Positions 1 to 64,000 of a stretch of DNA of 64,000 bases are shown in pieces; within the stretch, counting starts at the first letter, position 1, and every line of letters starts with the position of its first letter. Origin of the DNA: an uncultured Saprospiraceae bacterium. Its GTDB lineage: Bacteria > Bacteroidota > Bacteroidia > Chitinophagales > Saprospiraceae. Below the pieces are notes generated by a model. It was not told where the DNA came from, ran no database searches, and saw only the letters and a program-made list of their open reading frames with translations. The stretch covers positions 1 to 64,000 of the forward strand of contig CAJQRD010000056.1 in assembly GCA_905480605.1 (NCBI GenBank), given 5' to 3'. Position numbers and translations under genes: made by a program.

Positions 1-223
1 TTCTAAAGAGGGGGATAGTCAGTTCATACGTATTGTTTTTCATTGCATTGAATCTTTCAATCTAGACTCTGCTCACTTCCCCTCTCTATTCTAAAGAGGG
101 GGATAGTCAGTTCATACGTATTGTTTTTCATTGCATTGAATCTTTCAATCTAGCCTCTGCCCACTTCCCCTCTTTTCAAAAAGAGAGGGTTGTTTTTTCG
201 AAGGAAAAATCGGGGTGAGTGAA
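1..223. repeat. Truncated copy of dispersed inverted-repeat element with 88-bp tandem duplication
   Basis: Positions 1-88 and 89-176 are two near-identical 88-bp direct copies, both starting TTCTAAAGAGGGGGATAGTC. They are followed by a right arm ending GGGGTGAGTGAA near 223. The same core and right arm occur at 5370-5536, where a matching left arm is also present, so this copy is cut off by the window start. The rest of the gap to 298 shows nothing recognisable. No ORF is supported inside it. Confidence 0.8.
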
Positions 224-298
224 AATTTTGTGATTCTTTCATTGATAATTTCAGTAACGTAACCTCACCATTTAATTAAGATATTAAGTCGCAGAATT

Positions 299-1840
299 CT
301 ACAAAGGTATATTCCCATGTTTCTTCTTAGGAATGCTTGCCACCTTATTTTCCAATGCTGAAAAAGCCTTGATTAATTTACGTCTTGTATCGCGTGGCAT
401 AATAACTTCATCAATAAAACCTCTTTGAGCGGCGCTGTATGGATTCGCAAATAAATCGGCATACTCTTGCTCTTTTTCTTTCAGTTTTTCTTCCGGATTA
501 TCGGCAGCCATGATTTCTCTTCTGAAGATTATTTCACTCGCTCCTTTTGCACCCATAACTGCAATCTCAGCACTTGGCCACGCAAAGTTAAAATCTGAAC
601 CAATGTGTTTGGAGTTCATAACGTCGTATGCACCACCGTAGGCCTTTCTAGTAATAACAGTTATCCTAGGTACTGTTGCTTCACTTAAAGCATATAATAA
701 TTTAGCGCCGTTGGTAATAATAGCGTTCCATTCTTGGTCAGTACCAGGTAAGAATCCAGGTACATCTTCCAATATCAAAAGAGGAATATTAAAGCAGTCA
801 CAGGTTCTCGTAAATCTGGCTGCTTTTTTAGAACTGTTGACATCTAGACAGCCAGCAAGACTCATAGGTTGATTGGCAACAATACCGATGCTTTTACCTC
901 CTAATCTTGCAAACCCAACTATGATATTATCTGCATAATTCTCATGAATTTCAAAAAATGAAGACTCATCTACAAGACCTTTGATGACATCCTTCATGTC
1001 GTAGGGTTTATTAGCGCTGTCGGGAACAATTCCTTCTAGTTTATCTCGATGTTCGTCACCTAACTTATAAGGGATCGCCATTGGCTTTTCCTCACAATTT
1101 TGTGGCATGTAACTTAATAGTTGTCTTACTTTCTTAATACAGTCCACATCATGTGCCGCTGTCAAATGAGTGACGCCTGATTTAGTTGAATGTGTGCTTG
1201 CTCCTCCCAATTCTTCTGATGTAACTTCTTCATTGGTTACTGTTTTTACAACATTAGGTCCCGTCACAAACATATAGCTTGTGTTCTCAACCATTATAGT
1301 AAAATCAGTCATGGCTGGAGAATAAACAGCACCTCCAGCGCAGGGTCCCATAATCGCAGAAATCTGAGGAATTACACCAGATGCCATAACGTTTTTATAA
1401 AAAATATCAGCATATCCACCCAGAGATCTTACCCCTTCCTGAATCCTAGCTCCTCCACTGTCATTTAGTCCAATCAGAGGTGCTCCAGTTTTCATAGCGA
1501 GGTCCATGACTTTGCATATTTTTTCTGCATGTGTTTCTGAAAGAGAACCTCCAAAAACAGTGAAATCTTGAGCAAAGACATAGACCAACCTTTTTTGTAT
1601 TGTTCCATATCCAGTGACTACGCCATCTCCATAAAAGATTTGATTTTCCATGCCGAAATCTTTGGTTCTGTGGGTCACCAAAATACCAATTTCTTCAAAT
1701 GATCCTTCATCCAAAAGTAAATTCACTCGTTCGCGAGCTGTTAGCTTTCCTTTGGCGTGTTGCTTATCTATTCTTGCTTGCCCTCCACCCAATTTGGCGA
1801 GTGCTATTTTTTCTAGTAATGTCTTCTTTTTATCTTCCAT
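299..1840 (-). CDS. pccB: Acyl-CoA carboxylase carboxyltransferase (beta) subunit, probably propionyl-CoA
   Basis: 513 aa, the usual length for PccB/MmdA-type carboxyltransferases. It moves the carboxyl group from carboxybiotin to an acyl-CoA. Both crotonase-fold halves are present: an N-terminal half with the oxyanion stretch [13 protein letters not shown], and a C-terminal half with [11 protein letters not shown] and [16 protein letters not shown]. The Asp in GGAYDVM matches the residue that in characterised actinobacterial enzymes favours propionyl-CoA over acetyl-CoA, where it is Ile; this family knowledge is the reason for the propionyl call. It is the last gene of a minus-strand operon (carrier protein, biotin carboxylase, this gene), 12 nt after the biotin carboxylase. 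Methylmalonyl-CoA or methylcrotonyl-CoA as substrate is not excluded. Confidence 0.9.
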
Positions 1841-1852
1841 TTATATCAGTCT

Positions 1853-3346
1853 TTAGGAAATTCTTGATTGGTACCACTCACTTGAATTGTGCTCCGGTAC
1901 TTTTAATTGGTCTGATTGATCTAAATACAATCTTAAAGCCAATTGTGCAGCAATGCTTCTCTCTTCATCGTATTTTTCATGAAGTGCTTCAGGCGTGAAA
2001 TACTCTTTTACGAAATGTGTATTTATATCGCCAGAAATAAATTTTGGATGTTCACAGACGAACTCTCCAAAACTTAAAGTTGTGACGAGACCATCTATTT
2101 TATATTGTGAAATGGCTTCCTTCATTTTTTGAATAGCAGCATTTCTATCTTTACCATATGTTATTAATTTGGCAATCATTGGATCATAGTAAATTGGAAT
2201 TTCCATACCTTGTTCATAACCATCATCTAACCTTATACCTTCTCCTTTGGGACGTATATAAGTATCAAGTGATCCAATGTTTGGAAGGAAATTATTCATG
2301 GGATCTTCAGCATATATTCTCAACTCTAAAGCATGGCCAGTAATCTTTAAGTCTTCCTGTTTGAATGGTAATTTAAATCCTCTTGCTACATTTATTTGTT
2401 GTTCAACCAAGTCAATTCCAGTTATGAGTTCAGTGACAGGGTGTTCAACTTGTAAACGTGTATTCATTTCTAAAAAGTAGAAATTTTTATTTTCATCTAA
2501 TAAAAACTCAACGGTTCCTGCACCAACATAGTCACATGATTTAGCGACCTTGACAGCAGCATCTCCCATACGTTGTCTTAAGTCATCATCAAGAACTGCA
2601 GAAGGAGCTTCTTCAACAACCTTTTGATGTCTTCTTTGAATACTACAATCTCTTTCAAATAAATGAACAGTATTACCATGTGTGTCAGCCAATACTTGAA
2701 TTTCAATATGCCTTGGAGAACCAATGTATTTTTCTATAAATACAGAGCCATCCCCAAATGCAGATTTGGCTTCACTGATTGCACGTTCCATTTGCTCTGG
2801 CAATTCCGCCGAATTATTAACGACACGCATACCTTTTCCACCACCACCAGCTGAAGCTTTAATGAGAATAGGAAATCCAATTTCGATTGCTATTTTCTTT
2901 GCCAGTTCTACATCTTCAATGGCTTTGTCAATTCCAGGAACCATTGGAATGTCATAAGACTTTACAGCATCTTTGGCGGCAAGCTTACTTCCCATAATTT
3001 CAATTGCTCGTGTTCCAGGGCCAATGAATGTAATGCCAGCATCAGTAACGCGATTTGCAAATTCTGAGTTTTCACTTAAAAATCCATATCCTGGATGAAT
3101 ACCATCCGCCCCAGTTGACTTGGCAGCAGCTAATATTTTGTCAATGACCAAATATGATTCTGATGAGGCATTCCCTCCAAGATGTACAGCTTCGTCTGCG
3201 AATTTTACGTGGGGCGCATTTCTATCTACATCAGAATAAACAGCAACAGTTTTTATACCCATTTGCTTAGCTGTTCGCATAACTCGCAATGCTATTTCTC
3301 CTCTATTGGCTATTAGTATTTTTTTCATGTCTTGGGATTTATTCAA
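1853..3346 (-). CDS. accC: Biotin carboxylase subunit of acyl-CoA carboxylase
   Basis: About 491-497 aa. It carboxylates biotin on the carrier protein using ATP and bicarbonate. It begins MKKILIANRGEIALRVM, the hallmark N-terminus of this family; that Met is at 3328, so the upstream Met at 3346, which overlaps the preceding gene by 8 nt, may not be the true start. ATP-grasp signatures are clear: KASAGGGGKGMRVV (glycine-rich loop), EMNTRLQVEHPVTE (metal and catalytic region) and RIYAEDP. No biotinyl domain is fused to it; that domain is a separate protein encoded just upstream. Middle gene of the three-gene carboxylase operon. Confidence 0.93.
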   Translation of the reverse strand: MNKSQDMKKILIANRGEIALRVMRTAKQMGIKTVAVYSDVDRNAPHVKFADEAVHLGGNASSESYLVIDKILAAAKSTGADGIHPGYGFLSENSEFANRVTDAGITFIGPGTRAIEIMGSKLAAKDAVKSYDIPMVPGIDKAIEDVELAKKIAIEIGFPILIKASAGGGGKGMRVVNNSAELPEQMERAISEAKSAFGDGSVFIEKYIGSPRHIEIQVLADTHGNTVHLFERDCSIQRRHQKVVEEAPSAVLDDDLRQRMGDAAVKVAKSCDYVGAGTVEFLLDENKNFYFLEMNTRLQVEHPVTELITGIDLVEQQINVARGFKLPFKQEDLKITGHALELRIYAEDPMNNFLPNIGSLDTYIRPKGEGIRLDDGYEQGMEIPIYYDPMIAKLITYGKDRNAAIQKMKEAISQYKIDGLVTTLSFGEFVCEHPKFISGDINTHFVKEYFTPEALHEKYDEERSIAAQLALRLYLDQSDQLKVPEHNSSEWYQSRIS

Positions 3347-3815
3347 AAACTAAAATCACTTGATTTTTTTCAACGGTGTCACCTTTACTGAGCTTGACTT
3401 CAGCAACGATTGTATCGGCTTCAGCCTTAATGACATTTTCCATTTTCATGGCTTCCAGAATAAGCAATGAATCTCCTTGCGACACTGCTTGTCCTGGTTT
3501 TACCATAATATCAAGAATAAGACCAGGCATAGGTGCTTTTACCTCTTTACTAACTTCATTGTCTACAGTTGAAAGACCCATTTTATCAATTAGTTGATCC
3601 AGGTTGTCTTCAATTGTAAATGAATACTCTCTTCCATTTAAGGTGATTGAAACCGTTTTATGAAGACTATCCACAGAAATATTTTCTGCACGATAAGAAG
3701 AATTGTTGTGAATTATATGTATTGAACCATCCTGTGAACGTGATATGTCCAGGTTCTGTGCTGTCTGCGGGGTAATTTCTAAAATATTTCCCCCCTCTTT
3801 TAATCGGTAACTCAT
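3339..3815 (-). CDS. accB: Biotin carboxyl carrier protein
   Basis: 158 aa. Residues about 90-158 form a biotinyl/lipoyl domain with the biotinylation motif EAMKMEN (Lys124). The conserved APMPG turn about 30 residues upstream marks the start of the domain. The N-terminal part resembles the region that links carrier to carboxylase in fused acyl-CoA carboxylases and has no catalytic motif. First gene of the operon on the minus strand; its end meets the biotin carboxylase start. It is stand-alone rather than fused, so this carboxylase has three polypeptides. Confidence 0.9.
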   Translation of the reverse strand: MSYRLKEGGNILEITPQTAQNLDISRSQDGSIHIIHNNSSYRAENISVDSLHKTVSITLNGREYSFTIEDNLDQLIDKMGLSTVDNEVSKEVKAPMPGLILDIMVKPGQAVSQGDSLLILEAMKMENVIKAEADTIVAEVKLSKGDTVEKNQVILVFE

Positions 3816-3908
3816 AATTCCAAATTGGTTGTAAACGTCTTATTGCAAAGCAAATGTAGTTTGAATTTTCCTTTTTATAGCCTACATTTGGCCTTCAATC
3901 TATATGAA

Positions 3909-4388
3909 ATGGTTAAAATACTAAATGTTATTTGCTTAATTGTCTTTGTTGTATTCGTTTCGGGCTGTGGAGAAGCTAAAAAACCAAAGGGAAAGGCTAA
4001 AAAAGTAATGAAAAAGGAAGTTGTTGTTGGAAAAAAATCTAATGATGATATTAAAAAGGAAAAAGTTAAAACTGAAGAAAAGACTGAGAAGTCAATGACT
4101 CCAGAACAAATAAAAAAGGCCAGGGAAATTTTGGATAATGTTTCTAAATCTGATGTTCAAGGTCTAGATGGTAAGAAACTTTTTAGAACGCACTGTGCTA
4201 TTTGTCATGGTTTTAAAGGTAATATGAAAATAAATGGTGCAAAAGATTTGACAAAATCAAAACTGCCACAGGAAGAAGCTGTTGCACAGATGTATTTTGG
4301 TAAAGGCTTAATGACTCCTTATAAAGGTATTTTGAAAGAGGCAGAAATTGTTGCGCTATCTCAATTTATTATAACTCTCCGTAATTAA
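3909..4388 (+). CDS. Lipoprotein with one c-type cytochrome domain
   Basis: 159 aa from the Met at 3909. That start gives a clean lipoprotein signal ending VSGC, whereas the longer frame from 3825 puts 28 non-signal residues in front, so I prefer 3909. A Lys/Glu-rich linker (about residues 22-75) is followed by a cytochrome c domain with haem motif CAICH and a likely axial Met in GLMTPYKG. It is probably anchored in the envelope facing the periplasm and acts in electron transfer; the partner is unknown. The next gene, tesB, starts directly after its stop, which suggests co-transcription, although the functions are not obviously linked. Confidence 0.8.
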   Translation: MVKILNVICLIVFVVFVSGCGEAKKPKGKAKKVMKKEVVVGKKSNDDIKKEKVKTEEKTEKSMTPEQIKKAREILDNVSKSDVQGLDGKKLFRTHCAICHGFKGNMKINGAKDLTKSKLPQEEAVAQMYFGKGLMTPYKGILKEAEIVALSQFIITLRN

Positions 4389-5249
4389 ATGCAGTCTTTA
4401 GATCAGTTGTTAGACCTTTTGGTACTAAAACCAATTGGAGATCATGTTTTTGAAGGGTCAAATTTTATGACACCTTGGAAGCGTGTATTTGGTGGCCAAG
4501 TATTGGGCCAAGCATTGCATGCAGCTTATCAAACCGTACCAAAAGATAGATTTGCACATTCTTTTCATGGCTACTTTATTTTGCCTGGTGATTGTGATAT
4601 CCCTATAATATATGAAGTCGATGAAATTCGAGATGGTGGAAGTTTCACTACAAGAAGGGTAGTGGCTAAGCAAAAAGGAAAGGCTATTTTTATTTGCGCC
4701 GTGTCTTTTCAATTAAAACAAGAGGGCTTAGACCATCAAGTGAATATGCCAAATGTTGTCTCTCCTGATGTTTTGCTTACAGACGCACAACAATTGGAAG
4801 AAATAAAAGAAGTTTATCCTCAATTATATAAGCGGCTCTCTTCTTCATTGACAAGTGCATTTGAATTTAGACCAGTCGAGCAAATCCTAAAAGCCAAACT
4901 AAAAAACATTGCGCCTTACAGACACGTTTGGATGAGATCTGAAAAAGCTGAAGATCTTCCATTACAAATGCATCACCAATTGTTGGCATTTGCTTCAGAT
5001 TATAACCTTTTGGGTACAGCACTACTACCTCATGGTGAAACTATTTCTCATGCCAAGTATTTTATAGCCAGTCTAGATCATGCCATGTGGTTTCATCGAG
5101 ATTTTAATATTAAAGATTGGTTGTTGGTAGCGATGGACAGTCCAAGTGCATCTAACGCAAGAGCCTTAAGTAGAGGCAGTATCTTTAATGAAGATGGGAT
5201 ATTGGTTGCATCAATGGCACAAGAAGGTTTAATTAGAGTTTTAAGCTAG
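4389..5249 (+). CDS. tesB: Acyl-CoA thioesterase II
   Basis: 286 aa, the normal TesB length with two hot-dog folds. It hydrolyses acyl-CoA to free fatty acid and CoA in the cytosol. The N-terminal half has GGQVLGQALHAA and HSFHGYFILPGD. The C-terminal half has the catalytic Asp context ASDYNLLGTA, then SLDHAMWFHRDF and the Ser/Gln stretch ending MAQEGLIR. These match the Asp-Thr/Ser-Gln catalytic set known for E. coli TesB. The start codon immediately follows the stop of the cytochrome gene. Confidence 0.92.
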   Translation: MQSLDQLLDLLVLKPIGDHVFEGSNFMTPWKRVFGGQVLGQALHAAYQTVPKDRFAHSFHGYFILPGDCDIPIIYEVDEIRDGGSFTTRRVVAKQKGKAIFICAVSFQLKQEGLDHQVNMPNVVSPDVLLTDAQQLEEIKEVYPQLYKRLSSSLTSAFEFRPVEQILKAKLKNIAPYRHVWMRSEKAEDLPLQMHHQLLAFASDYNLLGTALLPHGETISHAKYFIASLDHAMWFHRDFNIKDWLLVAMDSPSASNARALSRGSIFNEDGILVASMAQEGLIRVLS

Positions 5250-5303
5250 ATGAATTTATGCAAGAGGTTGAAGGCTTTTTGTATAAATACAAGAGGTTGA
5301 AAT

Positions 5304-5594
5304 CCCAATGTCGTTTAGACAAAGAAACAAGAATTGCCTTAACCTAAAATGGTGACATATTATTCATTGTTCACTCACCTCGAATTTCGTTTCCCGAAAT
5401 TCACCCCTCTCTATTCTAAAGAGGGGAAAAGTCAGTTCTTACGTTTTGTTTTATTGCTCTATCTAGTCATTACTCGCTTCCCTTCTTTTCAAAAAGAGAG
5501 GGGTGGTTTTTCGTAAGAAAAAGTGGGGTGAGTGAATATTTAAATATTAACACTCTTAAAAAAAACTAATTCATCTTAACTAAACGACATTGGG
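5304..5594. repeat. Outer 15-bp inverted repeat enclosing a smaller inverted-repeat element
   Basis: CCCAATGTCGTTTAG at 5304-5318 is repeated in perfect inverted orientation at 5580-5594, enclosing 261 bp. The inner element at 5370-5536 lies between the arms. A transposase gene is absent, so this looks like a non-autonomous, MITE-like unit. The 5250-5887 gap therefore holds repeats rather than genes. Confidence 0.7.
5370..5536. repeat. Inner palindromic element with about 58-bp imperfect terminal inverted repeats
   Basis: It starts TTCACTCACC and ends GGTGAGTGAA. The reverse complement of the left arm (about 5370-5427) aligns with the right arm (about 5479-5536), including the shared AGAGAGGGGTG block. 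A related copy with the same core and right arm ends at about 223. No coding capacity was seen. Confidence 0.75.
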
Positions 5595-5630
5595 TTAAAA
5601 ATCTTTGCACTGCTCCAATTATAATTAGGA

Positions 5631-5750
5631 AGCAAAGCACCCGACCGTAAAGAGAGCAAAGCGAACGACAGTAAAGGAAGCGCAGCGCCCGCCCGTATAG
5701 ATCGCAAAGCGAGCGACCGTAAAGAAAGCGCAGCGCCCGCCCGTTAAACC
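5631..5750. repeat. Five-unit, 24-bp GC-rich tandem repeat
   Basis: Five consecutive 24-bp units with a consensus close to AGCAAAGCGACCGACCGTAA plus four bases. Units 3 and 5 share AGCGCAGCGCCCGCCCGT; units 1, 2 and 4 share the AAAGC...GACCGTAAAG form. GC content is far above the flanks. One forward frame stays open over the array, but an in-frame stop lies 7 nt before it and no start codon was found, so I do not call it coding. Confidence 0.85.
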
Positions 5751-5887
5751 TAAAGAAGTATCAACAATCAAAATAGTAAGTCTAAACTCCCCAAAAGAGT
5801 ATCATCTTATCCGCATTCCCTCTATTAAGACATTGGAAAAATGATTTTGCATTACCTTATGATTATTAAATCACAAAAAAATAAATC

Positions 5888-6322
5888 ATGAAAGCTATCA
5901 AACTTGTTTTACTATGTTTGCTCATTTCTTTGGTAAGTTGTTCTAAAGAATATGAAGTTCTAAGATTAGAAAGTTCGGACTTGAGTCCAGAGACTCTTGA
6001 GTTTTTTGAATATTATGAAAAAACAGATCAAATGGTATTTAAAAAGGAAGGAAAGTCACTTGGTTTGGATGTAAATAAAATAGATATTTATGATGCATCT
6101 AGTTTAACAAAAGCAATTGAATCTAATATTGATACAGATTATTGGATATTCAATAAAGTAGGAGGTACTGTGATTGAATATAATTTTGACTCTAATGGTT
6201 ATAACGATACTGTTGGAGGAAATGTTGAGAAGCGCATAATTAAGTATAAAGATGCTGATGAAAATATATTAGAATTTAAATTGATCAATAATTCTTACCC
6301 CTCTACAAGAACTAAATCATAG
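5888..6322 (+). CDS. Hypothetical lipoprotein, probably the 5' part of an interrupted gene
   Basis: 144 aa. It begins with a lipoprotein signal (MKAIKLVLLCLLISLVSCSK, lipobox LVSC). The mature part is acidic, with no family I recognise. It ends at a TAG at 6320-6322, but the same reading frame continues without another stop to 6601, giving a 238-codon span. The downstream part has the look of the C-terminal half of a small Bacteroidota lipoprotein, so the TAG may be a nonsense mutation. Alternatively this is a complete short lipoprotein. Confidence 0.6.
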   Translation: MKAIKLVLLCLLISLVSCSKEYEVLRLESSDLSPETLEFFEYYEKTDQMVFKKEGKSLGLDVNKIDIYDASSLTKAIESNIDTDYWIFNKVGGTVIEYNFDSNGYNDTVGGNVEKRIIKYKDADENILEFKLINNSYPSTRTKS

Positions 6323-6328
6323 AATAAG

Positions 6329-6601
6329 TTGAATGAACAGTTTCAAATTCGTTATAGCGCTCCATGCTGGACTACACTATTAAGGTATAAAACAGTCAAT
6401 ATTAAAACCAATATTAATGACAAGAGGTTTGGAACTATTATGCATGAGAGTAAAGAGATCGGCAACAAAGTTTATGATGATCTTATGGAATTAAGTGTTG
6501 TTAGAGATCAAGCGCATTTCAAATTATTTGCATCTAAAAAAAGTGGTGTTGTAAGAATCCTAGATCAGGACAATGACATATCTTGGGATTTAATTAATTA
6601 A
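6329..6601 (+). pseudogene. In-frame continuation of the preceding lipoprotein gene after a TAG stop
   Basis: The frame is identical to the lipoprotein gene that begins at 5888: only TAG AAT AAG separates the two. The first possible start is a TTG at 6329 with no obvious ribosome site; the first ATG in frame is about 37 codons further in. The 90-residue product has no signal peptide and no recognised domain. It is best read as the 3' remnant of a gene broken by one nonsense codon, or the product of readthrough. Confidence 0.5.
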
Positions 6602-6614
6602 AGTCTAATTCTGA

Positions 6615-8219
6615 TTAGATTTTAATAAAACTATCCGTTGAAATTCCCTGATGTGTCACAACATTTATATAGTAAATACCATTAGCTAGTGACTCAATAT
6701 TAATAGATGTTGTTGATGCGTTAGGGTGTTTTTCTGATAATATAATAACTCCGCGGGTATTATAGATAATGATCTTTTGGATTATAGCATCAGAAGTGAT
6801 GTTTATTATTGATGCGTTGGGATTGGGATAGATTGTGGTATTGACATGAGCTATGTTCTTCGTAGCAGTGGTACACACATTGCATAGTAGGCCGCCGCAG
6901 TCAATGTCTTCTTCAGTGCCATTTTGAATACTATCTTGACATGACCATGCCGTTCTGATCTGATTTGACTCAGACTCAAACTCTGCAATCAATTCTAATT
7001 GGTCAGAAGTCAGAGTTGATAGGAGTAAGTCTGTTGTCTCCAATGAATCAATTAAAAGATCATAAAATTCTTGCTCTCCATTGTCGTAGCTTATTAATTT
7101 ATATTGTTTGTTTCTTATGGCCCAACCATAAACACCCATGTCTCTGTACTCGGTATAATTGTAATTTCTTGTATCGACTAAATCTTTGCTCAATAGATTA
7201 TTGAAACTTAAACTGTTGTAGATACCCCCTGGAAGATCGGTTTTGGTGTACTCCAAAATGGTTGCATAAATGTCAGCTATTTGAATCATTTCAGATTCAC
7301 GTTCTCCTTTTCTTTCTACATTTGGCCCAGTGACAATGAGTGGTACCCGTACTCCTCCTTGGTATAGTGTTCCTTTGCCATGTCCAGCTGGGTAATCTTG
7401 TATCAAGTTTGATGGTGTACCATTATCACCTACAAATATGATAAGTGTATTTTCCCTAACGGCTTTAGGAATGCTTTTCAATAATCGATTCAGTTCAAAA
7501 TCAACAGATTCTATCATTGCAACATATTTCCTAGCGTTATTCTGAGTGTTGGTTATACTGTACATATGTTGCGGTGGTACGTGAAAAGGGCTATGTGGTG
7601 CGACATGAGCCATCCACAAAAACCATGGTTTGACTTGGTCATTTATCCAATCAATTGAAGTGTCGGTAAAGACACTTGTCACATAGTTAGAATCAGTTGT
7701 TGTCGTACCGTTAGTAGTTTTTTGCCATTTATAATAGTCATCAACTCCAGATCCCATGACGCCTAAAAAATAATCTGCACCATGATCAAGCGCATGGTTA
7801 GCATCTATAGGTTGGGAAATGTGCCACTTGCCAATTGCCGCTGTCGTATAATCATTGTTTGTTGTCTTCTTTAGAGCTTTGAAAATAGATTCATGACTCA
7901 AGTCGAGATTACCTGGACCTGTTTCAACGCCATTGTTGATACCAAATTTTCCACTCATCATTGTTGCACGAGATGTTGCACATTTTGGTGTTGCAAATAC
8001 ATTTTCAAATGTTATTCCAACTGATCTTAAACTGTCTAAAGTTGGAGTAGTTGGTAATAAAGTACTGTTGTGATAACCATTTAAATAGTCCACTCCTAAG
8101 TCATCGGCTATGACCAATAAGATATTGGGTTGATTGGGATCTGTCTGTGCAGTAGCAATATTCAAAAGAAGGAAAATGAGGAAGAGTGGAGTTAAGACCA
8201 GTTGGTGTTTGTTTGTCAT
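6615..8219 (-). CDS. Secreted sulfatase-family hydrolase with T9SS sorting domain
   Basis: 534 aa. A signal peptide (about residues 1-24) is followed by a sulfatase/alkaline-phosphatase-fold domain: PNILLVIADDLG (metal-binding Asp39/Asp40), the nucleophile region FATPKCATSRATMMSG (Cys80), GKWHIS, and HVAPHSPFH. A Cys-containing linker (about 425-450) leads to a C-terminal type IX sorting domain with YPNPN and a terminal IKI. It probably removes sulfate esters from polysaccharides outside the cell. The formylglycine motif reads C-A-T-S-R, with Thr where Pro or Ala is usual, so maturation or activity is uncertain. It is convergent with the broken lipoprotein gene. Confidence 0.85.
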   Translation of the reverse strand: MTNKHQLVLTPLFLIFLLLNIATAQTDPNQPNILLVIADDLGVDYLNGYHNSTLLPTTPTLDSLRSVGITFENVFATPKCATSRATMMSGKFGINNGVETGPGNLDLSHESIFKALKKTTNNDYTTAAIGKWHISQPIDANHALDHGADYFLGVMGSGVDDYYKWQKTTNGTTTTDSNYVTSVFTDTSIDWINDQVKPWFLWMAHVAPHSPFHVPPQHMYSITNTQNNARKYVAMIESVDFELNRLLKSIPKAVRENTLIIFVGDNGTPSNLIQDYPAGHGKGTLYQGGVRVPLIVTGPNVERKGERESEMIQIADIYATILEYTKTDLPGGIYNSLSFNNLLSKDLVDTRNYNYTEYRDMGVYGWAIRNKQYKLISYDNGEQEFYDLLIDSLETTDLLLSTLTSDQLELIAEFESESNQIRTAWSCQDSIQNGTEEDIDCGGLLCNVCTTATKNIAHVNTTIYPNPNASIINITSDAIIQKIIIYNTRGVIILSEKHPNASTTSINIESLANGIYYINVVTHQGISTDSFIKI

Positions 8220-8406
8220 AAGTATTAGACCACTTGATTTTATAAAGGTTTAATTTGCTATCACTTTAAAGGATTAAGATAGTATGATTTTGTAAATGAC
8301 TTAATGCTTAATTCAAAATTGAGGAAAATATGCTAATCAAGTATTGATTGAAAAGAAAAAAGAGTACTATTGCTAAAACACATATTCAAATGAAAAAGCT
8401 TTTAAC

Positions 8407-9072
8407 CTAAGTAAGAACTGCTTCTAATTTTTGATCAGAATTTACTTTTTTGTGAATATAATCGGCTCCTTTAGTTCCTAAATAGGCGGCAATGTAAGCA
8501 AAAAATGGAGCAGCAATAATATCAACGGTATAATGAACGTGTTGAACCAATAGAAGATAGCCGATGATGAATGTAATTAACCCAAGCAAATATTTAATGG
8601 GCTTGATATCAACGAGGAAGAATAGTATCGCCATTGAAGCTGTGTGGCCAGAAAAAAACAAATCTCTCAACAAGACTTGATCGCCATAAAAAGATGATTC
8701 AATAAAACAATCTCTTAGTGGTATAATGCCTTCTGGTGGCATTAAAGGAACAAGATACATTGTTGCACTTCTTAAAGCTATCATTGCGATAACAGCAACA
8801 AAAAGAGCCATTGCACGTTTTGGGGTTCTGACACACATAATCATTCCTGTGGTAATCCCAATCCAATTAATAATAAAAAGAGGTTGACTTATATCTCTTG
8901 CAGGTAGTATTCTTAAGAGGTAATCATCTAATAGGTATCCACCTGTTCTGGTTTCGTTGAAAAGAAGAAATATGCTGCACAGTTTAAGGAAGATCAATGT
9001 CAACACAAACAGACATACAAAGCTTATCAAATAAGCTTTATTTTTTGTTAACTGTTTCCATTCTTTTAACAT
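8407..9072 (-). CDS. PAP2-like integral membrane phosphatase (sphingomyelin-synthase-like)
   Basis: 221 aa with about six hydrophobic segments. The catalytic motifs FFSGHTASMAI and HVHYTVDIIAAPFF match the SGHT and H-x(3)-D pattern of the PAP2_C (sphingomyelin synthase-related) branch of the lipid phosphatase/phosphotransferase superfamily. It probably acts on a phospholipid or polyprenyl-phosphate head group at the membrane. The exact substrate cannot be read from sequence. It stands alone between the sulfatase and the two-component genes. Confidence 0.75.
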   Translation of the reverse strand: MLKEWKQLTKNKAYLISFVCLFVLTLIFLKLCSIFLLFNETRTGGYLLDDYLLRILPARDISQPLFIINWIGITTGMIMCVRTPKRAMALFVAVIAMIALRSATMYLVPLMPPEGIIPLRDCFIESSFYGDQVLLRDLFFSGHTASMAILFFLVDIKPIKYLLGLITFIIGYLLLVQHVHYTVDIIAAPFFAYIAAYLGTKGADYIHKKVNSDQKLEAVLT

Positions 9073-9220
9073 GCAATAAAATTCACCCCAAGTACCATTT
9101 TAAAAAGTGCAAAACTAAGATAATTTAGCTTAAAAAATATGAATTAATAGGATGTTTGTCACATTTTTTTTTCGGGTTAAGCCTTTGATTATCTTTGATT
9201 TAACCAATTATAGTTGATAA

Positions 9221-9907
9221 TCAGGACTCCACACTAAAAAAATAACCAACACCTCTTAAGGTTGTAATCTTGATTTTTGGGTCTTTTTCGAAGAAAATCC
9301 TCAGTTTTCTTATATAAACGTCGAGGTTTCTTGAATTGTACAAGCTGTCGTCGCCCCAAAGTTTGTTAAGGATAAAACGTCTGTCTACTTGTTTGTTGAT
9401 ATTGTTTGTAAATAGATGTACCAATTCATTTTCTCGGTGTGACAAGGTTACATTACCAGTTTCGTGTAAAAGCTCAAATTTATCATGAAAAAATGTGTAT
9501 TCTCCTATTTTACGGGCTATGTTTTGCTGTGAACTTGATGATGAATGGCTTAGATTTAATAAGTTTTCAATTCTGACGATCAGTTCCTCAAGACTAAAAG
9601 GTTTTTTGATATAGTCATTTCCCCCAGATTTAAATCCTTGTAAAATGTCTTCTGTTTGATTTTTGGCCGTTAAAAAAATGATTGGGATATCAGGATTAAT
9701 GGACTTAATTTTTTGCCCTAGAGTGAATCCATCAATGTTAGGCACCATAACATCAAGAAGGCAAATATCAGGTTTGAAATCATTAAAGGCCGTCATGACA
9801 TGTGCGCCATCGGTTACCAATTTCATTTCATAGCCTCTGCTATTAAGGCTTTCGTTTACAATTTTGCCTAGATAATTTTCGTCTTCGAGATATAATATCT
9901 TGGTCAT
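9221..9907 (-). CDS. OmpR/PhoB-family response regulator
   Basis: 228 aa. A receiver domain with phospho-acceptor Asp52 in CLLDVMVPNIDGF, the switch Thr/Lys in FLTAKNQ and KKPFS, and a C-terminal winged-helix domain with DVYIRKLRIFFEKDP and LRGVGYFF. It is read 3 nt after the histidine kinase gene, so the two form a cognate pair. Direct ATTAAC repeats upstream of the kinase gene (11375-11411) are candidate binding sites. Confidence 0.92.
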   Translation of the reverse strand: MTKILYLEDENYLGKIVNESLNSRGYEMKLVTDGAHVMTAFNDFKPDICLLDVMVPNIDGFTLGQKIKSINPDIPIIFLTAKNQTEDILQGFKSGGNDYIKKPFSLEELIVRIENLLNLSHSSSSSQQNIARKIGEYTFFHDKFELLHETGNVTLSHRENELVHLFTNNINKQVDRRFILNKLWGDDSLYNSRNLDVYIRKLRIFFEKDPKIKITTLRGVGYFFSVES

Positions 9908-9910
9908 ATC

Positions 9911-11353
9911 TTATGCTTGATCTGTTGCTTCAATTTTTGGTAATAATATTTTGAAAGTGCTGCCTTTACCCAGTTTACTTTCGACACTTATAGTTCCACC
10001 TTGACTATCAATCACTTCTTTGACATAACTCAATCCGAGTCCATGGCCTTTTACATTATGGGTATTGCCTTTAGGGACTCTGAAAAATTTATCAAATATC
10101 TTAGATAAATATTCTTTTGGAATCCCTATTCCTTTATCTGAAATTGAAATTGAAATTTGTTGAGGTAGCTCAAGTATTTTTATCGTGATATGAGTGGCAC
10201 CTTCAGAGTACTTGATGCCATTTTCAATTAAATTGTGAATGACATTTGTAATATGAGTTTTGTCAGCATTCACAAAAAAGTACTGACCAGATTTTGTATA
10301 ATCCAATTTGACATTTTGATTCGTAAGTTGAATTTTTAATGTCTTTATAATACGCTGAATTTCAGAATCTAAATTGATGACTTGTTTTTCATATACGAAC
10401 TTACCTTGTTCATATAAACTGATATTAAGTGCTTTGTCAACAAGTAAGCCAAGTCTATCTACTTCTGATTTTGATATTTCTATGTATTCTTTTCTTAGTG
10501 TTTCATCGTTTGCAGCATTGAAATTTTTAAGAGCTTCAAGAGCAACGCTGATTGTACTGACGGGTGTCTTTAATTCATGAGACATATTTGACATGAAGTC
10601 ATTGCGCAATTCGGTCAACTGCCTTTCTCTTTTTATACTTTTAGCACTTAGGTAAAAGGAAAGCCAAACGCTAATAAGCAATAACAATGAAAGAAAGATT
10701 TGTGGTAAAATTTTAATGATAACTTCTTTAGGATTAATTTCCATATTTTCAACAACGAAAGATGCCTTGTTATCCTCGTCTAAAATTTGAACGACAGTAA
10801 AATTTTTATTTTGATTAAGAGAATAGTCTTCAGTTACTATTTCTGTCTCCCAATCGTTAATAAGAAATTCATCCACTGATTTTACACCGTTACTAATTAA
10901 TATAGTTGCATCTTCAGAATAAAAATCTTCTTTGAATTTAAAGCTGTCTATTGAAAAATTATCTAATGTGATATTAAGATTATCAGTATTCAATTTTGTA
11001 TTGAGATGTATGTTTTTGTTTATTAAATTAGAATCATCGAAAGCAACGGGTGATGAATCGTCAACATACCTCAGCTTGAATGAGAGCTGTGTACCTGTTG
11101 TATCTTTGACCCATCTAATGTTTGTGCCACTTCCGGGACTGGTTGCATGATCAGCGGATACAGTATCTATCTTTGCGAATATGCTTTCAAATGCTTTTTC
11201 CCGCTTTAGTGAGGTGATGGATTCTTTCTCGTTTTTATATTCAGAATTTAAAAAGTAAGCTAGAAAACAAGGCAGTAACAAAATACTTGCCCACATGGGA
11301 ATTGAAAAAATACGCTTAGCTTTTTGCTGAATCATGCTCCAAAAGTAAATCAT
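9911..11353 (-). CDS. Membrane sensor histidine kinase
   Basis: 480 aa. One N-terminal membrane segment (about residues 15-35), a periplasmic sensor region of about 190 residues with no recognised domain, and a second membrane segment (about 220-240). The kinase core follows: H-box SNMSHELKTPVSTIS (His259), N-box VIHNLIENGIKYS, and G-boxes SDKGIGIP and GHGLGLSYV. No PAS domain was seen. A second Met 6 codons in is an equally good start. It heads a two-gene operon with the response regulator and is transcribed divergently from the GLPGLI/outer-membrane barrel pair, which it may control. Confidence 0.92.
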   Translation of the reverse strand: MIYFWSMIQQKAKRIFSIPMWASILLLPCFLAYFLNSEYKNEKESITSLKREKAFESIFAKIDTVSADHATSPGSGTNIRWVKDTTGTQLSFKLRYVDDSSPVAFDDSNLINKNIHLNTKLNTDNLNITLDNFSIDSFKFKEDFYSEDATILISNGVKSVDEFLINDWETEIVTEDYSLNQNKNFTVVQILDEDNKASFVVENMEINPKEVIIKILPQIFLSLLLLISVWLSFYLSAKSIKRERQLTELRNDFMSNMSHELKTPVSTISVALEALKNFNAANDETLRKEYIEISKSEVDRLGLLVDKALNISLYEQGKFVYEKQVINLDSEIQRIIKTLKIQLTNQNVKLDYTKSGQYFFVNADKTHITNVIHNLIENGIKYSEGATHITIKILELPQQISISISDKGIGIPKEYLSKIFDKFFRVPKGNTHNVKGHGLGLSYVKEVIDSQGGTISVESKLGKGSTFKILLPKIEATDQA

Positions 11354-11374
11354 CTTAATTAAGAATGCATGCCT

Positions 11375-11411
11375 ATTAACCTTAATTAACCTAAGATATA
11401 CCTTGATTAAC
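11375..11411. promoter_or_regulatory. Candidate response-regulator binding region: ATTAAC direct repeats
   Basis: ATTAAC occurs at 11375-11380, 11385-11390 and 11406-11411. The last two sit in an 11-bp direct repeat, CCTTRATTAAC at 11380-11390 and 11401-11411, spaced exactly 21 bp apart. Spacings of 10 and 21 bp put the sites on one helix face, as is typical for OmpR/PhoB regulators. The region lies between the divergent kinase gene and the GLPGLI gene. Confidence 0.4.
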
Positions 11412-11499
11412 TTTAAATGATTGTTTACTGCTTAATTTTGACTTGTATTTATAAAGTATAATAATTCTATTTCATTTAAATAAATAAAAATCATAAGCT

Positions 11500-12249
11500 A
11501 TGAAAGCTAAACTATTGTTAATCGCTCTAAATATTTTAATTGGTCAAATTGTATTCGCACAACAAGAAGGCCGCATTACCTACACAGAAGTATTTAAGTT
11601 GGATATCCAAATTGAAGGGATGAGTGAAGAGATGTTAAGCATGATTCCAAAGTCGCAAAGCCTGCAGAAAGAATTGCTTTTTAAAAAGAAAGAATCAGTA
11701 TTTCAGAATGTAAAGGGGGAAGTAGCAGAAGATTTGGATATGTCATCAGATGATGGAAGCTTTCAAATAATGATAAAGATGGATGATGATGTTGAAGATA
11801 TTCTATATAAGAATCAGAAGTCAAAGGAGATAGTACATCAAAAGGGAATTATGGGAAAGTCTTTTGTAGTAAATGAGAAATTGGAAAAAATAAAATGGAA
11901 AATCACAAATGAAAAAGTTAAGTACTTGGACTATGAATGTCAAAAAGCGGTATTGGAAAATGAAGATGAATTCGTTGTAGCTTGGTTTACTTCTCAAATT
12001 CCAGTTCAAGTAGGTCCGTCATCTTACCATGGATTGCCAGGTGCTATTTTGATGGTATCAGTTGATGACGGTAAAATAGAATTCAAAGCCAATAAAGTAG
12101 AATTTGAAAAACTAGAGGAAGACGCAATTTTAAAACCAACAAAGGGTAAAAAAGTAAGCGCGGAAGAGTACGAAAAAATCCAAAAAGAAAAGGATGCAGA
12201 AATGATGAAAATGCACACAAGAACTGAAACTAGGTCGATTGGGCAGTAG
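11500..12249 (+). CDS. GLPGLI family exported protein
   Basis: 249 aa with a signal peptide (about residues 1-20, ending VFAQ). The family-defining stretch is SSYHGLPGAILMVSVDDGK, close to the canonical GLPGLI core. Function is unknown in this Bacteroidota family, but members are regularly encoded just upstream of carboxypeptidase-regulatory/outer-membrane barrel proteins, as here (gap of 159 nt). Mature protein charged, with a Lys/Glu-rich tail. Possibly regulated by the divergent two-component system. Confidence 0.88.
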   Translation: MKAKLLLIALNILIGQIVFAQQEGRITYTEVFKLDIQIEGMSEEMLSMIPKSQSLQKELLFKKKESVFQNVKGEVAEDLDMSSDDGSFQIMIKMDDDVEDILYKNQKSKEIVHQKGIMGKSFVVNEKLEKIKWKITNEKVKYLDYECQKAVLENEDEFVVAWFTSQIPVQVGPSSYHGLPGAILMVSVDDGKIEFKANKVEFEKLEEDAILKPTKGKKVSAEEYEKIQKEKDAEMMKMHTRTETRSIGQ

Positions 12250-12352
12250 TCATTCAATATCAACAATGGCCTAACGACCCAATGTTTCAATGTAAAATAG
12301 TTTGAGTTCGTATTAATCCATAATCCATAATTCTTTATCCTGGTTTTAATAA

Positions 12353-12380
12353 TTAATCATTACTTATTAATCATTACTTA
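12353..12380. repeat. 14-bp perfect tandem repeat upstream of the outer-membrane barrel gene
   Basis: TTAATCATTACTTA occurs twice head to tail (12353-12366 and 12367-12380), 28 nt before the start codon of the barrel gene. It could be a regulatory site or simply slippage in AT-rich DNA. Confidence 0.5.
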
Positions 12381-12408
12381 TTTATCCTTCACATTTACAA
12401 CTGAAAAA

Positions 12409-15126
12409 ATGAAATTCCTACTTACAACAATACTGGTATTTATCTCAATATTCCTTCAGGCACAATTTGATCTTAAGGGAGTGGTTACTAATGCATCTAA
12501 CGAGCCCTTGATCGGAGCAACTGTAGTCATATTGGAACGTGCTGACAGTACAATGTATGCTTTTGCGTTGACCAATGATGATGGTAAATATACTCTGGAA
12601 GATGTTGAGAAAGGTGAATATATTTTACAGGTTAGTTATGTAGCTCATGACAATTATAGCCAACCTTTGGAATGCTCTTGGATCGGGAATAATGTTAAAT
12701 TACCACTTGTCGAATTGCGAGAATCAACAGAAATGCTTCAAGAAATAACGATTGAAGCTGAACACATTCCTTTGGGACTGAGGGGAGATACTTTGAGCTA
12801 TAATGCAGCTGCATTTAAAACTAGGCCCAACGCTACTGTCGAGGATTTATTGAAAAAATTGCCTGGTATTGAAGTTGGAAGAGATGGAAGTATAAAAGCA
12901 CAAGGCGAAGATGTGGAAAACGTCTTGGTAGATGGTAAGGAGTTTTTTGGTAGCGATCCTCAGATGGCGACAAAAAACTTAGAGGCAGAAGCTGTAGATA
13001 AAGTGGAGGTTTATGACAAGCAGTCAGAGATAGCCGAGTTTACTGGTGTCGATGATGGTAATGAAGAAAAGACTATCAATTTAAAATTGAAAGAGGAGTT
13101 TAAAAAAGGAGGATTTGGAAATGTGGATGTTGCTAAGGGTACTGAAGATCGATATATTGGAAAACTAAATTATTTTCGATTTACGCCAACGTTGCAAGCT
13201 TCCGTTATCGGTGCTACAAACAATGTTAACAAAGAAACTTTTTCTATCAATGACAGAATTGACTTTATGGGTGGATTTGGCAATCTTATGTCGGGAGGTA
13301 ATTTTTCTATGACCGGATATGATCGATTGTCTGATGGAATAAATACTTCAACTTCAATGGGAGCAAATTTTAATTATGATTTCAATTCTAAGTTTAAAGT
13401 AGTAAGTCATTATTTACAAACAAGAGTAAAAAATGACTTAGAACAAACAAGTGATAATGAAATATTTAACAATGCCTTTGCTTACAATACGTTAGACACA
13501 CTGAATAGCCAAAAGTCAAATGTAGGTCATCAAGTAAATACAAAATTGACTTATAAACTCAGTCCGTTTTTCAATTTGATTCTGATAAATAATTTTGACT
13601 GGGATGATTCTGATCGTTTGCGTATGAGTGCCAGCTCATTTTTTCGAGACGAGTTGAGCGAAGGTCAAAGTACTTCTGATTTAAATTCAGTTTCAGATAA
13701 TATGAACTTTATGTCACAAGCTATTTTGAAAAATAAATTTGGAACTAAGGGAAGGAACTTAATCTCCAATTTTAAATATTTGAAGGGCAAAATTCGCACA
13801 GATGAAACAGTACGTAATATTAACTCTGTTTCAAATAATGTCATTGATCTTAATCAAGAGCAAGAGTATGCAAGTGATAAAAAAGGAATTGAATTTAGCA
13901 CTAATTATACTGAACCTTTGGGTGTTAAGATATTTATGAATTTGAAATATGCTGTAAATGCAAATACGGAAAGTCCTATTAGGAATTTTTATGATTCTCA
14001 GGATGGTGAACTAATATTCAATGAAGATTTGAGTTCTAACTATAAGAAGAAGTACAACCATCATTTGGGAGGGATAAGTTTCCGACGCAACCATAAGAGG
14101 ATTAAAATGGAGGCAGGATTAAATGGTCAGCACACTACCTTGAAGGGTGATCTAAATGGGGAGATTGATGTAGTTGATGGAAGCTATAAACACTTGTTGC
14201 CTATGTTTAACCTAGATTATAAAATAAAAGGTGGTAAGAATTTGAGGTTTAAATATCGGACAAATATTAATGCACCAAGATTAGAGCAGTTGTTGCCTTT
14301 ACCTGATAATACTTCTGCAAATTCAAAATATATAGGCAATCCCAATTTGATTCCTGAATATAGACACAACTTAAGTCTGAGTTTTAGTTTGTACGATAAT
14401 TTTAATTTCACAAATCTTTGGACCAGCCTAAGTTATACCAAGACACAGAATCGTATAGTAAATAAGACATTCATAGATGAAAATCTATTTCAAAATATTG
14501 AGCCTATAAATACAGACAGGTATTCCAATGTAAATGGTTATGTAAGTTTTTCTAGACCATTTAAAAAACTGGGAATAACATATAAGATAAGAGGTAACGT
14601 TTTGTTGGCCAATTATGATAGTTTTATTAATGACTTAAAAAGTGCTGTACAAGATAATAATTATGATATTAAGTTATCAATTAATAACAGAAAGACAGAT
14701 GTTGTAAACTTAGAAACTGGAGTTTCATTTAACTATAACACAAGGAAATATGGAGTAAGTCCGGATTTCAATCAAGACTTCTTCAATACAGATTATTTTT
14801 TGGATTTTGATATTTACTTGTCTAAAACATGGACCTTGAGTTCGGAATTTATATTTAGAAAGTACTCAAGTGATGGATTTGCTGATAGTCCAGATTATAA
14901 ATTATGGTCTGCTTCTATAAGTAAATTATTGTTTGATAATAAATTGGAAGTAAGGGCATCTGTATTTGATATTTTAAATCAAAATATAGGATATAGAAGA
15001 TTTGGAAGTGCCAATTCATTAAATCAAACGTTTTATAATAATTTGAGCCAGTACTTTTTAATTGGTTTAAACTATAAGATTGGGCGTGGCAAAAAAGACA
15101 GCGGAATACATATTGAAATGGGTTAA
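12409..15126 (+). CDS. TonB-receptor-like outer-membrane beta-barrel protein with carboxypeptidase-regulatory domain
   Basis: 905 aa. Signal peptide (1-18, ending LQAQ), then a carboxypeptidase-D-regulatory-like beta-sandwich (about 20-110; GVVTNASNEPLIGATVV and DDGKYTLEDVEKGEY). A plug-like region follows (about 120-230; VEDLLKKLPGIEVGRDGSI and VLVDGKEFFGSDP), then a long barrel with alternating beta strands to the C-terminus. It belongs to the outer-membrane protein beta-barrel group in Bacteroidota that often pairs with GLPGLI proteins. The imported substrate is unknown. It ends without the usual terminal aromatic residue (last residues HIEMG). Confidence 0.85.
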   Translation: MKFLLTTILVFISIFLQAQFDLKGVVTNASNEPLIGATVVILERADSTMYAFALTNDDGKYTLEDVEKGEYILQVSYVAHDNYSQPLECSWIGNNVKLPLVELRESTEMLQEITIEAEHIPLGLRGDTLSYNAAAFKTRPNATVEDLLKKLPGIEVGRDGSIKAQGEDVENVLVDGKEFFGSDPQMATKNLEAEAVDKVEVYDKQSEIAEFTGVDDGNEEKTINLKLKEEFKKGGFGNVDVAKGTEDRYIGKLNYFRFTPTLQASVIGATNNVNKETFSINDRIDFMGGFGNLMSGGNFSMTGYDRLSDGINTSTSMGANFNYDFNSKFKVVSHYLQTRVKNDLEQTSDNEIFNNAFAYNTLDTLNSQKSNVGHQVNTKLTYKLSPFFNLILINNFDWDDSDRLRMSASSFFRDELSEGQSTSDLNSVSDNMNFMSQAILKNKFGTKGRNLISNFKYLKGKIRTDETVRNINSVSNNVIDLNQEQEYASDKKGIEFSTNYTEPLGVKIFMNLKYAVNANTESPIRNFYDSQDGELIFNEDLSSNYKKKYNHHLGGISFRRNHKRIKMEAGLNGQHTTLKGDLNGEIDVVDGSYKHLLPMFNLDYKIKGGKNLRFKYRTNINAPRLEQLLPLPDNTSANSKYIGNPNLIPEYRHNLSLSFSLYDNFNFTNLWTSLSYTKTQNRIVNKTFIDENLFQNIEPINTDRYSNVNGYVSFSRPFKKLGITYKIRGNVLLANYDSFINDLKSAVQDNNYDIKLSINNRKTDVVNLETGVSFNYNTRKYGVSPDFNQDFFNTDYFLDFDIYLSKTWTLSSEFIFRKYSSDGFADSPDYKLWSASISKLLFDNKLEVRASVFDILNQNIGYRRFGSANSLNQTFYNNLSQYFLIGLNYKIGRGKKDSGIHIEMG

Positions 15127-15167
15127 AGGCGCTGCAGATGCTTTGACTTTGTATGCTATTCTGTTTT

Positions 15168-15210
15168 ACTCACAGAGTTCACAAAAAAAGTGCAGAGTTT
15201 CACTGAGACG
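15168..15210. repeat. Dispersed ACAGAG-type intergenic repeat
   Basis: The stretch contains CTCACAGAGTTCACAAAAA and GTGCAGAGTTTCACTGAGAC. A related copy lies in opposite orientation at 38629-38674. Non-coding; the rest of the 15127-15365 gap shows no gene. Confidence 0.5.
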
Positions 15211-15365
15211 GCAGTCGTGAGTTCATGAATTAGTTTTATTTAGAACTTTAGTAAATTAAGTCATTCAATGATTAGAGCATTTACCTAGGTTCTAGACTCT
15301 GGCAAACTAAGTTGTTGACATTGAATATAGGAATCAATTGTTTAGTTGTATTTTTGAGAAAAAAA

Positions 15366-15839
15366 ATGAAATTTCATAATACGTATATAGCTTTGTTACT
15401 CCTTTTGCTTGTCTCATTATTAGCTTGTAAGGAAAATCTTGAGTCTAAAACTGGATTTCAAACTAGTGAGAAGCCTAAGAATCTTTTAGATAGCGAAGAG
15501 AAATTTGAGACTATAGATTTTTCAATGTTGAACATGGAATTGATTAAGCGGAAAGATGATCCATCTCCAGAAAGCATTATGAAGATGTATTATCCGAATC
15601 AAGTAGAAGAAGGGGAGGGTAAAGAAAAAATTTCAGTCACTAGGAATGTGATTTCTGAAAAAGGTGTTGAAGTTAAATTGATCCATGAAAACTTAATGGA
15701 TGACTCATTAAATGGAGTTAAGCATATTTTACGCGTTAAACGTGTTGGGGCAAGGTGGATGATAGTTTCTCTGAAGAAAAATTGGAAATGTTGGGAAGGT
15801 AGGGGTCATGCGTATTGGGGCATTGAGAAATGCAAATAG
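15366..15839 (+). CDS. Hypothetical lipoprotein with Trp/Cys-rich C-terminal motif
   Basis: 157 aa from the ATG at 15366, chosen because it gives a compact lipoprotein signal with cleavage before Cys in LLAC; the longer frame from 15312 adds 18 residues in front. No known domain. The C-terminus carries WKCWEGRGHAYWGIEKC, whose paired Cys suggest a disulfide-stabilised end. The middle contains a beta-rich stretch (KHILRVKRVGARWMIVSLKK) of the kind seen in small NTF2-like or lipocalin-like envelope proteins, but I cannot assign it. Confidence 0.65.
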   Translation: MKFHNTYIALLLLLLVSLLACKENLESKTGFQTSEKPKNLLDSEEKFETIDFSMLNMELIKRKDDPSPESIMKMYYPNQVEEGEGKEKISVTRNVISEKGVEVKLIHENLMDDSLNGVKHILRVKRVGARWMIVSLKKNWKCWEGRGHAYWGIEKCK

Positions 15840-15999
15840 CTGTTCTAACACTAAAATATACAGTTGGGTAGATTAAGTCTCTTTATTATCATCCATAGTC
15901 AAACTTATTTGACATAGTTTTAATAAAATGTTATTTGTTGTTCTAAATGCCTTGTATTGTTTTTTTTGATTGATATTCAAGTATCGAAAATTAATTAAT

Positions 16000-16650
16000 A
16001 TGCTATCTAAGAATTTCAACAGAAGAGGTTTTATAAAAAACACTTCATGCCTCTCTGTCGCTGCAGGATTGGGTCTGACTGTTCCAGGATCAATGAAGGC
16101 AAACACACCAACATTTCAAGATGATGATAATATAAATATTGTTGGTCCCAAAATGGGGTTTACCCCTCAAATTGGAACTTTGGTTTCTATGATGAATTGG
16201 ATGCGAAATACAATTTTACATCCTGTGCGCGGTTTAAATGTCAAAGAACTTGATTTTTTACTAGACGATGACTCTAATACAATTGGAGCGATGTTGTTGC
16301 ATCTTGCGGCTACCGAACGATTTTACCAAATACATACTTTTGAAGGAAAAAACTGGGGTGATTGGTCTGATGAAGATGACAAAGCATGGAGCACAGCAAT
16401 GGGGCTTGGAGATGATGGTCGTGCAAAATTAAAAGGACAACCTCTTGAGTATTATTTAGAAAAACTTAGAGATGTTAGAAAATATACACTTGAAGAGTTT
16501 GCAAAAAGAGATGATGATTGGTTGATGGAAGTTGACCAGAATTGGGGATGGGGCCCTACAAATAATTATTGTAAGTGGTTTCATGTTTGTGAACATGAGT
16601 CCAACCATAATGGCATTATCAAGTACATTGCAAAGAGGTTGCCGACGTAG
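16000..16650 (+). CDS. DinB-superfamily protein with Tat-type signal
   Basis: 216 aa from the ATG at 16000; a TTG 30 nt upstream is in frame but less likely. The N-terminus NRRGFIKNTSC followed by a hydrophobic stretch fits a twin-arginine export signal. The mature part resembles DinB/DUF664 four-helix proteins: a His in HLAATERFYQIHTFEG, and CEHESNHNGIIKYIAKRLP near the end supply the expected His metal triad. Enzymatic role unknown; DinB-fold proteins often bind metal and act on small thiols. Export of such a fold is unusual and suggests folding with metal in the cytosol before export. Confidence 0.7.
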   Translation: MLSKNFNRRGFIKNTSCLSVAAGLGLTVPGSMKANTPTFQDDDNINIVGPKMGFTPQIGTLVSMMNWMRNTILHPVRGLNVKELDFLLDDDSNTIGAMLLHLAATERFYQIHTFEGKNWGDWSDEDDKAWSTAMGLGDDGRAKLKGQPLEYYLEKLRDVRKYTLEEFAKRDDDWLMEVDQNWGWGPTNNYCKWFHVCEHESNHNGIIKYIAKRLPT

Positions 16651-16688
16651 GATTGATTATTATAACAACGATCGAATTCCTTTCTAGA

Positions 16689-17507
16689 TTAGGTATTAAT
16701 TTCTTTTTTTGCTAGCCTAATATTTCCATCATGAAATTCTTTCATAATTATTGGAAAATGGTAGCGTTCCATCACTTTTTTAAAATTAAATGTTTTGTTA
16801 TTTATCACAGAGTCTTCAAGTAGATTAATATAATCCCTTGAATCTTTTAAACGCTTCAACATTTCGATCCTATCTGAAGTGAAATCTCCATGACCTGAGA
16901 TAAGGTACTCTACATTATAATTTGAAATGATATTTTCGATTTTGTCCAGAGTTAATTTATATTCCTTTACACTGGTATAGATATAAGGAAATTCAACGTT
17001 GCTCAAATAGTCACCAACTACAAGAGTATTGTTCATTGTATCTAGAATTAATAGACTATCAGGATTATGACCTACCGCTTGCCAAAATAAAAATTTACTT
17101 TCACCTAATCTTAACACCTGTTCATCACAGTCTATAATATGATTGATGAGCGGATATTCAATTTTATAATTTCTATTGATATAATGTGAATCGTCAAATA
17201 CATTAATTTGATTTACAATTTTATTCTGCTTAGGGTTATTAACAAAATTTTGAGATGCAATGGTTTCATATTCTTTAAATGCGCCATAACCAATTATGTG
17301 ATCATAATCAGAATGGGTAAAAAGCAAATATTCTTTTCTGTCTTTCTTTATTTTGGCAATATAATTTGTAATAAATTCAATTTCAAGTGGAAGCCAATTG
17401 GGATCAAAAAGTACTAAGTAATCGTTGCCTATTAATAGTGTAGTAGTCGTCTTAAAAAGAGCACTTTCAAACACTACTAAGTTTGATTTTTCTATCTGTA
17501 TTTTCAA
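16689..17507 (-). CDS. Metallo-beta-lactamase-fold hydrolase
   Basis: 272 aa, cytosolic, no signal peptide. The metal site reads FTHSDYDHIIG (His65, Asp67, Asp69, His70), so the second His of the usual H-x-H-x-D-H motif is Asp. Later ligands are recognisable as VGHNPDSLLI, NTLVVGDYLS and YLISGHGDF. It is a general hydrolase of the glyoxalase-II type; substrate unknown. The coding region is especially AT-rich and it is convergent with the DinB-like gene, at the edge of the accessory zone. Confidence 0.75.
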   Translation of the reverse strand: MKIQIEKSNLVVFESALFKTTTTLLIGNDYLVLFDPNWLPLEIEFITNYIAKIKKDRKEYLLFTHSDYDHIIGYGAFKEYETIASQNFVNNPKQNKIVNQINVFDDSHYINRNYKIEYPLINHIIDCDEQVLRLGESKFLFWQAVGHNPDSLLILDTMNNTLVVGDYLSNVEFPYIYTSVKEYKLTLDKIENIISNYNVEYLISGHGDFTSDRIEMLKRLKDSRDYINLLEDSVINNKTFNFKKVMERYHFPIIMKEFHDGNIRLAKKEINT

Positions 17508-17784
17508 ACTTGCTATAATTTATTATAAATTTAATCAGCTTAGTTTAATAATTCCATTAATATTTAATTTCGTTTTTTATTAAAAACTTAGGCGAATATA
17601 ATTAATGGAGAAGCAGTCCAGAAAAAATGATCGTCTAAACTCATCTTATTCACTTTAACTTTTAAAGAAATCAAGGTAGTTTATGTAAAATTATTTATAA
17701 TTCAATTTCTATACATCCTATTTTTATTAGTAAATTAATCTACAATAAGCTGCTATTTACGTACTTAATTAATAACTTTATTGT

Positions 17785-18036
17785 ATGAAAATTGTAAATT
17801 ATACTGAATTACGATTGAACTTAAAACATTGGTTAAACTCTGTGATTGATGATGTTGAAGAGGTAATCATCAAACGAAAAGATCAAAAAGACTTAGTTCT
17901 TATTTCTTTGGAAGAATACAATTCTTTAGTGGAGACTAATTATCTTTTGACTGGAAAGAATCGTGATGTCCTATTGGAATCCATTGCTCAGGCTAAAGAT
18001 GGTAGAAAAGAGTTCAAAGATTTAATTGAAGAATGA
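17785..18036 (+). CDS. yefM: YefM-family antitoxin
   Basis: 83 aa. The N-terminal Phd/YefM DNA-binding fold is recognised from MKIVNYTELRLNLKHWLNSV and VIIKRKDQKDLVLISLEEYNSL; the acidic C-terminal tail would wrap the toxin. It overlaps the toxin gene by 4 nt (ATGA), the usual type II toxin-antitoxin layout. Expected to neutralise YoeB and repress its own promoter in the AT-rich 17508-17784 gap. Confidence 0.9.
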   Translation: MKIVNYTELRLNLKHWLNSVIDDVEEVIIKRKDQKDLVLISLEEYNSLVETNYLLTGKNRDVLLESIAQAKDGRKEFKDLIEE

Positions 18037-18287
18037 AACTGGCTTGGTCAATAAAAGCTTGGAGTGATTATTTGTATTGGCAGAAAACGGATAAACAAAA
18101 GTTAAAGAGAATAAATGAGCTGATTAAGGATGGTCTTCGCAATGCATTTTCTGGTATAGGTAACCTAGAACCATTAAAACATGAGCTAAAAGGGTTTTGG
18201 TCAAGGAGAATTGACAAAGAACATCGATTGGTATATTCTTATTCGAATAATGAACTTATAATTGTTGCTTGTAGATATCATTATTAA
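18033..18287 (+). CDS. yoeB: YoeB-family mRNA interferase toxin
   Basis: 84 aa, exactly the length of E. coli YoeB. The three catalytic residues known from that enzyme fall at the same positions here: Glu46 (in NLEPLKHELKG), Arg65 (DKEHRLVYSY) and His83 (CRYHY). It should cleave ribosome-bound mRNA when free of antitoxin. Translationally coupled to the antitoxin by the 4-nt overlap. Catalytic set intact, so probably functional. Confidence 0.93.
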   Translation: MKLAWSIKAWSDYLYWQKTDKQKLKRINELIKDGLRNAFSGIGNLEPLKHELKGFWSRRIDKEHRLVYSYSNNELIIVACRYHY

Positions 18288-18373
18288 TTTAGTAAATAGT
18301 GAGGTGATTTAAAAACTTAATGTTAATTCCTTTATAAGTCATTGAATTCCAACTCTTGTGCTAGACGATAAAA

Positions 18374-19333
18374 TTAGGACACTTTTTTAAACTGATTATA
18401 ATTACTTTTTACAAACGAAAACGGTTTTTGATATTCTTTATTTTCTATATTTTTCATCAGAGTCATTAGATATTTATATGGACTTGTAAAACTAACTCCA
18501 CTATGTATTCTATCAAAGTTATAGAATTTTCTAAACTCGTCCATTGTATCTATAAATTCAGTTTTTGAATCGAATGAAAACCTTTGACAAATAGCTCTTT
18601 CCATAATCGAATGATATGACTCTATATGCGCATTTTGCTGTGGCGTATTTGGTTTTGTAAACTCTTGTGTAACACCTTTTCTACTTAAAAAAAACTGTAC
18701 TTCATTTGCAATAAATTGTGAACCATTATCACATCTGACAGTAAATTTTTCTGGTAATCCATACTTTGTAATTATCTGATCAAATAGTGTTTTTACATTT
18801 TTACTACTGATATTGAACCCTATAAATTGTCCCATATTATATCTTGAATAGACATCTAATACTGTTAGAACTTGGATATTCCTTCTTAATCCTTCTATCC
18901 ACACAAACTTAATATCAAATTCAAAGAAATTAAATGCACAATTGACTTGAGGTATTAAATCCTTAACCCAATTCTTCCTTGATTTCTTACTTGACTCCTG
19001 ATATCTTTTGCGAGTTAATCCATTGCCTCTCATTATGTTATATACCTTGTGTTTAGAAATTGTGTATTTTAATTCATCCCTTAAATATATGTAGGTTTTA
19101 TAGGATCCATAGTCAACGAATGGATTGCTAAACAACTTTTCTATTTGTTTAACAACCTTGGGTTCGCTCAGTGGTCTTCCTTCATTATCCAACATTAATG
19201 CATAAGGCTTACGACCAGCTTTAGTACCCCTAGATTTATAATAATAACTACTTTTTGATAAACTACAATATCGTAATACTCTTCGTACTGGATTACCTTT
19301 TTCTATAAAATCTTGTGCAACTTCCATTCTCAA
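18374..19333 (-). CDS. IS3-family transposase OrfB (DDE integrase domain)
   Basis: 319 aa. HTH_21-type N-terminal part, then an rve integrase core: the first catalytic Asp in FEFDIKFVWIEG, the second in TVRCDNGSQFIANE, and the Glu in NTPQQNAHIESYHSIMER. The listed start is a TTG that overlaps the OrfA stop; an ATG follows two codons later. It is more likely made as an OrfAB fusion by -1 frameshifting at A8-G in the end of orfA (19348-19356). All three catalytic acids are present. Confidence 0.9.
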   Translation of the reverse strand: MRMEVAQDFIEKGNPVRRVLRYCSLSKSSYYYKSRGTKAGRKPYALMLDNEGRPLSEPKVVKQIEKLFSNPFVDYGSYKTYIYLRDELKYTISKHKVYNIMRGNGLTRKRYQESSKKSRKNWVKDLIPQVNCAFNFFEFDIKFVWIEGLRRNIQVLTVLDVYSRYNMGQFIGFNISSKNVKTLFDQIITKYGLPEKFTVRCDNGSQFIANEVQFFLSRKGVTQEFTKPNTPQQNAHIESYHSIMERAICQRFSFDSKTEFIDTMDEFRKFYNFDRIHSGVSFTSPYKYLMTLMKNIENKEYQKPFSFVKSNYNQFKKVS

Positions 19334-19629
19334 CTCTTTGGCGATTTCTTTTTTTTAAGAAGCTCTTCTTTGATTCTTAATTCTAAAGCATTGTCAGCCA
19401 CTATCTTTTGTAATGCTAATATCTTTCGCTCTAGCTGGTTGATTAATTGTTTATCTGACCTTGAACTCTTTGGATTAATTTGATTACCATTGAATTCTTT
19501 GTCCCACTTATATATAGATACTGTGGATACATTAAATTCGGTACTGGCCTTTCCTATACCATGATCTTTATAATACAATAGAATTTCTTCTTTCTCTTCT
19601 ATTGTCCATCTTTTTCTATGTTTACTCAT
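19330..19629 (-). CDS. IS3-family transposase OrfA (helix-turn-helix)
   Basis: 99 aa. An HTH_Tnp_1 domain (KRWTIEEKEEILLYYKDHG and STEFNVSTVSIYKWDKEF) followed by a leucine-zipper-like helix. Its end carries the slippery string A-AAA-AAG in the LLKKKKSPKS coding region. A -1 shift there reads directly into the orfB frame, as expected for IS3-family programmed frameshifting. Confidence 0.9.
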   Translation of the reverse strand: MSKHRKRWTIEEKEEILLYYKDHGIGKASTEFNVSTVSIYKWDKEFNGNQINPKSSRSDKQLINQLERKILALQKIVADNALELRIKEELLKKKKSPKS

Positions 19630-19797
19630 CTTTCACAAATTAAATATTAATTAATTTGTGTCCTAATCTTTATCGGGATAACATCCTCTTCACAATTTTA
19701 TCGTCACTTAGAAATATTATGCTTCTCAAAAATTGTATCAATTTGAAAATCAAACACATGTAAATCATTTCAACCTACATTTTAAATCACTTCAGTC

Positions 19798-20500
19798 TTA
19801 AAATTTAACCACCTCGACTTTCACCGTTTGAATCAATTTTTCATTTTTAAATAACTGTAAAATATAACTGCTCGCTATATAGTTGTTAAGATCAATTTTG
19901 TGCTGAGAAGAATGACATAGACTAGCAGATTCTTTTACTTAACCTTGGATATCTAAGATTACAACTCTGTCATACTCATCCTCATTTTTTATTATAAGAT
20001 AGTCAATTGTTGGTTTAGGGTAGACCGTAACGTCTGTGATTTTATTTTCGAAACTTGATAAAGGTGTTTTCTCGAATAAAGAATGCTTTCCATCACCGAT
20101 ATTAGAATCTGAAACTATGGAACCGGTACAACAACAGCAGCATCTAATATTTTTACAGCGATAGCCCTTTATTTGCACAACATCAATCATCATACTTTTC
20201 TGGTGTAAAAAGAAGAATTCGTCATATACGTTTTTTTGTGTGAAATCTATTTCCTTAGTATATGTTTTGTATCCCAAGAATGATATCTCAAATATTAATT
20301 TTTTATTAGGTAAGTCTTCTAAAATAAAAGTTCCTTCCATACTTGATTCTTCTCTTCTAAATAATACATCATTTTCATATACCGCGATAGTGGCGAAGAG
20401 TACAGCTTCATCAGGTCTTTGTCCATTATTGTCCCATGAAGTATTGCCGCATTTAAAATCTAAAAGAAGCGAGTAGGAGCATTGGTAAAGTTTGTTTCAT
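19798..20500 (-). pseudogene. Decayed T9SS-sorted protein with carboxypeptidase-regulatory-like domain
   Basis: Translating past the stops reconstructs one protein. It has a signal-like start MKQTLPMLLLASF (from 20500), a +/-1 frameshift near 20460, a carboxypeptidase-regulatory-like sandwich (FATIAVYENDVLF, ILEDLPNKKLIFEISFLGYK), a cluster of five Cys, then a type IX sorting domain (VYPKPTIDYLIIKNEDEYD). That domain is cut by an in-frame TAA at 19939-19941. After the TAA the same frame resumes with IDLNNYIASSYILQLFKNEK and a terminal KF, the normal end of such a domain. One frameshift plus one nonsense codon make this a pseudogene. It lies just beside the IS3 element. Confidence 0.75.
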
Positions 20501-20596
20501 AATTTGTAATTTTATATCATGATGCAATCGAAATCTTTTTTACATAATATAGATATTGTTGTATACGAATTAATCTTGATGGCAACAAAATAAAAT

Positions 20597-21229
20597 ATGG
20601 ATTATTCAAAAGAGGCTGTTAGTGTTTTTAACGACTTAGCTCAGAGGTATGAAGATAAGTATATGTCTGTGGAAAGATATACCAAGGAGTTAAATTTATT
20701 TTGTGATAGTATCCCATCTAAAGGGAGTGTTCTGGAATTGGCATGTGGTCCTGGTAACGTAACTAAATATATTTTGAATCAAAGAAATGATTTGATCTAT
20801 ACGGCGACAGACATGTCGACCAATATGATTGATTTGGCAGCTAAAAATAATGAAGGGATAAGTACACAAATTCTCGATTGCCGAGATCTATCTTCTCTTC
20901 ATGAATCTTACAATGGGGCAGTTTCTGCATTTTGTTTGCCATATCTTAATGAAAAAGAAGTAAAAGCAAACTTCCATGATGTGTATTCGCTTTTGAAAGA
21001 TGATGGAGTTTTTTACCTGAGTGGTATCAAAGGCGATTATGAAAATTCTGCTTATACACATTCTATTTCTAATCCTTCGTATAAGATTTTCATGCATTAT
21101 TATGATGAGCAGGAGATAGTTAAAATATTGAGAAACATTGGGTTTAAGCTGATTATGAACTCTGTGATTCAATATCAAAACGATCAAAATGATGATACAT
21201 TTGAATTTGCAATCTTAGTTCAGAAGTAA
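20597..21229 (+). CDS. Class I SAM-dependent methyltransferase
   Basis: 210 aa, cytosolic. Motif I is VLELACGPGNVTKYIL (residues 45-60), followed by ATDMSTNMIDLA (adenosyl-binding acidic residue) and a motif II/post-I region at ILDCRDL. Rossmann-like methyltransferase of the type-11/25 group with no substrate-defining domain, so the target is unknown. Stand-alone gene in the accessory zone; upstream are decayed genes on the other strand. Confidence 0.85.
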   Translation: MDYSKEAVSVFNDLAQRYEDKYMSVERYTKELNLFCDSIPSKGSVLELACGPGNVTKYILNQRNDLIYTATDMSTNMIDLAAKNNEGISTQILDCRDLSSLHESYNGAVSAFCLPYLNEKEVKANFHDVYSLLKDDGVFYLSGIKGDYENSAYTHSISNPSYKIFMHYYDEQEIVKILRNIGFKLIMNSVIQYQNDQNDDTFEFAILVQK

Positions 21230-21280
21230 ATTTTTATATTTACTATTTAATGATTGATATTTAACTACTAGTAACTTATT

Positions 21281-21736
21281 ATGATGACAAGTATATTTAA
21301 TAATTCTGATTTAGAAAAAACTATACAAAGAGTCAAAGGGTTATCTCCAGAGACAAAAGCGATATGGGGTAAAATGGATGTAGCTCAAATGTTGGCACAT
21401 TGCAATGTTACATTTGAAATGGCCTATGAAGATATTCATCCTAAACCTGGAGCTTTCAAAAAGGTATTGTTAAAAATGTTTGTTAAAAAAGCTGTTGTTG
21501 GCCCAAAACCATATCCGAAAAATAGCCCAACTGCTTCACAATTTAAAATTACATCAACTAAGGATTTTAAAAAAGAACAGGCCCGGTTGATTGATTATTT
21601 AACCAAGACGTATTCGCTTGGGGCAGATCACTTCGAAGGGAAAGATTACCATTCGTTTGGAACCTTAACAAGTAAAGAATGGGATATGATGTTTACCAAG
21701 CACTTAGATCATCACCTTCAACAATTTGGAAAGTGA
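21281..21736 (+). CDS. DUF1569 (DinB-superfamily) protein
   Basis: 151 aa. The stretch WGKMDVAQMLAHCNVTFEMA and the C-terminal LDHHLQQFGK match DUF1569 proteins, which share the DinB four-helix fold and use His residues for metal. Role unknown. The second codon is also Met, so the exact start is uncertain by one residue. It follows the methyltransferase gene by 51 nt on the same strand and may be co-transcribed. Confidence 0.75.
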   Translation: MMTSIFNNSDLEKTIQRVKGLSPETKAIWGKMDVAQMLAHCNVTFEMAYEDIHPKPGAFKKVLLKMFVKKAVVGPKPYPKNSPTASQFKITSTKDFKKEQARLIDYLTKTYSLGADHFEGKDYHSFGTLTSKEWDMMFTKHLDHHLQQFGK

Positions 21737-21858
21737 ATCAACGTCAACAACTCTTTTTACCGAAGTTTATAACTTAGGTTAATGAATATATGTCAACATT
21801 GATTCAATTAATCTACCATTATTTGTTATTAACTATTTATCATTAATTAATAGAGATC

Positions 21859-22372
21859 CTAAGCCAAATTAGTTAATTCAATAAATTCTCGTTTGTAACT
21901 ATATAAAGTCATAAGACTTAGAATATTTTGCCCATGATTGGATGCTTTTGAATGAAGTTTCTTTATACTTAAAAAGTCACAAAATCAGGCCATAGGATGC
22001 TACTGCAGAAGCAAACCTGTGGTTCTCAAAGGATTTTTTAAAAGTTGTATTGTTGTCTTTTATGTCGAGACTAAGACCCTCGCTAGCAGATGACTTTGGA
22101 TCTTTGCATCTAAAGTCAATAGTGAAAGCAGGAGGTGATTTATCAACATTTAAGGTTGGTACTATTTCGTGTAGTGCAGTTATAGATAGTTCCGCTCCTT
22201 TTTCGCCTGCATCTTTTTTATCATCTAAGAATTCATCATTTTCCAATAATCTATTTTCGTAACCAATCATTCTATATATATGAACAAGTACCTTGTTAAA
22301 CTCAAATTGCAACTTTACGTCTTTGGCTACTGTATAAAATTTGTTGGTATTCTTTAATAATGCCTCAATGCT
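21859..22372 (-). pseudogene. C-terminal remnant of a YfbK-like vWA/DUF3520 protein
   Basis: The fragment reads KFYTVAKDVKLQFEFN, then IYRMIGYENRLLENDEFLDD, KKDAGEKGAELSITALHEI and RFASAVASYGLIL. That is the conserved C-terminal region of YfbK-type von Willebrand factor A proteins. A TGA then interrupts it; a +1 shift immediately recovers the expected end (SYKREFIELTNLA, stop at 21859). The vWA domain and the N-terminus are missing, and the fragment begins abruptly near 22372 next to a broken histidine kinase gene. It is a truncated, frameshifted remnant. Confidence 0.75.
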
Positions 22373-22399
22373 CTAATCATTCATTATTCCTTATTAGTT

Positions 22400-23216
22400 T
22401 TATTGATCTAAATCTTCAAGATCTAAATTCAGTTTAATACGATCCTCTGAAATGTTATAAGTGTAAAACAATTCAGAGGTGAGCTTATTGAGATATTCTA
22501 CGACACTAACGCCTGTTATGTTTTCATTTTGATATAGGTTTTGATGAATCAGGGCCATTGATCTTACACGATTTCGCCCTTCATTGATGGCCTGCTTGAT
22601 ACTCTCATCTTCAATTTGTCTAGATTGTAGTGACAGTAAACTAGATATAACTTGAAAGTTGTTTTTTACCCTGTGGCGTATTTCTCGCAGAAGGATATCT
22701 TTTTCATTTAAGGCGGAGGCGATAATTTCATTTTTTAATTTCACGCTGCGATACAGTGCAAGCGCGATAAAAGAAAGTACTGAAATGAAGAAAAGTGCAA
22801 TCCCACCAATTCCCAATGTTTTGTTTTTTTGCTGCAAAACTGCTGTTTTAGCTTGCATCTCTGCATTTAGTTTAAATATCTCTTTTTCTTGCTCAGTCTT
22901 TTGATAGACAGCATCTAGTTTTTTAGTTGAGTTAATAATATCTTCATTGAATAAATCCTCTCTTAAGTTAAATGCTTTTTCGTAAAATTTTATTAGACTC
23001 TTTCCAGTTTTTGTTCAATTTGTATGTATCTGCTAAGAAATTTGCAGTTGATATAGATAGAGTTTTTAATTTTAAGTCTGTAGTAATTTCATTTGCTTTT
23101 AGAAACTCCTTGATTGCGTTATGGTATTCATTCTTTTTTTTAAATAGTTTACTTGATATCAAATTCATGCGATATAGAATTTTGGCATATTGCTTTTGTT
23201 TTTTGGTTCTTACATT
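22400..23216 (-). pseudogene. Frameshifted, truncated TPR histidine kinase
   Basis: Two frames join into one protein. The 5' part has TPR-like helices (KKKNEYHNAIKEFLKANE, STANFLADTYKLNKNWKE) up to about 22985. A frameshift there leads to FYEKAFNLREDLFNEDI, a coiled-coil region, one membrane segment (IGGIALFFISVLSFIALALY) and a HisKA_2-type dimerisation domain, LREIRHRVKNNFQVISSLLS. It stops after LNLDLEDLDQ, before any ATPase domain, and the N-terminus with signal peptide is also absent. It cannot encode a working kinase. Confidence 0.75.
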
Positions 23217-23239
23217 TTACTCTATATAACTTACATTTA

Positions 23240-24064
23240 TCACATTTCTAGTTTCATTTCAAATTGCTTAATAAGCACTTTAAATTTGTTTTCTTCAAAA
23301 AAGTTGATAAGTTCTGTGTCTCTGGAATCAATGTTTATAATCTTATACTCTGAATGTCTTTTTTGAATTTCTGAAAATAGGGCAGCTCCGTATTTTTTCC
23401 AGTTTCCATCTTTGACTCCAAAAATAGTTACATCTAAATTTAAGTTTTTTATAATAGCAAAACCAAGTAAAGAATTTTCTTTATGCATTTCATAAAAAGT
23501 AAATTGACTTTTGTCATACATGATTGTCTGAGGTGTATGTTCCCAAGCTAATCTATGCTCGATATAGTCCAGATACCTGTCCAATCTTTCAGGTATGACT
23601 TCTGAAAAGATAAAGTTATGAGTATAGTTTATTGATCGGCCCTTAAAACTAATAAGTTCTAAATCTAAGGCAAACCCGACACTTTGATATGCCTTGATGG
23701 CTTTGTTGTTGCTTTGTATCACTTCTAATAAGCCTTGCTCACAGCCACTTCTAAGCAGTTCATGATAACATATATCATAAATTTGTTTGACTATCCTTTG
23801 ACCTCTATGGGAAGGTAGAACGCCAGTTCCCATATTGAAAAAACTTGTCTTATCTTCTTTTTGGTCAATTCCGTGAAGGACGAATCCTACCAACTTTCCA
23901 TTGTCAAAATATCCAAAGGATAAGTTGTAGTCTATTCGAGCAGCATCCCATCTACTGATCCAATATTCATAAGGCATCTTCATAGGAATGATATAGTCCA
24001 AAAATGCTTCATTAAGGCAATCGACAATGTCATTTGGGTCCGTACTTTCTAAACTTTTTATCAT
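23240..24064 (-). CDS. GNAT-family N-acetyltransferase
   Basis: 274 aa. The first GNAT fold has the acetyl-CoA-binding stretch GTGVLPSHRGQRIVKQIYD (about residues 80-100) and SNNKAIKAYQSVGF. The second half (FYEMHKENSLLGFAIIKN and following) looks like a degenerate second GNAT domain without a clear CoA loop. Substrate unknown. It is transcribed divergently from the alpha-2-macroglobulin gene and marks the end of the decayed zone. Confidence 0.8.
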   Translation of the reverse strand: MIKSLESTDPNDIVDCLNEAFLDYIIPMKMPYEYWISRWDAARIDYNLSFGYFDNGKLVGFVLHGIDQKEDKTSFFNMGTGVLPSHRGQRIVKQIYDICYHELLRSGCEQGLLEVIQSNNKAIKAYQSVGFALDLELISFKGRSINYTHNFIFSEVIPERLDRYLDYIEHRLAWEHTPQTIMYDKSQFTFYEMHKENSLLGFAIIKNLNLDVTIFGVKDGNWKKYGAALFSEIQKRHSEYKIINIDSRDTELINFFEENKFKVLIKQFEMKLEM

Positions 24065-24253
24065 ATACCAATTGTAAATATTATATCACGCTTACTATTT
24101 TAAACCTGACGAATAATATTTCTTAAAAATTAATTGTTTGAAAGATAGTAGTTTTAAATAAATTATAAAAAGAATACTTTATCTATATCGTTTTACATTT
24201 AATTGATATCGCTTTTCTTTAAATTACATTCAGAACTCTTAAAACGAATACAA

Positions 24254-27200
24254 ATGGAAACATCAAGCAGATTTAACCTTAAAAGAGCATATTTGGCAAT
24301 CATATTGTGTAGTTTATTTGCTTGCAAACCTAAAGTGATAGAGCAACATTCTCCCGAGATATTATCTAATTATATAGTAAGTCACACTGTTAAGCATATA
24401 GCTCCAAATGCTCCAATTTATGTTCGATTTAATGACTTACCATATGATGATTCTAAAATTAATAAAGAGGCTAATAAGGCTATAATAAGTATTTCTCCAA
24501 GTGTTAAAGGGAAGTTTGTATGGGAAAATAATTACACATTAAGATTCGAAAGCGAAGAGTCCTTAGGCTATAATAGAAAATATATTGTAAATGTTGGTTT
24601 GGGTAATATATATGATGAAACTGAAATTAAAAATTATCAATTTGAAATAAATACTGATCAGTACTTTTTCAATGTTTCGAGCAGAAATCTTAAGCCTGAT
24701 GTTGATGGAGACAAAAATGATTGGTTGGTGTCTGCTTCATTTGAAACAAATGCAGAATTGAGGAGTGAAGATTTATCGGAGATATTTTCTATTAGTCCAG
24801 AGAATAGTAGTATTCAGTTCACGAATTTCATTAAGAAATCAGATTTAGAATATCAAGTAGATATAAAACCGTTCACTATGAAATCTAAAGCTCAAGATGT
24901 GGCATTGGAGTGGAATATTTCAGAACACAGTATCAAAGGCAGTAGTACTTTTAACATTCCTGCACTTTATGAGTTTAACTTGATGTCAGTTGATGTAATA
25001 AATACAAAGGATGGTCACTTAAGAGCAATCTTTTCCAATCAATTGGCTAAACAGAATTTTAATGGTTTGGTCAGAATTGAAAATTACAAAGGCCCTATTA
25101 AGTTTTCAAATTTAGGAAACCAATTGGATATATTTATCAATAACGATGTCGTAGGAGAACAAAAGATTGTATTTGATGCTAATATTAAAGATGTAGATAA
25201 ATTGTCATTGAAGAAAAATGTTGATTTTTCTCTTTTATTTAAATCTAGTAAGCCTGGAATAAGAGCTGCCAATAACGGAACAATTGTACCCTACACAGAT
25301 AAAGTAATTTTCCCTTTCGAAGCGATTGCTCTAGATACTGTTGAGGTAGAAGTATATAAAATATTTGAAAATAATATTCTTGATTTCCTACGATATAATC
25401 AATTGTCTAGTACCTATATGAATCAATTCTTTGGACGTGTTATTCATTCGCAAAAAATAGCATTAAAGAGTATAAATGGAGTTAGTAATTTGATGAATTA
25501 TGTAAGATATGCTTTAGTCCTTCAAAACTTAACGTCTATTGATCCAGGTGCTGTTTATCAAGTGCGGATCGGATTTAAAAAGTCGTTTGCCAACTTGTCT
25601 TGTTCTGTTGATGCCAATAATTTCAATGGACGCGGTGATAATCATTCTGCATTCAAGTCATTTAGATATTATGATGGCTACAGATATGAGCATGAAGAAG
25701 ATCCTTGCTATCCAGCTTATTACAATAACAGCAAATTTATATTTAGAAACCTTTTAGCAAGTAATTTAGGTCTTATTGTCAAAAGGGGTAAGAATAATAA
25801 TTTCAAAGTAATAGCTACAGACCTTTTAACTGGTAAGCCGTTGTCAGGTGTGAATATTAAACTATATGATAACCAACAACAAGTAATGACTGATAAAGTA
25901 ACTGACGATCAAGGGATGGTGGATATGATTAGTGAGAGGTATGCTAGATATCTAATTGGCAAGCAAGGCAATAATTATGGCTATGTTTCTCTCGAAGATC
26001 AACACAGTAATGAAATGTCAGCTTTTGATGTTAGTGGTGTATCTCAAAAAGGAGATATCAATGGATACTTGTTTGGAGAGAGAGGTGTATGGAGACCTGG
26101 AGATACACTTCACTTAAGTTACATGTTGTATGATAAGAAAAACACAATCACATCTGGTCATCCAATTAAATTAGAAGTTAAGGACAGCAAAGGTAAAACA
26201 AAGTACTCTTTCAGTAAGAATAATAATGAAAACGGGTATTATGTTTTTCATGTTCCAACTTCTTCCTCCGATCCTACAGGAATGTGGACAGCAACGGCTT
26301 CATTGGGTAATATGAAGGTGTCAAAGAAGTTGAAGATCGAAACCATAAAACCTAATAGGTTGAAAGTAGACTTGACTTTTAAGAATGATGAACTTGACGT
26401 AAGTGGAAATGAGTCTTTTACACTTGATGGCAAATGGTTGCATGGTGCTCCTGCAAGTCTGTTGAAAGCTCAGGTGGATGTTAAATATTCAAAAGCCTCA
26501 TCTGAGTTTGAAAACTATAAGGATTTTGAATTTACAGATCCTGCAAGAAAAATCAAAGGAATTTTGACCAATGTCTTTGAAGGTAATTTGGATGATAATG
26601 GGCAAAGGGAATTGAAGATAAAATTTGGTAAAGACTTTAGACCACCAGGGAAACTGAATGCAAACTTAAGAACACGAGTTTTTGAGAAATCAGGAAATTT
26701 CAGTGAAGATTATACCAATGTTAAAATAAATCCTTTTGAAACTTATGTTGGAGTGAAAGTACCTGAAAACAGATGGGGTGGCAGAGCATTGAATGTTGAA
26801 AAAAATGAGGCTATAGAAATTGTGGCGGTAGATAAGAATGGTAAATTGTTAAAGAATAGGAATTTGTCGATTGGGATTTACAACGCAAAGTGGAGATGGT
26901 GGTATTCTCGAAACAATAGTAATATTTACCAATACAATTCATCTGAACATTATAATGCAGAGGAGAAAAAAACTTTAAAAACAAATGCGAATGGGCACTT
27001 GTCATTTGTTCCCGAGTTGAATGGTCATGGCAATTACTTGGTGCGTGTTTGTGATACCGAATCAGGTCATTGTTCTGGGCAGTTGTTTTATACCAGTTAC
27101 TATTCGAGTAATAATAAAGACGATGGGAAAATTGCACAACTTAATTTTAATACAGATAAAGATGTTTATCAAACTAATGATGAAATAGTGTTGAATATTC

Positions 27201-29764
27201 CAACAAGTCCTAATTCTAAAGTTCTGGTATCATTAGAAAATAATGAAGAAGTGATCGACGCATTTTGGGTTGAATCTACTGGCGAAATGACAACTGTACC
27301 ATTTAAGGTTCGGCCAGAAATGTTGCCTAATGTATATGTGCATGCAACCTTAGTTCAACCTGCAAGTAACAACAATGACCTGCCCATGAGGTTGTATGGA
27401 GTCAAGTCAATAAAGGTTGAAGATCCTAATACTATTTTAACGCCAACAATCAGTTGTGAAGAAGTTTTTGAACCCAATTCGAAAGTTAATATTACAGTAG
27501 GAGAAAAAGAAGGTAAAGAAATGTCTTATACCTTAGCTGTCATAGATGAAGGTCTGTTAGATATTACAAATTTTATAACACCAAATCCTTCCAAATATTT
27601 CTTTGCAAAGCAATCATTGGGAGTCAAATCTTGGGATGTGTATGACTTGGTCCTCAATAAAAACGGCAGTGAAATAGAAAAGATATTTAGTATTGGCGGT
27701 GATGACAGCAATAATCAAGAATCCAAAAACCCATCTGCAAATAGATTTAAGTCAGTCGTAAAATTCTTAGGACCATTTACTTTAAAAGGTGGTAAGTCTA
27801 TTAATCATTCAATTGAAATTCCCAACTACATTGGTTCTGTTCGTGTGATGGTTGTTGGAAAAACCCGAAAAGCATTTGGTCGTATTGATAAAAACATACC
27901 TGTAAAGAAACCATTAATGGTCTTGTCTACATTGCCGAGGGTGTTGGCTCCGGGCGAAAAATTATCTATGCCAGTAAATGTATTTGCTTATCAAAATGAT
28001 ATAAGAAATGTACAAGTCAAGGTAGATAGTGACAGCTATGTAAAATCAATTGGTAGCAAGAATAAAACATTGTCATTTGATACACAAGGTGATAAATTGG
28101 CATATTTTGATTTTATGGCTGGAGATCAAGTAGGCATTGCTCATTTTGATGTAGATGTTTCTTCAGGTAAATACAGCGCCAAAGAAAGAATTGAAATCGA
28201 AATTCGAAATCCAAATCCTGAACAAAATGTTGTGTATTCTGAACTGGTAAAAAGTGGAGAATCCTGGAATAAGTCATTTGAAAATGTAGGTATGCAAGGT
28301 AGTAATTCAGCAAGTATTGAAATAAGTAAATTTCCTTCCTTCAATGTTGATAACCGGTTAAGATATTTGGTGAAATATCCTTATGGTTGCGTTGAACAAA
28401 CTACATCGTCAGTTTTTCCACAGTTGTTTCTTGATGAGATTTCTAAAATGGATGATAATAAAAAACTGAGTATTAAACGCAATGTAAAAGCTGCTATACG
28501 AAGACTTCAGAGTTTTCAAACAGCTAGGGGTGGTTTGGCATATTGGCCAGGATCTACAAATGACAATGAGTGGGGGACTAACTATGCAGGTCACTTTATG
28601 CTTGAAGCCAAAAATAGAGGATACTTTATTAATGAGTCATTTTTGAATGAATGGATAGTATTTCAAAAGTCAAAAAGTGATAACTATGTAAAAAATAACG
28701 GCTTGTATCATCAAAGGACACAAGCCTATAGATTGTACACTTTGGCTTTGGCTGGAAAAGCTAATTTAAGCGCTATGAATCAATTAAGAGTTGATGTAAA
28801 GATGCCGAAAGTTGCTAGGTTCCTACTAGCGGGTGCATATGGTTTGATAGGTCAAGATCAGGTTGCCCTTGATTTGATTCATAATTTGGATTATGCGATA
28901 CAAGAGTATGATGATTGGTATTGGACTTATGGATCTTCTGTTAGGGACCGTTCAATTATACTTATGACTTTGATGCAAATTGGAAAGTCAAAAGATGCTT
29001 TTAAATTGGCAGTTGACTTGGCTGAAAAAATGGGATCCCATAATTGGTATAGTACTCAGACGACAGCTTTTGGACTCATGGCATTATCAAAATTTCTTGG
29101 TCAACAAAGTAAAGATGACCTTGTATATGATTTTGATTTAGACAAAGACATGACGGTTTCCCATTCATCTGCTGAAGCTTTGGATTTGTATAACTTGGAT
29201 TTGTCTAAAAAGCAAAATCATAAATTTAATTTCACCAACAAATCAAAAGGTGATATATACGTGCAAATTGTAAATTCTGGAAAGCCATTGCCACAACCTA
29301 CACCTTCTTTTAGCAATGAACTTGAGATGCAGGTTGTGTATAAAGACACAGACGGAAAATCTATAAATCCTAATGTGTTAAGTCAAGGAACCGACTTTAT
29401 AGCTGAGATTACTATAACAAATGCTTCTAAATCAGGAAAGAAATTTTCCAATTTGGCATTGAATCATGCTTTGCCATCCGGCTGGGAAATACAAAACCTG
29501 CGTTTGGGTGATATGGGAGCTTCCAATACTACGGATACAAATAGAGGCAGAAGCAAGCATTTATATGACTTTCAGGATGTTAGGGATGCCAGTATCTATA
29601 CTTTCTTCGACCTTAACTTTAAGGAATCAAAGAAATTCGAAACTCCATTGACAGCAACGTATGCAGGTGATTTTTTTATGCCCAATATTTCTTGTGAAGC
29701 CATGTATGATGCGGCAGTGGTTGCAAGTCAAACTGGTGCATGGATTAAAGTAATTCAGGATTAA
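24254..29764 (+). CDS. Alpha-2-macroglobulin family lipoprotein (YfhM-like)
   Basis: 1836 aa from the ATG at 24254, chosen because it gives a lipoprotein signal ending LFACK; a longer frame begins at 24203. The order of macroglobulin domains is typical: beta-sandwich repeats, the MG segment with GYLFGERGVWRPGDTLHLSY, the A2M core with RVLAPGEKLSMPVNVFAY, and the thioester motif YPYGCVEQTT (Cys1379, Gln1382), then an alpha-helical thioester-domain toroid. The intact C-x-E-Q thioester predicts covalent trapping of attacking proteases in the periplasm. The next gene, pbpC, overlaps its stop by one base, a pairing known in many bacteria. Confidence 0.93.
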   Translation: METSSRFNLKRAYLAIILCSLFACKPKVIEQHSPEILSNYIVSHTVKHIAPNAPIYVRFNDLPYDDSKINKEANKAIISISPSVKGKFVWENNYTLRFESEESLGYNRKYIVNVGLGNIYDETEIKNYQFEINTDQYFFNVSSRNLKPDVDGDKNDWLVSASFETNAELRSEDLSEIFSISPENSSIQFTNFIKKSDLEYQVDIKPFTMKSKAQDVALEWNISEHSIKGSSTFNIPALYEFNLMSVDVINTKDGHLRAIFSNQLAKQNFNGLVRIENYKGPIKFSNLGNQLDIFINNDVVGEQKIVFDANIKDVDKLSLKKNVDFSLLFKSSKPGIRAANNGTIVPYTDKVIFPFEAIALDTVEVEVYKIFENNILDFLRYNQLSSTYMNQFFGRVIHSQKIALKSINGVSNLMNYVRYALVLQNLTSIDPGAVYQVRIGFKKSFANLSCSVDANNFNGRGDNHSAFKSFRYYDGYRYEHEEDPCYPAYYNNSKFIFRNLLASNLGLIVKRGKNNNFKVIATDLLTGKPLSGVNIKLYDNQQQVMTDKVTDDQGMVDMISERYARYLIGKQGNNYGYVSLEDQHSNEMSAFDVSGVSQKGDINGYLFGERGVWRPGDTLHLSYMLYDKKNTITSGHPIKLEVKDSKGKTKYSFSKNNNENGYYVFHVPTSSSDPTGMWTATASLGNMKVSKKLKIETIKPNRLKVDLTFKNDELDVSGNESFTLDGKWLHGAPASLLKAQVDVKYSKASSEFENYKDFEFTDPARKIKGILTNVFEGNLDDNGQRELKIKFGKDFRPPGKLNANLRTRVFEKSGNFSEDYTNVKINPFETYVGVKVPENRWGGRALNVEKNEAIEIVAVDKNGKLLKNRNLSIGIYNAKWRWWYSRNNSNIYQYNSSEHYNAEEKKTLKTNANGHLSFVPELNGHGNYLVRVCDTESGHCSGQLFYTSYYSSNNKDDGKIAQLNFNTDKDVYQTNDEIVLNIPTSPNSKVLVSLENNEEVIDAFWVESTGEMTTVPFKVRPEMLPNVYVHATLVQPASNNNDLPMRLYGVKSIKVEDPNTILTPTISCEEVFEPNSKVNITVGEKEGKEMSYTLAVIDEGLLDITNFITPNPSKYFFAKQSLGVKSWDVYDLVLNKNGSEIEKIFSIGGDDSNNQESKNPSANRFKSVVKFLGPFTLKGGKSINHSIEIPNYIGSVRVMVVGKTRKAFGRIDKNIPVKKPLMVLSTLPRVLAPGEKLSMPVNVFAYQNDIRNVQVKVDSDSYVKSIGSKNKTLSFDTQGDKLAYFDFMAGDQVGIAHFDVDVSSGKYSAKERIEIEIRNPNPEQNVVYSELVKSGESWNKSFENVGMQGSNSASIEISKFPSFNVDNRLRYLVKYPYGCVEQTTSSVFPQLFLDEISKMDDNKKLSIKRNVKAAIRRLQSFQTARGGLAYWPGSTNDNEWGTNYAGHFMLEAKNRGYFINESFLNEWIVFQKSKSDNYVKNNGLYHQRTQAYRLYTLALAGKANLSAMNQLRVDVKMPKVARFLLAGAYGLIGQDQVALDLIHNLDYAIQEYDDWYWTYGSSVRDRSIILMTLMQIGKSKDAFKLAVDLAEKMGSHNWYSTQTTAFGLMALSKFLGQQSKDDLVYDFDLDKDMTVSHSSAEALDLYNLDLSKKQNHKFNFTNKSKGDIYVQIVNSGKPLPQPTPSFSNELEMQVVYKDTDGKSINPNVLSQGTDFIAEITITNASKSGKKFSNLALNHALPSGWEIQNLRLGDMGASNTTDTNRGRSKHLYDFQDVRDASIYTFFDLNFKESKKFETPLTATYAGDFFMPNISCEAMYDAAVVASQTGAWIKVIQD

Positions 29765-32100
29765 TGAGATTGTTGAAGTTGACATATGGAATAGTATTTA
29801 TATTTTGCTGTTGGTTGATAATACCAACGGCGAGTCACCTTGATCGTATGCCTGTTAGCTTCGTTCTTTTTGATCAAAATGAATCCTTATTAGGAGCGAG
29901 AATCGCTGTCGATGAGCAGTGGCGATTTCCAGAAATGAATGATGTTCCTTATAAATTTGAAAAGGCAATTATAACCTTTGAAGACAAGAATTTCTATAAG
30001 CATTTTGGGCTTGATGTTAAGGCAATTATAAGGGCATTGTATTTAAATATTAAGAAGAAACGCGTAGTAAGTGGTGCCAGCACATTAAGTATGCAGTTGA
30101 TGCGATTGCATGATCCTGGATCTAAACGCACAGTGGTTCAAAAGATCTGTGAAATCTTGAAAGCTATAAAATTTGAGGCGCAATATTCTAAAAAGGATAT
30201 ACTACAAAAGTATGTGACTCATGCTCCATTTGGTGGTAATATAGTTGGCTTGGAGGCCGCTTCGTGGAGGTATTTGGGTAAGTCGCCTTTTAATCTGAGT
30301 TGGGCAGAAACGTGTATGCTTGCGGTTTTGCCAAATGGGCCTTCATTGATACACCTTGGGAAAAATAGAGATAGACTCCTTGTTAAGCGCAACAGTCTTT
30401 TAAAGAGATTATTTGAGCTTTCTATTATTGATGAAACAGAATATAAGTTGGCTCTGTTGGAGAAAATTGCACCAAGGCCTGAGCCACTTCCTAATTTGGC
30501 ACCACACTTTCTTGAGAAGGTGAAAGCAGAAAATTCTGACCTTCGTTATGTTTCTACTTTACAGCTAGATAAGCAAACTCTTCTTAATGAAGTAGTTGCC
30601 AGTCAGGACTTGATCAATAAGCAAAAGGGCATTAATAATTTGGGTGTTCTAATTGTCAATAACCATACAAAAGAGATTGAAGCATATGTTGGAAATACTT
30701 CTGGCAGAAAACATCAGAATTACAACAATATGATTGAGCGCCCTCGGTCATCTGGTAGTATATTGAAGCCGATATTGTATGCAATGGCAATGCATAACGG
30801 GATGATAACACCTGATGGCCTGGCCAATGATGTACCATTGAGTATTGGTGGATTCAGTCCAAAGAATTACAATCGGAATCATTTTGGTGTTGTTCCATAT
30901 TCTACTATGATAGCAAAGTCACTAAATGTGCCTGCTGTAAATTTGCTTAAAGATTATGGTATTGGACGCTTTTTAAATGACTTAAAGTCTTTGGGCTTTT
31001 CAACGTTTAAATATGATTCAGATCATTATGGTTTGCCTTTGATTTTAGGTGGTGGCGAGGTTAATTTGATTGACTTGGTTCATGTCTATTCAGGAATGGC
31101 AGAAACGCTGAATCTGTTTTTAAGTAACAATTCAAAATACTTGACTAATGGGTTTAATAAAATCACTTATGATTCTGAAAAAAAGAAGAAAAATGATAAA
31201 TTTCAATATGATCCGCGTTTTATTTCAGCTGGGGCAATATGGTCAACATTCAATGCAATGCTAAATGTTGAAAGACCAAACGAACAGGGACAATGGCAGA
31301 AGTATAACAGCTCACAAGCTATTCATTGGAAAACAGGTACTTCTTATGGCAATAGAGATGCTTGGGCGGTGGGTGTTACATCCGATTATACTATTGGTGT
31401 ATGGGTTGGTAATTCTAATGGTGATCCTCAGCCAGATATTGTTGGTGTTTCAGCTGCTGGTGCTGTTTTATTTGATTGTTTTAATTTCCTTGAAATAAGC
31501 CAGCCTTTTGAAATACCATATGATGATTTACAAGAGAAAATAATATGTAAACACTCAGGGCAAGTGGCCTCTAGGAATTGCAAGTCTACATCTTTGGATT
31601 GGATTCCTGTTACAACCTTAGCCAATCAATTTTGTAATTTTTGCCAAAGAACTTTCTTAAATGCAAAGAATGGAAGAATGGTTTATCAGGATTGTACTGA
31701 AAGTTCTGATATTGTAGATACGAGTTATTTTGTCTTACCTCCGTTGGCATCATATTACTACAAGCAAAATAATCCAACATATTCGGATATACCAATGTTA
31801 GACTTTTCTTGTCAGTCGTTGTCTACAGAATTTGAAATATTGGCTTTTGAATATCCTAGAGAAGATGTAACTGTATATTTGCCAAATGATTTATCTGGTG
31901 TGAAGGAAAAGTGCGTATTCAAGGCAAAGCACCAAATGGAAGATGCTAAGGTTTTTTGGCATATCAACAATGATTATCTGGGGAGTACTGAAGATATCCA
32001 CCATATGGCTGTTGATTTAAAATCTGGCAATTATAAACTGACCATTCAAGATGAATTTGGGATGAGTCAAAGTCACTGGATATCTGTAATTTCAGAATAA
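29764..32100 (+). CDS. pbpC: Penicillin-binding protein 1C
   Basis: 778 aa. One N-terminal membrane anchor, a glycosyltransferase-51 domain with catalytic Glu73 in FEDKNFYKHFG, and a transpeptidase domain with SxxK at Ser332 (SSGSILKP), SxN in KSLNVPAVN and the KTGTSYGNRDAW motif. A C-terminal BiPBP_C-like sandwich (about 690-778) is typical of PBP1C. It polymerises and cross-links peptidoglycan. Its first base is the last base of the alpha-2-macroglobulin stop codon (TAATG), so translation is coupled; the pair is thought to repair the wall after protease or immune-like attack. Confidence 0.93.
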   Translation: MRLLKLTYGIVFIFCCWLIIPTASHLDRMPVSFVLFDQNESLLGARIAVDEQWRFPEMNDVPYKFEKAIITFEDKNFYKHFGLDVKAIIRALYLNIKKKRVVSGASTLSMQLMRLHDPGSKRTVVQKICEILKAIKFEAQYSKKDILQKYVTHAPFGGNIVGLEAASWRYLGKSPFNLSWAETCMLAVLPNGPSLIHLGKNRDRLLVKRNSLLKRLFELSIIDETEYKLALLEKIAPRPEPLPNLAPHFLEKVKAENSDLRYVSTLQLDKQTLLNEVVASQDLINKQKGINNLGVLIVNNHTKEIEAYVGNTSGRKHQNYNNMIERPRSSGSILKPILYAMAMHNGMITPDGLANDVPLSIGGFSPKNYNRNHFGVVPYSTMIAKSLNVPAVNLLKDYGIGRFLNDLKSLGFSTFKYDSDHYGLPLILGGGEVNLIDLVHVYSGMAETLNLFLSNNSKYLTNGFNKITYDSEKKKKNDKFQYDPRFISAGAIWSTFNAMLNVERPNEQGQWQKYNSSQAIHWKTGTSYGNRDAWAVGVTSDYTIGVWVGNSNGDPQPDIVGVSAAGAVLFDCFNFLEISQPFEIPYDDLQEKIICKHSGQVASRNCKSTSLDWIPVTTLANQFCNFCQRTFLNAKNGRMVYQDCTESSDIVDTSYFVLPPLASYYYKQNNPTYSDIPMLDFSCQSLSTEFEILAFEYPREDVTVYLPNDLSGVKEKCVFKAKHQMEDAKVFWHINNDYLGSTEDIHHMAVDLKSGNYKLTIQDEFGMSQSHWISVISE

Positions 32101-32496
32101 AGTGTTCTAAGAAAATGACATTACCTAAAATCAAAGTCCAGTATTATAATTAATTGTGACTATTATACTTTAGATAGTAGTGTGTTCGCGACAGACGGAG
32201 ACATTACCCTAACTCTAGTCAAATCCCACATCGAAGTCCTTCCAGAGTCCTAAATGTGTTAAAAAAGTTTTCTTAAAACACTTGTTCAAGACAAGAAATG
32301 TGAATTTGCTTGAACGTAGTAATTAGATTTCAATACACAGAATGATTCTTACAGTAATATCGTTTAAAGGTAATATGATTTATATATATAAAGACATATA
32401 AAACAGTAATTTGCTATGAAAAGTCTAAATTGATTAAGGGATACCTGATTTGTTAACGACTTTATATAAATTTAACCATAAATTAAAGAATCGTAG
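32101..32496. other. 396-nt intergenic gap without a recognisable gene
   Basis: No ORF, tRNA or strong terminator was seen. The sequence is AT-rich apart from a moderate-GC stretch near 32185-32260. The promoter of the DUF4956/CotH cassette presumably lies in its right half, but no consensus -7 box stood out. Confidence 0.5.
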
Positions 32497-33192
32497 ATGT
32501 TTGATATTACTTCATTACAGTATAATTCAGAAAATCCAACCATAATGGCCGTTGGTTTTACTGTTATATGCGCACTAATGCTTGGGACCTTAATTGCATT
32601 TACCTATGAAAAAACAAGTAGTAGAGTAGATCGTCCCGATCATTTTTTGCAAGCCATGGTCCTTGTAACCATAGTGGCTGCCACAATTATCCAAGCGATT
32701 GGGGATAGTGTAGCTCGAGGGTTGGGAATGCTAGCTGCCTTGTCAATCATAAGATTCCGTACAACTGTACGAGATCCAAGAAACATTGTTTTTATGTTTG
32801 GTGCTATCGCAGCGGGAATAGCTTGCGGTGTTTTTGGTTTTGCAATCGCCATTTGTGGTACAATAACATTTTGTTTGACAGCTTTTATATTGAGATTTTC
32901 TTCTTTTCACAAGTCTGAAACGATGTCAGGAATGCTTAGTCTTGATTTACCGGCTTCATATGATAGGTTGAAAGAACTAGAGGCTGTAATTAAGAAGTTC
33001 TCTTTGCGTTATAAATTGGCTGAATTTAAATTATATACTGGCGTGAACAAAGAGGGCTTAAAGAAACATGATTACAAAATTAAGCTCAAACAATTTGAAA
33101 ATTGGGAAAAACTCTTAATTGAATTAAAAGGCTTTACTGATGTAACAATTACTGGTCTGGAACTTAAAGAACGTGAGTTCGACAATATTTAA
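32497..33192 (+). CDS. DUF4956 integral membrane protein
   Basis: 231 aa. About four hydrophobic segments occupy residues 15-135, with the family signature GLGMLAALSIIRFRTTVRDP followed by IVFMFGAIAAGIACGVFGF. A soluble C-terminal part (about 140-231) is Lys-rich and probably cytosolic. The biochemical role of DUF4956 proteins is unknown; they are commonly found beside CotH kinases and polyphosphate-polymerase (VTC) genes. Here the neighbours are an adaptor protein, a TolC-like protein and CotH, with no VTC gene visible. It starts the cassette; the next gene begins 9 nt after its stop. Confidence 0.85.
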   Translation: MFDITSLQYNSENPTIMAVGFTVICALMLGTLIAFTYEKTSSRVDRPDHFLQAMVLVTIVAATIIQAIGDSVARGLGMLAALSIIRFRTTVRDPRNIVFMFGAIAAGIACGVFGFAIAICGTITFCLTAFILRFSSFHKSETMSGMLSLDLPASYDRLKELEAVIKKFSLRYKLAEFKLYTGVNKEGLKKHDYKIKLKQFENWEKLLIELKGFTDVTITGLELKEREFDNI

Positions 33193-33201
33193 ATACATTA
33201 T

Positions 33202-34302
33202 ATGAAACGTTTTAATCTGTTATATTTCATTGTTATACCTCTTGCTTTCATTTGGTATAAAATGCATACCAGTATTGGTCAACAGTCTGTATTTTTTTAT
33301 GGCTTTGCTGAAAATAAAGAAACGGAATTAAGTCATGATGAGGATGTACTTATTTATAAAATTCATGTGACACCAGGTCAGGAAGTTAAAAAAGGGGACT
33401 TGTTGATGGAAGTAACTCAGGATGAAATCGACTTTAAATTGAGTCAGGTCAAAAACAAGTTAAACGATGTTGCTTTTGATGTCAAAAAACAGCGGAAAGA
33501 TATTCTAGATGAGATTTCACAATTAGATTCTAAAAAACAAGCGAAGATTGAATCCTATAAAATTCAAATCTCTGGGGAAGAAGAAATATTAGATCAGCAA
33601 AAAAAACTGTTAGATAACTTATCTACAATTGATGCTTCTAAATTTGAGAGAACATCATCTGCACATTTTAAAAATATTGAGTCTTTAAAGAAAATGATGG
33701 CTATTGAGGTAAAGCCTTATGAAGTTGAAATCGAGCAATTACAACAAAAGTTGAAAATTATAGATACGCCTCTGGTAAATGCTCAGAGTCAATTTGAGAA
33801 AGAAGAAAATTTTCTAAAAGGGGAGCAAGAGAAGTTAAAAATTACGGCGCCTACTGATGGATTGATTGGAAACATTACTTGTAAGGAAGGAGAAAATATT
33901 TCTGCATTTACATCATTGCTTAATTTTTATGAGCCAAGACCAACTATTGTAAAGGGATTTGTCCATGAAAGTTTGATACTTTCTGTCCAACGCATGGATA
34001 GTCTTCAGATTACATCTAGTTTACATCCTGACTTAAAAGTATACGGGATTGTTATCGGTCTCGGTAATAGAATTGTTGAGATACCTGAACGCATGCGAAA
34101 AATGCCAGATATTAAAACTTATGGACGTGAAATATTAATCCAAATTTCACCTAATAATCCTTTTTTACAGAAGGAGAAAGTTTTTTTGAATGCCATCGCA
34201 GAAGATGGTACTTCATTTCAGAATTATAATGATACAACAGTTTCTAGATTAAGTCAAACGAAGAAAAAGTCAGATAATCCATTTGCTGAAAAATCAAAAT
34301 GA
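33202..34302 (+). CDS. HlyD/RND-type periplasmic adaptor (membrane fusion) protein
   Basis: 366 aa. N-terminal membrane anchor (about residues 5-22), first half of a lipoyl-like domain (IYKIHVTPGQEVKKGDLLMEV), a long coiled coil (about 75-210), the second lipoyl half (LKITAPTDGLIGNITCKEGE) and a beta-barrel part. This is the build of adaptors that bridge inner-membrane transporters and outer-membrane channels. No ABC, RND or MFS pump is encoded nearby, so its inner-membrane partner may be the DUF4956 protein; this is inference. Its stop overlaps the next start by 4 nt. Confidence 0.82.
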   Translation: MKRFNLLYFIVIPLAFIWYKMHTSIGQQSVFFYGFAENKETELSHDEDVLIYKIHVTPGQEVKKGDLLMEVTQDEIDFKLSQVKNKLNDVAFDVKKQRKDILDEISQLDSKKQAKIESYKIQISGEEEILDQQKKLLDNLSTIDASKFERTSSAHFKNIESLKKMMAIEVKPYEVEIEQLQQKLKIIDTPLVNAQSQFEKEENFLKGEQEKLKITAPTDGLIGNITCKEGENISAFTSLLNFYEPRPTIVKGFVHESLILSVQRMDSLQITSSLHPDLKVYGIVIGLGNRIVEIPERMRKMPDIKTYGREILIQISPNNPFLQKEKVFLNAIAEDGTSFQNYNDTTVSRLSQTKKKSDNPFAEKSK

Positions 34303-35522
34303 TGAGGTATTTTCTTTCTATCATATTATGTCATTTGACAATCTTTTTAGATGCTCAAAAAAGTGTTTCTACTGATGATTTATTGTTTGGAAATCTCAAC
34401 GTTATAAGTACAGAAAATTCAGAAGCTGTTTTAGAGTTGCCACAATTTGGTGCGCTATCAATCGTTGATAAATGGGAGTTTCGAACAGAAACGGATGAAT
34501 GGGATTTTAGCAGACAGGAATACACATTAAGAGCTAGTTTTAATGGATTCAGCAGTAAGAATATTTACAATGAGATTAACAATGTAAATAGAGAAACCTT
34601 TCTTCTATTTGAAAAGCAATATCATGAAAATGCTATTTTTCAAAAATATAAAAGCATAGTTGAATTATATTACCTGCAACAAAAAAACATGTTGGCAGAT
34701 TCATTGCTGATCATCTTGAAGGACAAGAAAGCAATTGTTGACTTTGAAATAGCCAATGGGTCTTCATCTAATATTAATGAGCTCGTTAATATTGATTTTG
34801 CTATTCGTGAAATTGGTATTGACCAAAATACGTATGAATTTAAAAAGAAATTGCTTTTGCAACAATTAGGCGTCAATTCTGATGCAAATCAATTTCTAAT
34901 TGACACGACAGCGTGGATCAGAAATATTACAATTATTGATGTTTTGGCAATTAATGATGTCAATTTGAATTCGGAAATCAATCTGAAATCTCAAAAATTA
35001 AAGTATCGGAATCTAGAACTAGAAAGACAGAATAGTGAAGCCAAACGTATTTTGGATTTTGCACAATTAAAATATGCTGGCAGAAATCAACTGACAGCAT
35101 TGAATGAGTTTTCAGTTGGTTTTGGAATCAATATTCCTACTAAGTCCAGTAATATCCGAAAAAGAAGTGAAGCTTTGGTTGACAAATTGGAAGATGAGTT
35201 AGAGTTGAAACAAATAAAAGCCAATGTTTATCAAGAAATAGAAGAGTTGATATTTAAAATTAAAATGAAAAATCTTGAATATAATTCATACGATAAATAT
35301 ATACGGGAAATAGAATCTTCAAAAACATCCATGTCATTTGATTTATACAGTGATCCTAATTCAGGTTTAGAATATAAGCTCAATAATTTAAAACTGCATA
35401 AGGACATATTAAATATTGAAAACCAATTGGTTGAGGATTATTTAGAACTTCTTATGATTAAGGGCTGGTTTCTTTATTATCCCGATGTTAATTTTTTATC
35501 GGATAATTTCAAATTAGACTAG
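34299..35522 (+). CDS. TolC-like outer-membrane efflux factor
   Basis: 407 aa with a signal peptide (ending FLDAQ). Two long helical-hairpin regions with heptad character (about 90-190 and 210-380), LNSEINLKSQKLKYRNLELE and NEFSVGFGINIPTK (a short strand pair), match the repeated layout of outer-membrane efflux proteins, though the sequence is divergent and slightly short. It overlaps the adaptor gene by 4 nt, the normal arrangement for an adaptor/TolC pair. No typical OEP motif was strong enough for certainty, so the assignment rests on architecture and context. Confidence 0.65.
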   Translation: MMRYFLSIILCHLTIFLDAQKSVSTDDLLFGNLNVISTENSEAVLELPQFGALSIVDKWEFRTETDEWDFSRQEYTLRASFNGFSSKNIYNEINNVNRETFLLFEKQYHENAIFQKYKSIVELYYLQQKNMLADSLLIILKDKKAIVDFEIANGSSSNINELVNIDFAIREIGIDQNTYEFKKKLLLQQLGVNSDANQFLIDTTAWIRNITIIDVLAINDVNLNSEINLKSQKLKYRNLELERQNSEAKRILDFAQLKYAGRNQLTALNEFSVGFGINIPTKSSNIRKRSEALVDKLEDELELKQIKANVYQEIEELIFKIKMKNLEYNSYDKYIREIESSKTSMSFDLYSDPNSGLEYKLNNLKLHKDILNIENQLVEDYLELLMIKGWFLYYPDVNFLSDNFKLD

Positions 35523-35606
35523 AGGAATCAATAGATAATTTCAAAGCAATATGTCCTTACACGCGCAACAGGAATTTATATTTTTTAAGTGAATGAAAAA
35601 TAAATT

Positions 35607-38549
35607 ATGAGTAAACATTTTATCCTCACCTTGATTTTTTTGGGATATGTGCAATATGCTAACACACAGATTACAGTAAATGAGTTTTCTGTTTCCAATC
35701 TTGAAAGTTTTGCAGATAGCTTTGGTAAAACTGAAGACTGGATTGAGCTATACAATTCAAGCAGTTCTCCAGTTGACATCAGTGGATGGCATTTATCAGA
35801 TAAGGCAACGAAAGAAAAAAAATGGAAAATTCCTGCTGGACTTATTATTCCTGCTAACGGATATCAGGTCTTTTTATGTTCAGGGCGAGACGGTGTCTTT
35901 AGCGAAGAATACCATACTAATTATAAACTGGCACAAACCAAAGGGGATGAAGTTATACAACTGTCAGATGCTGATGGAAATGTTATTGAGTCACATGCAA
36001 TTCCGCTTACCCTGGTAGAGCATTCTGTGTGTAGACTGACAGACGGAAGTAGTGAATGGCGTATATCTGATAAACCAACTTTTGGCATATCAAATAATGG
36101 CTCAGCTCAGTTTATCGGATATACTGCGACACCTACTATAGAATTGGACGCTGGTTTTTATCAAGGCAATCAATCTGTGAGTGTAATCAACAATGAATTA
36201 AATTCTATCTTGAGATATACAAGTGATGGCACAAACCCTACTGCTTCTTCTCCAATTTATAACAATGCAATTTCTATTACAGAAACTACTGTTATAAAAG
36301 TGCAAGCGTTTAGCCTAAACAGTGAGATACGTCCTGGAAAAATGGATTTCGCTACCTTTTTCATTAATGAAGATTTTTCATTGGCAGTTTTTTCTGTAGC
36401 AGCAGATGAAGTAGTTGATTTGGCAAATGGAAATGGTGATTTATTGCCAGTAGGTTCGTTAGAGTATTTTAACATAGACAAGGAAAGAGAAGCAACTGCA
36501 TTTGGCAGTTTAAATAGACATGGGCAAGATTCATGGGTGCTTAATCACAGAAGTTTGGATTGGATCACAAGAGACGAAATGGGATATGCCAAAGCAGTAG
36601 ATGCAAAGCTTTTTGGTTATTCAGATAGAGATGAATATCAGAAATTTATGTTTAGAAACTCTGGTGACGATAATTACCCGGCGATTAATGATGGCAACCA
36701 TGATGGCGCAACGCATATTCGTGATGAATACGTTCAAACTTTGGGTATGGAAGGCGGTCTTAAAATGGATCAACGTGCTGTAGAAAGAGTGATTGTCTAT
36801 TTGAATGGGCGGTATTGGGGCGTATATGGAATGAGAGAGAAAGCTGTTGATCATGATTATACAGATGAGTACTATGATCAAGGAAAATATGATTTGCAAT
36901 ACTTGACAACTTGGGGAACAACTGAGCTTCAATATGGCGGTGTGCAAGCATTATATGATTGGGAGAATCTTAGAGATTTTATATTAAATGAAGACATGAG
37001 AATTGACTCAAACTATCTAAAGGCTTCCGACAGTTTAAATATGGTTTCATTGATGGATTATATGTTGCTAAATTTGAACGTAGTAGCATCCGATTGGTTA
37101 AATTATAACACTGGATGGTGGAGGGGATTGAATAAAGATGGGGACCATAAGAAGTGGGGATATATCATGTGGGATTTAGATGCTACGTTTGATTACTATA
37201 TAAACTATACAGGAGTTCCTAATATTAGTCCAACAGCAAAACCATGTGATCTGAATGCAATCTCTGATGCAGTGGATTACTTCTGGGCAGGTTACGAAGG
37301 AGGTGACCCGATTGAAAACCCTGAAGAATGTGCAACTATTGTCAATGGATCATCTCCTTATCCGGTTACTGATTCCATATTTTTATTAGTAATTAATCAA
37401 GATGGTTATTGTTGCGAAAACAATTGGGATGCAACATGTCAAGGTATCTATGACCAACTAGATAATAATGGAGGTATTTCAAATGGTGATCCAGCAAATT
37501 GTACTACAATATTAAATGGTACATCACCCTATCCTGCTACTGATCCGGCATATGTATTAACTATTAATGATCTGCCTCAATGTTGTGATACAGAATGGTC
37601 ACAACAGTGTGAACTGTTTTACCAGTTTTATCTTAATTATGGCGGAGGCCAAGGGGGTGAGATTCAAATTTCTGGTAATGTGGGAAAACATGAAAAGATA
37701 TTTTTGAAGTTATTGGATGAGAGTCCGAAATTTAAACAACTTTACTACCAACGATATGCTGACCTAATGAATACAACTTTTAGTTGCGAAAATATGATTA
37801 CTACCTTGGACAGTATGGTTGCCGTTATTGAGCCTGAGATGCCAAGGCAAGTTGAAAGGTGGGGCGGAACAGTTGAGGAATGGAAGCTAAATGTTGATAC
37901 TTTGAAAATGTTTATAAGTGAAAGATGTCAACTTTTGGATGATGGCGCAATAGGATGCTATGACGATTTGGATGGACCTTACAACATCACATTAATGGCA
38001 ACACCAACTGGAATTGGGGAAATAGATTTTAATACATTGGATATTGAATCATTCCCATGGTCTGGAGATTATTTTGGAAATGTATCCAATGATATAAAAG
38101 CAAAAGTTTTCAAAGAGTTTGAAGATGATTATGAGTTTAGCCATTGGAGATCTGCTTCAGGAAATGTAATTTTTCCTGACGTAAATTCAAGAAAGGCTTC
38201 AATAACTTTAACTGGTAATGATACTTTGACAGCTGTTTTTAAAGAAAATGGAACGACTTCAACTTTGGATTTTGACGATAGATTTTTACTAGCGGCTTAT
38301 CCAAATCCTGCCGTCGATATGTTGACTGTACAATATTATGTTGGAGATGCCAGTAATGTTTCTCTAGCATTATATTCGATGTTGGGAGAGAAGGTGATGG
38401 ATTTTACAGCGGCTGGTGGCAAAAGCGTTTCTGGAGACCAAACAGATCAGATTTCACTTGTAGATAATAGAATTGTTAATGGATTATATAACCTTGTACT
38501 CAATGTTGATGAAATAACGAGGAGTATCAAAATCAATATTGTAAAATAA
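35607..38549 (+). CDS. T9SS-exported CotH-type kinase with lamin-tail domain
   Basis: 980 aa. Signal peptide (1-20), lamin-tail domain (about 21-135; DWIELYNSSSSPVDISGWHL), chitobiase-like sandwich (about 170-255; LRYTSDGTNPTASSPIY), CotH kinase domain (about 300-770) with VIVYLNGRYWGVYGMREK and the metal-binding WGYIMWDLDATFDYY. An InlB-like repeat (about 795-890) and a type IX sorting domain (AYPNPAVDMLTVQYY to the end) follow. Two cysteine-rich repeats (about 550-680) interrupt the kinase domain. CotH proteins phosphorylate protein substrates; here the enzyme would work outside the cell. It lies 84 nt after the TolC-like gene, and a good terminator follows. Confidence 0.88.
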   Translation: MSKHFILTLIFLGYVQYANTQITVNEFSVSNLESFADSFGKTEDWIELYNSSSSPVDISGWHLSDKATKEKKWKIPAGLIIPANGYQVFLCSGRDGVFSEEYHTNYKLAQTKGDEVIQLSDADGNVIESHAIPLTLVEHSVCRLTDGSSEWRISDKPTFGISNNGSAQFIGYTATPTIELDAGFYQGNQSVSVINNELNSILRYTSDGTNPTASSPIYNNAISITETTVIKVQAFSLNSEIRPGKMDFATFFINEDFSLAVFSVAADEVVDLANGNGDLLPVGSLEYFNIDKEREATAFGSLNRHGQDSWVLNHRSLDWITRDEMGYAKAVDAKLFGYSDRDEYQKFMFRNSGDDNYPAINDGNHDGATHIRDEYVQTLGMEGGLKMDQRAVERVIVYLNGRYWGVYGMREKAVDHDYTDEYYDQGKYDLQYLTTWGTTELQYGGVQALYDWENLRDFILNEDMRIDSNYLKASDSLNMVSLMDYMLLNLNVVASDWLNYNTGWWRGLNKDGDHKKWGYIMWDLDATFDYYINYTGVPNISPTAKPCDLNAISDAVDYFWAGYEGGDPIENPEECATIVNGSSPYPVTDSIFLLVINQDGYCCENNWDATCQGIYDQLDNNGGISNGDPANCTTILNGTSPYPATDPAYVLTINDLPQCCDTEWSQQCELFYQFYLNYGGGQGGEIQISGNVGKHEKIFLKLLDESPKFKQLYYQRYADLMNTTFSCENMITTLDSMVAVIEPEMPRQVERWGGTVEEWKLNVDTLKMFISERCQLLDDGAIGCYDDLDGPYNITLMATPTGIGEIDFNTLDIESFPWSGDYFGNVSNDIKAKVFKEFEDDYEFSHWRSASGNVIFPDVNSRKASITLTGNDTLTAVFKENGTTSTLDFDDRFLLAAYPNPAVDMLTVQYYVGDASNVSLALYSMLGEKVMDFTAAGGKSVSGDQTDQISLVDNRIVNGLYNLVLNVDEITRSIKINIVK

Positions 38550-38574
38550 ATACATCTTCTTTAAGATATCAATT

Positions 38575-38615
38575 AAGCTTCGGCAAATACATAAGTATGA
38601 GCTGAAGCTTTTTTT
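38575..38615 (+). terminator. Rho-independent terminator after the CotH gene
   Basis: A 10-bp stem (AAGCTTCGGC paired with GCTGAAGCTT, one G-T pair) with a 16-nt loop, followed by a run of T. It closes the DUF4956-CotH cassette. Confidence 0.75.
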
Positions 38616-38628
38616 ATTAATCGTGAGG

Positions 38629-38674
38629 TCTCTCTGTGAAATTCTGTATCTTCTTTGTGCTCACTGTGGTAAAG
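38629..38674. repeat. Dispersed ACAGAG-type intergenic repeat (inverted copy)
   Basis: On the minus strand this reads CCACAGTGAGCACAAAGAAG then ACAGAATTTCACAGAG, related to 15168-15210. Non-coding. Confidence 0.5.
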
Positions 38675-38741
38675 AAAATGCAGGAAATAAAAATTAAATA
38701 AATGAAAAGAAAGATTTTAATAGTCAAAAAAATCATGTTGA

Positions 38742-39449
38742 TTAACAACGAGCTGTTTTCTTTTTTTTACGCACACCGCCTTTGTCAGTCGTTTTTCTGA
38801 TGTAGTCAGCTGCTAATGGAACTTTGCATGAAGTACCTCCCATTTCAACTTCTACTTTCCCTACCTTCTCTGCAATTTTTAAAGCATCTATAGAAAGTGA
38901 TTCAATAAACGATCCTACTGCAATTATATAATTGTTCATTGTATAGCGTACACGATTTGGGGCAGAGTGAACTTCCTTTTGAGCCCGCGTTAATAATTTT
39001 TTGATTTGCTTTAAATCAATATCTTCATCTGCTTTTACTATAACATGATTCGCTAAAGTTGCCCAACCACAAGAAGCAATTGTTTCTTTTTTGGACTCTA
39101 TCCATTCCAGTGCCAAGTCAAATCCATGGTCTGAATCCGCGGCTACCCAAGGCACGGTATACTCACTGTTGTAATACCATTTAGCATTTTTAGCCCATTT
39201 TTTCAACTGAGTCTTGGTAATTTTTTTTTCATCTGCAATTAATCCTGCCAAATACATAGCATCACCATTATTTGTGTCATATAACTCCAAGGAAAGCTCG
39301 TGGTTCTTTTTAACCTTCTTTTGTATTTTCTTTAAATCTTGAACTTTTACACCGAAAATTGGTTCAGATGCTCCGTGTTTAAGGAATATTTTTTTGGTTG
39401 ATTCATTACCATATCCTTTAAGTTCCGTCATTACTTCTTTTAAAGTCAT
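38742..39449 (-). CDS. DNA alkylation repair protein (AlkD-like)
   Basis: 235 aa, all-helical ALK/HEAT-repeat protein. The stretches IFGVKVQDLKKIQKK, SEYTVPWVAADSDHGFDLAL and SCGWATLANHV match the AlkC/AlkD family, including the Trp and Asp residues that line the DNA groove of characterised AlkD glycosylases. It should remove N3- and N7-alkylated purines without base flipping. The C-terminus is very basic (KKKKTARC), fitting DNA binding. Single gene on the minus strand. Confidence 0.85.
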   Translation of the reverse strand: MTLKEVMTELKGYGNESTKKIFLKHGASEPIFGVKVQDLKKIQKKVKKNHELSLELYDTNNGDAMYLAGLIADEKKITKTQLKKWAKNAKWYYNSEYTVPWVAADSDHGFDLALEWIESKKETIASCGWATLANHVIVKADEDIDLKQIKKLLTRAQKEVHSAPNRVRYTMNNYIIAVGSFIESLSIDALKIAEKVGKVEVEMGGTSCKVPLAADYIRKTTDKGGVRKKKKTARC

Positions 39450-39586
39450 AATTGATAGTTTGGTAAAATGAAATTATGAATTATTTTTCATTTATCACTA
39501 TTTCGATTATACAATGAAGCCAAGGTATACTCGAAACAATGAATTAATAAAGCCAATGAAATCAGAATTGTAATAGAAAAAACACC

Positions 39587-40411
39587 TTATTGTTGTTTCT
39601 TTCCTCTATTGTATTTAGACGTTTTTTGTTTTGGCCTTAATTTGTTACGAACACTATATTTATTGTGATCTTTTGAGGCTTCTTGTGTATTTGATGAACC
39701 TCTTAGCATGTTTTGAATTTCATCCATTTCAAGGGTAGTTAAATTACGCCACATGCCTAACTTTAGATTTTTAAGTGAGACATTCATGATACGGACACGC
39801 TTAAGTTTAGTAACGTCATATCTAAGTACTTTACACATCTTTCTGATTTGACGGTTTAGTCCTTGAGTTAAGACAATTTTGAAGGCGTATTTGTTGATAT
39901 GTGTTACCTTACATTTTTTTGTAACTGTTCCCATGATTCTAACGCCGTTACGCATCTTGGACAGAAACTCACCTGTAATTTCTTGCTTTACTGTTACAAT
40001 ATATTCTTTATCGTGGTTGTTCCCCGCACGCAGTATCTTGTTGACTATGTCGCCATCATTTGTCAAAAATATTAGTCCTTCTGAATCTTTATCTAGCCTA
40101 CCAATTGGGAACAAACGATCCTTATGATTTATATAATTGACGATGTTGCTTTTTTCTTTGGGATCTGTAGTTGAGACCAATCCTTTTGGTTTATGAAAAG
40201 CAATGTATAGGGGTCTTGGTTTTGAATAAATGGGTTCGTCATCCACTTTAACTTTATCTTCAGCAAAAACCCTATTGCCTTTAGAAGCGGGTCTACCATT
40301 AATAGTCACTCGACCTGCTTCGATCAATTCATCTGCTTCACGCCTAGAGCAAACACCTTGGCTGCTAATGAATTTGTTTAGACTTATTGAATCTTCTACT
40401 TTTTTACCCAT
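39587..40411 (-). CDS. rluF: 23S rRNA pseudouridine synthase, RluF/RsuA family
   Basis: About 274 aa from the ATG at 40411; a TTG 21 nt upstream is in frame but weak. An N-terminal S4 RNA-binding domain (SLNKFISSQGVCSRREADEL) is followed by the synthase core with catalytic Asp in GRLDKDSEGLIFLTNDGD and the motif LTQGLNRQIRKMCK. The combination and the short catalytic core fit RluF, which modifies U2604 in 23S rRNA, though RluB or RsuA specificity cannot be excluded. A basic tail (KQKTSKYNRGKKQQ) is typical of Bacteroidota homologues. Confidence 0.85.
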   Translation of the reverse strand: MGKKVEDSISLNKFISSQGVCSRREADELIEAGRVTINGRPASKGNRVFAEDKVKVDDEPIYSKPRPLYIAFHKPKGLVSTTDPKEKSNIVNYINHKDRLFPIGRLDKDSEGLIFLTNDGDIVNKILRAGNNHDKEYIVTVKQEITGEFLSKMRNGVRIMGTVTKKCKVTHINKYAFKIVLTQGLNRQIRKMCKVLRYDVTKLKRVRIMNVSLKNLKLGMWRNLTTLEMDEIQNMLRGSSNTQEASKDHNKYSVRNKLRPKQKTSKYNRGKKQQ

Positions 40412-40728
40412 TTTTACTTTCTTCGTGGGCAAAGATAACTTTATTCAACTTCAAGAACAACTGCTTATAAAACTTAGGTGATTCCAAGATATAGTAGAGT
40501 TTGAAAAACCTCTGTTTATCTTTTAAGATATAGAAATAGATTGAGTTATAATTATCAGTTTATTGACAGGTAATTAAGTCATCAGTTGATTGAGTCTTTT
40601 TAATCAAATGAATTGAATACTCCATGAGCCATCTTTAGACAAGCGCTCAAATTATAACCTTGTATTTGAGTGTATGCATACTGTCTTATTTAAAAAGAAA
40701 ATAAGTCTTTAGACCCACACTATTGGTT

Positions 40729-41253
40729 TTACAAAACCAGGCCCATATAGTAAGCGTCGTAATAGACACCATCAATAAAAAGAGCACGTCTCAATTCACC
40801 TTCTTTTTCAAAGCCTAATTTTTCATAGAGTTTATAAGCACCGATATTGTCTTGCTGAACTATTAAATTTATTTTGGTTATTATTTCTCCCTTTTTTGCC
40901 CAGTTAATAAGATATTCAATCATTTTTCCACCTACTCCATTACCCCAATATTTTTGAATAACTGAAATTCCAATGTCTCCTATGTGTCTAAGTCTTGGTT
41001 TTTGGCTTGCCATTAAATTTGATACGCCAATGATTTCTGCTTCATATTCTGCGATAAAAAGCAATTGGTTGTCTGTAGAATTATGAGCCGTTATTATTTC
41101 CTCCTCTTCTTCAACAGTAATTTTTATGTATGCTGAATTAAATGTCAAGAAGTCACTTTCATCCCCAACAGTTTTTAAATGCTTGAGAATTCTTGGAGCA
41201 TCATTTGTGTTTGCAGGTCTAATAATTAATTTGTCATGATTCATAGAAGTCAT
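40729..41253 (-). CDS. GNAT-family N-acetyltransferase
   Basis: 174 aa. One GNAT domain with the acetyl-CoA loop IGISVIQKYWGNGVGGKMIE and the C-terminal NIGAYKLYEKLGFEKEGELR. The latter signature is common in RimJ/RimL-like and PhnO-like enzymes. Substrate unknown. A Met three codons in is an alternative start. The 296-nt gap between this gene and the pseudouridine synthase gene shows no other feature. Confidence 0.85.
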   Translation of the reverse strand: MTSMNHDKLIIRPANTNDAPRILKHLKTVGDESDFLTFNSAYIKITVEEEEEIITAHNSTDNQLLFIAEYEAEIIGVSNLMASQKPRLRHIGDIGISVIQKYWGNGVGGKMIEYLINWAKKGEIITKINLIVQQDNIGAYKLYEKLGFEKEGELRRALFIDGVYYDAYYMGLVL

Positions 41254-41357
41254 TTTTTAGTGCTTCGTTTTGCAATATTACGCATTCACGTTTAATTAAA
41301 TTTATAAATTATCTTTAACACAGTTTTTAATCACTTAGTTAATTTAATCAATTTGAA

Positions 41358-41744
41358 ATGCCACTTAGTACTCAATTACCTTTTTTATACGTAGCTCATG
41401 ATGATGTTAGAGGAAGAAGTGTATTCACATCTGAAGAAATTGAGGAGGGTAGTATTGTAGAGATTTGCCATGTTATCATTTTAAATAAAAAAGATACAAG
41501 GGCTATTCATGAGACACACCTTCATGATTATTATTTTGTTTGGGATATTGTAAATGGAACTTCAGCTCTCGCACTTGGATTTGGTTCATTGTATAACCAT
41601 GATGACAATAATAATGCAGAGTTCGAATTGGATTTAATAGAAAAGGTGATAAGAATAATTGCTCAAAGGAATATAAAAGCTGGAGAAGAAATTACTTTGG
41701 ATTACAAAGGTCATAAAGAAGAAGGGAATGAACTTTGGTTCTAG
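41358..41744 (+). CDS. SET-domain protein
   Basis: 128 aa, a minimal SET domain. Visible are GRSVFTSEEIEEGSIVEICH at the N-terminus, GFGSLYNHDDNNNAEFEL (the N-H core motif), and GEEITLDYKG near the end. SET enzymes methylate protein lysines using S-adenosylmethionine. Bacterial single-domain versions are known but their substrates are mostly unknown. No pre-SET or post-SET zinc site is visible. Stand-alone gene, convergent with the di-haem peroxidase. Confidence 0.82.
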   Translation: MPLSTQLPFLYVAHDDVRGRSVFTSEEIEEGSIVEICHVIILNKKDTRAIHETHLHDYYFVWDIVNGTSALALGFGSLYNHDDNNNAEFELDLIEKVIRIIAQRNIKAGEEITLDYKGHKEEGNELWF

Positions 41745-41855
41745 GAATTCAATAGATTTTTGATGAAAGTTTTCTTCCATATTATTGATAACATTAGGCC
41801 ATTTATCTACGTTCAAATTTCGGTAAACAAAGTCGTTAACATTTAATCATTGCAA

Positions 41856-43196
41856 CTAATTACAACCTAAGTCAATACGTGATTGTGCATCATTGTTTGG
41901 AAAACAAAATCCCGACAATAAAGAACTTGGGGCATGACGACTCATATCTGGATCTTTAAGACCACCTTCTATAAATGCAATAAGCTGGGCTTTTTCATCA
42001 TCAGTTAGACCAAGTGGTAAAAACTTTGAAGACAATCTTGATTGGTCTACTCTGTTATTTTCTGTAAGTGCTTCATTTTTATAATCTATCAACTGTTCTA
42101 AGCTTCTTTTGCTTGCGCCATGAAAGTAAAACGGAGCATCACCGGCATTATAGATTCCGGGTACTTTAAATTTGTAATTGTCTTCTTCCTTCATTGTGAA
42201 TCCACCACGCCCCAAATTTCTTCTATCAGTTGGTCTCGTATTAAATGATGGGCTCTGATCCATATCTTTGACACCTAAGGCATGAAATTCTAACGAACCA
42301 AGGTTTTCTTCGTAGTGACAATTGCTGCAATTGGCTTTTCCGAAAAACAAAATTCCTCCTCTTTTCTGAGCAGCGTTAAGAGCAGCATTTTCACCTTTCA
42401 ACCAATTCTGGAATGGTGCCCTATTTGTTAAGATAGTCCTGATATATGTTGATAACGCCAGACTTCCAGCATGGTTGCTATATCTTAGAGACTCTTCCAT
42501 TTCAGGATATGCCTTATCAAATAAATCTTTATATCCGTAAGTCTCAATCAATTCTGGAGTAATAGTATATCTGTGTGACTCAATGCCATCAAAATTCTGA
42601 GTTTCAATAGCTTCAAATCCCAAACGATTTCTTTGGGTATCTTCTCTTAAATCCCAAACACCTTCAGTGCCTTCATTAACACCTCTTGATCCAAACTGAC
42701 CATTCCAGAATGTGTTTTTTACGAAAGCTACATTTGCCAGACTCAGTGGTCTTGCACTTTGAACGTCTAATTCAGATTCAATATAATCAGAATGACGTCT
42801 TCTATCTTCTCCATTAAGTCCAAAACCTTCACCTCCATCTGCAATGCCTTGAAAGCTTCCAGGTCTGAATCCAGCATCTGGAATATGACAAGTAGCACAT
42901 GAGTAAGTTCCCATACCTGCTTCTTTTACGGCACCCATACCAAAACCAGTTTCAAAAAATAAAAGTTTTCCCAATTCCACTCTATCTTCAGTTAGCAGGT
43001 TTTTTTGATCTTGAGGAATTTGTGTTAAATCTGTTTCACTAGGTAAGATGTAGAAATCTTTATCACCAGTTGGTGAAGCTCTTTTTATCAAGCCTTCTAA
43101 TTCTTGATCTAATTCTATAAGTTCTGGCATTTTATCTTTTGCACAAGAAGTCATTAGGCAAAATCCAATAAAAACAATAATGTAAGTCTTACTCAT
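41856..43196 (-). CDS. Di-haem cytochrome c peroxidase-like lipoprotein (paralogue 1)
   Basis: 446 aa from the Met at 43196, which gives a lipoprotein signal ending MTSC; a longer frame begins at 43250. Two haem-binding motifs: CATCH in YSCATCHIPDAGFRPGS and CSNCH in GKANCSNCHYEENLGS. The KEEDNYKFKVPGIYNAGDAP stretch and a Cys-rich end with FPNNDAQSRIDLGC complete the MauG/CcpA-like architecture. It is an envelope-anchored peroxidase or redox enzyme. Closely similar to the protein encoded at 44637-45986 on the opposite strand. Confidence 0.88.
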   Translation of the reverse strand: MSKTYIIVFIGFCLMTSCAKDKMPELIELDQELEGLIKRASPTGDKDFYILPSETDLTQIPQDQKNLLTEDRVELGKLLFFETGFGMGAVKEAGMGTYSCATCHIPDAGFRPGSFQGIADGGEGFGLNGEDRRRHSDYIESELDVQSARPLSLANVAFVKNTFWNGQFGSRGVNEGTEGVWDLREDTQRNRLGFEAIETQNFDGIESHRYTITPELIETYGYKDLFDKAYPEMEESLRYSNHAGSLALSTYIRTILTNRAPFQNWLKGENAALNAAQKRGGILFFGKANCSNCHYEENLGSLEFHALGVKDMDQSPSFNTRPTDRRNLGRGGFTMKEEDNYKFKVPGIYNAGDAPFYFHGASKRSLEQLIDYKNEALTENNRVDQSRLSSKFLPLGLTDDEKAQLIAFIEGGLKDPDMSRHAPSSLLSGFCFPNNDAQSRIDLGCN

Positions 43197-43397
43197 TAAA
43201 ATTAGCTTTAAACGAAACGCAAAATTAATAAAAATTAATGAATATTGCATATTTTATATTATTGTAATTTATAATATATAAAGTGTTGAAAATATGATGT
43301 TTACTTTTAATTTCACTTTTATCAAATTAATTAAACCGGTCGTTTTACATTTTAGTGCAAAAATGTTTATTATTGGTATAAAATTTAAATAGATAGT

Positions 43398-44303
43398 ATG
43401 GATACGACATTATTAGTGCTGGCAGCGGGGATGGGAAGCAGATATGGGTCTTTAAAACAAATGGATGCTTTCGGTCCAAATGGGGAAACAATCATTGATT
43501 ATTCTATTTTTGATGCAGTGGATGCTGGTTTTACAAAAATTGTATTTATTGTGAGAGAGCATTTCCATAATCAAATTGAAACTCTGTTTAGGGAGAGAAT
43601 TGGTGATAAAATAGAACTAGTTTTTGTAGATCAAGAATTAAGTAACCTGCCAAGCGGTTATGAATTAAATCCTGAACGTGAAAAACCTTGGGGAACTGCA
43701 CATGCTGTTTTAGTAGCTTCACATGTTATCAATGAACCTTTTGCAATTATCAATGCCGATGATTATTATGGTAAGGAGTCTTATAAAACTGTTCACGAGT
43801 TTCTAACTGGCGAAGATCTGAATGCCAATACATACTCAGTGGTTTCTTATCTTTTGAAAAACACTTTATCAGATCATGGTTCAGTAAATCGCGGTATTTG
43901 TAACAGTGATGAAAATAACAATTTGACAAAAATTGTTGAGACTCTTAAGATCATTAAAAATGATGATGGTTCTGGATCGTTCCCTACTGAAGAAGGTGAC
44001 AAACATTTAGATGCTGATACCTTGGTTTCTATGAATATGTTTGGGTTCCATCCAAGCTTTTTTGATTATGGAAAAGAAAACTTTAAGAGGTTTCTTGAAA
44101 ATGAAGGTGATAAATTGAAATCTGAGTTTTTTATACCTGCAGCTTTAGATACTATGATTAAAGCTGATCAAATCAAGGTTAAGGTTTTAACATCTCCTGC
44201 ATCATGGTTTGGTGTAACTTACAAGGAAGACAAGCCAATTGTTCAAGCTAAAATTCAAAAACTTATTGATGATGGTGCTTATCCAGAAAAATTATGGGAA
44301 TAA
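43398..44303 (+). CDS. NTP-transferase family sugar nucleotidyltransferase
   Basis: 301 aa. Nucleotide-binding signature LLVLAAGMGSRYGSLKQMDA at the N-terminus and the metal-binding INADDYYGKESY. This is the nucleotidyltransferase fold of enzymes that couple NTPs to sugar phosphates; the exact sugar is not readable. It ends with LIDDGAYPEKLWE. It lies between the two di-haem peroxidase paralogues and is followed by a strong terminator, so it is probably its own transcription unit. Confidence 0.82.
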   Translation: MDTTLLVLAAGMGSRYGSLKQMDAFGPNGETIIDYSIFDAVDAGFTKIVFIVREHFHNQIETLFRERIGDKIELVFVDQELSNLPSGYELNPEREKPWGTAHAVLVASHVINEPFAIINADDYYGKESYKTVHEFLTGEDLNANTYSVVSYLLKNTLSDHGSVNRGICNSDENNNLTKIVETLKIIKNDDGSGSFPTEEGDKHLDADTLVSMNMFGFHPSFFDYGKENFKRFLENEGDKLKSEFFIPAALDTMIKADQIKVKVLTSPASWFGVTYKEDKPIVQAKIQKLIDDGAYPEKLWE

Positions 44304-44406
44304 TTTTTTATGAAAGAAGTCTGTTTAACTGAAAATAGGTGACTGTTTAAACTTTTTTTGTCTAAAAAGTGTAAAGAGAATGTAATTTCATACTTATTAA
44401 ATATAC

Positions 44407-44434
44407 AAGAGCTGCCTACGCGGCTCTTTTTTTT
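44407..44434 (+). terminator. Rho-independent terminator after the nucleotidyltransferase gene
   Basis: A 9-bp stem (AAGAGCTGC with GCGGCTCTT, one T-G pair), a 4-nt loop (CTAC) and eight or more T. The rest of the 44304-44636 gap shows no gene. Confidence 0.85.
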
Positions 44435-44636
44435 GAAAAGAGACCTGCCATTCTAGAGGTTGTACTCTAACTCCACACTAGATTAAAATCAAAAGATATT
44501 TGCTAAAAAACTCTCATATTATAATAATTGACAAGTAGTTGTCGAAAATCGTGCGCTTTAAGTCTGTACCTTGGCATTAAAATTGGCGATAGAAAAGTAC
44601 TTAATTTTCTATTTTTTGAAGTGTATGAAAGGCCCT

Positions 44637-45986
44637 ATGAGAATTGAATTTACTAAAATTTCTATCTTGATATTTCTGTTGGCGACGATGAGTTGTTCGG
44701 ATGACAAGTTGGATATTGATGCTGCATTAGATAATGAACTGTATGATAAAATAGCTTCCGTTTCTCCAAACGGTGAAGCAAACTATTACTCTTTGCCAAA
44801 TACGAACCAATATGATTTGATTCCTCAAGATGTAAAGAATCCAATGACTTCGGCTAAAGTTAAGTTGGGTAAATTTCTATTTTTTGAAACTGGAATAGCA
44901 TTGGATGCTCAAAAGCCATCAGGAATGGGTACTTATTCTTGTTCTTCATGTCATGTTCCTGAAGCAGGATTTAGACCTGGAAGAATGCAAGGTATCGCAG
45001 ACGGGGGAATGGGGTTTGGAGAAATAGGAGATCACAGGATTATGAATGATGATTATACAGAAAGTGATTTGGATGTACAATCTGCTAGACCATTGAGTTT
45101 GGTTAATGTTGCTTATGTGAAAAACACATTCTGGAATGGTCAGTTTGGAGGAGGAGGAGCAAACGAAGGCACTGAGCACCTTTGGAGCTTAAGAGATGAT
45201 ACCAAGAGAAATCATTTAGGTTATGAAGCCTTAGAAACTCAAAACATTGAAGGAATAAATGCGCACAGACTATTGGTTAACAAAGAAATAACAGATGAGT
45301 TTGGTTATACTCAGCTTTTTGATGAATCATTTTCAGAGTATGGAGAGCAATTTAGATATTCAAACTTTACCGCTTCTTTGGCAATGTCAGCTTATCTAAG
45401 ATCAATTATATCGTATGATGCACCTTTTCAACATTGGTTGAAAGGAAATGATGATGCGATGACCAATGATGAGAAGAAAGGAGCTTTATTGTTTTTTGGT
45501 AAAGCCAAATGTGCTAGCTGTCATTACAATCAGAATTTAGGATCCAATGAATTTCATGCACTTGGTGTAAATGATATGGACCAACATATCGATGCATTAG
45601 ATAAAAACCCCAATGATAGAAGAAATTATGGAAGAGGTGGGTTTACTATGAAAGAGGAAGATATGTATAAATTCAAAGTACCTGGTATTTATAACATGAA
45701 AGACACCCCATTTTATTTTCATGGGTCAAGTAAGACTTCTCTAAAAGATGTTATTGAATATAAGCTTAATGCTGAGCCAGAAAATATCAGAGTAAGTAAA
45801 AATAAAATGTCTTATAAATTGGTAAAAACTACTCTTACCGATACTGAAAAGGACCAATTGATTTCTTTCCTAGAAAACGCATTAAGAGATCCTAGCCTTG
45901 AAAGATACAAGCCAGATTTTGTAGGTTCCGGATTGTGTTATCCAAATAATGATGTTGTCTCTCAGATTGATTTGGGTTGTAATTAG
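44637..45986 (+). CDS. Di-haem cytochrome c peroxidase-like lipoprotein (paralogue 2)
   Basis: 449 aa from the ATG at 44637, which gives a lipoprotein signal ending MSCSDD; in-frame ATGs at 44571 and 44625 are longer alternatives. Haem motifs CSSCH and CASCH sit in the same positions as in the paralogue at 41856-43196. Long stretches are nearly the same, such as SDLDVQSARPLSL and NTFWNGQFG, and both end in DLGCN. The differences are spread evenly, so this is an old duplication. It is probably an envelope di-haem peroxidase. Confidence 0.88.
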   Translation: MRIEFTKISILIFLLATMSCSDDKLDIDAALDNELYDKIASVSPNGEANYYSLPNTNQYDLIPQDVKNPMTSAKVKLGKFLFFETGIALDAQKPSGMGTYSCSSCHVPEAGFRPGRMQGIADGGMGFGEIGDHRIMNDDYTESDLDVQSARPLSLVNVAYVKNTFWNGQFGGGGANEGTEHLWSLRDDTKRNHLGYEALETQNIEGINAHRLLVNKEITDEFGYTQLFDESFSEYGEQFRYSNFTASLAMSAYLRSIISYDAPFQHWLKGNDDAMTNDEKKGALLFFGKAKCASCHYNQNLGSNEFHALGVNDMDQHIDALDKNPNDRRNYGRGGFTMKEEDMYKFKVPGIYNMKDTPFYFHGSSKTSLKDVIEYKLNAEPENIRVSKNKMSYKLVKTTLTDTEKDQLISFLENALRDPSLERYKPDFVGSGLCYPNNDVVSQIDLGCN

Positions 45987-46284
45987 TGGCAATGCCAACA
46001 ATGCTCTAATACTTCATTGTTAAAGTAAAATATATAACCAAATTAAGAAAGTTGAAAAATATTTTCTTTCCAACGGTATTGGATATCTAGTGAATATTAC
46101 ATGATAATTAGGTTTGGCTTCTACAAAGAAAATCAAGAGTATTGTTCTTAGAAGAGAGCTTCTAAAAACTTCAACATTTTATTTTAAACATTGATTAATT
46201 CTTAGAATTAATTCTGTATTTTCTTAGTGACATTAACTAGATTAGATCATAAAGACATTGAATCATTGTTGACATTGATAAGGG

Positions 46285-47490
46285 TCAGCTCAAGAAGCTA
46301 ATAAGTATCCCTGCCGCAACAGCTGAACCGATCACACCACTGATATTACTGGACATCGCGTACTGTAAAATATGATTCGACGAATCTTCTTTCAAAGCAA
46401 TTTCATTAGCAACACGTGAGGCCATTGGAACAGCACTCAAACCAGTAGCTCCAATCAGTGGATTGATCTTCTTTTTACTGAAAAGGTTGTAGATTTTTAC
46501 AGCCATAATTCCACCTAGAATGGATAAGGCGAATGCAATAAACCCACCCAAAATAATCATCAATGTTTGCTTGTTTAGAAAGGTATGTGCCGTCATAGTT
46601 GCGCCAACTGTTAATCCTAAGAAGATAGTCGCAGCATTCATAATTGTATTGGAAGCTGCATCAAATAATCTACTTGTATCACTTCCGATCTCCTTTATTA
46701 AGTTCCCAAATAAAAGCATACCCAATAACGGGGTAGAAGAAGGGACAAGAACTGAAACCACTAAGACCAAACAAATTGGAAACAAGATTTTAACCAACTT
46801 TAAATTTTTGATTTGGACCTTGTTTGGGTACAAGCGATCCTGTTCTTTCATGTTGATTTGAATCTCTTTTTTAGAGACCGTATACTTAACAACCAGAGGA
46901 ATAATAACTGGTACCAATGCCATATATGAATAAGCAGCAATAGCGATAGGACCTAATAAGTGTGGTGCTAAAATAATTGCTGTATAAATTGCTGTTGGTC
47001 CATCTGCACCTCCAATAATACCGAGGGCTCCTGCTTCTTGTGGTGTGAATCCAAAAGCAATAGCAGCAATCAATACACTGAAGATTCCTAGCTGAGCTGC
47101 AGCTCCAAAAAATGCTAGTCTTAAGTTTCTTAATAAAGGTCCAAAATCGGTCATAGCACCAACACCCATAAAAATAAGTGGTGGTAAAAGTCCTGTTTTG
47201 ATCAAAGCGTAATAGAGCATATTCATAATCCCAAAATTCTCTGAGATTTGAACAAGTGTCATCTTTTTAATCTCTGGAAATTCTACAGCAGATACAACAT
47301 CCATATGTCCACCTGGGAAGTTGGCCAAAAGCACACCAAACCCAATTGGCACTAACAATAGGGGTTCATACTTTTTAAATATACCTAGGTATAGAAGAAA
47401 AGATGCCAAGGCAAGCATAAATAATGACATAGGCTCATTGGCTAAGTCACCAAAGGCTGTCATTTCCCATATTTTATTTAATATTTCCAA
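46285..47490 (-). CDS. oadB: Oxaloacetate decarboxylase beta subunit (Na+-translocating)
   Basis: 401 aa, strongly hydrophobic with about ten membrane segments. The family motif GIIGGADGPTAIYTAIILAP contains the Asp needed for Na+ binding in characterised OadB/GcdB proteins, and the C-terminal region has GATGLSAVPMASRVANEIAL. It decarboxylates carboxybiotin and pumps Na+ out of the cell. The listed start is TTG; an ATG nine codons later is an alternative. It is the last gene of oadG-oadA-oadB, 9 nt after oadA. Confidence 0.92.
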   Translation of the reverse strand: MEILNKIWEMTAFGDLANEPMSLFMLALASFLLYLGIFKKYEPLLLVPIGFGVLLANFPGGHMDVVSAVEFPEIKKMTLVQISENFGIMNMLYYALIKTGLLPPLIFMGVGAMTDFGPLLRNLRLAFFGAAAQLGIFSVLIAAIAFGFTPQEAGALGIIGGADGPTAIYTAIILAPHLLGPIAIAAYSYMALVPVIIPLVVKYTVSKKEIQINMKEQDRLYPNKVQIKNLKLVKILFPICLVLVVSVLVPSSTPLLGMLLFGNLIKEIGSDTSRLFDAASNTIMNAATIFLGLTVGATMTAHTFLNKQTLMIILGGFIAFALSILGGIMAVKIYNLFSKKKINPLIGATGLSAVPMASRVANEIALKEDSSNHILQYAMSSNISGVIGSAVAAGILISFLS

Positions 47491-47499
47491 TGGCTATAG

Positions 47500-49386
47500 T
47501 TAAGCTATTTTAATCAATGGAGCATCTTCCTCAACATCGTCACCATGACCTGCAAGAATTTCTTGTACAGTTCCGCCTATTGATGATGTAATTGCATTTA
47601 TAACTTTCATCGATTCAACATAGGCTACAGTATCTCCAACGTTAATTGTATCACCAACTGCAATAGCTTTCTCACTGCTGTTTTTAGTCAAAAAGAACTT
47701 GCCTTCTAACGGAGAAGTGATATATTTTCCGTGGGTGCTAACTGGGGCAGTAGAGGTATTTTTTGTAGAATCAGAACTTTGCGAACTGGCAGAGTCTCCA
47801 TCAGTAGGATATTCAATATTGACATTAAATTTCTCACCATTTACTTCTATTACCAGTGATTTAGGATGCATTGAGCCAATAGAAGTAGGAACAGCGGCTA
47901 AAGTTGAACCTGATGGAGTATTTGCCGCATTCTTGCGTTTTTGAAGATCAGCCAAATAGTTTTCTCTGGCTTTCCCTGATTTATAATCTTCGTATTGCTC
48001 TGGGTGCATAGCATATTCAAATAACTCTTCTTGATCCTTACCTTCATCCCAACCTTTCTCTTTCATTTTTTGAGCAAACTCTGGCAATACATCTGGATAT
48101 AAATCTTGAGGATTTCCAGTAAAAAATTCTCTGTTTTGTTGTTTTGCCATTTCAATTAATGATGGATCTAATTTTCCAGGTAAACTACCTGATTTTCCAA
48201 GCATCATACCCCAAGTATTTTCGTCGATCATAGAAAAACGCTCTCGACCTTTGATAACCTGGATAGCGTTCATAAGAGAAAGATTCTTTACATATTGACT
48301 ATATGGCGTCACCAAAGGTGGGTACCCAACCATTGGCCATGTTTGTTCTACTTCATTGAATAGTTTGATTAACAATTCATCTTGTGTCATTTCTGACTTG
48401 TTGTTTTTAATCAACCATTTATTTACAGACTTCAAATTGTTTTCAAGATCTGCCATCAAGCTGCCCATCATTCCTCCAGGCAATCCTGGTCCAATAAGCA
48501 ATGAATTTAAATATCTGTTTTGTTTATTGATATAATAGCCTAAAGAATCATCAATAATTACTTGAGTTTGTCGACGCACTTCCATATAGGCATCCATGTT
48601 GACATCCTTAACTGAAAAGCCTGCATCCTTAAGCATAGCATGTACCGAAAGTAAATCACAATGTCCAGTGCCCCAAGAAAGTGGTTCCATTCCAACATCA
48701 ATTATATCAGCTCCATTTCTTGCTGCTTCTAAAGATGAAACGATAGCAAAACCAGGAGTAGAGTGTCCATGATATGTAATAATAATATTAGGATGCCTCT
48801 CTCTAATTCCTTTTACAATTCTACCGATAGAAACAGGACGCCCAATTCCAGCCATATCTTTAATACAAATTTCTTCGGCACCTTTGTCGATGTATTGATC
48901 CGCAAGATTAATGTAATAATCTACGGTATGAATAGGAGAGTGAGTGATTGAAAGAGCTCCTTGAGCAATCATCCCTCCTTCCTTAGCATATTGAAATGAC
49001 AATTCTAGGTTTTGCGGGTTGTTAAGACCATCAAAAGTTCTTGAAATATCAGTTCCTTGCTTCTTTTTTAAGGCAAACATAAGTTTACGCACATCCTTAG
49101 ATACAGGACTCATTCGAATGCCATTCAGGCCTCGCTCAAGCATATGTGTTTTGATTCCAGCTTTATTGAATGGTGTGGTCCATGCTCTAACGCTATCATT
49201 AGGATTCTCGCCTTTTAAAAGGTTGATTTGTTCAAATCCACCTCCATTTGTTTCTACACGATCAAAACACCCCATTTCTATTATTGGTTCTGCTACTGCC
49301 ACCAATTCATCTTTACTTGGCATATATTTACCGGAAGCCTGCCACATATCGCGATATACCAACGCAAGTTTTATTTCTTTGCCCAT
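47500..49386 (-). CDS. oadA: Oxaloacetate decarboxylase alpha subunit with biotinyl domain
   Basis: 628 aa. A carboxyltransferase TIM barrel (about residues 1-300) with YRDMWQASGKYMPSKDELV, CIKDMAGIGRP and the metal-binding HGHSTPGFAI, a conserved central domain, a variable Pro/Ser/Thr linker (about 515-565) and a C-terminal biotinyl domain with Lys594 in VESMKVINAI. The biotin site reads E-S-M-K-V rather than the usual E-A-M-K-M. The carrier is thus fused here, unlike the separate carrier of the acyl-CoA carboxylase at 3.3-3.8 kb. It transfers the carboxyl group of oxaloacetate to biotin for OadB. Pyruvate carboxylase subunit B is the alternative reading, but the oadB/oadG neighbours argue for the Na+ pump. 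Confidence 0.92.
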   Translation of the reverse strand: MGKEIKLALVYRDMWQASGKYMPSKDELVAVAEPIIEMGCFDRVETNGGGFEQINLLKGENPNDSVRAWTTPFNKAGIKTHMLERGLNGIRMSPVSKDVRKLMFALKKKQGTDISRTFDGLNNPQNLELSFQYAKEGGMIAQGALSITHSPIHTVDYYINLADQYIDKGAEEICIKDMAGIGRPVSIGRIVKGIRERHPNIIITYHGHSTPGFAIVSSLEAARNGADIIDVGMEPLSWGTGHCDLLSVHAMLKDAGFSVKDVNMDAYMEVRRQTQVIIDDSLGYYINKQNRYLNSLLIGPGLPGGMMGSLMADLENNLKSVNKWLIKNNKSEMTQDELLIKLFNEVEQTWPMVGYPPLVTPYSQYVKNLSLMNAIQVIKGRERFSMIDENTWGMMLGKSGSLPGKLDPSLIEMAKQQNREFFTGNPQDLYPDVLPEFAQKMKEKGWDEGKDQEELFEYAMHPEQYEDYKSGKARENYLADLQKRKNAANTPSGSTLAAVPTSIGSMHPKSLVIEVNGEKFNVNIEYPTDGDSASSQSSDSTKNTSTAPVSTHGKYITSPLEGKFFLTKNSSEKAIAVGDTINVGDTVAYVESMKVINAITSSIGGTVQEILAGHGDDVEEDAPLIKIA

Positions 49387-49396
49387 ATTTATGCTG

Positions 49397-49669
49397 CTAT
49401 ATTTTTTTGATAGAGCTTATTACGCCCTGACCATTTGTTATCAAGTCTACTACAGAAGTAATCACTGCAATTTTCTTGTTTTCCAAAGACCTAACTCTAG
49501 GAATAAAAGATGGTTTAACTTCAGGAGAGAACTTATTTACGGCAAATATCAATGTTTTTCCTAGCGTCACTACAATGCCTAAGATAAAAAACACAGATAA
49601 CATACCAACTATCAGTAATTGTAAGGCCAATTGGTAATTTTCACTCATGAGTTTGTTTTTAAAAGACAT
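49397..49669 (-). CDS. oadG: Oxaloacetate decarboxylase gamma subunit
   Basis: 90 aa from the ATG at 49669; another ATG seven codons in (MSENYQLAL) is equally plausible. One membrane segment (about 20-45; LLIVGMLSVFFILGIVVTLG) followed by a soluble tail, the build of OadG, which assembles and anchors the decarboxylase. The sequence is poorly conserved in this family, so the call leans on position: first gene of the operon, 10 nt before oadA. The tail lacks an obvious terminal His metal site. Confidence 0.75.
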   Translation of the reverse strand: MSFKNKLMSENYQLALQLLIVGMLSVFFILGIVVTLGKTLIFAVNKFSPEVKPSFIPRVRSLENKKIAVITSVVDLITNGQGVISSIKKI

Positions 49670-49790
49670 CAAAAATATAAAAATATATGACCACAGAAGG
49701 ATGAAAAGAAGGTTTTAAGTGTCAATTGAACACTTATTTAGAAGATATATCTAAAACTATTCATGTTTTGGAGGCTCTTGATGCTTCAGT

Positions 49791-49825
49791 GTCAACAATG
49801 TTTGATTGTTTGAATGTCAACAATG
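49791..49825. repeat. Intergenic GTCAACAATG motif pair
   Basis: GTCAACAATG occurs at 49791-49800 and 49816-49825 in the gap between oadG and the aspartate kinase gene. The same or a one-base variant occurs in several other gaps of this window. Confidence 0.5.
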
Positions 49826-49947
49826 GTTATCTACTTCTCATCTTTAATCCAAAATCATAATCCTAAATACTCGACCAATCATTCATTATTAATCAATAAT
49901 TATTAATCCCAACCATTTCGTTTTATCTTGCGCCAAAACATTTAGTT

Positions 49948-51255
49948 GTGGAGGTAAAAGTATTCAAATTTGGAGGTGCTTCTGTAAAAGATGCAGCACA
50001 CATTTACAATGTAGCAGGTATTCTCAAGAATTATAAAAATGATAAAATCTGTATTGTGGTATCTGCTATGGGCAAATCTACGAATGCACTAGAACAGGTA
50101 TTTTATGCTTATATAAAGGAAGGATTGGATGTTTTTAAGGAAATGATGCTTGATATTATTGATTTTCATTTGGCGGAAGCAGAAAAGTTACATATCCCAC
50201 TAGATATGTTGCATGTAGATTATGATGCCTTGGTGAATCAATGTATAAAAACTATCGAACCTATTGACAAAGCAAATAAGGGAGCTATTTATGATCAAAT
50301 AGTATCTTTAGGTGAATTGATGTCTTCGAAGTTATTAACCGTTTACTTGCAACAAAAAGGTAAACGAGCACATTGGCTAGATGTGAGAAATGTTATTGTT
50401 ACAGATAAAAGATATCAAGAAGCAAGAGTTGATTTTTTAGTAACTCAAGAAAATGTAAACGATAAAGTAAGTCCTTTATTTGAAGAGACTGATGTGCTGG
50501 TTACTCAAGGATTTATCGGAGCTGAACCAGATGGTTTGACAACTACTTTAGGTAGGGAAGGGTCTGATTATTCTGCGGCTATTCTTGCTTTTTGTTTAAA
50601 CGTGGAAGCACTTACAATTTGGAAAGATGTTCCAGGTGTTTTGACAGCAGATCCTAGAAGGTTTGAGAATGTTGAGAAACTTGATCGAATGTCATACAAT
50701 GAAGCGATCGAAATGACATATTATGGAGCACAAGTCATACATCCAAAGACAATCAGGCCATTACAAAATAAGGGCATTAAATTACACGTAAAATCATTTA
50801 TAGATCCAGATGGTGAAGGGACTGTTATTGCTCATGACGGTTTGTTGAATTACCCTCCATTGGTTGTTATTCAAGATAACATGCTCTTAATGCATATATC
50901 TAGCAAGGACTTTTCTTTTATTGCGGAGAATCACTTAAGTCAGATTTTTAAAGTTCTAAATGAGAATCGCATCAAATTGGGAACAATGAGAAATTCTGCA
51001 ATAAGTTTCACTATATGTGTTAAAGATCCGGGTAAGGAAAAACTCAACAAATTAATTGAGGATCTTGGGGAAATTTTCACATTGGATGTTTATCATAATT
51101 TACAATTGATGACTGTTCGCTATTTTAATAAAAATTTAATCGAAAGCTTAACAAAAAACAAGGTAGTCCTTTTTGAGGAACGTATGAAATATACAATTCA
51201 GTTGGTAGTAAGACCAAGCTTGGAGTTGATTGAAAAGACGGAAGAAGAAAAATAA
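49948..51255 (+). CDS. lysC: Aspartate kinase
   Basis: 435 aa. It starts at a GTG (MEVKVFKFGGASVKD), the family N-terminus; no ATG lies upstream in frame. Kinase motifs GREGSDYSAAILAF and WKDVPGVLTADPR, then a C-terminal ACT-like region (about 300-435). It makes aspartyl phosphate, the first step to lysine, threonine and methionine. It is not fused to homoserine dehydrogenase. Allosteric control by amino acids is expected from the ACT region, but the effector is unknown. The next gene begins 68 nt downstream. Confidence 0.92.
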   Translation: MEVKVFKFGGASVKDAAHIYNVAGILKNYKNDKICIVVSAMGKSTNALEQVFYAYIKEGLDVFKEMMLDIIDFHLAEAEKLHIPLDMLHVDYDALVNQCIKTIEPIDKANKGAIYDQIVSLGELMSSKLLTVYLQQKGKRAHWLDVRNVIVTDKRYQEARVDFLVTQENVNDKVSPLFEETDVLVTQGFIGAEPDGLTTTLGREGSDYSAAILAFCLNVEALTIWKDVPGVLTADPRRFENVEKLDRMSYNEAIEMTYYGAQVIHPKTIRPLQNKGIKLHVKSFIDPDGEGTVIAHDGLLNYPPLVVIQDNMLLMHISSKDFSFIAENHLSQIFKVLNENRIKLGTMRNSAISFTICVKDPGKEKLNKLIEDLGEIFTLDVYHNLQLMTVRYFNKNLIESLTKNKVVLFEERMKYTIQLVVRPSLELIEKTEEEK

Positions 51256-51323
51256 TTATGAATTTATAATTTCACTTTAATGCTTCTTTATAAAACAAAC
51301 CCTGTGGTTAAAAGAATATAAAA

Positions 51324-51887
51324 ATGAAAAATTTATTACTTATATTATTTATTTTTCTCGCTTGCATAAATACTGGGCTTCTGGCACAATCAGAAAGTAG
51401 AGTGCATTCTCACATTGACTCGTCTTATAATGAAGAATTGGTCTTGATTCAAGAGTTCGATGTTAATGTACCGTTAGACGATGTATGGTCGGCATATACA
51501 ACTAAGGAAGGTTGGGAAGGTGCTTTTGTAGCGAAGGCAGAAGTTGATTGGAAAGTTGGTGGATTGATCAAAACAACATATGACCCTAACGCAACAATAG
51601 GGGATAGCACAACGATATATTTGACAATAGTTAATTATGTACCCAAAAGACTGATTACATTGCAGGCCAATATATCAGATAACTTTAAAGTATTCACAGA
51701 TGAAGAAGCCGAAGACTTATACAATGTGGTACAGTTTGAAGAAATATCAGAAAGTAAAACAAATGTAATCTCCTACGGTATTGGTTATAAAAATAATGAA
51801 AAATTCAAGGGATTAATGAAGTTTTTTGTACAGGGAAATGAAATGTCTTATTTGAAGTTGATTGAGTATTTGGAGGGTGAGCAATGA
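51324..51887 (+). CDS. Exported SRPBCC (AHSA1-like) protein
   Basis: 187 aa. A signal peptide (1-22, ending LLAQ) precedes a START/AHSA1-like fold: EFDVNVPLDDVWSAYTTKEG, FVAKAEVDWKVGGLIKTTYD, and VISYGIGYKNNEKFKGLMKF. Such proteins bind small hydrophobic ligands; no catalytic residue is defined. The signal peptide would place it in the periplasm, which is unusual for AHSA1-like folds. Same strand as aspartate kinase but probably unrelated in function. Confidence 0.78.
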   Translation: MKNLLLILFIFLACINTGLLAQSESRVHSHIDSSYNEELVLIQEFDVNVPLDDVWSAYTTKEGWEGAFVAKAEVDWKVGGLIKTTYDPNATIGDSTTIYLTIVNYVPKRLITLQANISDNFKVFTDEEAEDLYNVVQFEEISESKTNVISYGIGYKNNEKFKGLMKFFVQGNEMSYLKLIEYLEGEQ

Positions 51888-51890
51888 TCC

Positions 51891-51936
51891 CAATGGCAAC
51901 AATGCTTCGATGACAACAATGCTATAATGTCTCAAT
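51891..51936. repeat. Intergenic CAACAATG-type repeat cluster
   Basis: Contains CAATGGCAACAATG, GATGACAACAATG and AATGTCTCAAT in 46 bp. Related units lie near 12260, 45991, 46256 and 49791. Confidence 0.5.
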
Positions 51937-52020
51937 ATTCTTAATTATATTTTTGGTAACTAGCCGGGCCTAAGGTTTTTTGCATAATTCATAATTATTA
52001 CTTTTTAATCATTAATTGAA

Positions 52021-52794
52021 TTACAACGTTCCCTTAACCAATCCGCCGTCCACACTAATTGTCTGACCGGTGATATAACGTGATTGTGGTGACAGCAACC
52101 AAGCTGCTAAAGAAGCTAAATCATCAGTATCACCCATATTACCCGTTAGTATTTCTTTTTCAAAATCATCTTTGGCTTCTAATGGTGTTATCCCCAGAAG
52201 TAATGCTCTGTTTTTAAAAAGTTGCTCCATTCTTGGAGTGGCATGATAGCCAGGTGCAATGATGTTTAAAGTAATGCCGTTTTGGGCGATTTCGGAAGAG
52301 AGTGTTTTGACAAAACCAACCACAGCAAGTCTTAGTGATGTTGAGAGGATTAAGTTGTCGATTGGTTGTTTTACAGAAGCGCTTTCGATAAAAAGAAAAC
52401 GTCCATAATTGTTTTTTCTAAATAAGGGAATAAATTCTTGTGTAAGTTTTATTTTCCAGCGCAGTACACTTTTGTACGCATTGTCCCAGTCGCTGAGATT
52501 AGTGTTTAAAAATGATTTTGGCGGTGGTCCACCGGCATTGACAACAATGCCATCAAGAGATCTATTTCCAATTTTATTGATAAGACCACTGATGGTTGCA
52601 TCTGTAGTTATATCACCTTGATGGATTTCGATTTGTTCTGGAAAATGCTTTTTGAATTCTTCAAGTTTTTCTTGCCCACGTGCGTTTACAATCACTGATG
52701 CACCTTCTGAAACAAGTGCCTTTGCAATACTTTTACCTATACCACTTGTAGCTCCAGTGACTACAAATAATTTTTTTTTCAGACCAAGATTCAT
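52021..52794 (-). CDS. SDR-family protein lacking the usual YxxxK active site
   Basis: 257 aa. A Rossmann fold with the cofactor loop VVTGATSGIGKS (about residues 11-22), NAGG for the NNAG motif, and a C-terminal end GQTISVDGGLVKGTL. At the catalytic position, FIESASVKQ is followed by LILSTSLRLAVVGFVKTLS, so Tyr-x-x-x-Lys is replaced by Ser-x-x-x-Arg. A FabG-like subgroup of SDR proteins with this kind of change is known; its activity is unclear. It is the last gene of a minus-strand group with a TerB-like protein and kbl, 41 nt after the TerB-like gene. Confidence 0.8.
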   Translation of the reverse strand: MNLGLKKKLFVVTGATSGIGKSIAKALVSEGASVIVNARGQEKLEEFKKHFPEQIEIHQGDITTDATISGLINKIGNRSLDGIVVNAGGPPPKSFLNTNLSDWDNAYKSVLRWKIKLTQEFIPLFRKNNYGRFLFIESASVKQPIDNLILSTSLRLAVVGFVKTLSSEIAQNGITLNIIAPGYHATPRMEQLFKNRALLLGITPLEAKDDFEKEILTGNMGDTDDLASLAAWLLSPQSRYITGQTISVDGGLVKGTL

Positions 52795-52835
52795 ATATGA
52801 GTTTTTACTTTGAAAATATTTAAACTGCTGCTTAA

Positions 52836-53195
52836 TTAAATACCGGTAAAGTCAGATTCTATCATTTTTTTTAAAAATGGTAAAAAGTTTTTTTCTATTC
52901 TAGAGTACTCTCCATCTACTTTAAAAAGATCAATCAACATTTGATACAATTTGTTCTGTTTTTCTTCCGAACAGAAATATTCTTCTTTGTGAGAAAGGAT
53001 GATCTTCATAGACGTATAATCGCCGTTTAGTTCAAATAAATTGATCATATTGTCATATACATTATCACTTGTTCTTTCTTTAATAAACGATATTTCATTT
53101 TCGGAAAATTCATAATCAATATGTGATGCATATATCAACACAAATGCGATAAATTCTTCTTTACTAAGTTTTATATTATTTGAGGTGGTCTTCAT
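52836..53195 (-). CDS. Small TerB-like helical protein
   Basis: 119 aa, no signal peptide, all-helical with paired acidic helices (EEFIAFVLIYASHIDYEFSE and LFKVDGEYSRIEKNF). The spacing of Asp and Glu residues resembles TerB/DjlA N-terminal domains, which bind metal. The match is by pattern only. It begins 5 nt after the kbl stop, so it is co-transcribed with kbl and perhaps the SDR gene. Confidence 0.5.
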   Translation of the reverse strand: MKTTSNNIKLSKEEFIAFVLIYASHIDYEFSENEISFIKERTSDNVYDNMINLFELNGDYTSMKIILSHKEEYFCSEEKQNKLYQMLIDLFKVDGEYSRIEKNFLPFLKKMIESDFTGI

Positions 53196-53200
53196 CAGTT

Positions 53201-54391
53201 CTAGATCACTTTTAATTCTTTTCCAACCTTTGTGAAAGCTGCAATTGCTTTTTCAATATCTGCAGTTTCATGTCCAGCAGATATTTGTACTCTTATACGT
53301 GCTTTGTCCATTGGAACCACTGGGTAGAAGAAACCAATCACATAAATACCTTCATCGAGTAGTTTTTTAGAAAATTCCTGAGCCAACTTAGCATCATAAA
53401 GCATTACAGGTGTAATGGCATGAGTACCTTCAATTATATCGAAGCCAGCGGCTTTCATTCCTGATCTAAATAATTTGGTATTAACTTCTAGTTTATCTCT
53501 TAGATCTGTGCTTTTTGACAGAATATCAATAACTTTGATTGAGGCACCAACAATAGCTGGAGCTAAAGTATTTGAAAATAAATATGGTCTTGATTTTTGG
53601 CGCAGCATGCTGACTATTTCTTTTGATGCAGCAGTAAATCCACCAGATGCACCTCCCATTGCTTTACCAAATGTACCTGTAATTATGTCTACTCTTCCGA
53701 ATGCATCACAATGTTCTGCACTACCTCTTCCTGTTTTTCCAGTAAATCCAGTGGCGTGGCAATCATCAACCATTACCAAAGCTCCATATTTATCGGCGAG
53801 GTCACAGATTTTATCAATTTGAGCTATAATGCCATCCATTGAGAAAACACCATCTGTAGCGATAAGGATTCTCCGTGCGCCGCTTTCTTTTGCTTCTTTT
53901 AGCTTAGTTTCTAAATCAGACATGTCGTTATTGAGATATCTAAACCTTTTAGCTTTACATAACCTTATTCCATCAATTATTGATGCATGATTAAGTTGAT
54001 CAGAAATAATTGCATCTTCTGCTGTTAGTATAGGTTCAAAAAGGCCACCGTTGGCATCAAATGCGGCTGCATATAAAATTGAGTCTTCACATCCAACGAA
54101 ATCTGCAATTTTTTTCTCTAGTTCTTTGTGAATGTCTTGTGTCCCACATATGAAACGCACTGAAGACAATCCAAACCCATGCGAATCAATAGTTGCCTTT
54201 GCTGCTTCCAATACATCAGGATGTGAAGAAAGTCCTAGGTAATTATTAGCACAAAAATTTAAAACTTCAGGGCTTGTTGTTGTTTTGATTTTAGCAGATT
54301 GTGGAGTGGTGATAATTCGCTCTTCCTTGTACAATCCCTTTGATCTAATTTCATCCAATTCTTTTTGAATGTCTTTATTGATTTGCTTCAT
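53201..54391 (-). CDS. kbl: Glycine C-acetyltransferase (2-amino-3-ketobutyrate CoA ligase)
   Basis: 396 aa, the usual Kbl length. A PLP-dependent alpha-oxoamine synthase: [20 protein letters not shown] at the N-terminus, [20 protein letters not shown], and the PLP lysine in [16 protein letters not shown]. The N-terminus ([20 protein letters not shown]) is typical for Kbl rather than serine palmitoyltransferase or BioF. It joins threonine breakdown to glycine and acetyl-CoA. No threonine dehydrogenase gene is adjacent. First gene of the kbl/TerB-like/SDR group. Confidence 0.88.
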
Positions 54392-55016
54392 TTCGTTTGC
54401 GGTTAATTAGTGCGCAAAATAGTGATTTAATGCCTAATAACTGATATATAAACCTATAAAGTGGGGATTGTGTTGTGACACCTACTTCTTTGATGATGAC
54501 AATAAAATTGCGCGCTAGTTTAATTGTGAAAACAGCTGTTTAACTATAGCAATACATTTATTTCATTTCCATTTTAGGTTAGGCACTTTAGGTAAAACTA
54601 TAATTTTTCAGATATGTCTATTGCTACTATTGTATGGATATGAAGTTAAATGTAAAATTTCAACTTAAAATAATTTCTATCATCTATCTCAGATATGCCA
54701 ATTTTTATTTAATAGTGAGGACTAGAACTAAAAGCTCTATAATTTCTCATGAAATAGGGCCTATAAATGCCAAAAGCATGCCAAAATTAAAACATATTAC
54801 ATTTTTATTTAATATATAGTTTATATTTACAGAATAGTTTATATATTTGCATCTATTGTAATATGAAGATATTGCATAACAACTAAGACCTAAAAACCGA
54901 GCGTGTCATTTCCCTGACTCGTAACTGTAGAAGTATGTCATGAAGTAAACTATCTTGTCATAACTCAACAGAATTTTATTTAAGAAAATTGAATTTTACT
55001 TAACTCAAGGTCTGAA
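54392..55016. other. 625-nt leader/intergenic region upstream of the giant surface protein
   Basis: AT-rich gap. A short open frame at 54634-54819 has no start context or recognisable product. The last 165 nt before the giant gene include short partial repeats (TGTCAT at 54904, 54935 and 54957) and may form a long 5' leader. No tRNA or riboswitch fold was recognised. Confidence 0.4.
54841..54848 (+). promoter_or_regulatory. Candidate Bacteroidota -7 promoter box
   Basis: TATATTTG matches the TAnnTTTG -7 consensus of Bacteroidota sigma-70. No clean TTG-type -33 box was seen at the right distance, so support is weak. If used, it would give the giant gene a leader of about 160 nt. Confidence 0.3.
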
Positions 55017-58000
55017 ATGAGAAAATCTGTAACTGTTTTTCATCCGTTAAGTACGATCATATGTATCGTACTCGCTTGTTTAATCAACATCCCATTGCTT
55101 ACAAGCCAATGTTCTTCTGGTATAATTGAAGGTACTGTGTACATGGACAAAGATTTAAGTGGTACTCAGAGTACCACTGAAGTTGGCGAGTCAGGTGTAT
55201 ATGTACGTTTATATAACACTTCTGGAGAATTAATTAGTCAAACGATCTCTTCCGATGATGGAAGTTATATTGTTCCCAGCTTATATGATGGAGAAAAGTA
55301 TATGGTCGTATTTGAAATTCCTAATTCATATTATTTATCTACCAGTAATCCTGATGTTGGATCTGACGTTCAGTTTGTGACTAGTCCAAATTGTGACGTC
55401 AATCTTGGTCTTTTAGATACCAATAGTAATTGCACGGAGGATTCTGAAATCCTATTGACGTGTTTTGCCAATAGTCTTGCTCCTGATTATGAAGATCTAG
55501 AGACAATTGTAGGTTTAACTCATAACTTTGATGGGTCATCAATTGTGCGTTCATATGCAAAACATGAAGATACAGGACCTGTGTGGGGTCTCGGTTATAA
55601 TGACAACAACCAGATGATATATTCATCTGCGTTTGTTAAGCAACATTCTAAACTTACAGAACATGGTCATGATGCTATTTTTAATACAGATTTATCTAAT
55701 AATCCAAGTACATCTTTGTTTGCTAAGTTATCCGACTTAGGCCAAGCTGTTGGTATTTTGGACTATACTGATCCAAATGATTGTAATTATGGTAAGCAAG
55801 TTGGTACTATTGGTATTGGAGCTTTGTCATTTAATGATGCCAAGGATCATGTATTTGTGGCAAACTTATATAATAATACTATAGTTAAGATAGATGCTTT
55901 AAATCCTAGCGCTTCAACAACTGAAGCCTTTGTTGTACCTAACCCAGGATGTTCAAACGCTGATTACAGATTGTTTGCTCTTGAACATTATGAAAGTGCA
56001 TTATATGTTGGGATTACTTGTACTGGTGAAACATCGGGTTTGGAATCTGATGTATCTTTTCATGTTTATAGGTTTGATTATGAAACAGAAATTTTCAGTT
56101 TGGAATTTAGTACAGATTACTCTAAAGGAGTTTGGGATCTTGAATCAACTGGAGCAAAAAACAACCAACAGTGGTTGACAGATATCGCCTTTACTGAAGA
56201 CGGCAATATGCTTTTAGGAATATCCGATAGAATTGGCCATGTTTATTGTAATGGTACAACAAGTAGGGTAGATAATCAAAAAGGAGATATCTTAATGGTT
56301 GAAAATCTAAGTGGTACTTGGGTGTTAGAAAGTAATGGCCAAACAAGTAAACTTCAAGGAAGTGGAGTGAACAATGGACAAGGACCAGGCGGAGGAGAAT
56401 TTTTTGGAGATGACTTTTTCATTACAAATCCTACAAGTCAACCTGATATATCCTTGGGTTCATTATTTGTAATGCCTGGCACAAATGAGGTTGTTGCTGC
56501 TGTTTTTGACCCAATATTCAATACCTATTCTGGTGGTCTGCATAGATATAATACTACTGACGGTTCAAAAGTAGCTGCTCAGGAATTATACAGTAATAAC
56601 GTTACCAATTATTTTGGCAAAGCAACAGGCTTTGGTGATATTACTTCAAGATGTGGTAATTTGCTTCCTGAGGTAGGTAATTTGGTTTGGAATGATGACA
56701 ATTGTGATGGTTATCAAAATGCAGGTGAATCAGGAATAGCTGGTGTTGCTGTTAATATGTATGATGATGCGTGTAGCTTGGTTGCAACAACAATTACAAA
56801 TAACGAAGGGCGATATTCCTTTTCTTCATCAAATGTTGGTAGAGATAATAATGGATTGGCTGACGGTATGATTGTAGGTGAAGTATATTACATTACTCTT
56901 GAACCTTCGACATTTGTGCAGCCAAATCAAAGCTTTAATATTGATAATGTTTATTATTCGTTAACTGATGTTAATCCATCTGAGCAAGTGAATTCAGACG
57001 CACTGGCACAGCCTATGTCATGTTCCACGAATGATTTGTCATTGGTTCCTACCGTTAAATTTGTTGCCTCAGCTGGTGTAAATACAGGTTTTGATATTGG
57101 AATGAAGGCCTCTACTAATTTTGATCTTGCATTGACTAAAAAGCAAATTTCTACTAAGGATGTAAAAGAAAATGATTTAATTACTTTTGAAATAAAAGTT
57201 TATAACCAAGGTGGAATCGTAGCAACTGAATATGAGTTGACAGATTATTTAACACCTGCTTTTGAGTTTTCAGAAAGCCAAAATCCAGGTTGGGTAAAAA
57301 CTGGTAATAAAGTAAAAAAAGTTATTGGCACAGATTTGCCTCCAACAAGAAATCATACAGAACTTTTAAAGTTAAAACTAAAAACAACAGCTAATATTGA
57401 TGACTATGTCAACTATGCGGAAATCTCATATGCTAAAGACCAGTTTGGTAATTTGGCAAATGATGTAGATTCTACGCCAGATGATAGTAATATCAATGAT
57501 AAGGGAGGCTATCCTGAAACTCCAACCGATGATTTATACACAGATGATGGTACTATAGATGAAGATGACCATGATCCAGCAAGAGTTGCTGTACTTGATC
57601 TTGCTTTAAGAAATGTTATTCAAGACAACAGATTATATGATGTAGATGATATGGCAACATTTGAAATGACTGTCATTAATCAAGGAAATGTTACTGTTTC
57701 TCAGTTCGAATTAACAAACTTATTTCCTGCGGAAATGACTTTTAATGCATCGCTAAATGATGGATGGAATATCGATGTTCCTGGAAAAGTGAAGTATACA
57801 TATTCAAATGGTATTGAGCCAGGAGATAAAAAAACTTTCTTCATCAAATTGATTGTTAATGACAATTATGATTTTCAGGATATTTTGAACTTGGCAGAAA
57901 TATCTAATATTGTTTCTGCTGAAGCAGGGATTACTCGTGATGTAGATTCTACACCAAACGACTTTCTATTGGATGATAGAGGTGGTAATCCTTACGATAA

Positions 58001-61000
58001 TACTGATAATTTAATAACAGATGATGGTTCTATCGATGAAGATGATCACGATCCTGCAATTTTAACTGTGCGATTAATTGATTTGGCATTGAGAAAAAAC
58101 ACCAATCGATTGATTTATAATCCAGGTGATTTGGCTGAATTTCAAATTACAATTTTTAATCAAGGAGAAGTTGGCCTTGGGGAAATTAAGATTGTAGATT
58201 ATTTACCAGAGTATACAAATGTAGAAGATAGCAGTTGGCATGTAGATCCAAGTGATCCTACAGGAAGAACTGTTTACAAAAGTCTTAAATTTATCGCAGG
58301 GTTTGGTCCTGGTGATTCGCATACAGAATTTATATCTTTAAGAATTGAAGATAATGTTATTCCAGGTTATGTAATTAATAATGCAGAAATTGCAAAAGTT
58401 TTTGACAGAAATGGAATTGATGTTTCTGGTCATGATGTGGATTCTGAACCAGATACTGAATTATTTAATGATAATGGAGGGGTGTTTTCAAGCAGTACCG
58501 ATGATGTTATTACTGACAATGGTTTATTAGATGAAGATGATCATGATCCAAGTGGATTTTATATTGCAGATGTAAGATTGATACCAAGTACGACAAAAGA
58601 ATGTAACTGTTTGAGCAATGCTTCAAATATATTCAATGGACAGTTTTTGGATAGTTTGGTAATTACTGCTCCTTCTGGTCAGACTTGGTATATTGATACA
58701 GTAGTTAATTTATTTGATAAAGCCAGTCCTGCTCCACCTTCTTCACCAACACCGTTTGCGACAGGTGATACTGGTTACACTTTAAGTGTATTGTCTGATG
58801 ATGGAGATATTTCTCAATACCTTTTAGAGGGTATCTATGAAGATAGAAAGACATTTAATATTAGAATAACAAATGGAGAAGGTACTTATATTCAAGCCAA
58901 TAATACTGGTTTTGAATGTGAATATAGTAGAGATAACATACAAAGTCCTACAAATGGATTATCTGCGGTATGTTCTGGTGTAAGCCATACATATGAAGCA
59001 GCAAATACAACTGGCTGTAATGATTACGTTTGGTCATTGAATGGAGGTGGTTCTATTGTTGGCCCTAATGATGAAGCGGAGGTTGAAATCCAGTGGAATT
59101 CAGTTCCAGGTGGCCCATATACTTTGACTTTGACTCCAACTTGTGCAGGTTTGTGTATATCTCCAATTACAACTTATATTAGTATTGGAGATCCCTCATT
59201 GCAAATGAGTTGTATAGGTAGTTTAAATATTTCGTTGAATGATTACTGTTCTTCTCAACTTGATGCTTATACTTTTTTAACTAGCCAAACTTTACCCAAT
59301 CAGGCTTATCAACTGATGATAACTGATGCTTCTGGTAATATTGTTCCTAATAATTTGTTGACTGAGGATCAACTTTGGACTACTGTTACAGCTAAAGTAA
59401 TAGATCCTTGTTCAGGAAACTCTTGTTGGACAACAGTAAATGTGGAAGATAAAAATGCACCTACAATTCAGTGTGGAAATATATCATTGCCATGTTATTT
59501 ACTAGACTCTTATGAACCAATAGTTATTGAAAACTGTCATGATGATGCTAGCTATGAACTGATAGAAGAAACGCTTACACCTCTTAATTGTGATCTTAAC
59601 TTTATAAAAATTATAACAAGGCAATATGTAGCAACGGATGGTTACGGTAATGTATCTGAACCATGTGATCAAGTTATTTCTTTGGAAAGATTACCTATCG
59701 ATGAGATCGAATATCCTGCAGACCTCTTATTGGATGATAAGAACAATTTAATTTGTGTGGATTCAATTTATGATATAGATGGAAATATAAGATTTGATCT
59801 CGCAGGTGTTCCTAAGTTGAATGGACATCCTATTTTTCCGGTTCAAGATTTCTATTGTAATGTTGGAATCGACTATGAAGATTTCGTAGTTGCAGATTTC
59901 GGTTGTACTAAGAAAATAATGAGAACATGGAGAGTTTATGAAGCATGGTGTACAACTGGTGTTTTGGCTACCCCTTATGTTCAAACAATAGAAATATCTG
60001 ATACAGAAGCGCCAATAGTTACTTGTCCAAGTTCTGTAACAGTTAGCTCAAGTGGTACTGATTGTGAAGGGACTATAGTATTGGATTTGCCAACAATAGA
60101 AGATGATTGTTCCACTGAGTTTACTATAGACTTAACGTATGATGGTGGATTCGAAAGAAGTTTAAAAACAGCTCCAACGCTAACAATTTCTGCTGGTATT
60201 TCAAAAGCAAGATACTATGTATATGACCAATGTGAAAACATTGATTCTTGTACAGTAAATATCGAGGTTTTAGACTTAACAAACCCAGTTGCTATATGTG
60301 ATGAAAATACAATCGTATCATTAAGATCTACAGGAACGGCTAAGGCTTTCGCTCATACATTCGATGATGGAAGTTATGATGATTGTAGTTTGCTTAAAAC
60401 TCTAGTTAGAAGAGTTGAATCTTCTTGTGATTGTCAACGTCCTGAATTTGAGGACATGAATTTTCTAGGTGAGCGTGATGGACGTTACTATTACTTGTCT
60501 AAATTTAAAACACATGGTTCAAAGGCATTTGGTTATTCATCTGCTTATGGAGGAATGTTGGTTAAGTTTGAAACACAAGAAGAATGTGAGTGGGTTCATG
60601 AACAGACAAGACCTCTTATCGCAAGTCCTTACTATATTGGACTGTCGGATGCTGATCACCAAGATCGTTTTACTTGGGATGATCATTCGGATCCTGATTT
60701 TAATAAATTTGAAGGAGGTATTTCTGCAAATGTTGGTGACAATGTTGTTACTAATTCTGATGGAAATTGGGTTGTAGTTGATGGTGTTGATGTTGAAGCA
60801 TATTATGTATTAGAATTATCTGATCCTTGTGGATTTAGTGATGAAGTATATTTCTGCTGTGAAGACGGTGTAGAAAATCAAGAAGTAATTTTTAGAGTTA
60901 TAGATTATTTTGGAAGAACTAATGAGTGTTTGGTTAATGTTGAAGTTCAAGATAAATTAGCACCAAAGATTACTTGTCCTGATTCTGAAGAAATTAGTTG

Positions 61001-64000
61001 CTCACAAGAAATTAACATAGAGGATTTAACTTCTGAGTTTGGTTATGCATCTGCTATTGATCAGTGTGGAGCAACGATTACAGATACATTGATTGATATG
61101 AGAAGTGGTTGTGCTGAAGGAGATATCATCAGAAGATTTATGGCTTCAGATAATAACGGTGCAAGTACATGTGATCAAGTATTGAGTGTTATAAATGATA
61201 TAGGAGCTGTTAACAACGGTGTTATTTGGCCATTAGATTTTACAACAGATATGGGATGTAATTCTACAGATTTAGATCCTGATAGCTTAGCTGTTGAGTT
61301 TGGAAGACCAAGATTTGAGTTTAATGCCTGTAGCCAATTGGTTGTATCTATGGATGAACAAAGATTTAGCTTTGCAGGTCCTGGTTCTGACTCATGCTTA
61401 AAGATATTAAGAAGATGGAAGATCATTGATTGGTGTCAACAAGACAGCCCAGGTTATGAGCCATTAACTTATGATCAAGTGATTAAAGTATCTAATATTG
61501 TTGGTCCAGAAATATTATCTGGATGTGATACGCTCACCGTTAATACAACAGAATGTGAATTCGAAGACATATCTTTCTCTGCTTCTGCAAATGACGATTG
61601 TACGCCTGCGGAAGATTTGAAAGCAAAAATACAATTAGACTTACACAGTGATGGCTTAGGTGTCTTTGATACCATAATCAGTATCACCAATGGAGAAATC
61701 AGTTTTAATGGTTTATTACCTATTGGAAACCACTTTGCATTAATCTCTTTCGAAGATCAATGTAACAATGTTACCACTTGTACTAAGATTATTAATGTAA
61801 ATAATATTACTCTTCCTACAGCAGCATGTGTAGATGGAATTTCTGTTGCACTTGAACCAATGGATTTAGATGGCAACGGAACACCTGATACTGAAAGAGC
61901 TTGTATCTTTCCAGAAATGATTGATGCTTCCAGTACACATGATTGTGGCTCGAAAATTTATCTTAGTTTTTCTGCAGATACTTCTGATACTAAGAAAATT
62001 TATGAATGTGATGATCTAGGAATACAAACTGTTGAACTTTGGGTTACAGATATATTTGGAAATACTGCATTTTGTACAGCTCATGTTGATGTTCAAGACA
62101 ATAACAATGAAGACTTCTGTCCACGTTTTGACTTGGCGTTGATTAAAACATTAAATACAGTTGCTACGCCTGGTCCATTTGCACCTGGTGATGCTATTTC
62201 GTTTGATGTTCAGGTCTTCAACCAGGGAAATATCATGGCTTATGATATTGGACTCGTTGATTATATTCCAGATGGATTGACATTAAACGATAGCAATTGG
62301 ACTGCAAATGCTGCAGGAACATTAGCTACTTTAAATAATAATATTGTAAATCTTGAAGATTCAACTTCAACGACAGTAGGAATTTCATTTACAATTGATA
62401 ATGACTTTATGGGATTCACCATCACTAATACTGCTGAGATTTCTGAGGCAGATAATGATACGGATCCTAACAATACGCCTTTAGAAGACAGTGACTCTGT
62501 TCCAGATACTATAAATGATGATCAAGGAGGTGGAGATGATGTTACAGATAGTTCTAATGGAGATGAAGATGATCACGATCCAGAAACTGTTGACGTGATC
62601 CAAATATTTGATTTGAGTCTGGCTAAAGATTGTGCAGATTCTGGTCCATATACACCCGGTAGCCCAATTACTTACATCTTGACAGTAACCAATGAAGGTA
62701 CGGTCAATGCGAGCAATATTGAACTAGAAGATAACATTCCAGCTGGATTGATTTTAAATGATACAGATTGGACTGCTAATGGAGCAGGAACTGCTGCTAC
62801 ATTAAATGTTCCAGTACCTGCTGTTAATATTGGACAATCAGTTGATGTTGAGATTACATTCACAATAGACGATATGTTTATGAATGAATCTATTGTAAAT
62901 ACGGCAGAAATAATTGACCCTAATGGTTTGTTATTAACTGATGATGACAGTACTCCAGGAAATGATGACGGTGATCAATCAGAAGATGATGAAGCTTTTA
63001 AGGAGATCGTAGTTGGACAAGTATTTGATTTGGCTTTGGTCAAATTAATTAATACAACTGCAACTCCTGGTCCTTATGATACTGGTGATGATGTAACGTT
63101 TACTGTGACGGTTTATAATCAAGGATCTTTGGATGCCACAAACATTCAAGTAATTGACTATGTTCCTGCTGGTATGACTTTCGATCCAAGTAAGAATATT
63201 GACTTTAATGTATCTGGAAGCAATGCTTTGGCAACAACTAGTGTTGATTCTGATCAAAGTGTTGAGTTGTCAATTACTTTGACAATCGATTCAGACTTTG
63301 CTGGTAATTCATTGATAAATACTTCTGAGATAATTTCTGCTACAAATGCATTGAATTTGACAGATCAGGATGATGATTTAAATAAAGTAAATCCCAATGG
63401 TACCAATCCTGAATTGGGAAGCAATAATGATATCAATGATGAAAGAGCAAGTGCTCCTGGGTTTGTTGATAATCCTAATGATGAAGATGATTACGATTTT
63501 GAGGCTGTGGATGTAAATTGTACATTAACGCCTATTTGTAATTCGTTGGAGATGCTTTCTATTGATTTAGATGCTAACGGGATGGCAACAGTTACTGCTG
63601 CTGAATTAAGTAGTGGAGTAAATGCATCCACGTCTTCTTGTACTAATGAAACTGTAACAGTGTCAATTATATCAGGTACCTCTAACTTTACATGTGTAAA
63701 TTTAGGTTCTGGTAATATAGTAACATTGCAAGCAATTGACAGTAATGAAAATGTATCAACAAATGATTGCGAGTCCAACATAACTATAGTTGATAATATA
63801 CCACCTACAGTGACGTGTGTTGATGTGACTGTAATGACAAATAATGCAGGGGAACCAATTTTGTCATCTGCTGAAATTGTATCTGAATCAAATGATAATT
63901 GTTTTGTAAGTGATACAATAATTGACTTGTCTAATATTACTGATTTTGATGCATTACAATGTACGCCAATGATGGCAACAGTTGTTGTAAGTGATATTTC
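55017..64000 (+). CDS. Giant secreted multidomain surface protein, 3' end outside window
   Basis: At least 2994 codons, still open at the window end. Start ATG at 55017 with a signal-like N-terminus (CIVLACLINIPLLTSQC). Order: SdrD-B-like domain (about 35-140), propeller-like region (142-550), SdrD-B domain (550-690; EVGNLVWNDDNCDGYQNAGE), three DUF11 repeats (700-1180), Ig/HYR-like repeats (1180-1810), a C-type-lectin-like domain (1815-1935), more HYR-like repeats (1940-2370), three DUF11 repeats (2372-2832) and HYR-like sequence to the end. DUF11 repeats are followed by acidic TDDG...DEDDHDP segments, which probably bind calcium. It is probably an adhesin or gliding-type surface protein exported by T9SS; the sorting domain would lie beyond the window. 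Confidence 0.85.
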   Translation, partial: MRKSVTVFHPLSTIICIVLACLINIPLLTSQCSSGIIEGTVYMDKDLSGTQSTTEVGESGVYVRLYNTSGELISQTISSDDGSYIVPSLYDGEKYMVVFEIPNSYYLSTSNPDVGSDVQFVTSPNCDVNLGLLDTNSNCTEDSEILLTCFANSLAPDYEDLETIVGLTHNFDGSSIVRSYAKHEDTGPVWGLGYNDNNQMIYSSAFVKQHSKLTEHGHDAIFNTDLSNNPSTSLFAKLSDLGQAVGILDYTDPNDCNYGKQVGTIGIGALSFNDAKDHVFVANLYNNTIVKIDALNPSASTTEAFVVPNPGCSNADYRLFALEHYESALYVGITCTGETSGLESDVSFHVYRFDYETEIFSLEFSTDYSKGVWDLESTGAKNNQQWLTDIAFTEDGNMLLGISDRIGHVYCNGTTSRVDNQKGDILMVENLSGTWVLESNGQTSKLQGSGVNNGQGPGGGEFFGDDFFITNPTSQPDISLGSLFVMPGTNEVVAAVFDPIFNTYSGGLHRYNTTDGSKVAAQELYSNNVTNYFGKATGFGDITSRCGNLLPEVGNLVWNDDNCDGYQNAGESGIAGVAVNMYDDACSLVATTITNNEGRYSFSSSNVGRDNNGLADGMIVGEVYYITLEPSTFVQPNQSFNIDNVYYSLTDVNPSEQVNSDALAQPMSCSTNDLSLVPTVKFVASAGVNTGFDIGMKASTNFDLALTKKQISTKDVKENDLITFEIKVYNQGGIVATEYELTDYLTPAFEFSESQNPGWVKTGNKVKKVIGTDLPPTRNHTELLKLKLKTTANIDDYVNYAEISYAKDQFGNLANDVDSTPDDSNINDKGGYPETPTDDLYTDDGTIDEDDHDPARVAVLDLALRNVIQDNRLYDVDDMATFEMTVINQGNVTVSQFELTNLFPAEMTFNASLNDGWNIDVPGKVKYTYSNGIEPGDKKTFFIKLIVNDNYDFQDILNLAEISNIVSAEAGITRDVDSTPNDFLLDDRGGNPYDNTDNLITDDGSIDEDDHDPAILTVRLIDLALRKNTNRLIYNPGDLAEFQITIFNQGEVGLGEIKIVDYLPEYTNVEDSSWHVDPSDPTGRTVYKSLKFIAGFGPGDSHTEFISLRIEDNVIPGYVINNAEIAKVFDRNGIDVSGHDVDSEPDTELFNDNGGVFSSSTDDVITDNGLLDEDDHDPSGFYIADVRLIPSTTKECNCLSNASNIFNGQFLDSLVITAPSGQTWYIDTVVNLFDKASPAPPSSPTPFATGDTGYTLSVLSDDGDISQYLLEGIYEDRKTFNIRITNGEGTYIQANNTGFECEYSRDNIQSPTNGLSAVCSGVSHTYEAANTTGCNDYVWSLNGGGSIVGPNDEAEVEIQWNSVPGGPYTLTLTPTCAGLCISPITTYISIGDPSLQMSCIGSLNISLNDYCSSQLDAYTFLTSQTLPNQAYQLMITDASGNIVPNNLLTEDQLWTTVTAKVIDPCSGNSCWTTVNVEDKNAPTIQCGNISLPCYLLDSYEPIVIENCHDDASYELIEETLTPLNCDLNFIKIITRQYVATDGYGNVSEPCDQVISLERLPIDEIEYPADLLLDDKNNLICVDSIYDIDGNIRFDLAGVPKLNGHPIFPVQDFYCNVGIDYEDFVVADFGCTKKIMRTWRVYEAWCTTGVLATPYVQTIEISDTEAPIVTCPSSVTVSSSGTDCEGTIVLDLPTIEDDCSTEFTIDLTYDGGFERSLKTAPTLTISAGISKARYYVYDQCENIDSCTVNIEVLDLTNPVAICDENTIVSLRSTGTAKAFAHTFDDGSYDDCSLLKTLVRRVESSCDCQRPEFEDMNFLGERDGRYYYLSKFKTHGSKAFGYSSAYGGMLVKFETQEECEWVHEQTRPLIASPYYIGLSDADHQDRFTWDDHSDPDFNKFEGGISANVGDNVVTNSDGNWVVVDGVDVEAYYVLELSDPCGFSDEVYFCCEDGVENQEVIFRVIDYFGRTNECLVNVEVQDKLAPKITCPDSEEISCSQEINIEDLTSEFGYASAIDQCGATITDTLIDMRSGCAEGDIIRRFMASDNNGASTCDQVLSVINDIGAVNNGVIWPLDFTTDMGCNSTDLDPDSLAVEFGRPRFEFNACSQLVVSMDEQRFSFAGPGSDSCLKILRRWKIIDWCQQDSPGYEPLTYDQVIKVSNIVGPEILSGCDTLTVNTTECEFEDISFSASANDDCTPAEDLKAKIQLDLHSDGLGVFDTIISITNGEISFNGLLPIGNHFALISFEDQCNNVTTCTKIINVNNITLPTAACVDGISVALEPMDLDGNGTPDTERACIFPEMIDASSTHDCGSKIYLSFSADTSDTKKIYECDDLGIQTVELWVTDIFGNTAFCTAHVDVQDNNNEDFCPRFDLALIKTLNTVATPGPFAPGDAISFDVQVFNQGNIMAYDIGLVDYIPDGLTLNDSNWTANAAGTLATLNNNIVNLEDSTSTTVGISFTIDNDFMGFTITNTAEISEADNDTDPNNTPLEDSDSVPDTINDDQGGGDDVTDSSNGDEDDHDPETVDVIQIFDLSLAKDCADSGPYTPGSPITYILTVTNEGTVNASNIELEDNIPAGLILNDTDWTANGAGTAATLNVPVPAVNIGQSVDVEITFTIDDMFMNESIVNTAEIIDPNGLLLTDDDSTPGNDDGDQSEDDEAFKEIVVGQVFDLALVKLINTTATPGPYDTGDDVTFTVTVYNQGSLDATNIQVIDYVPAGMTFDPSKNIDFNVSGSNALATTSVDSDQSVELSITLTIDSDFAGNSLINTSEIISATNALNLTDQDDDLNKVNPNGTNPELGSNNDINDERASAPGFVDNPNDEDDYDFEAVDVNCTLTPICNSLEMLSIDLDANGMATVTAAELSSGVNASTSSCTNETVTVSIISGTSNFTCVNLGSGNIVTLQAIDSNENVSTNDCESNITIVDNIPPTVTCVDVTVMTNNAGEPILSSAEIVSESNDNCFVSDTIIDLSNITDFDALQCTPMMATVVVSDI

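Follow-up and report, generated by a model that had tools for sequence, protein, structure and literature searches.

A conserved DUF4956-adaptor-TolC-like gene trio in Bacteroidota and Fibrobacterota, a candidate trans-envelope complex with CotH-kinase neighbours

Introduction

The usual inner-membrane partner of a periplasmic adaptor and a TolC-family outer-membrane factor is an RND, ABC or MFS pump, and the adaptor EmrA serves MFS pumps. Adaptor-TolC systems are already known, and so is a gene set comprised of DUF4956, CotH and VTC.

The latter set is described in two papers as a CotH-polyphosphate polymerase (VTC)-DUF4956-DUF4832 accessory cluster located beside pel in streptococci and clostridia (PMC7112168; SIR_1591-1594 of S. 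intermedius, PMC12345266). According to the second paper, published in 2025, deletion of the apparent DUF4956 homologue or of the CotH gene in S. intermedius leads to less aggregation and altered Pel levels. SIR_1592, which is the DUF4956 homologue by gene order, is reported there to combine an MgtC-type membrane domain with an ACT domain, and MgtC is cited as a regulator rather than a transporter (PMC12345266). This suggests that DUF4956 may merely sense or gate. The CotH kinase of the Bacillus spore coat also acts extracytoplasmically, and there too the source of ATP is a question (PMC7821199).

The locus described here lies in a stretch of 64,000 nucleotides from an uncultured Saprospiraceae bacterium, hereafter called the window. 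It encodes a DUF4956 protein, an adaptor and a TolC-like factor (together, the trio), followed by a CotH protein. Among tripartite efflux and type I secretion systems, EmrAB-TolC is the nearest by its adaptor, and the window shares with these systems a HlyD/EmrA-like adaptor and a TolC-fold factor encoded in one operon. In contrast to them, the window operon has no RND, ABC or MFS gene, and DUF4956 is found at the inner-membrane position. The Gram-positive pel accessory cluster resembles the window in having DUF4956 and CotH, and trio loci of Fibrobacterota have VTC as well; however, no adaptor or TolC is described for that cluster, and the window locus has no adjoining VTC. With the MgtC family (PF02308) there is a weak HMM cross-match, motifs of the membrane core are in common, and the model has a C-terminal ACT-like domain, whereas the window protein itself lacks a PF02308 match and is linked to an adaptor and TolC. 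Finally, the window CotH has the CotH domain of the Bacillus kinase, but differs from it by a fused LTD domain, CHB_HEX_C, a T9SS tail and a Cys-rich repeat inserted in the kinase domain. A combination of the adaptor-TolC and DUF4956-CotH-VTC sets, with DUF4956 in the pump's place, was not found in the literature searched, which covered few subscription journals, and the passages naming DUF4956 in that literature contained no link to adaptors or TolC.

Organisation of the locus

The operon consists of the following features:

32497-33192, + strand: DUF4956 inner-membrane protein, 231 aa (Pfam PF16316, AF2 model)
33202-34302, + strand: HlyD/EmrA-type periplasmic adaptor, 366 aa (Pfam, NCBIfam, conserved adaptor alignment)
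34299-35522, + strand: TolC-fold outer-membrane factor (OEP), 407 aa (AF2, Foldseek, Pfam OEP in relatives)
35607-38549, + strand: secreted CotH-kinase protein, 980 aa, an optional neighbour (Pfam, NCBIfam, sequence inspection)
38575-38611, + strand: intrinsic terminator at the operon end (RNA fold)

An earlier sequence-only reading of this DNA had proposed a closed cassette of four tightly packed genes. The ORF coordinates agree with it for all four genes and for their spacing: a gap of 9 nt between DUF4956 and the adaptor, an overlap of 4 nt between the adaptor and OEP, and a gap of 84 nt before CotH. The proposed terminator was also borne out, since RNA folding finds a hairpin 3' of the last stop codon, at 38575-38610, followed by T7 (-18.5 kcal/mol, z = -6.0). 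A simple terminator scan of the window listed none at the operon end.

Conservation of the trio

When GTDB genomes were scanned with the DUF4956 alignment, 335 relatives came up, and the best 80 of the 335 were examined with their flanks; the nearest named ones belong to Saprospiraceae MAGs. After thinning at 85% identity and the addition of order-level loci, 73 non-redundant Saprospiraceae-type loci were available. The adaptor comes after DUF4956 in 71 of the 72 that could be evaluated, and the TolC-like gene is kept in order in 67 of 68; the exception is L142, where DUF4956 stands alone. Intergenic gaps are mostly a few nucleotides long, and 17 pairs have the exact 4-nt adaptor-OEP overlap of the window.

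The same order, DUF4956-HlyD-OEP, is seen far outside this family. It is found in all ten loci fetched from other Bacteroidota and in 25 of the 26 fetched from Fibrobacterota; the one exception in this set (35/36 keep the order) is L271, which has adaptor and OEP without DUF4956. These 36 loci were counted by a stop-to-stop six-frame scan, because antisense ORFs mask trio genes in several Fibrobacterota loci under a longest-ORF rule. The distribution of the adaptor is uneven: it is present in 62 of 150 Saprospiraceae genomes and in 93 of 151 from Fibrobacterota (the phylum of L145), and is rare across the Bacteroidota phylum (19/395 sampled genomes, mostly from one other family, f44). In f44, neither CotH nor VTC was seen beside the trio. 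Single in-frame stops in one view had raised the possibility that the f44 adaptors are pseudogenes; this was rejected, as full-length adaptor ORFs are present.

The sequence-only reading had also remarked on the missing pump, and this holds beyond the window: among the immediate neighbours of the trio in about 60 relatives no pump family recurs, with one ABC_tran match in 57 upstream genes. The refutation suggested in that reading, that homologous loci would consistently be without the adaptor and TolC genes, clearly failed; on the contrary, both are near-obligate with this clade of DUF4956. Judged by gene order, the conserved unit is the trio and not the quartet. Of the four-gene cassette, the DUF4956-adaptor-TolC part stood, while CotH is not fixed in presence or place. 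Given the conserved linkage, it is near certain that the trio proteins act together.

The DUF4956 protein

Pfam DUF4956 (PF16316) matches the window protein with an E-value of 1.8e-13. Its AF2 model (mean pLDDT 82.8) has a short N-terminal helix, five transmembrane helices and a C-terminal domain with an ACT/ferredoxin-like fold. VIA-align places residues 139-231 with NikR, S6 and ACT-type domains at a Z of about 10, and the Foldseek matches include ACT domains and the nucleotide-binding PII-like protein SbtB. In both structure searches of the PDB (Foldseek, VIA) only the C-terminal domain was matched, and the membrane part was barely covered. If the C-terminal domain is inside, three invariant arginines (R86, R88 and R95) would lie at the predicted cytosolic face.

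The link to MgtC rests on weak Pfam matches and on the 2025 paper (PMC12345266). PF02308 weakly matches 22 of 52 DUF4956 relatives, the best at 1.2e-4, and in sister genomes two genes matched as MgtC prove to be those for DUF4956. The window protein has no match to PF02308 at E 0.05 and so falls below the cut-off of the MgtC family. Alignment of the DUF4956 family with a single MgtC sequence by hhalign found the correct region at a probability of 4%, which carries no confidence.

In a midpoint-rooted tree of 55 sequences, a branch with 100/100 support separates the DUF4956s of the trio, whatever their lineage, from ten sequences of a non-trio, VTC-type group that is mostly one genus. A second DUF4956 is encoded in the genome of the window itself, on another contig (C27 of G000; L003:9526-13694), followed by a 954-aa protein with just a weak beta-helix match and then by a VTC gene. 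Thus, the absence of VTC noted in the sequence-only reading is true of the window locus but not of the genome. Plasmid records gave just five DUF4956 matches, all distant.

The adaptor and the TolC-like factor

The adaptor belongs to the HlyD family by Pfam and NCBIfam. HlyD_3 (PF13437) and Biotin_lipoyl (PF00364) both score barely over the cut-off, and the EmrA-like model TIGR00998 gives 5e-13, yet this is under that model's own cut-off. The product of the OEP gene has no Pfam or NCBIfam match in the window, and Pfam OEP matches 12 of its 51 relatives. Its assignment as TolC-like was confirmed by predicted structure: an AF2 model built from 51 sequences (mean pLDDT 89.6, pTM 0.84) shows the layout of TolC, with four strands for the barrel and two long helical hairpins, and Foldseek matches it to SilC, TolC, CusC and OprM with E-values of 2e-11 to 2e-10.

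In some Fibrobacterota (L262:7971-8888, L265:6691-8664 and similar loci), a domain of about 300 aa is fused to the adaptor or follows it. Both cases tested match the phytase-like family PF13449, one of them weakly.

CotH and LTD neighbours

The window CotH protein matches PF08757 (79.6 bits, E 3.8e-22) and also has LTD and CHB_HEX_C domains and a type A T9SS sorting domain (TIGR04183, 27.8 bits against a cut-off of 23). It is a predicted kinase, with the W-D-x-D/N motif present as WDLD at residue 522. The kinase domain is split by a Cys-rich repeat (NGSSPYP...CC..W...C...Y) at 37225-37680 of the window, residues about 540-690. The number of copies varies among orthologues: L081 and L090 have no copy, several others have one, the window has two and L153 has more.

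No other gene is seen beside the trio nearly as often as CotH. CotH or LTD genes are near 28 of the 73 non-redundant loci, and the other 45 have no such match nearby, although some of their contigs are short. In 15 of 58 loci CotH is the next downstream gene on the same strand, where roughly 0.2 would be expected from about 1 to 15 CotH genes per genome; the corresponding binomial figure of 1e-23 is overstated, since it treats related loci as independent. The position of CotH also varies. It is downstream in the window sub-clade, where it is orthologous in about a dozen loci (51-64% identity), upstream in L120, L135 and L153, and between DUF4956 and the adaptor in L051 and L052; an upstream CotH is likewise found in the Fibrobacterota loci L262, L265, L270, L278 and L292. 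Many genes upstream of the trio carry T9SS tails or LTD domains. Repeated association in such varied arrangements argues for a functional link between CotH and the trio, and against CotH being a structural part of it.

Several short "CotH" matches of 230-260 aa near DUF4956 (L124, L126, L127, L131 and L081) were rejected as kinases; those that were read or scanned turned out to be LTD proteins with sorting tails.

VTC and the phosphate theme

In Fibrobacterota, 90 of 94 cases have a same-strand VTC gene one gene beyond the adaptor (median 1.47 kb), frequently with an overlap of a few nucleotides with the OEP gene. Of the remaining four, three are genomes with VTC on another contig and one is a second copy of the locus in its genome. 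In those Fibrobacterota loci that were examined by Pfam, the gene after VTC encodes an LTD lipoprotein.

In Saprospiraceae a dependence of the trio on VTC was rejected: the two occur together in 31 of 150 genomes against 33.5 expected (Fisher p 0.51), and half of the trio genomes lack any VTC. Judged by this independence, the VTC product would be no more than one cargo or partner among several. The presence of CotH, VTC and PPK1 beside the trio suggests a phosphate-rich cargo, although co-occurrence in Saprospiraceae gives no support to a general partnership with VTC.

In Neolewinella agarilytica a PPK1 gene adjoins the trio (L132:12929-14998 / L043:11848-13920); this may be chance.

Proposed mechanism and alternatives

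The favoured reading, with a probability of about 0.55, is that DUF4956, the adaptor and the TolC-like factor form a tripartite trans-envelope complex in which DUF4956 stands in for the pump and which serves a CotH/LTD system at the surface. The three layers would be DUF4956 in the inner membrane, the HlyD-type adaptor in the periplasm and the TolC-like factor in the outer membrane. DUF4956, with its five helices and cytosolic ACT-like sensor domain, would stand where an RND, ABC or MFS pump is otherwise found, and its ACT-like domain would control passage. The cargo, probably either an anionic product of small size or linear form or else a phosphoryl donor, would pass from the cytosol to the surface. 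There it would help CotH kinases and LTD proteins to assemble or modify a surface layer. A trans-envelope conduit is strongly implied; that the proteins form a physical complex, that DUF4956 is its translocating element, what is carried and that the kinase is supplied by it are steps that we infer.

Several observations agree with a trans-envelope role: the conservation of the trio, the presence of an adaptor and of a TolC fold, the absence of a linked pump, the clade-specific partnership, the CotH/LTD neighbours, the coupling to VTC in Fibrobacterota and the effects of the two S. intermedius deletions on aggregation and Pel. Against it stand the lack of an energy source within the trio, the EmrA-like character of the adaptor, the exceptions L142 and L271, and the description of MgtC as a regulator. 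In the main rival, DUF4956 is an MgtC-like regulator or gate for an adaptor and a TolC-like protein that work with a pump whose gene lies elsewhere in the genome. The similarity to MgtC, the ACT-like domain with SbtB among its fold matches, the EmrA-like adaptor and the absence of any visible energy-coupling motif in DUF4956 all fit such a role. However, the linkage of DUF4956 is near-obligate across very distant lineages while no pump gene recurrently joins, and this alternative is considered unlikely.

It is tempting to speculate that the trio exports inorganic polyphosphate, or another product of a VTC-type or PPK polymerase, to the surface for matrix assembly or as the phosphoryl source of CotH. 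Yeast VTC couples polymer synthesis with membrane passage, and the position of VTC in Fibrobacterota, the PPK1 gene in Neolewinella and the invariant arginines of DUF4956 would suit this idea. Nevertheless, the chance-level co-occurrence in Saprospiraceae and the f44 trio without adjoining VTC speak against it, and the polymerase activity of bacterial VTC proteins is itself putative; polyphosphate export is thus doubtful as a general explanation. A quartet acting as a dedicated system for CotH export or activation would account for the orthologous downstream CotH of the window sub-clade, but not for the many loci without a CotH/LTD match nearby. The window CotH, moreover, is equipped with a signal peptide and a T9SS tail of its own and therefore has another route of export, which makes this reading very unlikely.

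To return to the trans-envelope complex, its boldest form is a tentative and rather improbable one: DUF4956 would be the translocating subunit of a new class of tripartite exporter, carrying to the surface either a polymer rich in phosphate or a phosphoryl donor for use by CotH kinases and LTD proteins; VTC would make this cargo in Fibrobacterota, and other enzymes would do so elsewhere. As to the favoured reading itself, the near-obligate linkage across Bacteroidota and Fibrobacterota would give DUF4956 a concrete role, as the inner-membrane part of an envelope-spanning complex. This bears on the origin of the phosphoryl donor for extracellular CotH kinases, and, for Fibrobacterota, connects a polyphosphate polymerase domain of eukaryote type (VTC) with a possible route of export.

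Other genes in the window and at trio loci

Upstream of the operon, within 24203-32100, a 1853-aa ORF ends where a gene of the penicillin-binding protein 1C type begins; the two are possibly the known alpha-2-macroglobulin/PBP1C pair. By eye, the ORF at 18374-19333 resembles the second ORF of an IS3-type transposase. Arylsulfotransferase (ASST) genes are found upstream of three trio loci, at L041:2935-4536, L265:1117-2748 and, recognised by eye only, L145:5300-6745.
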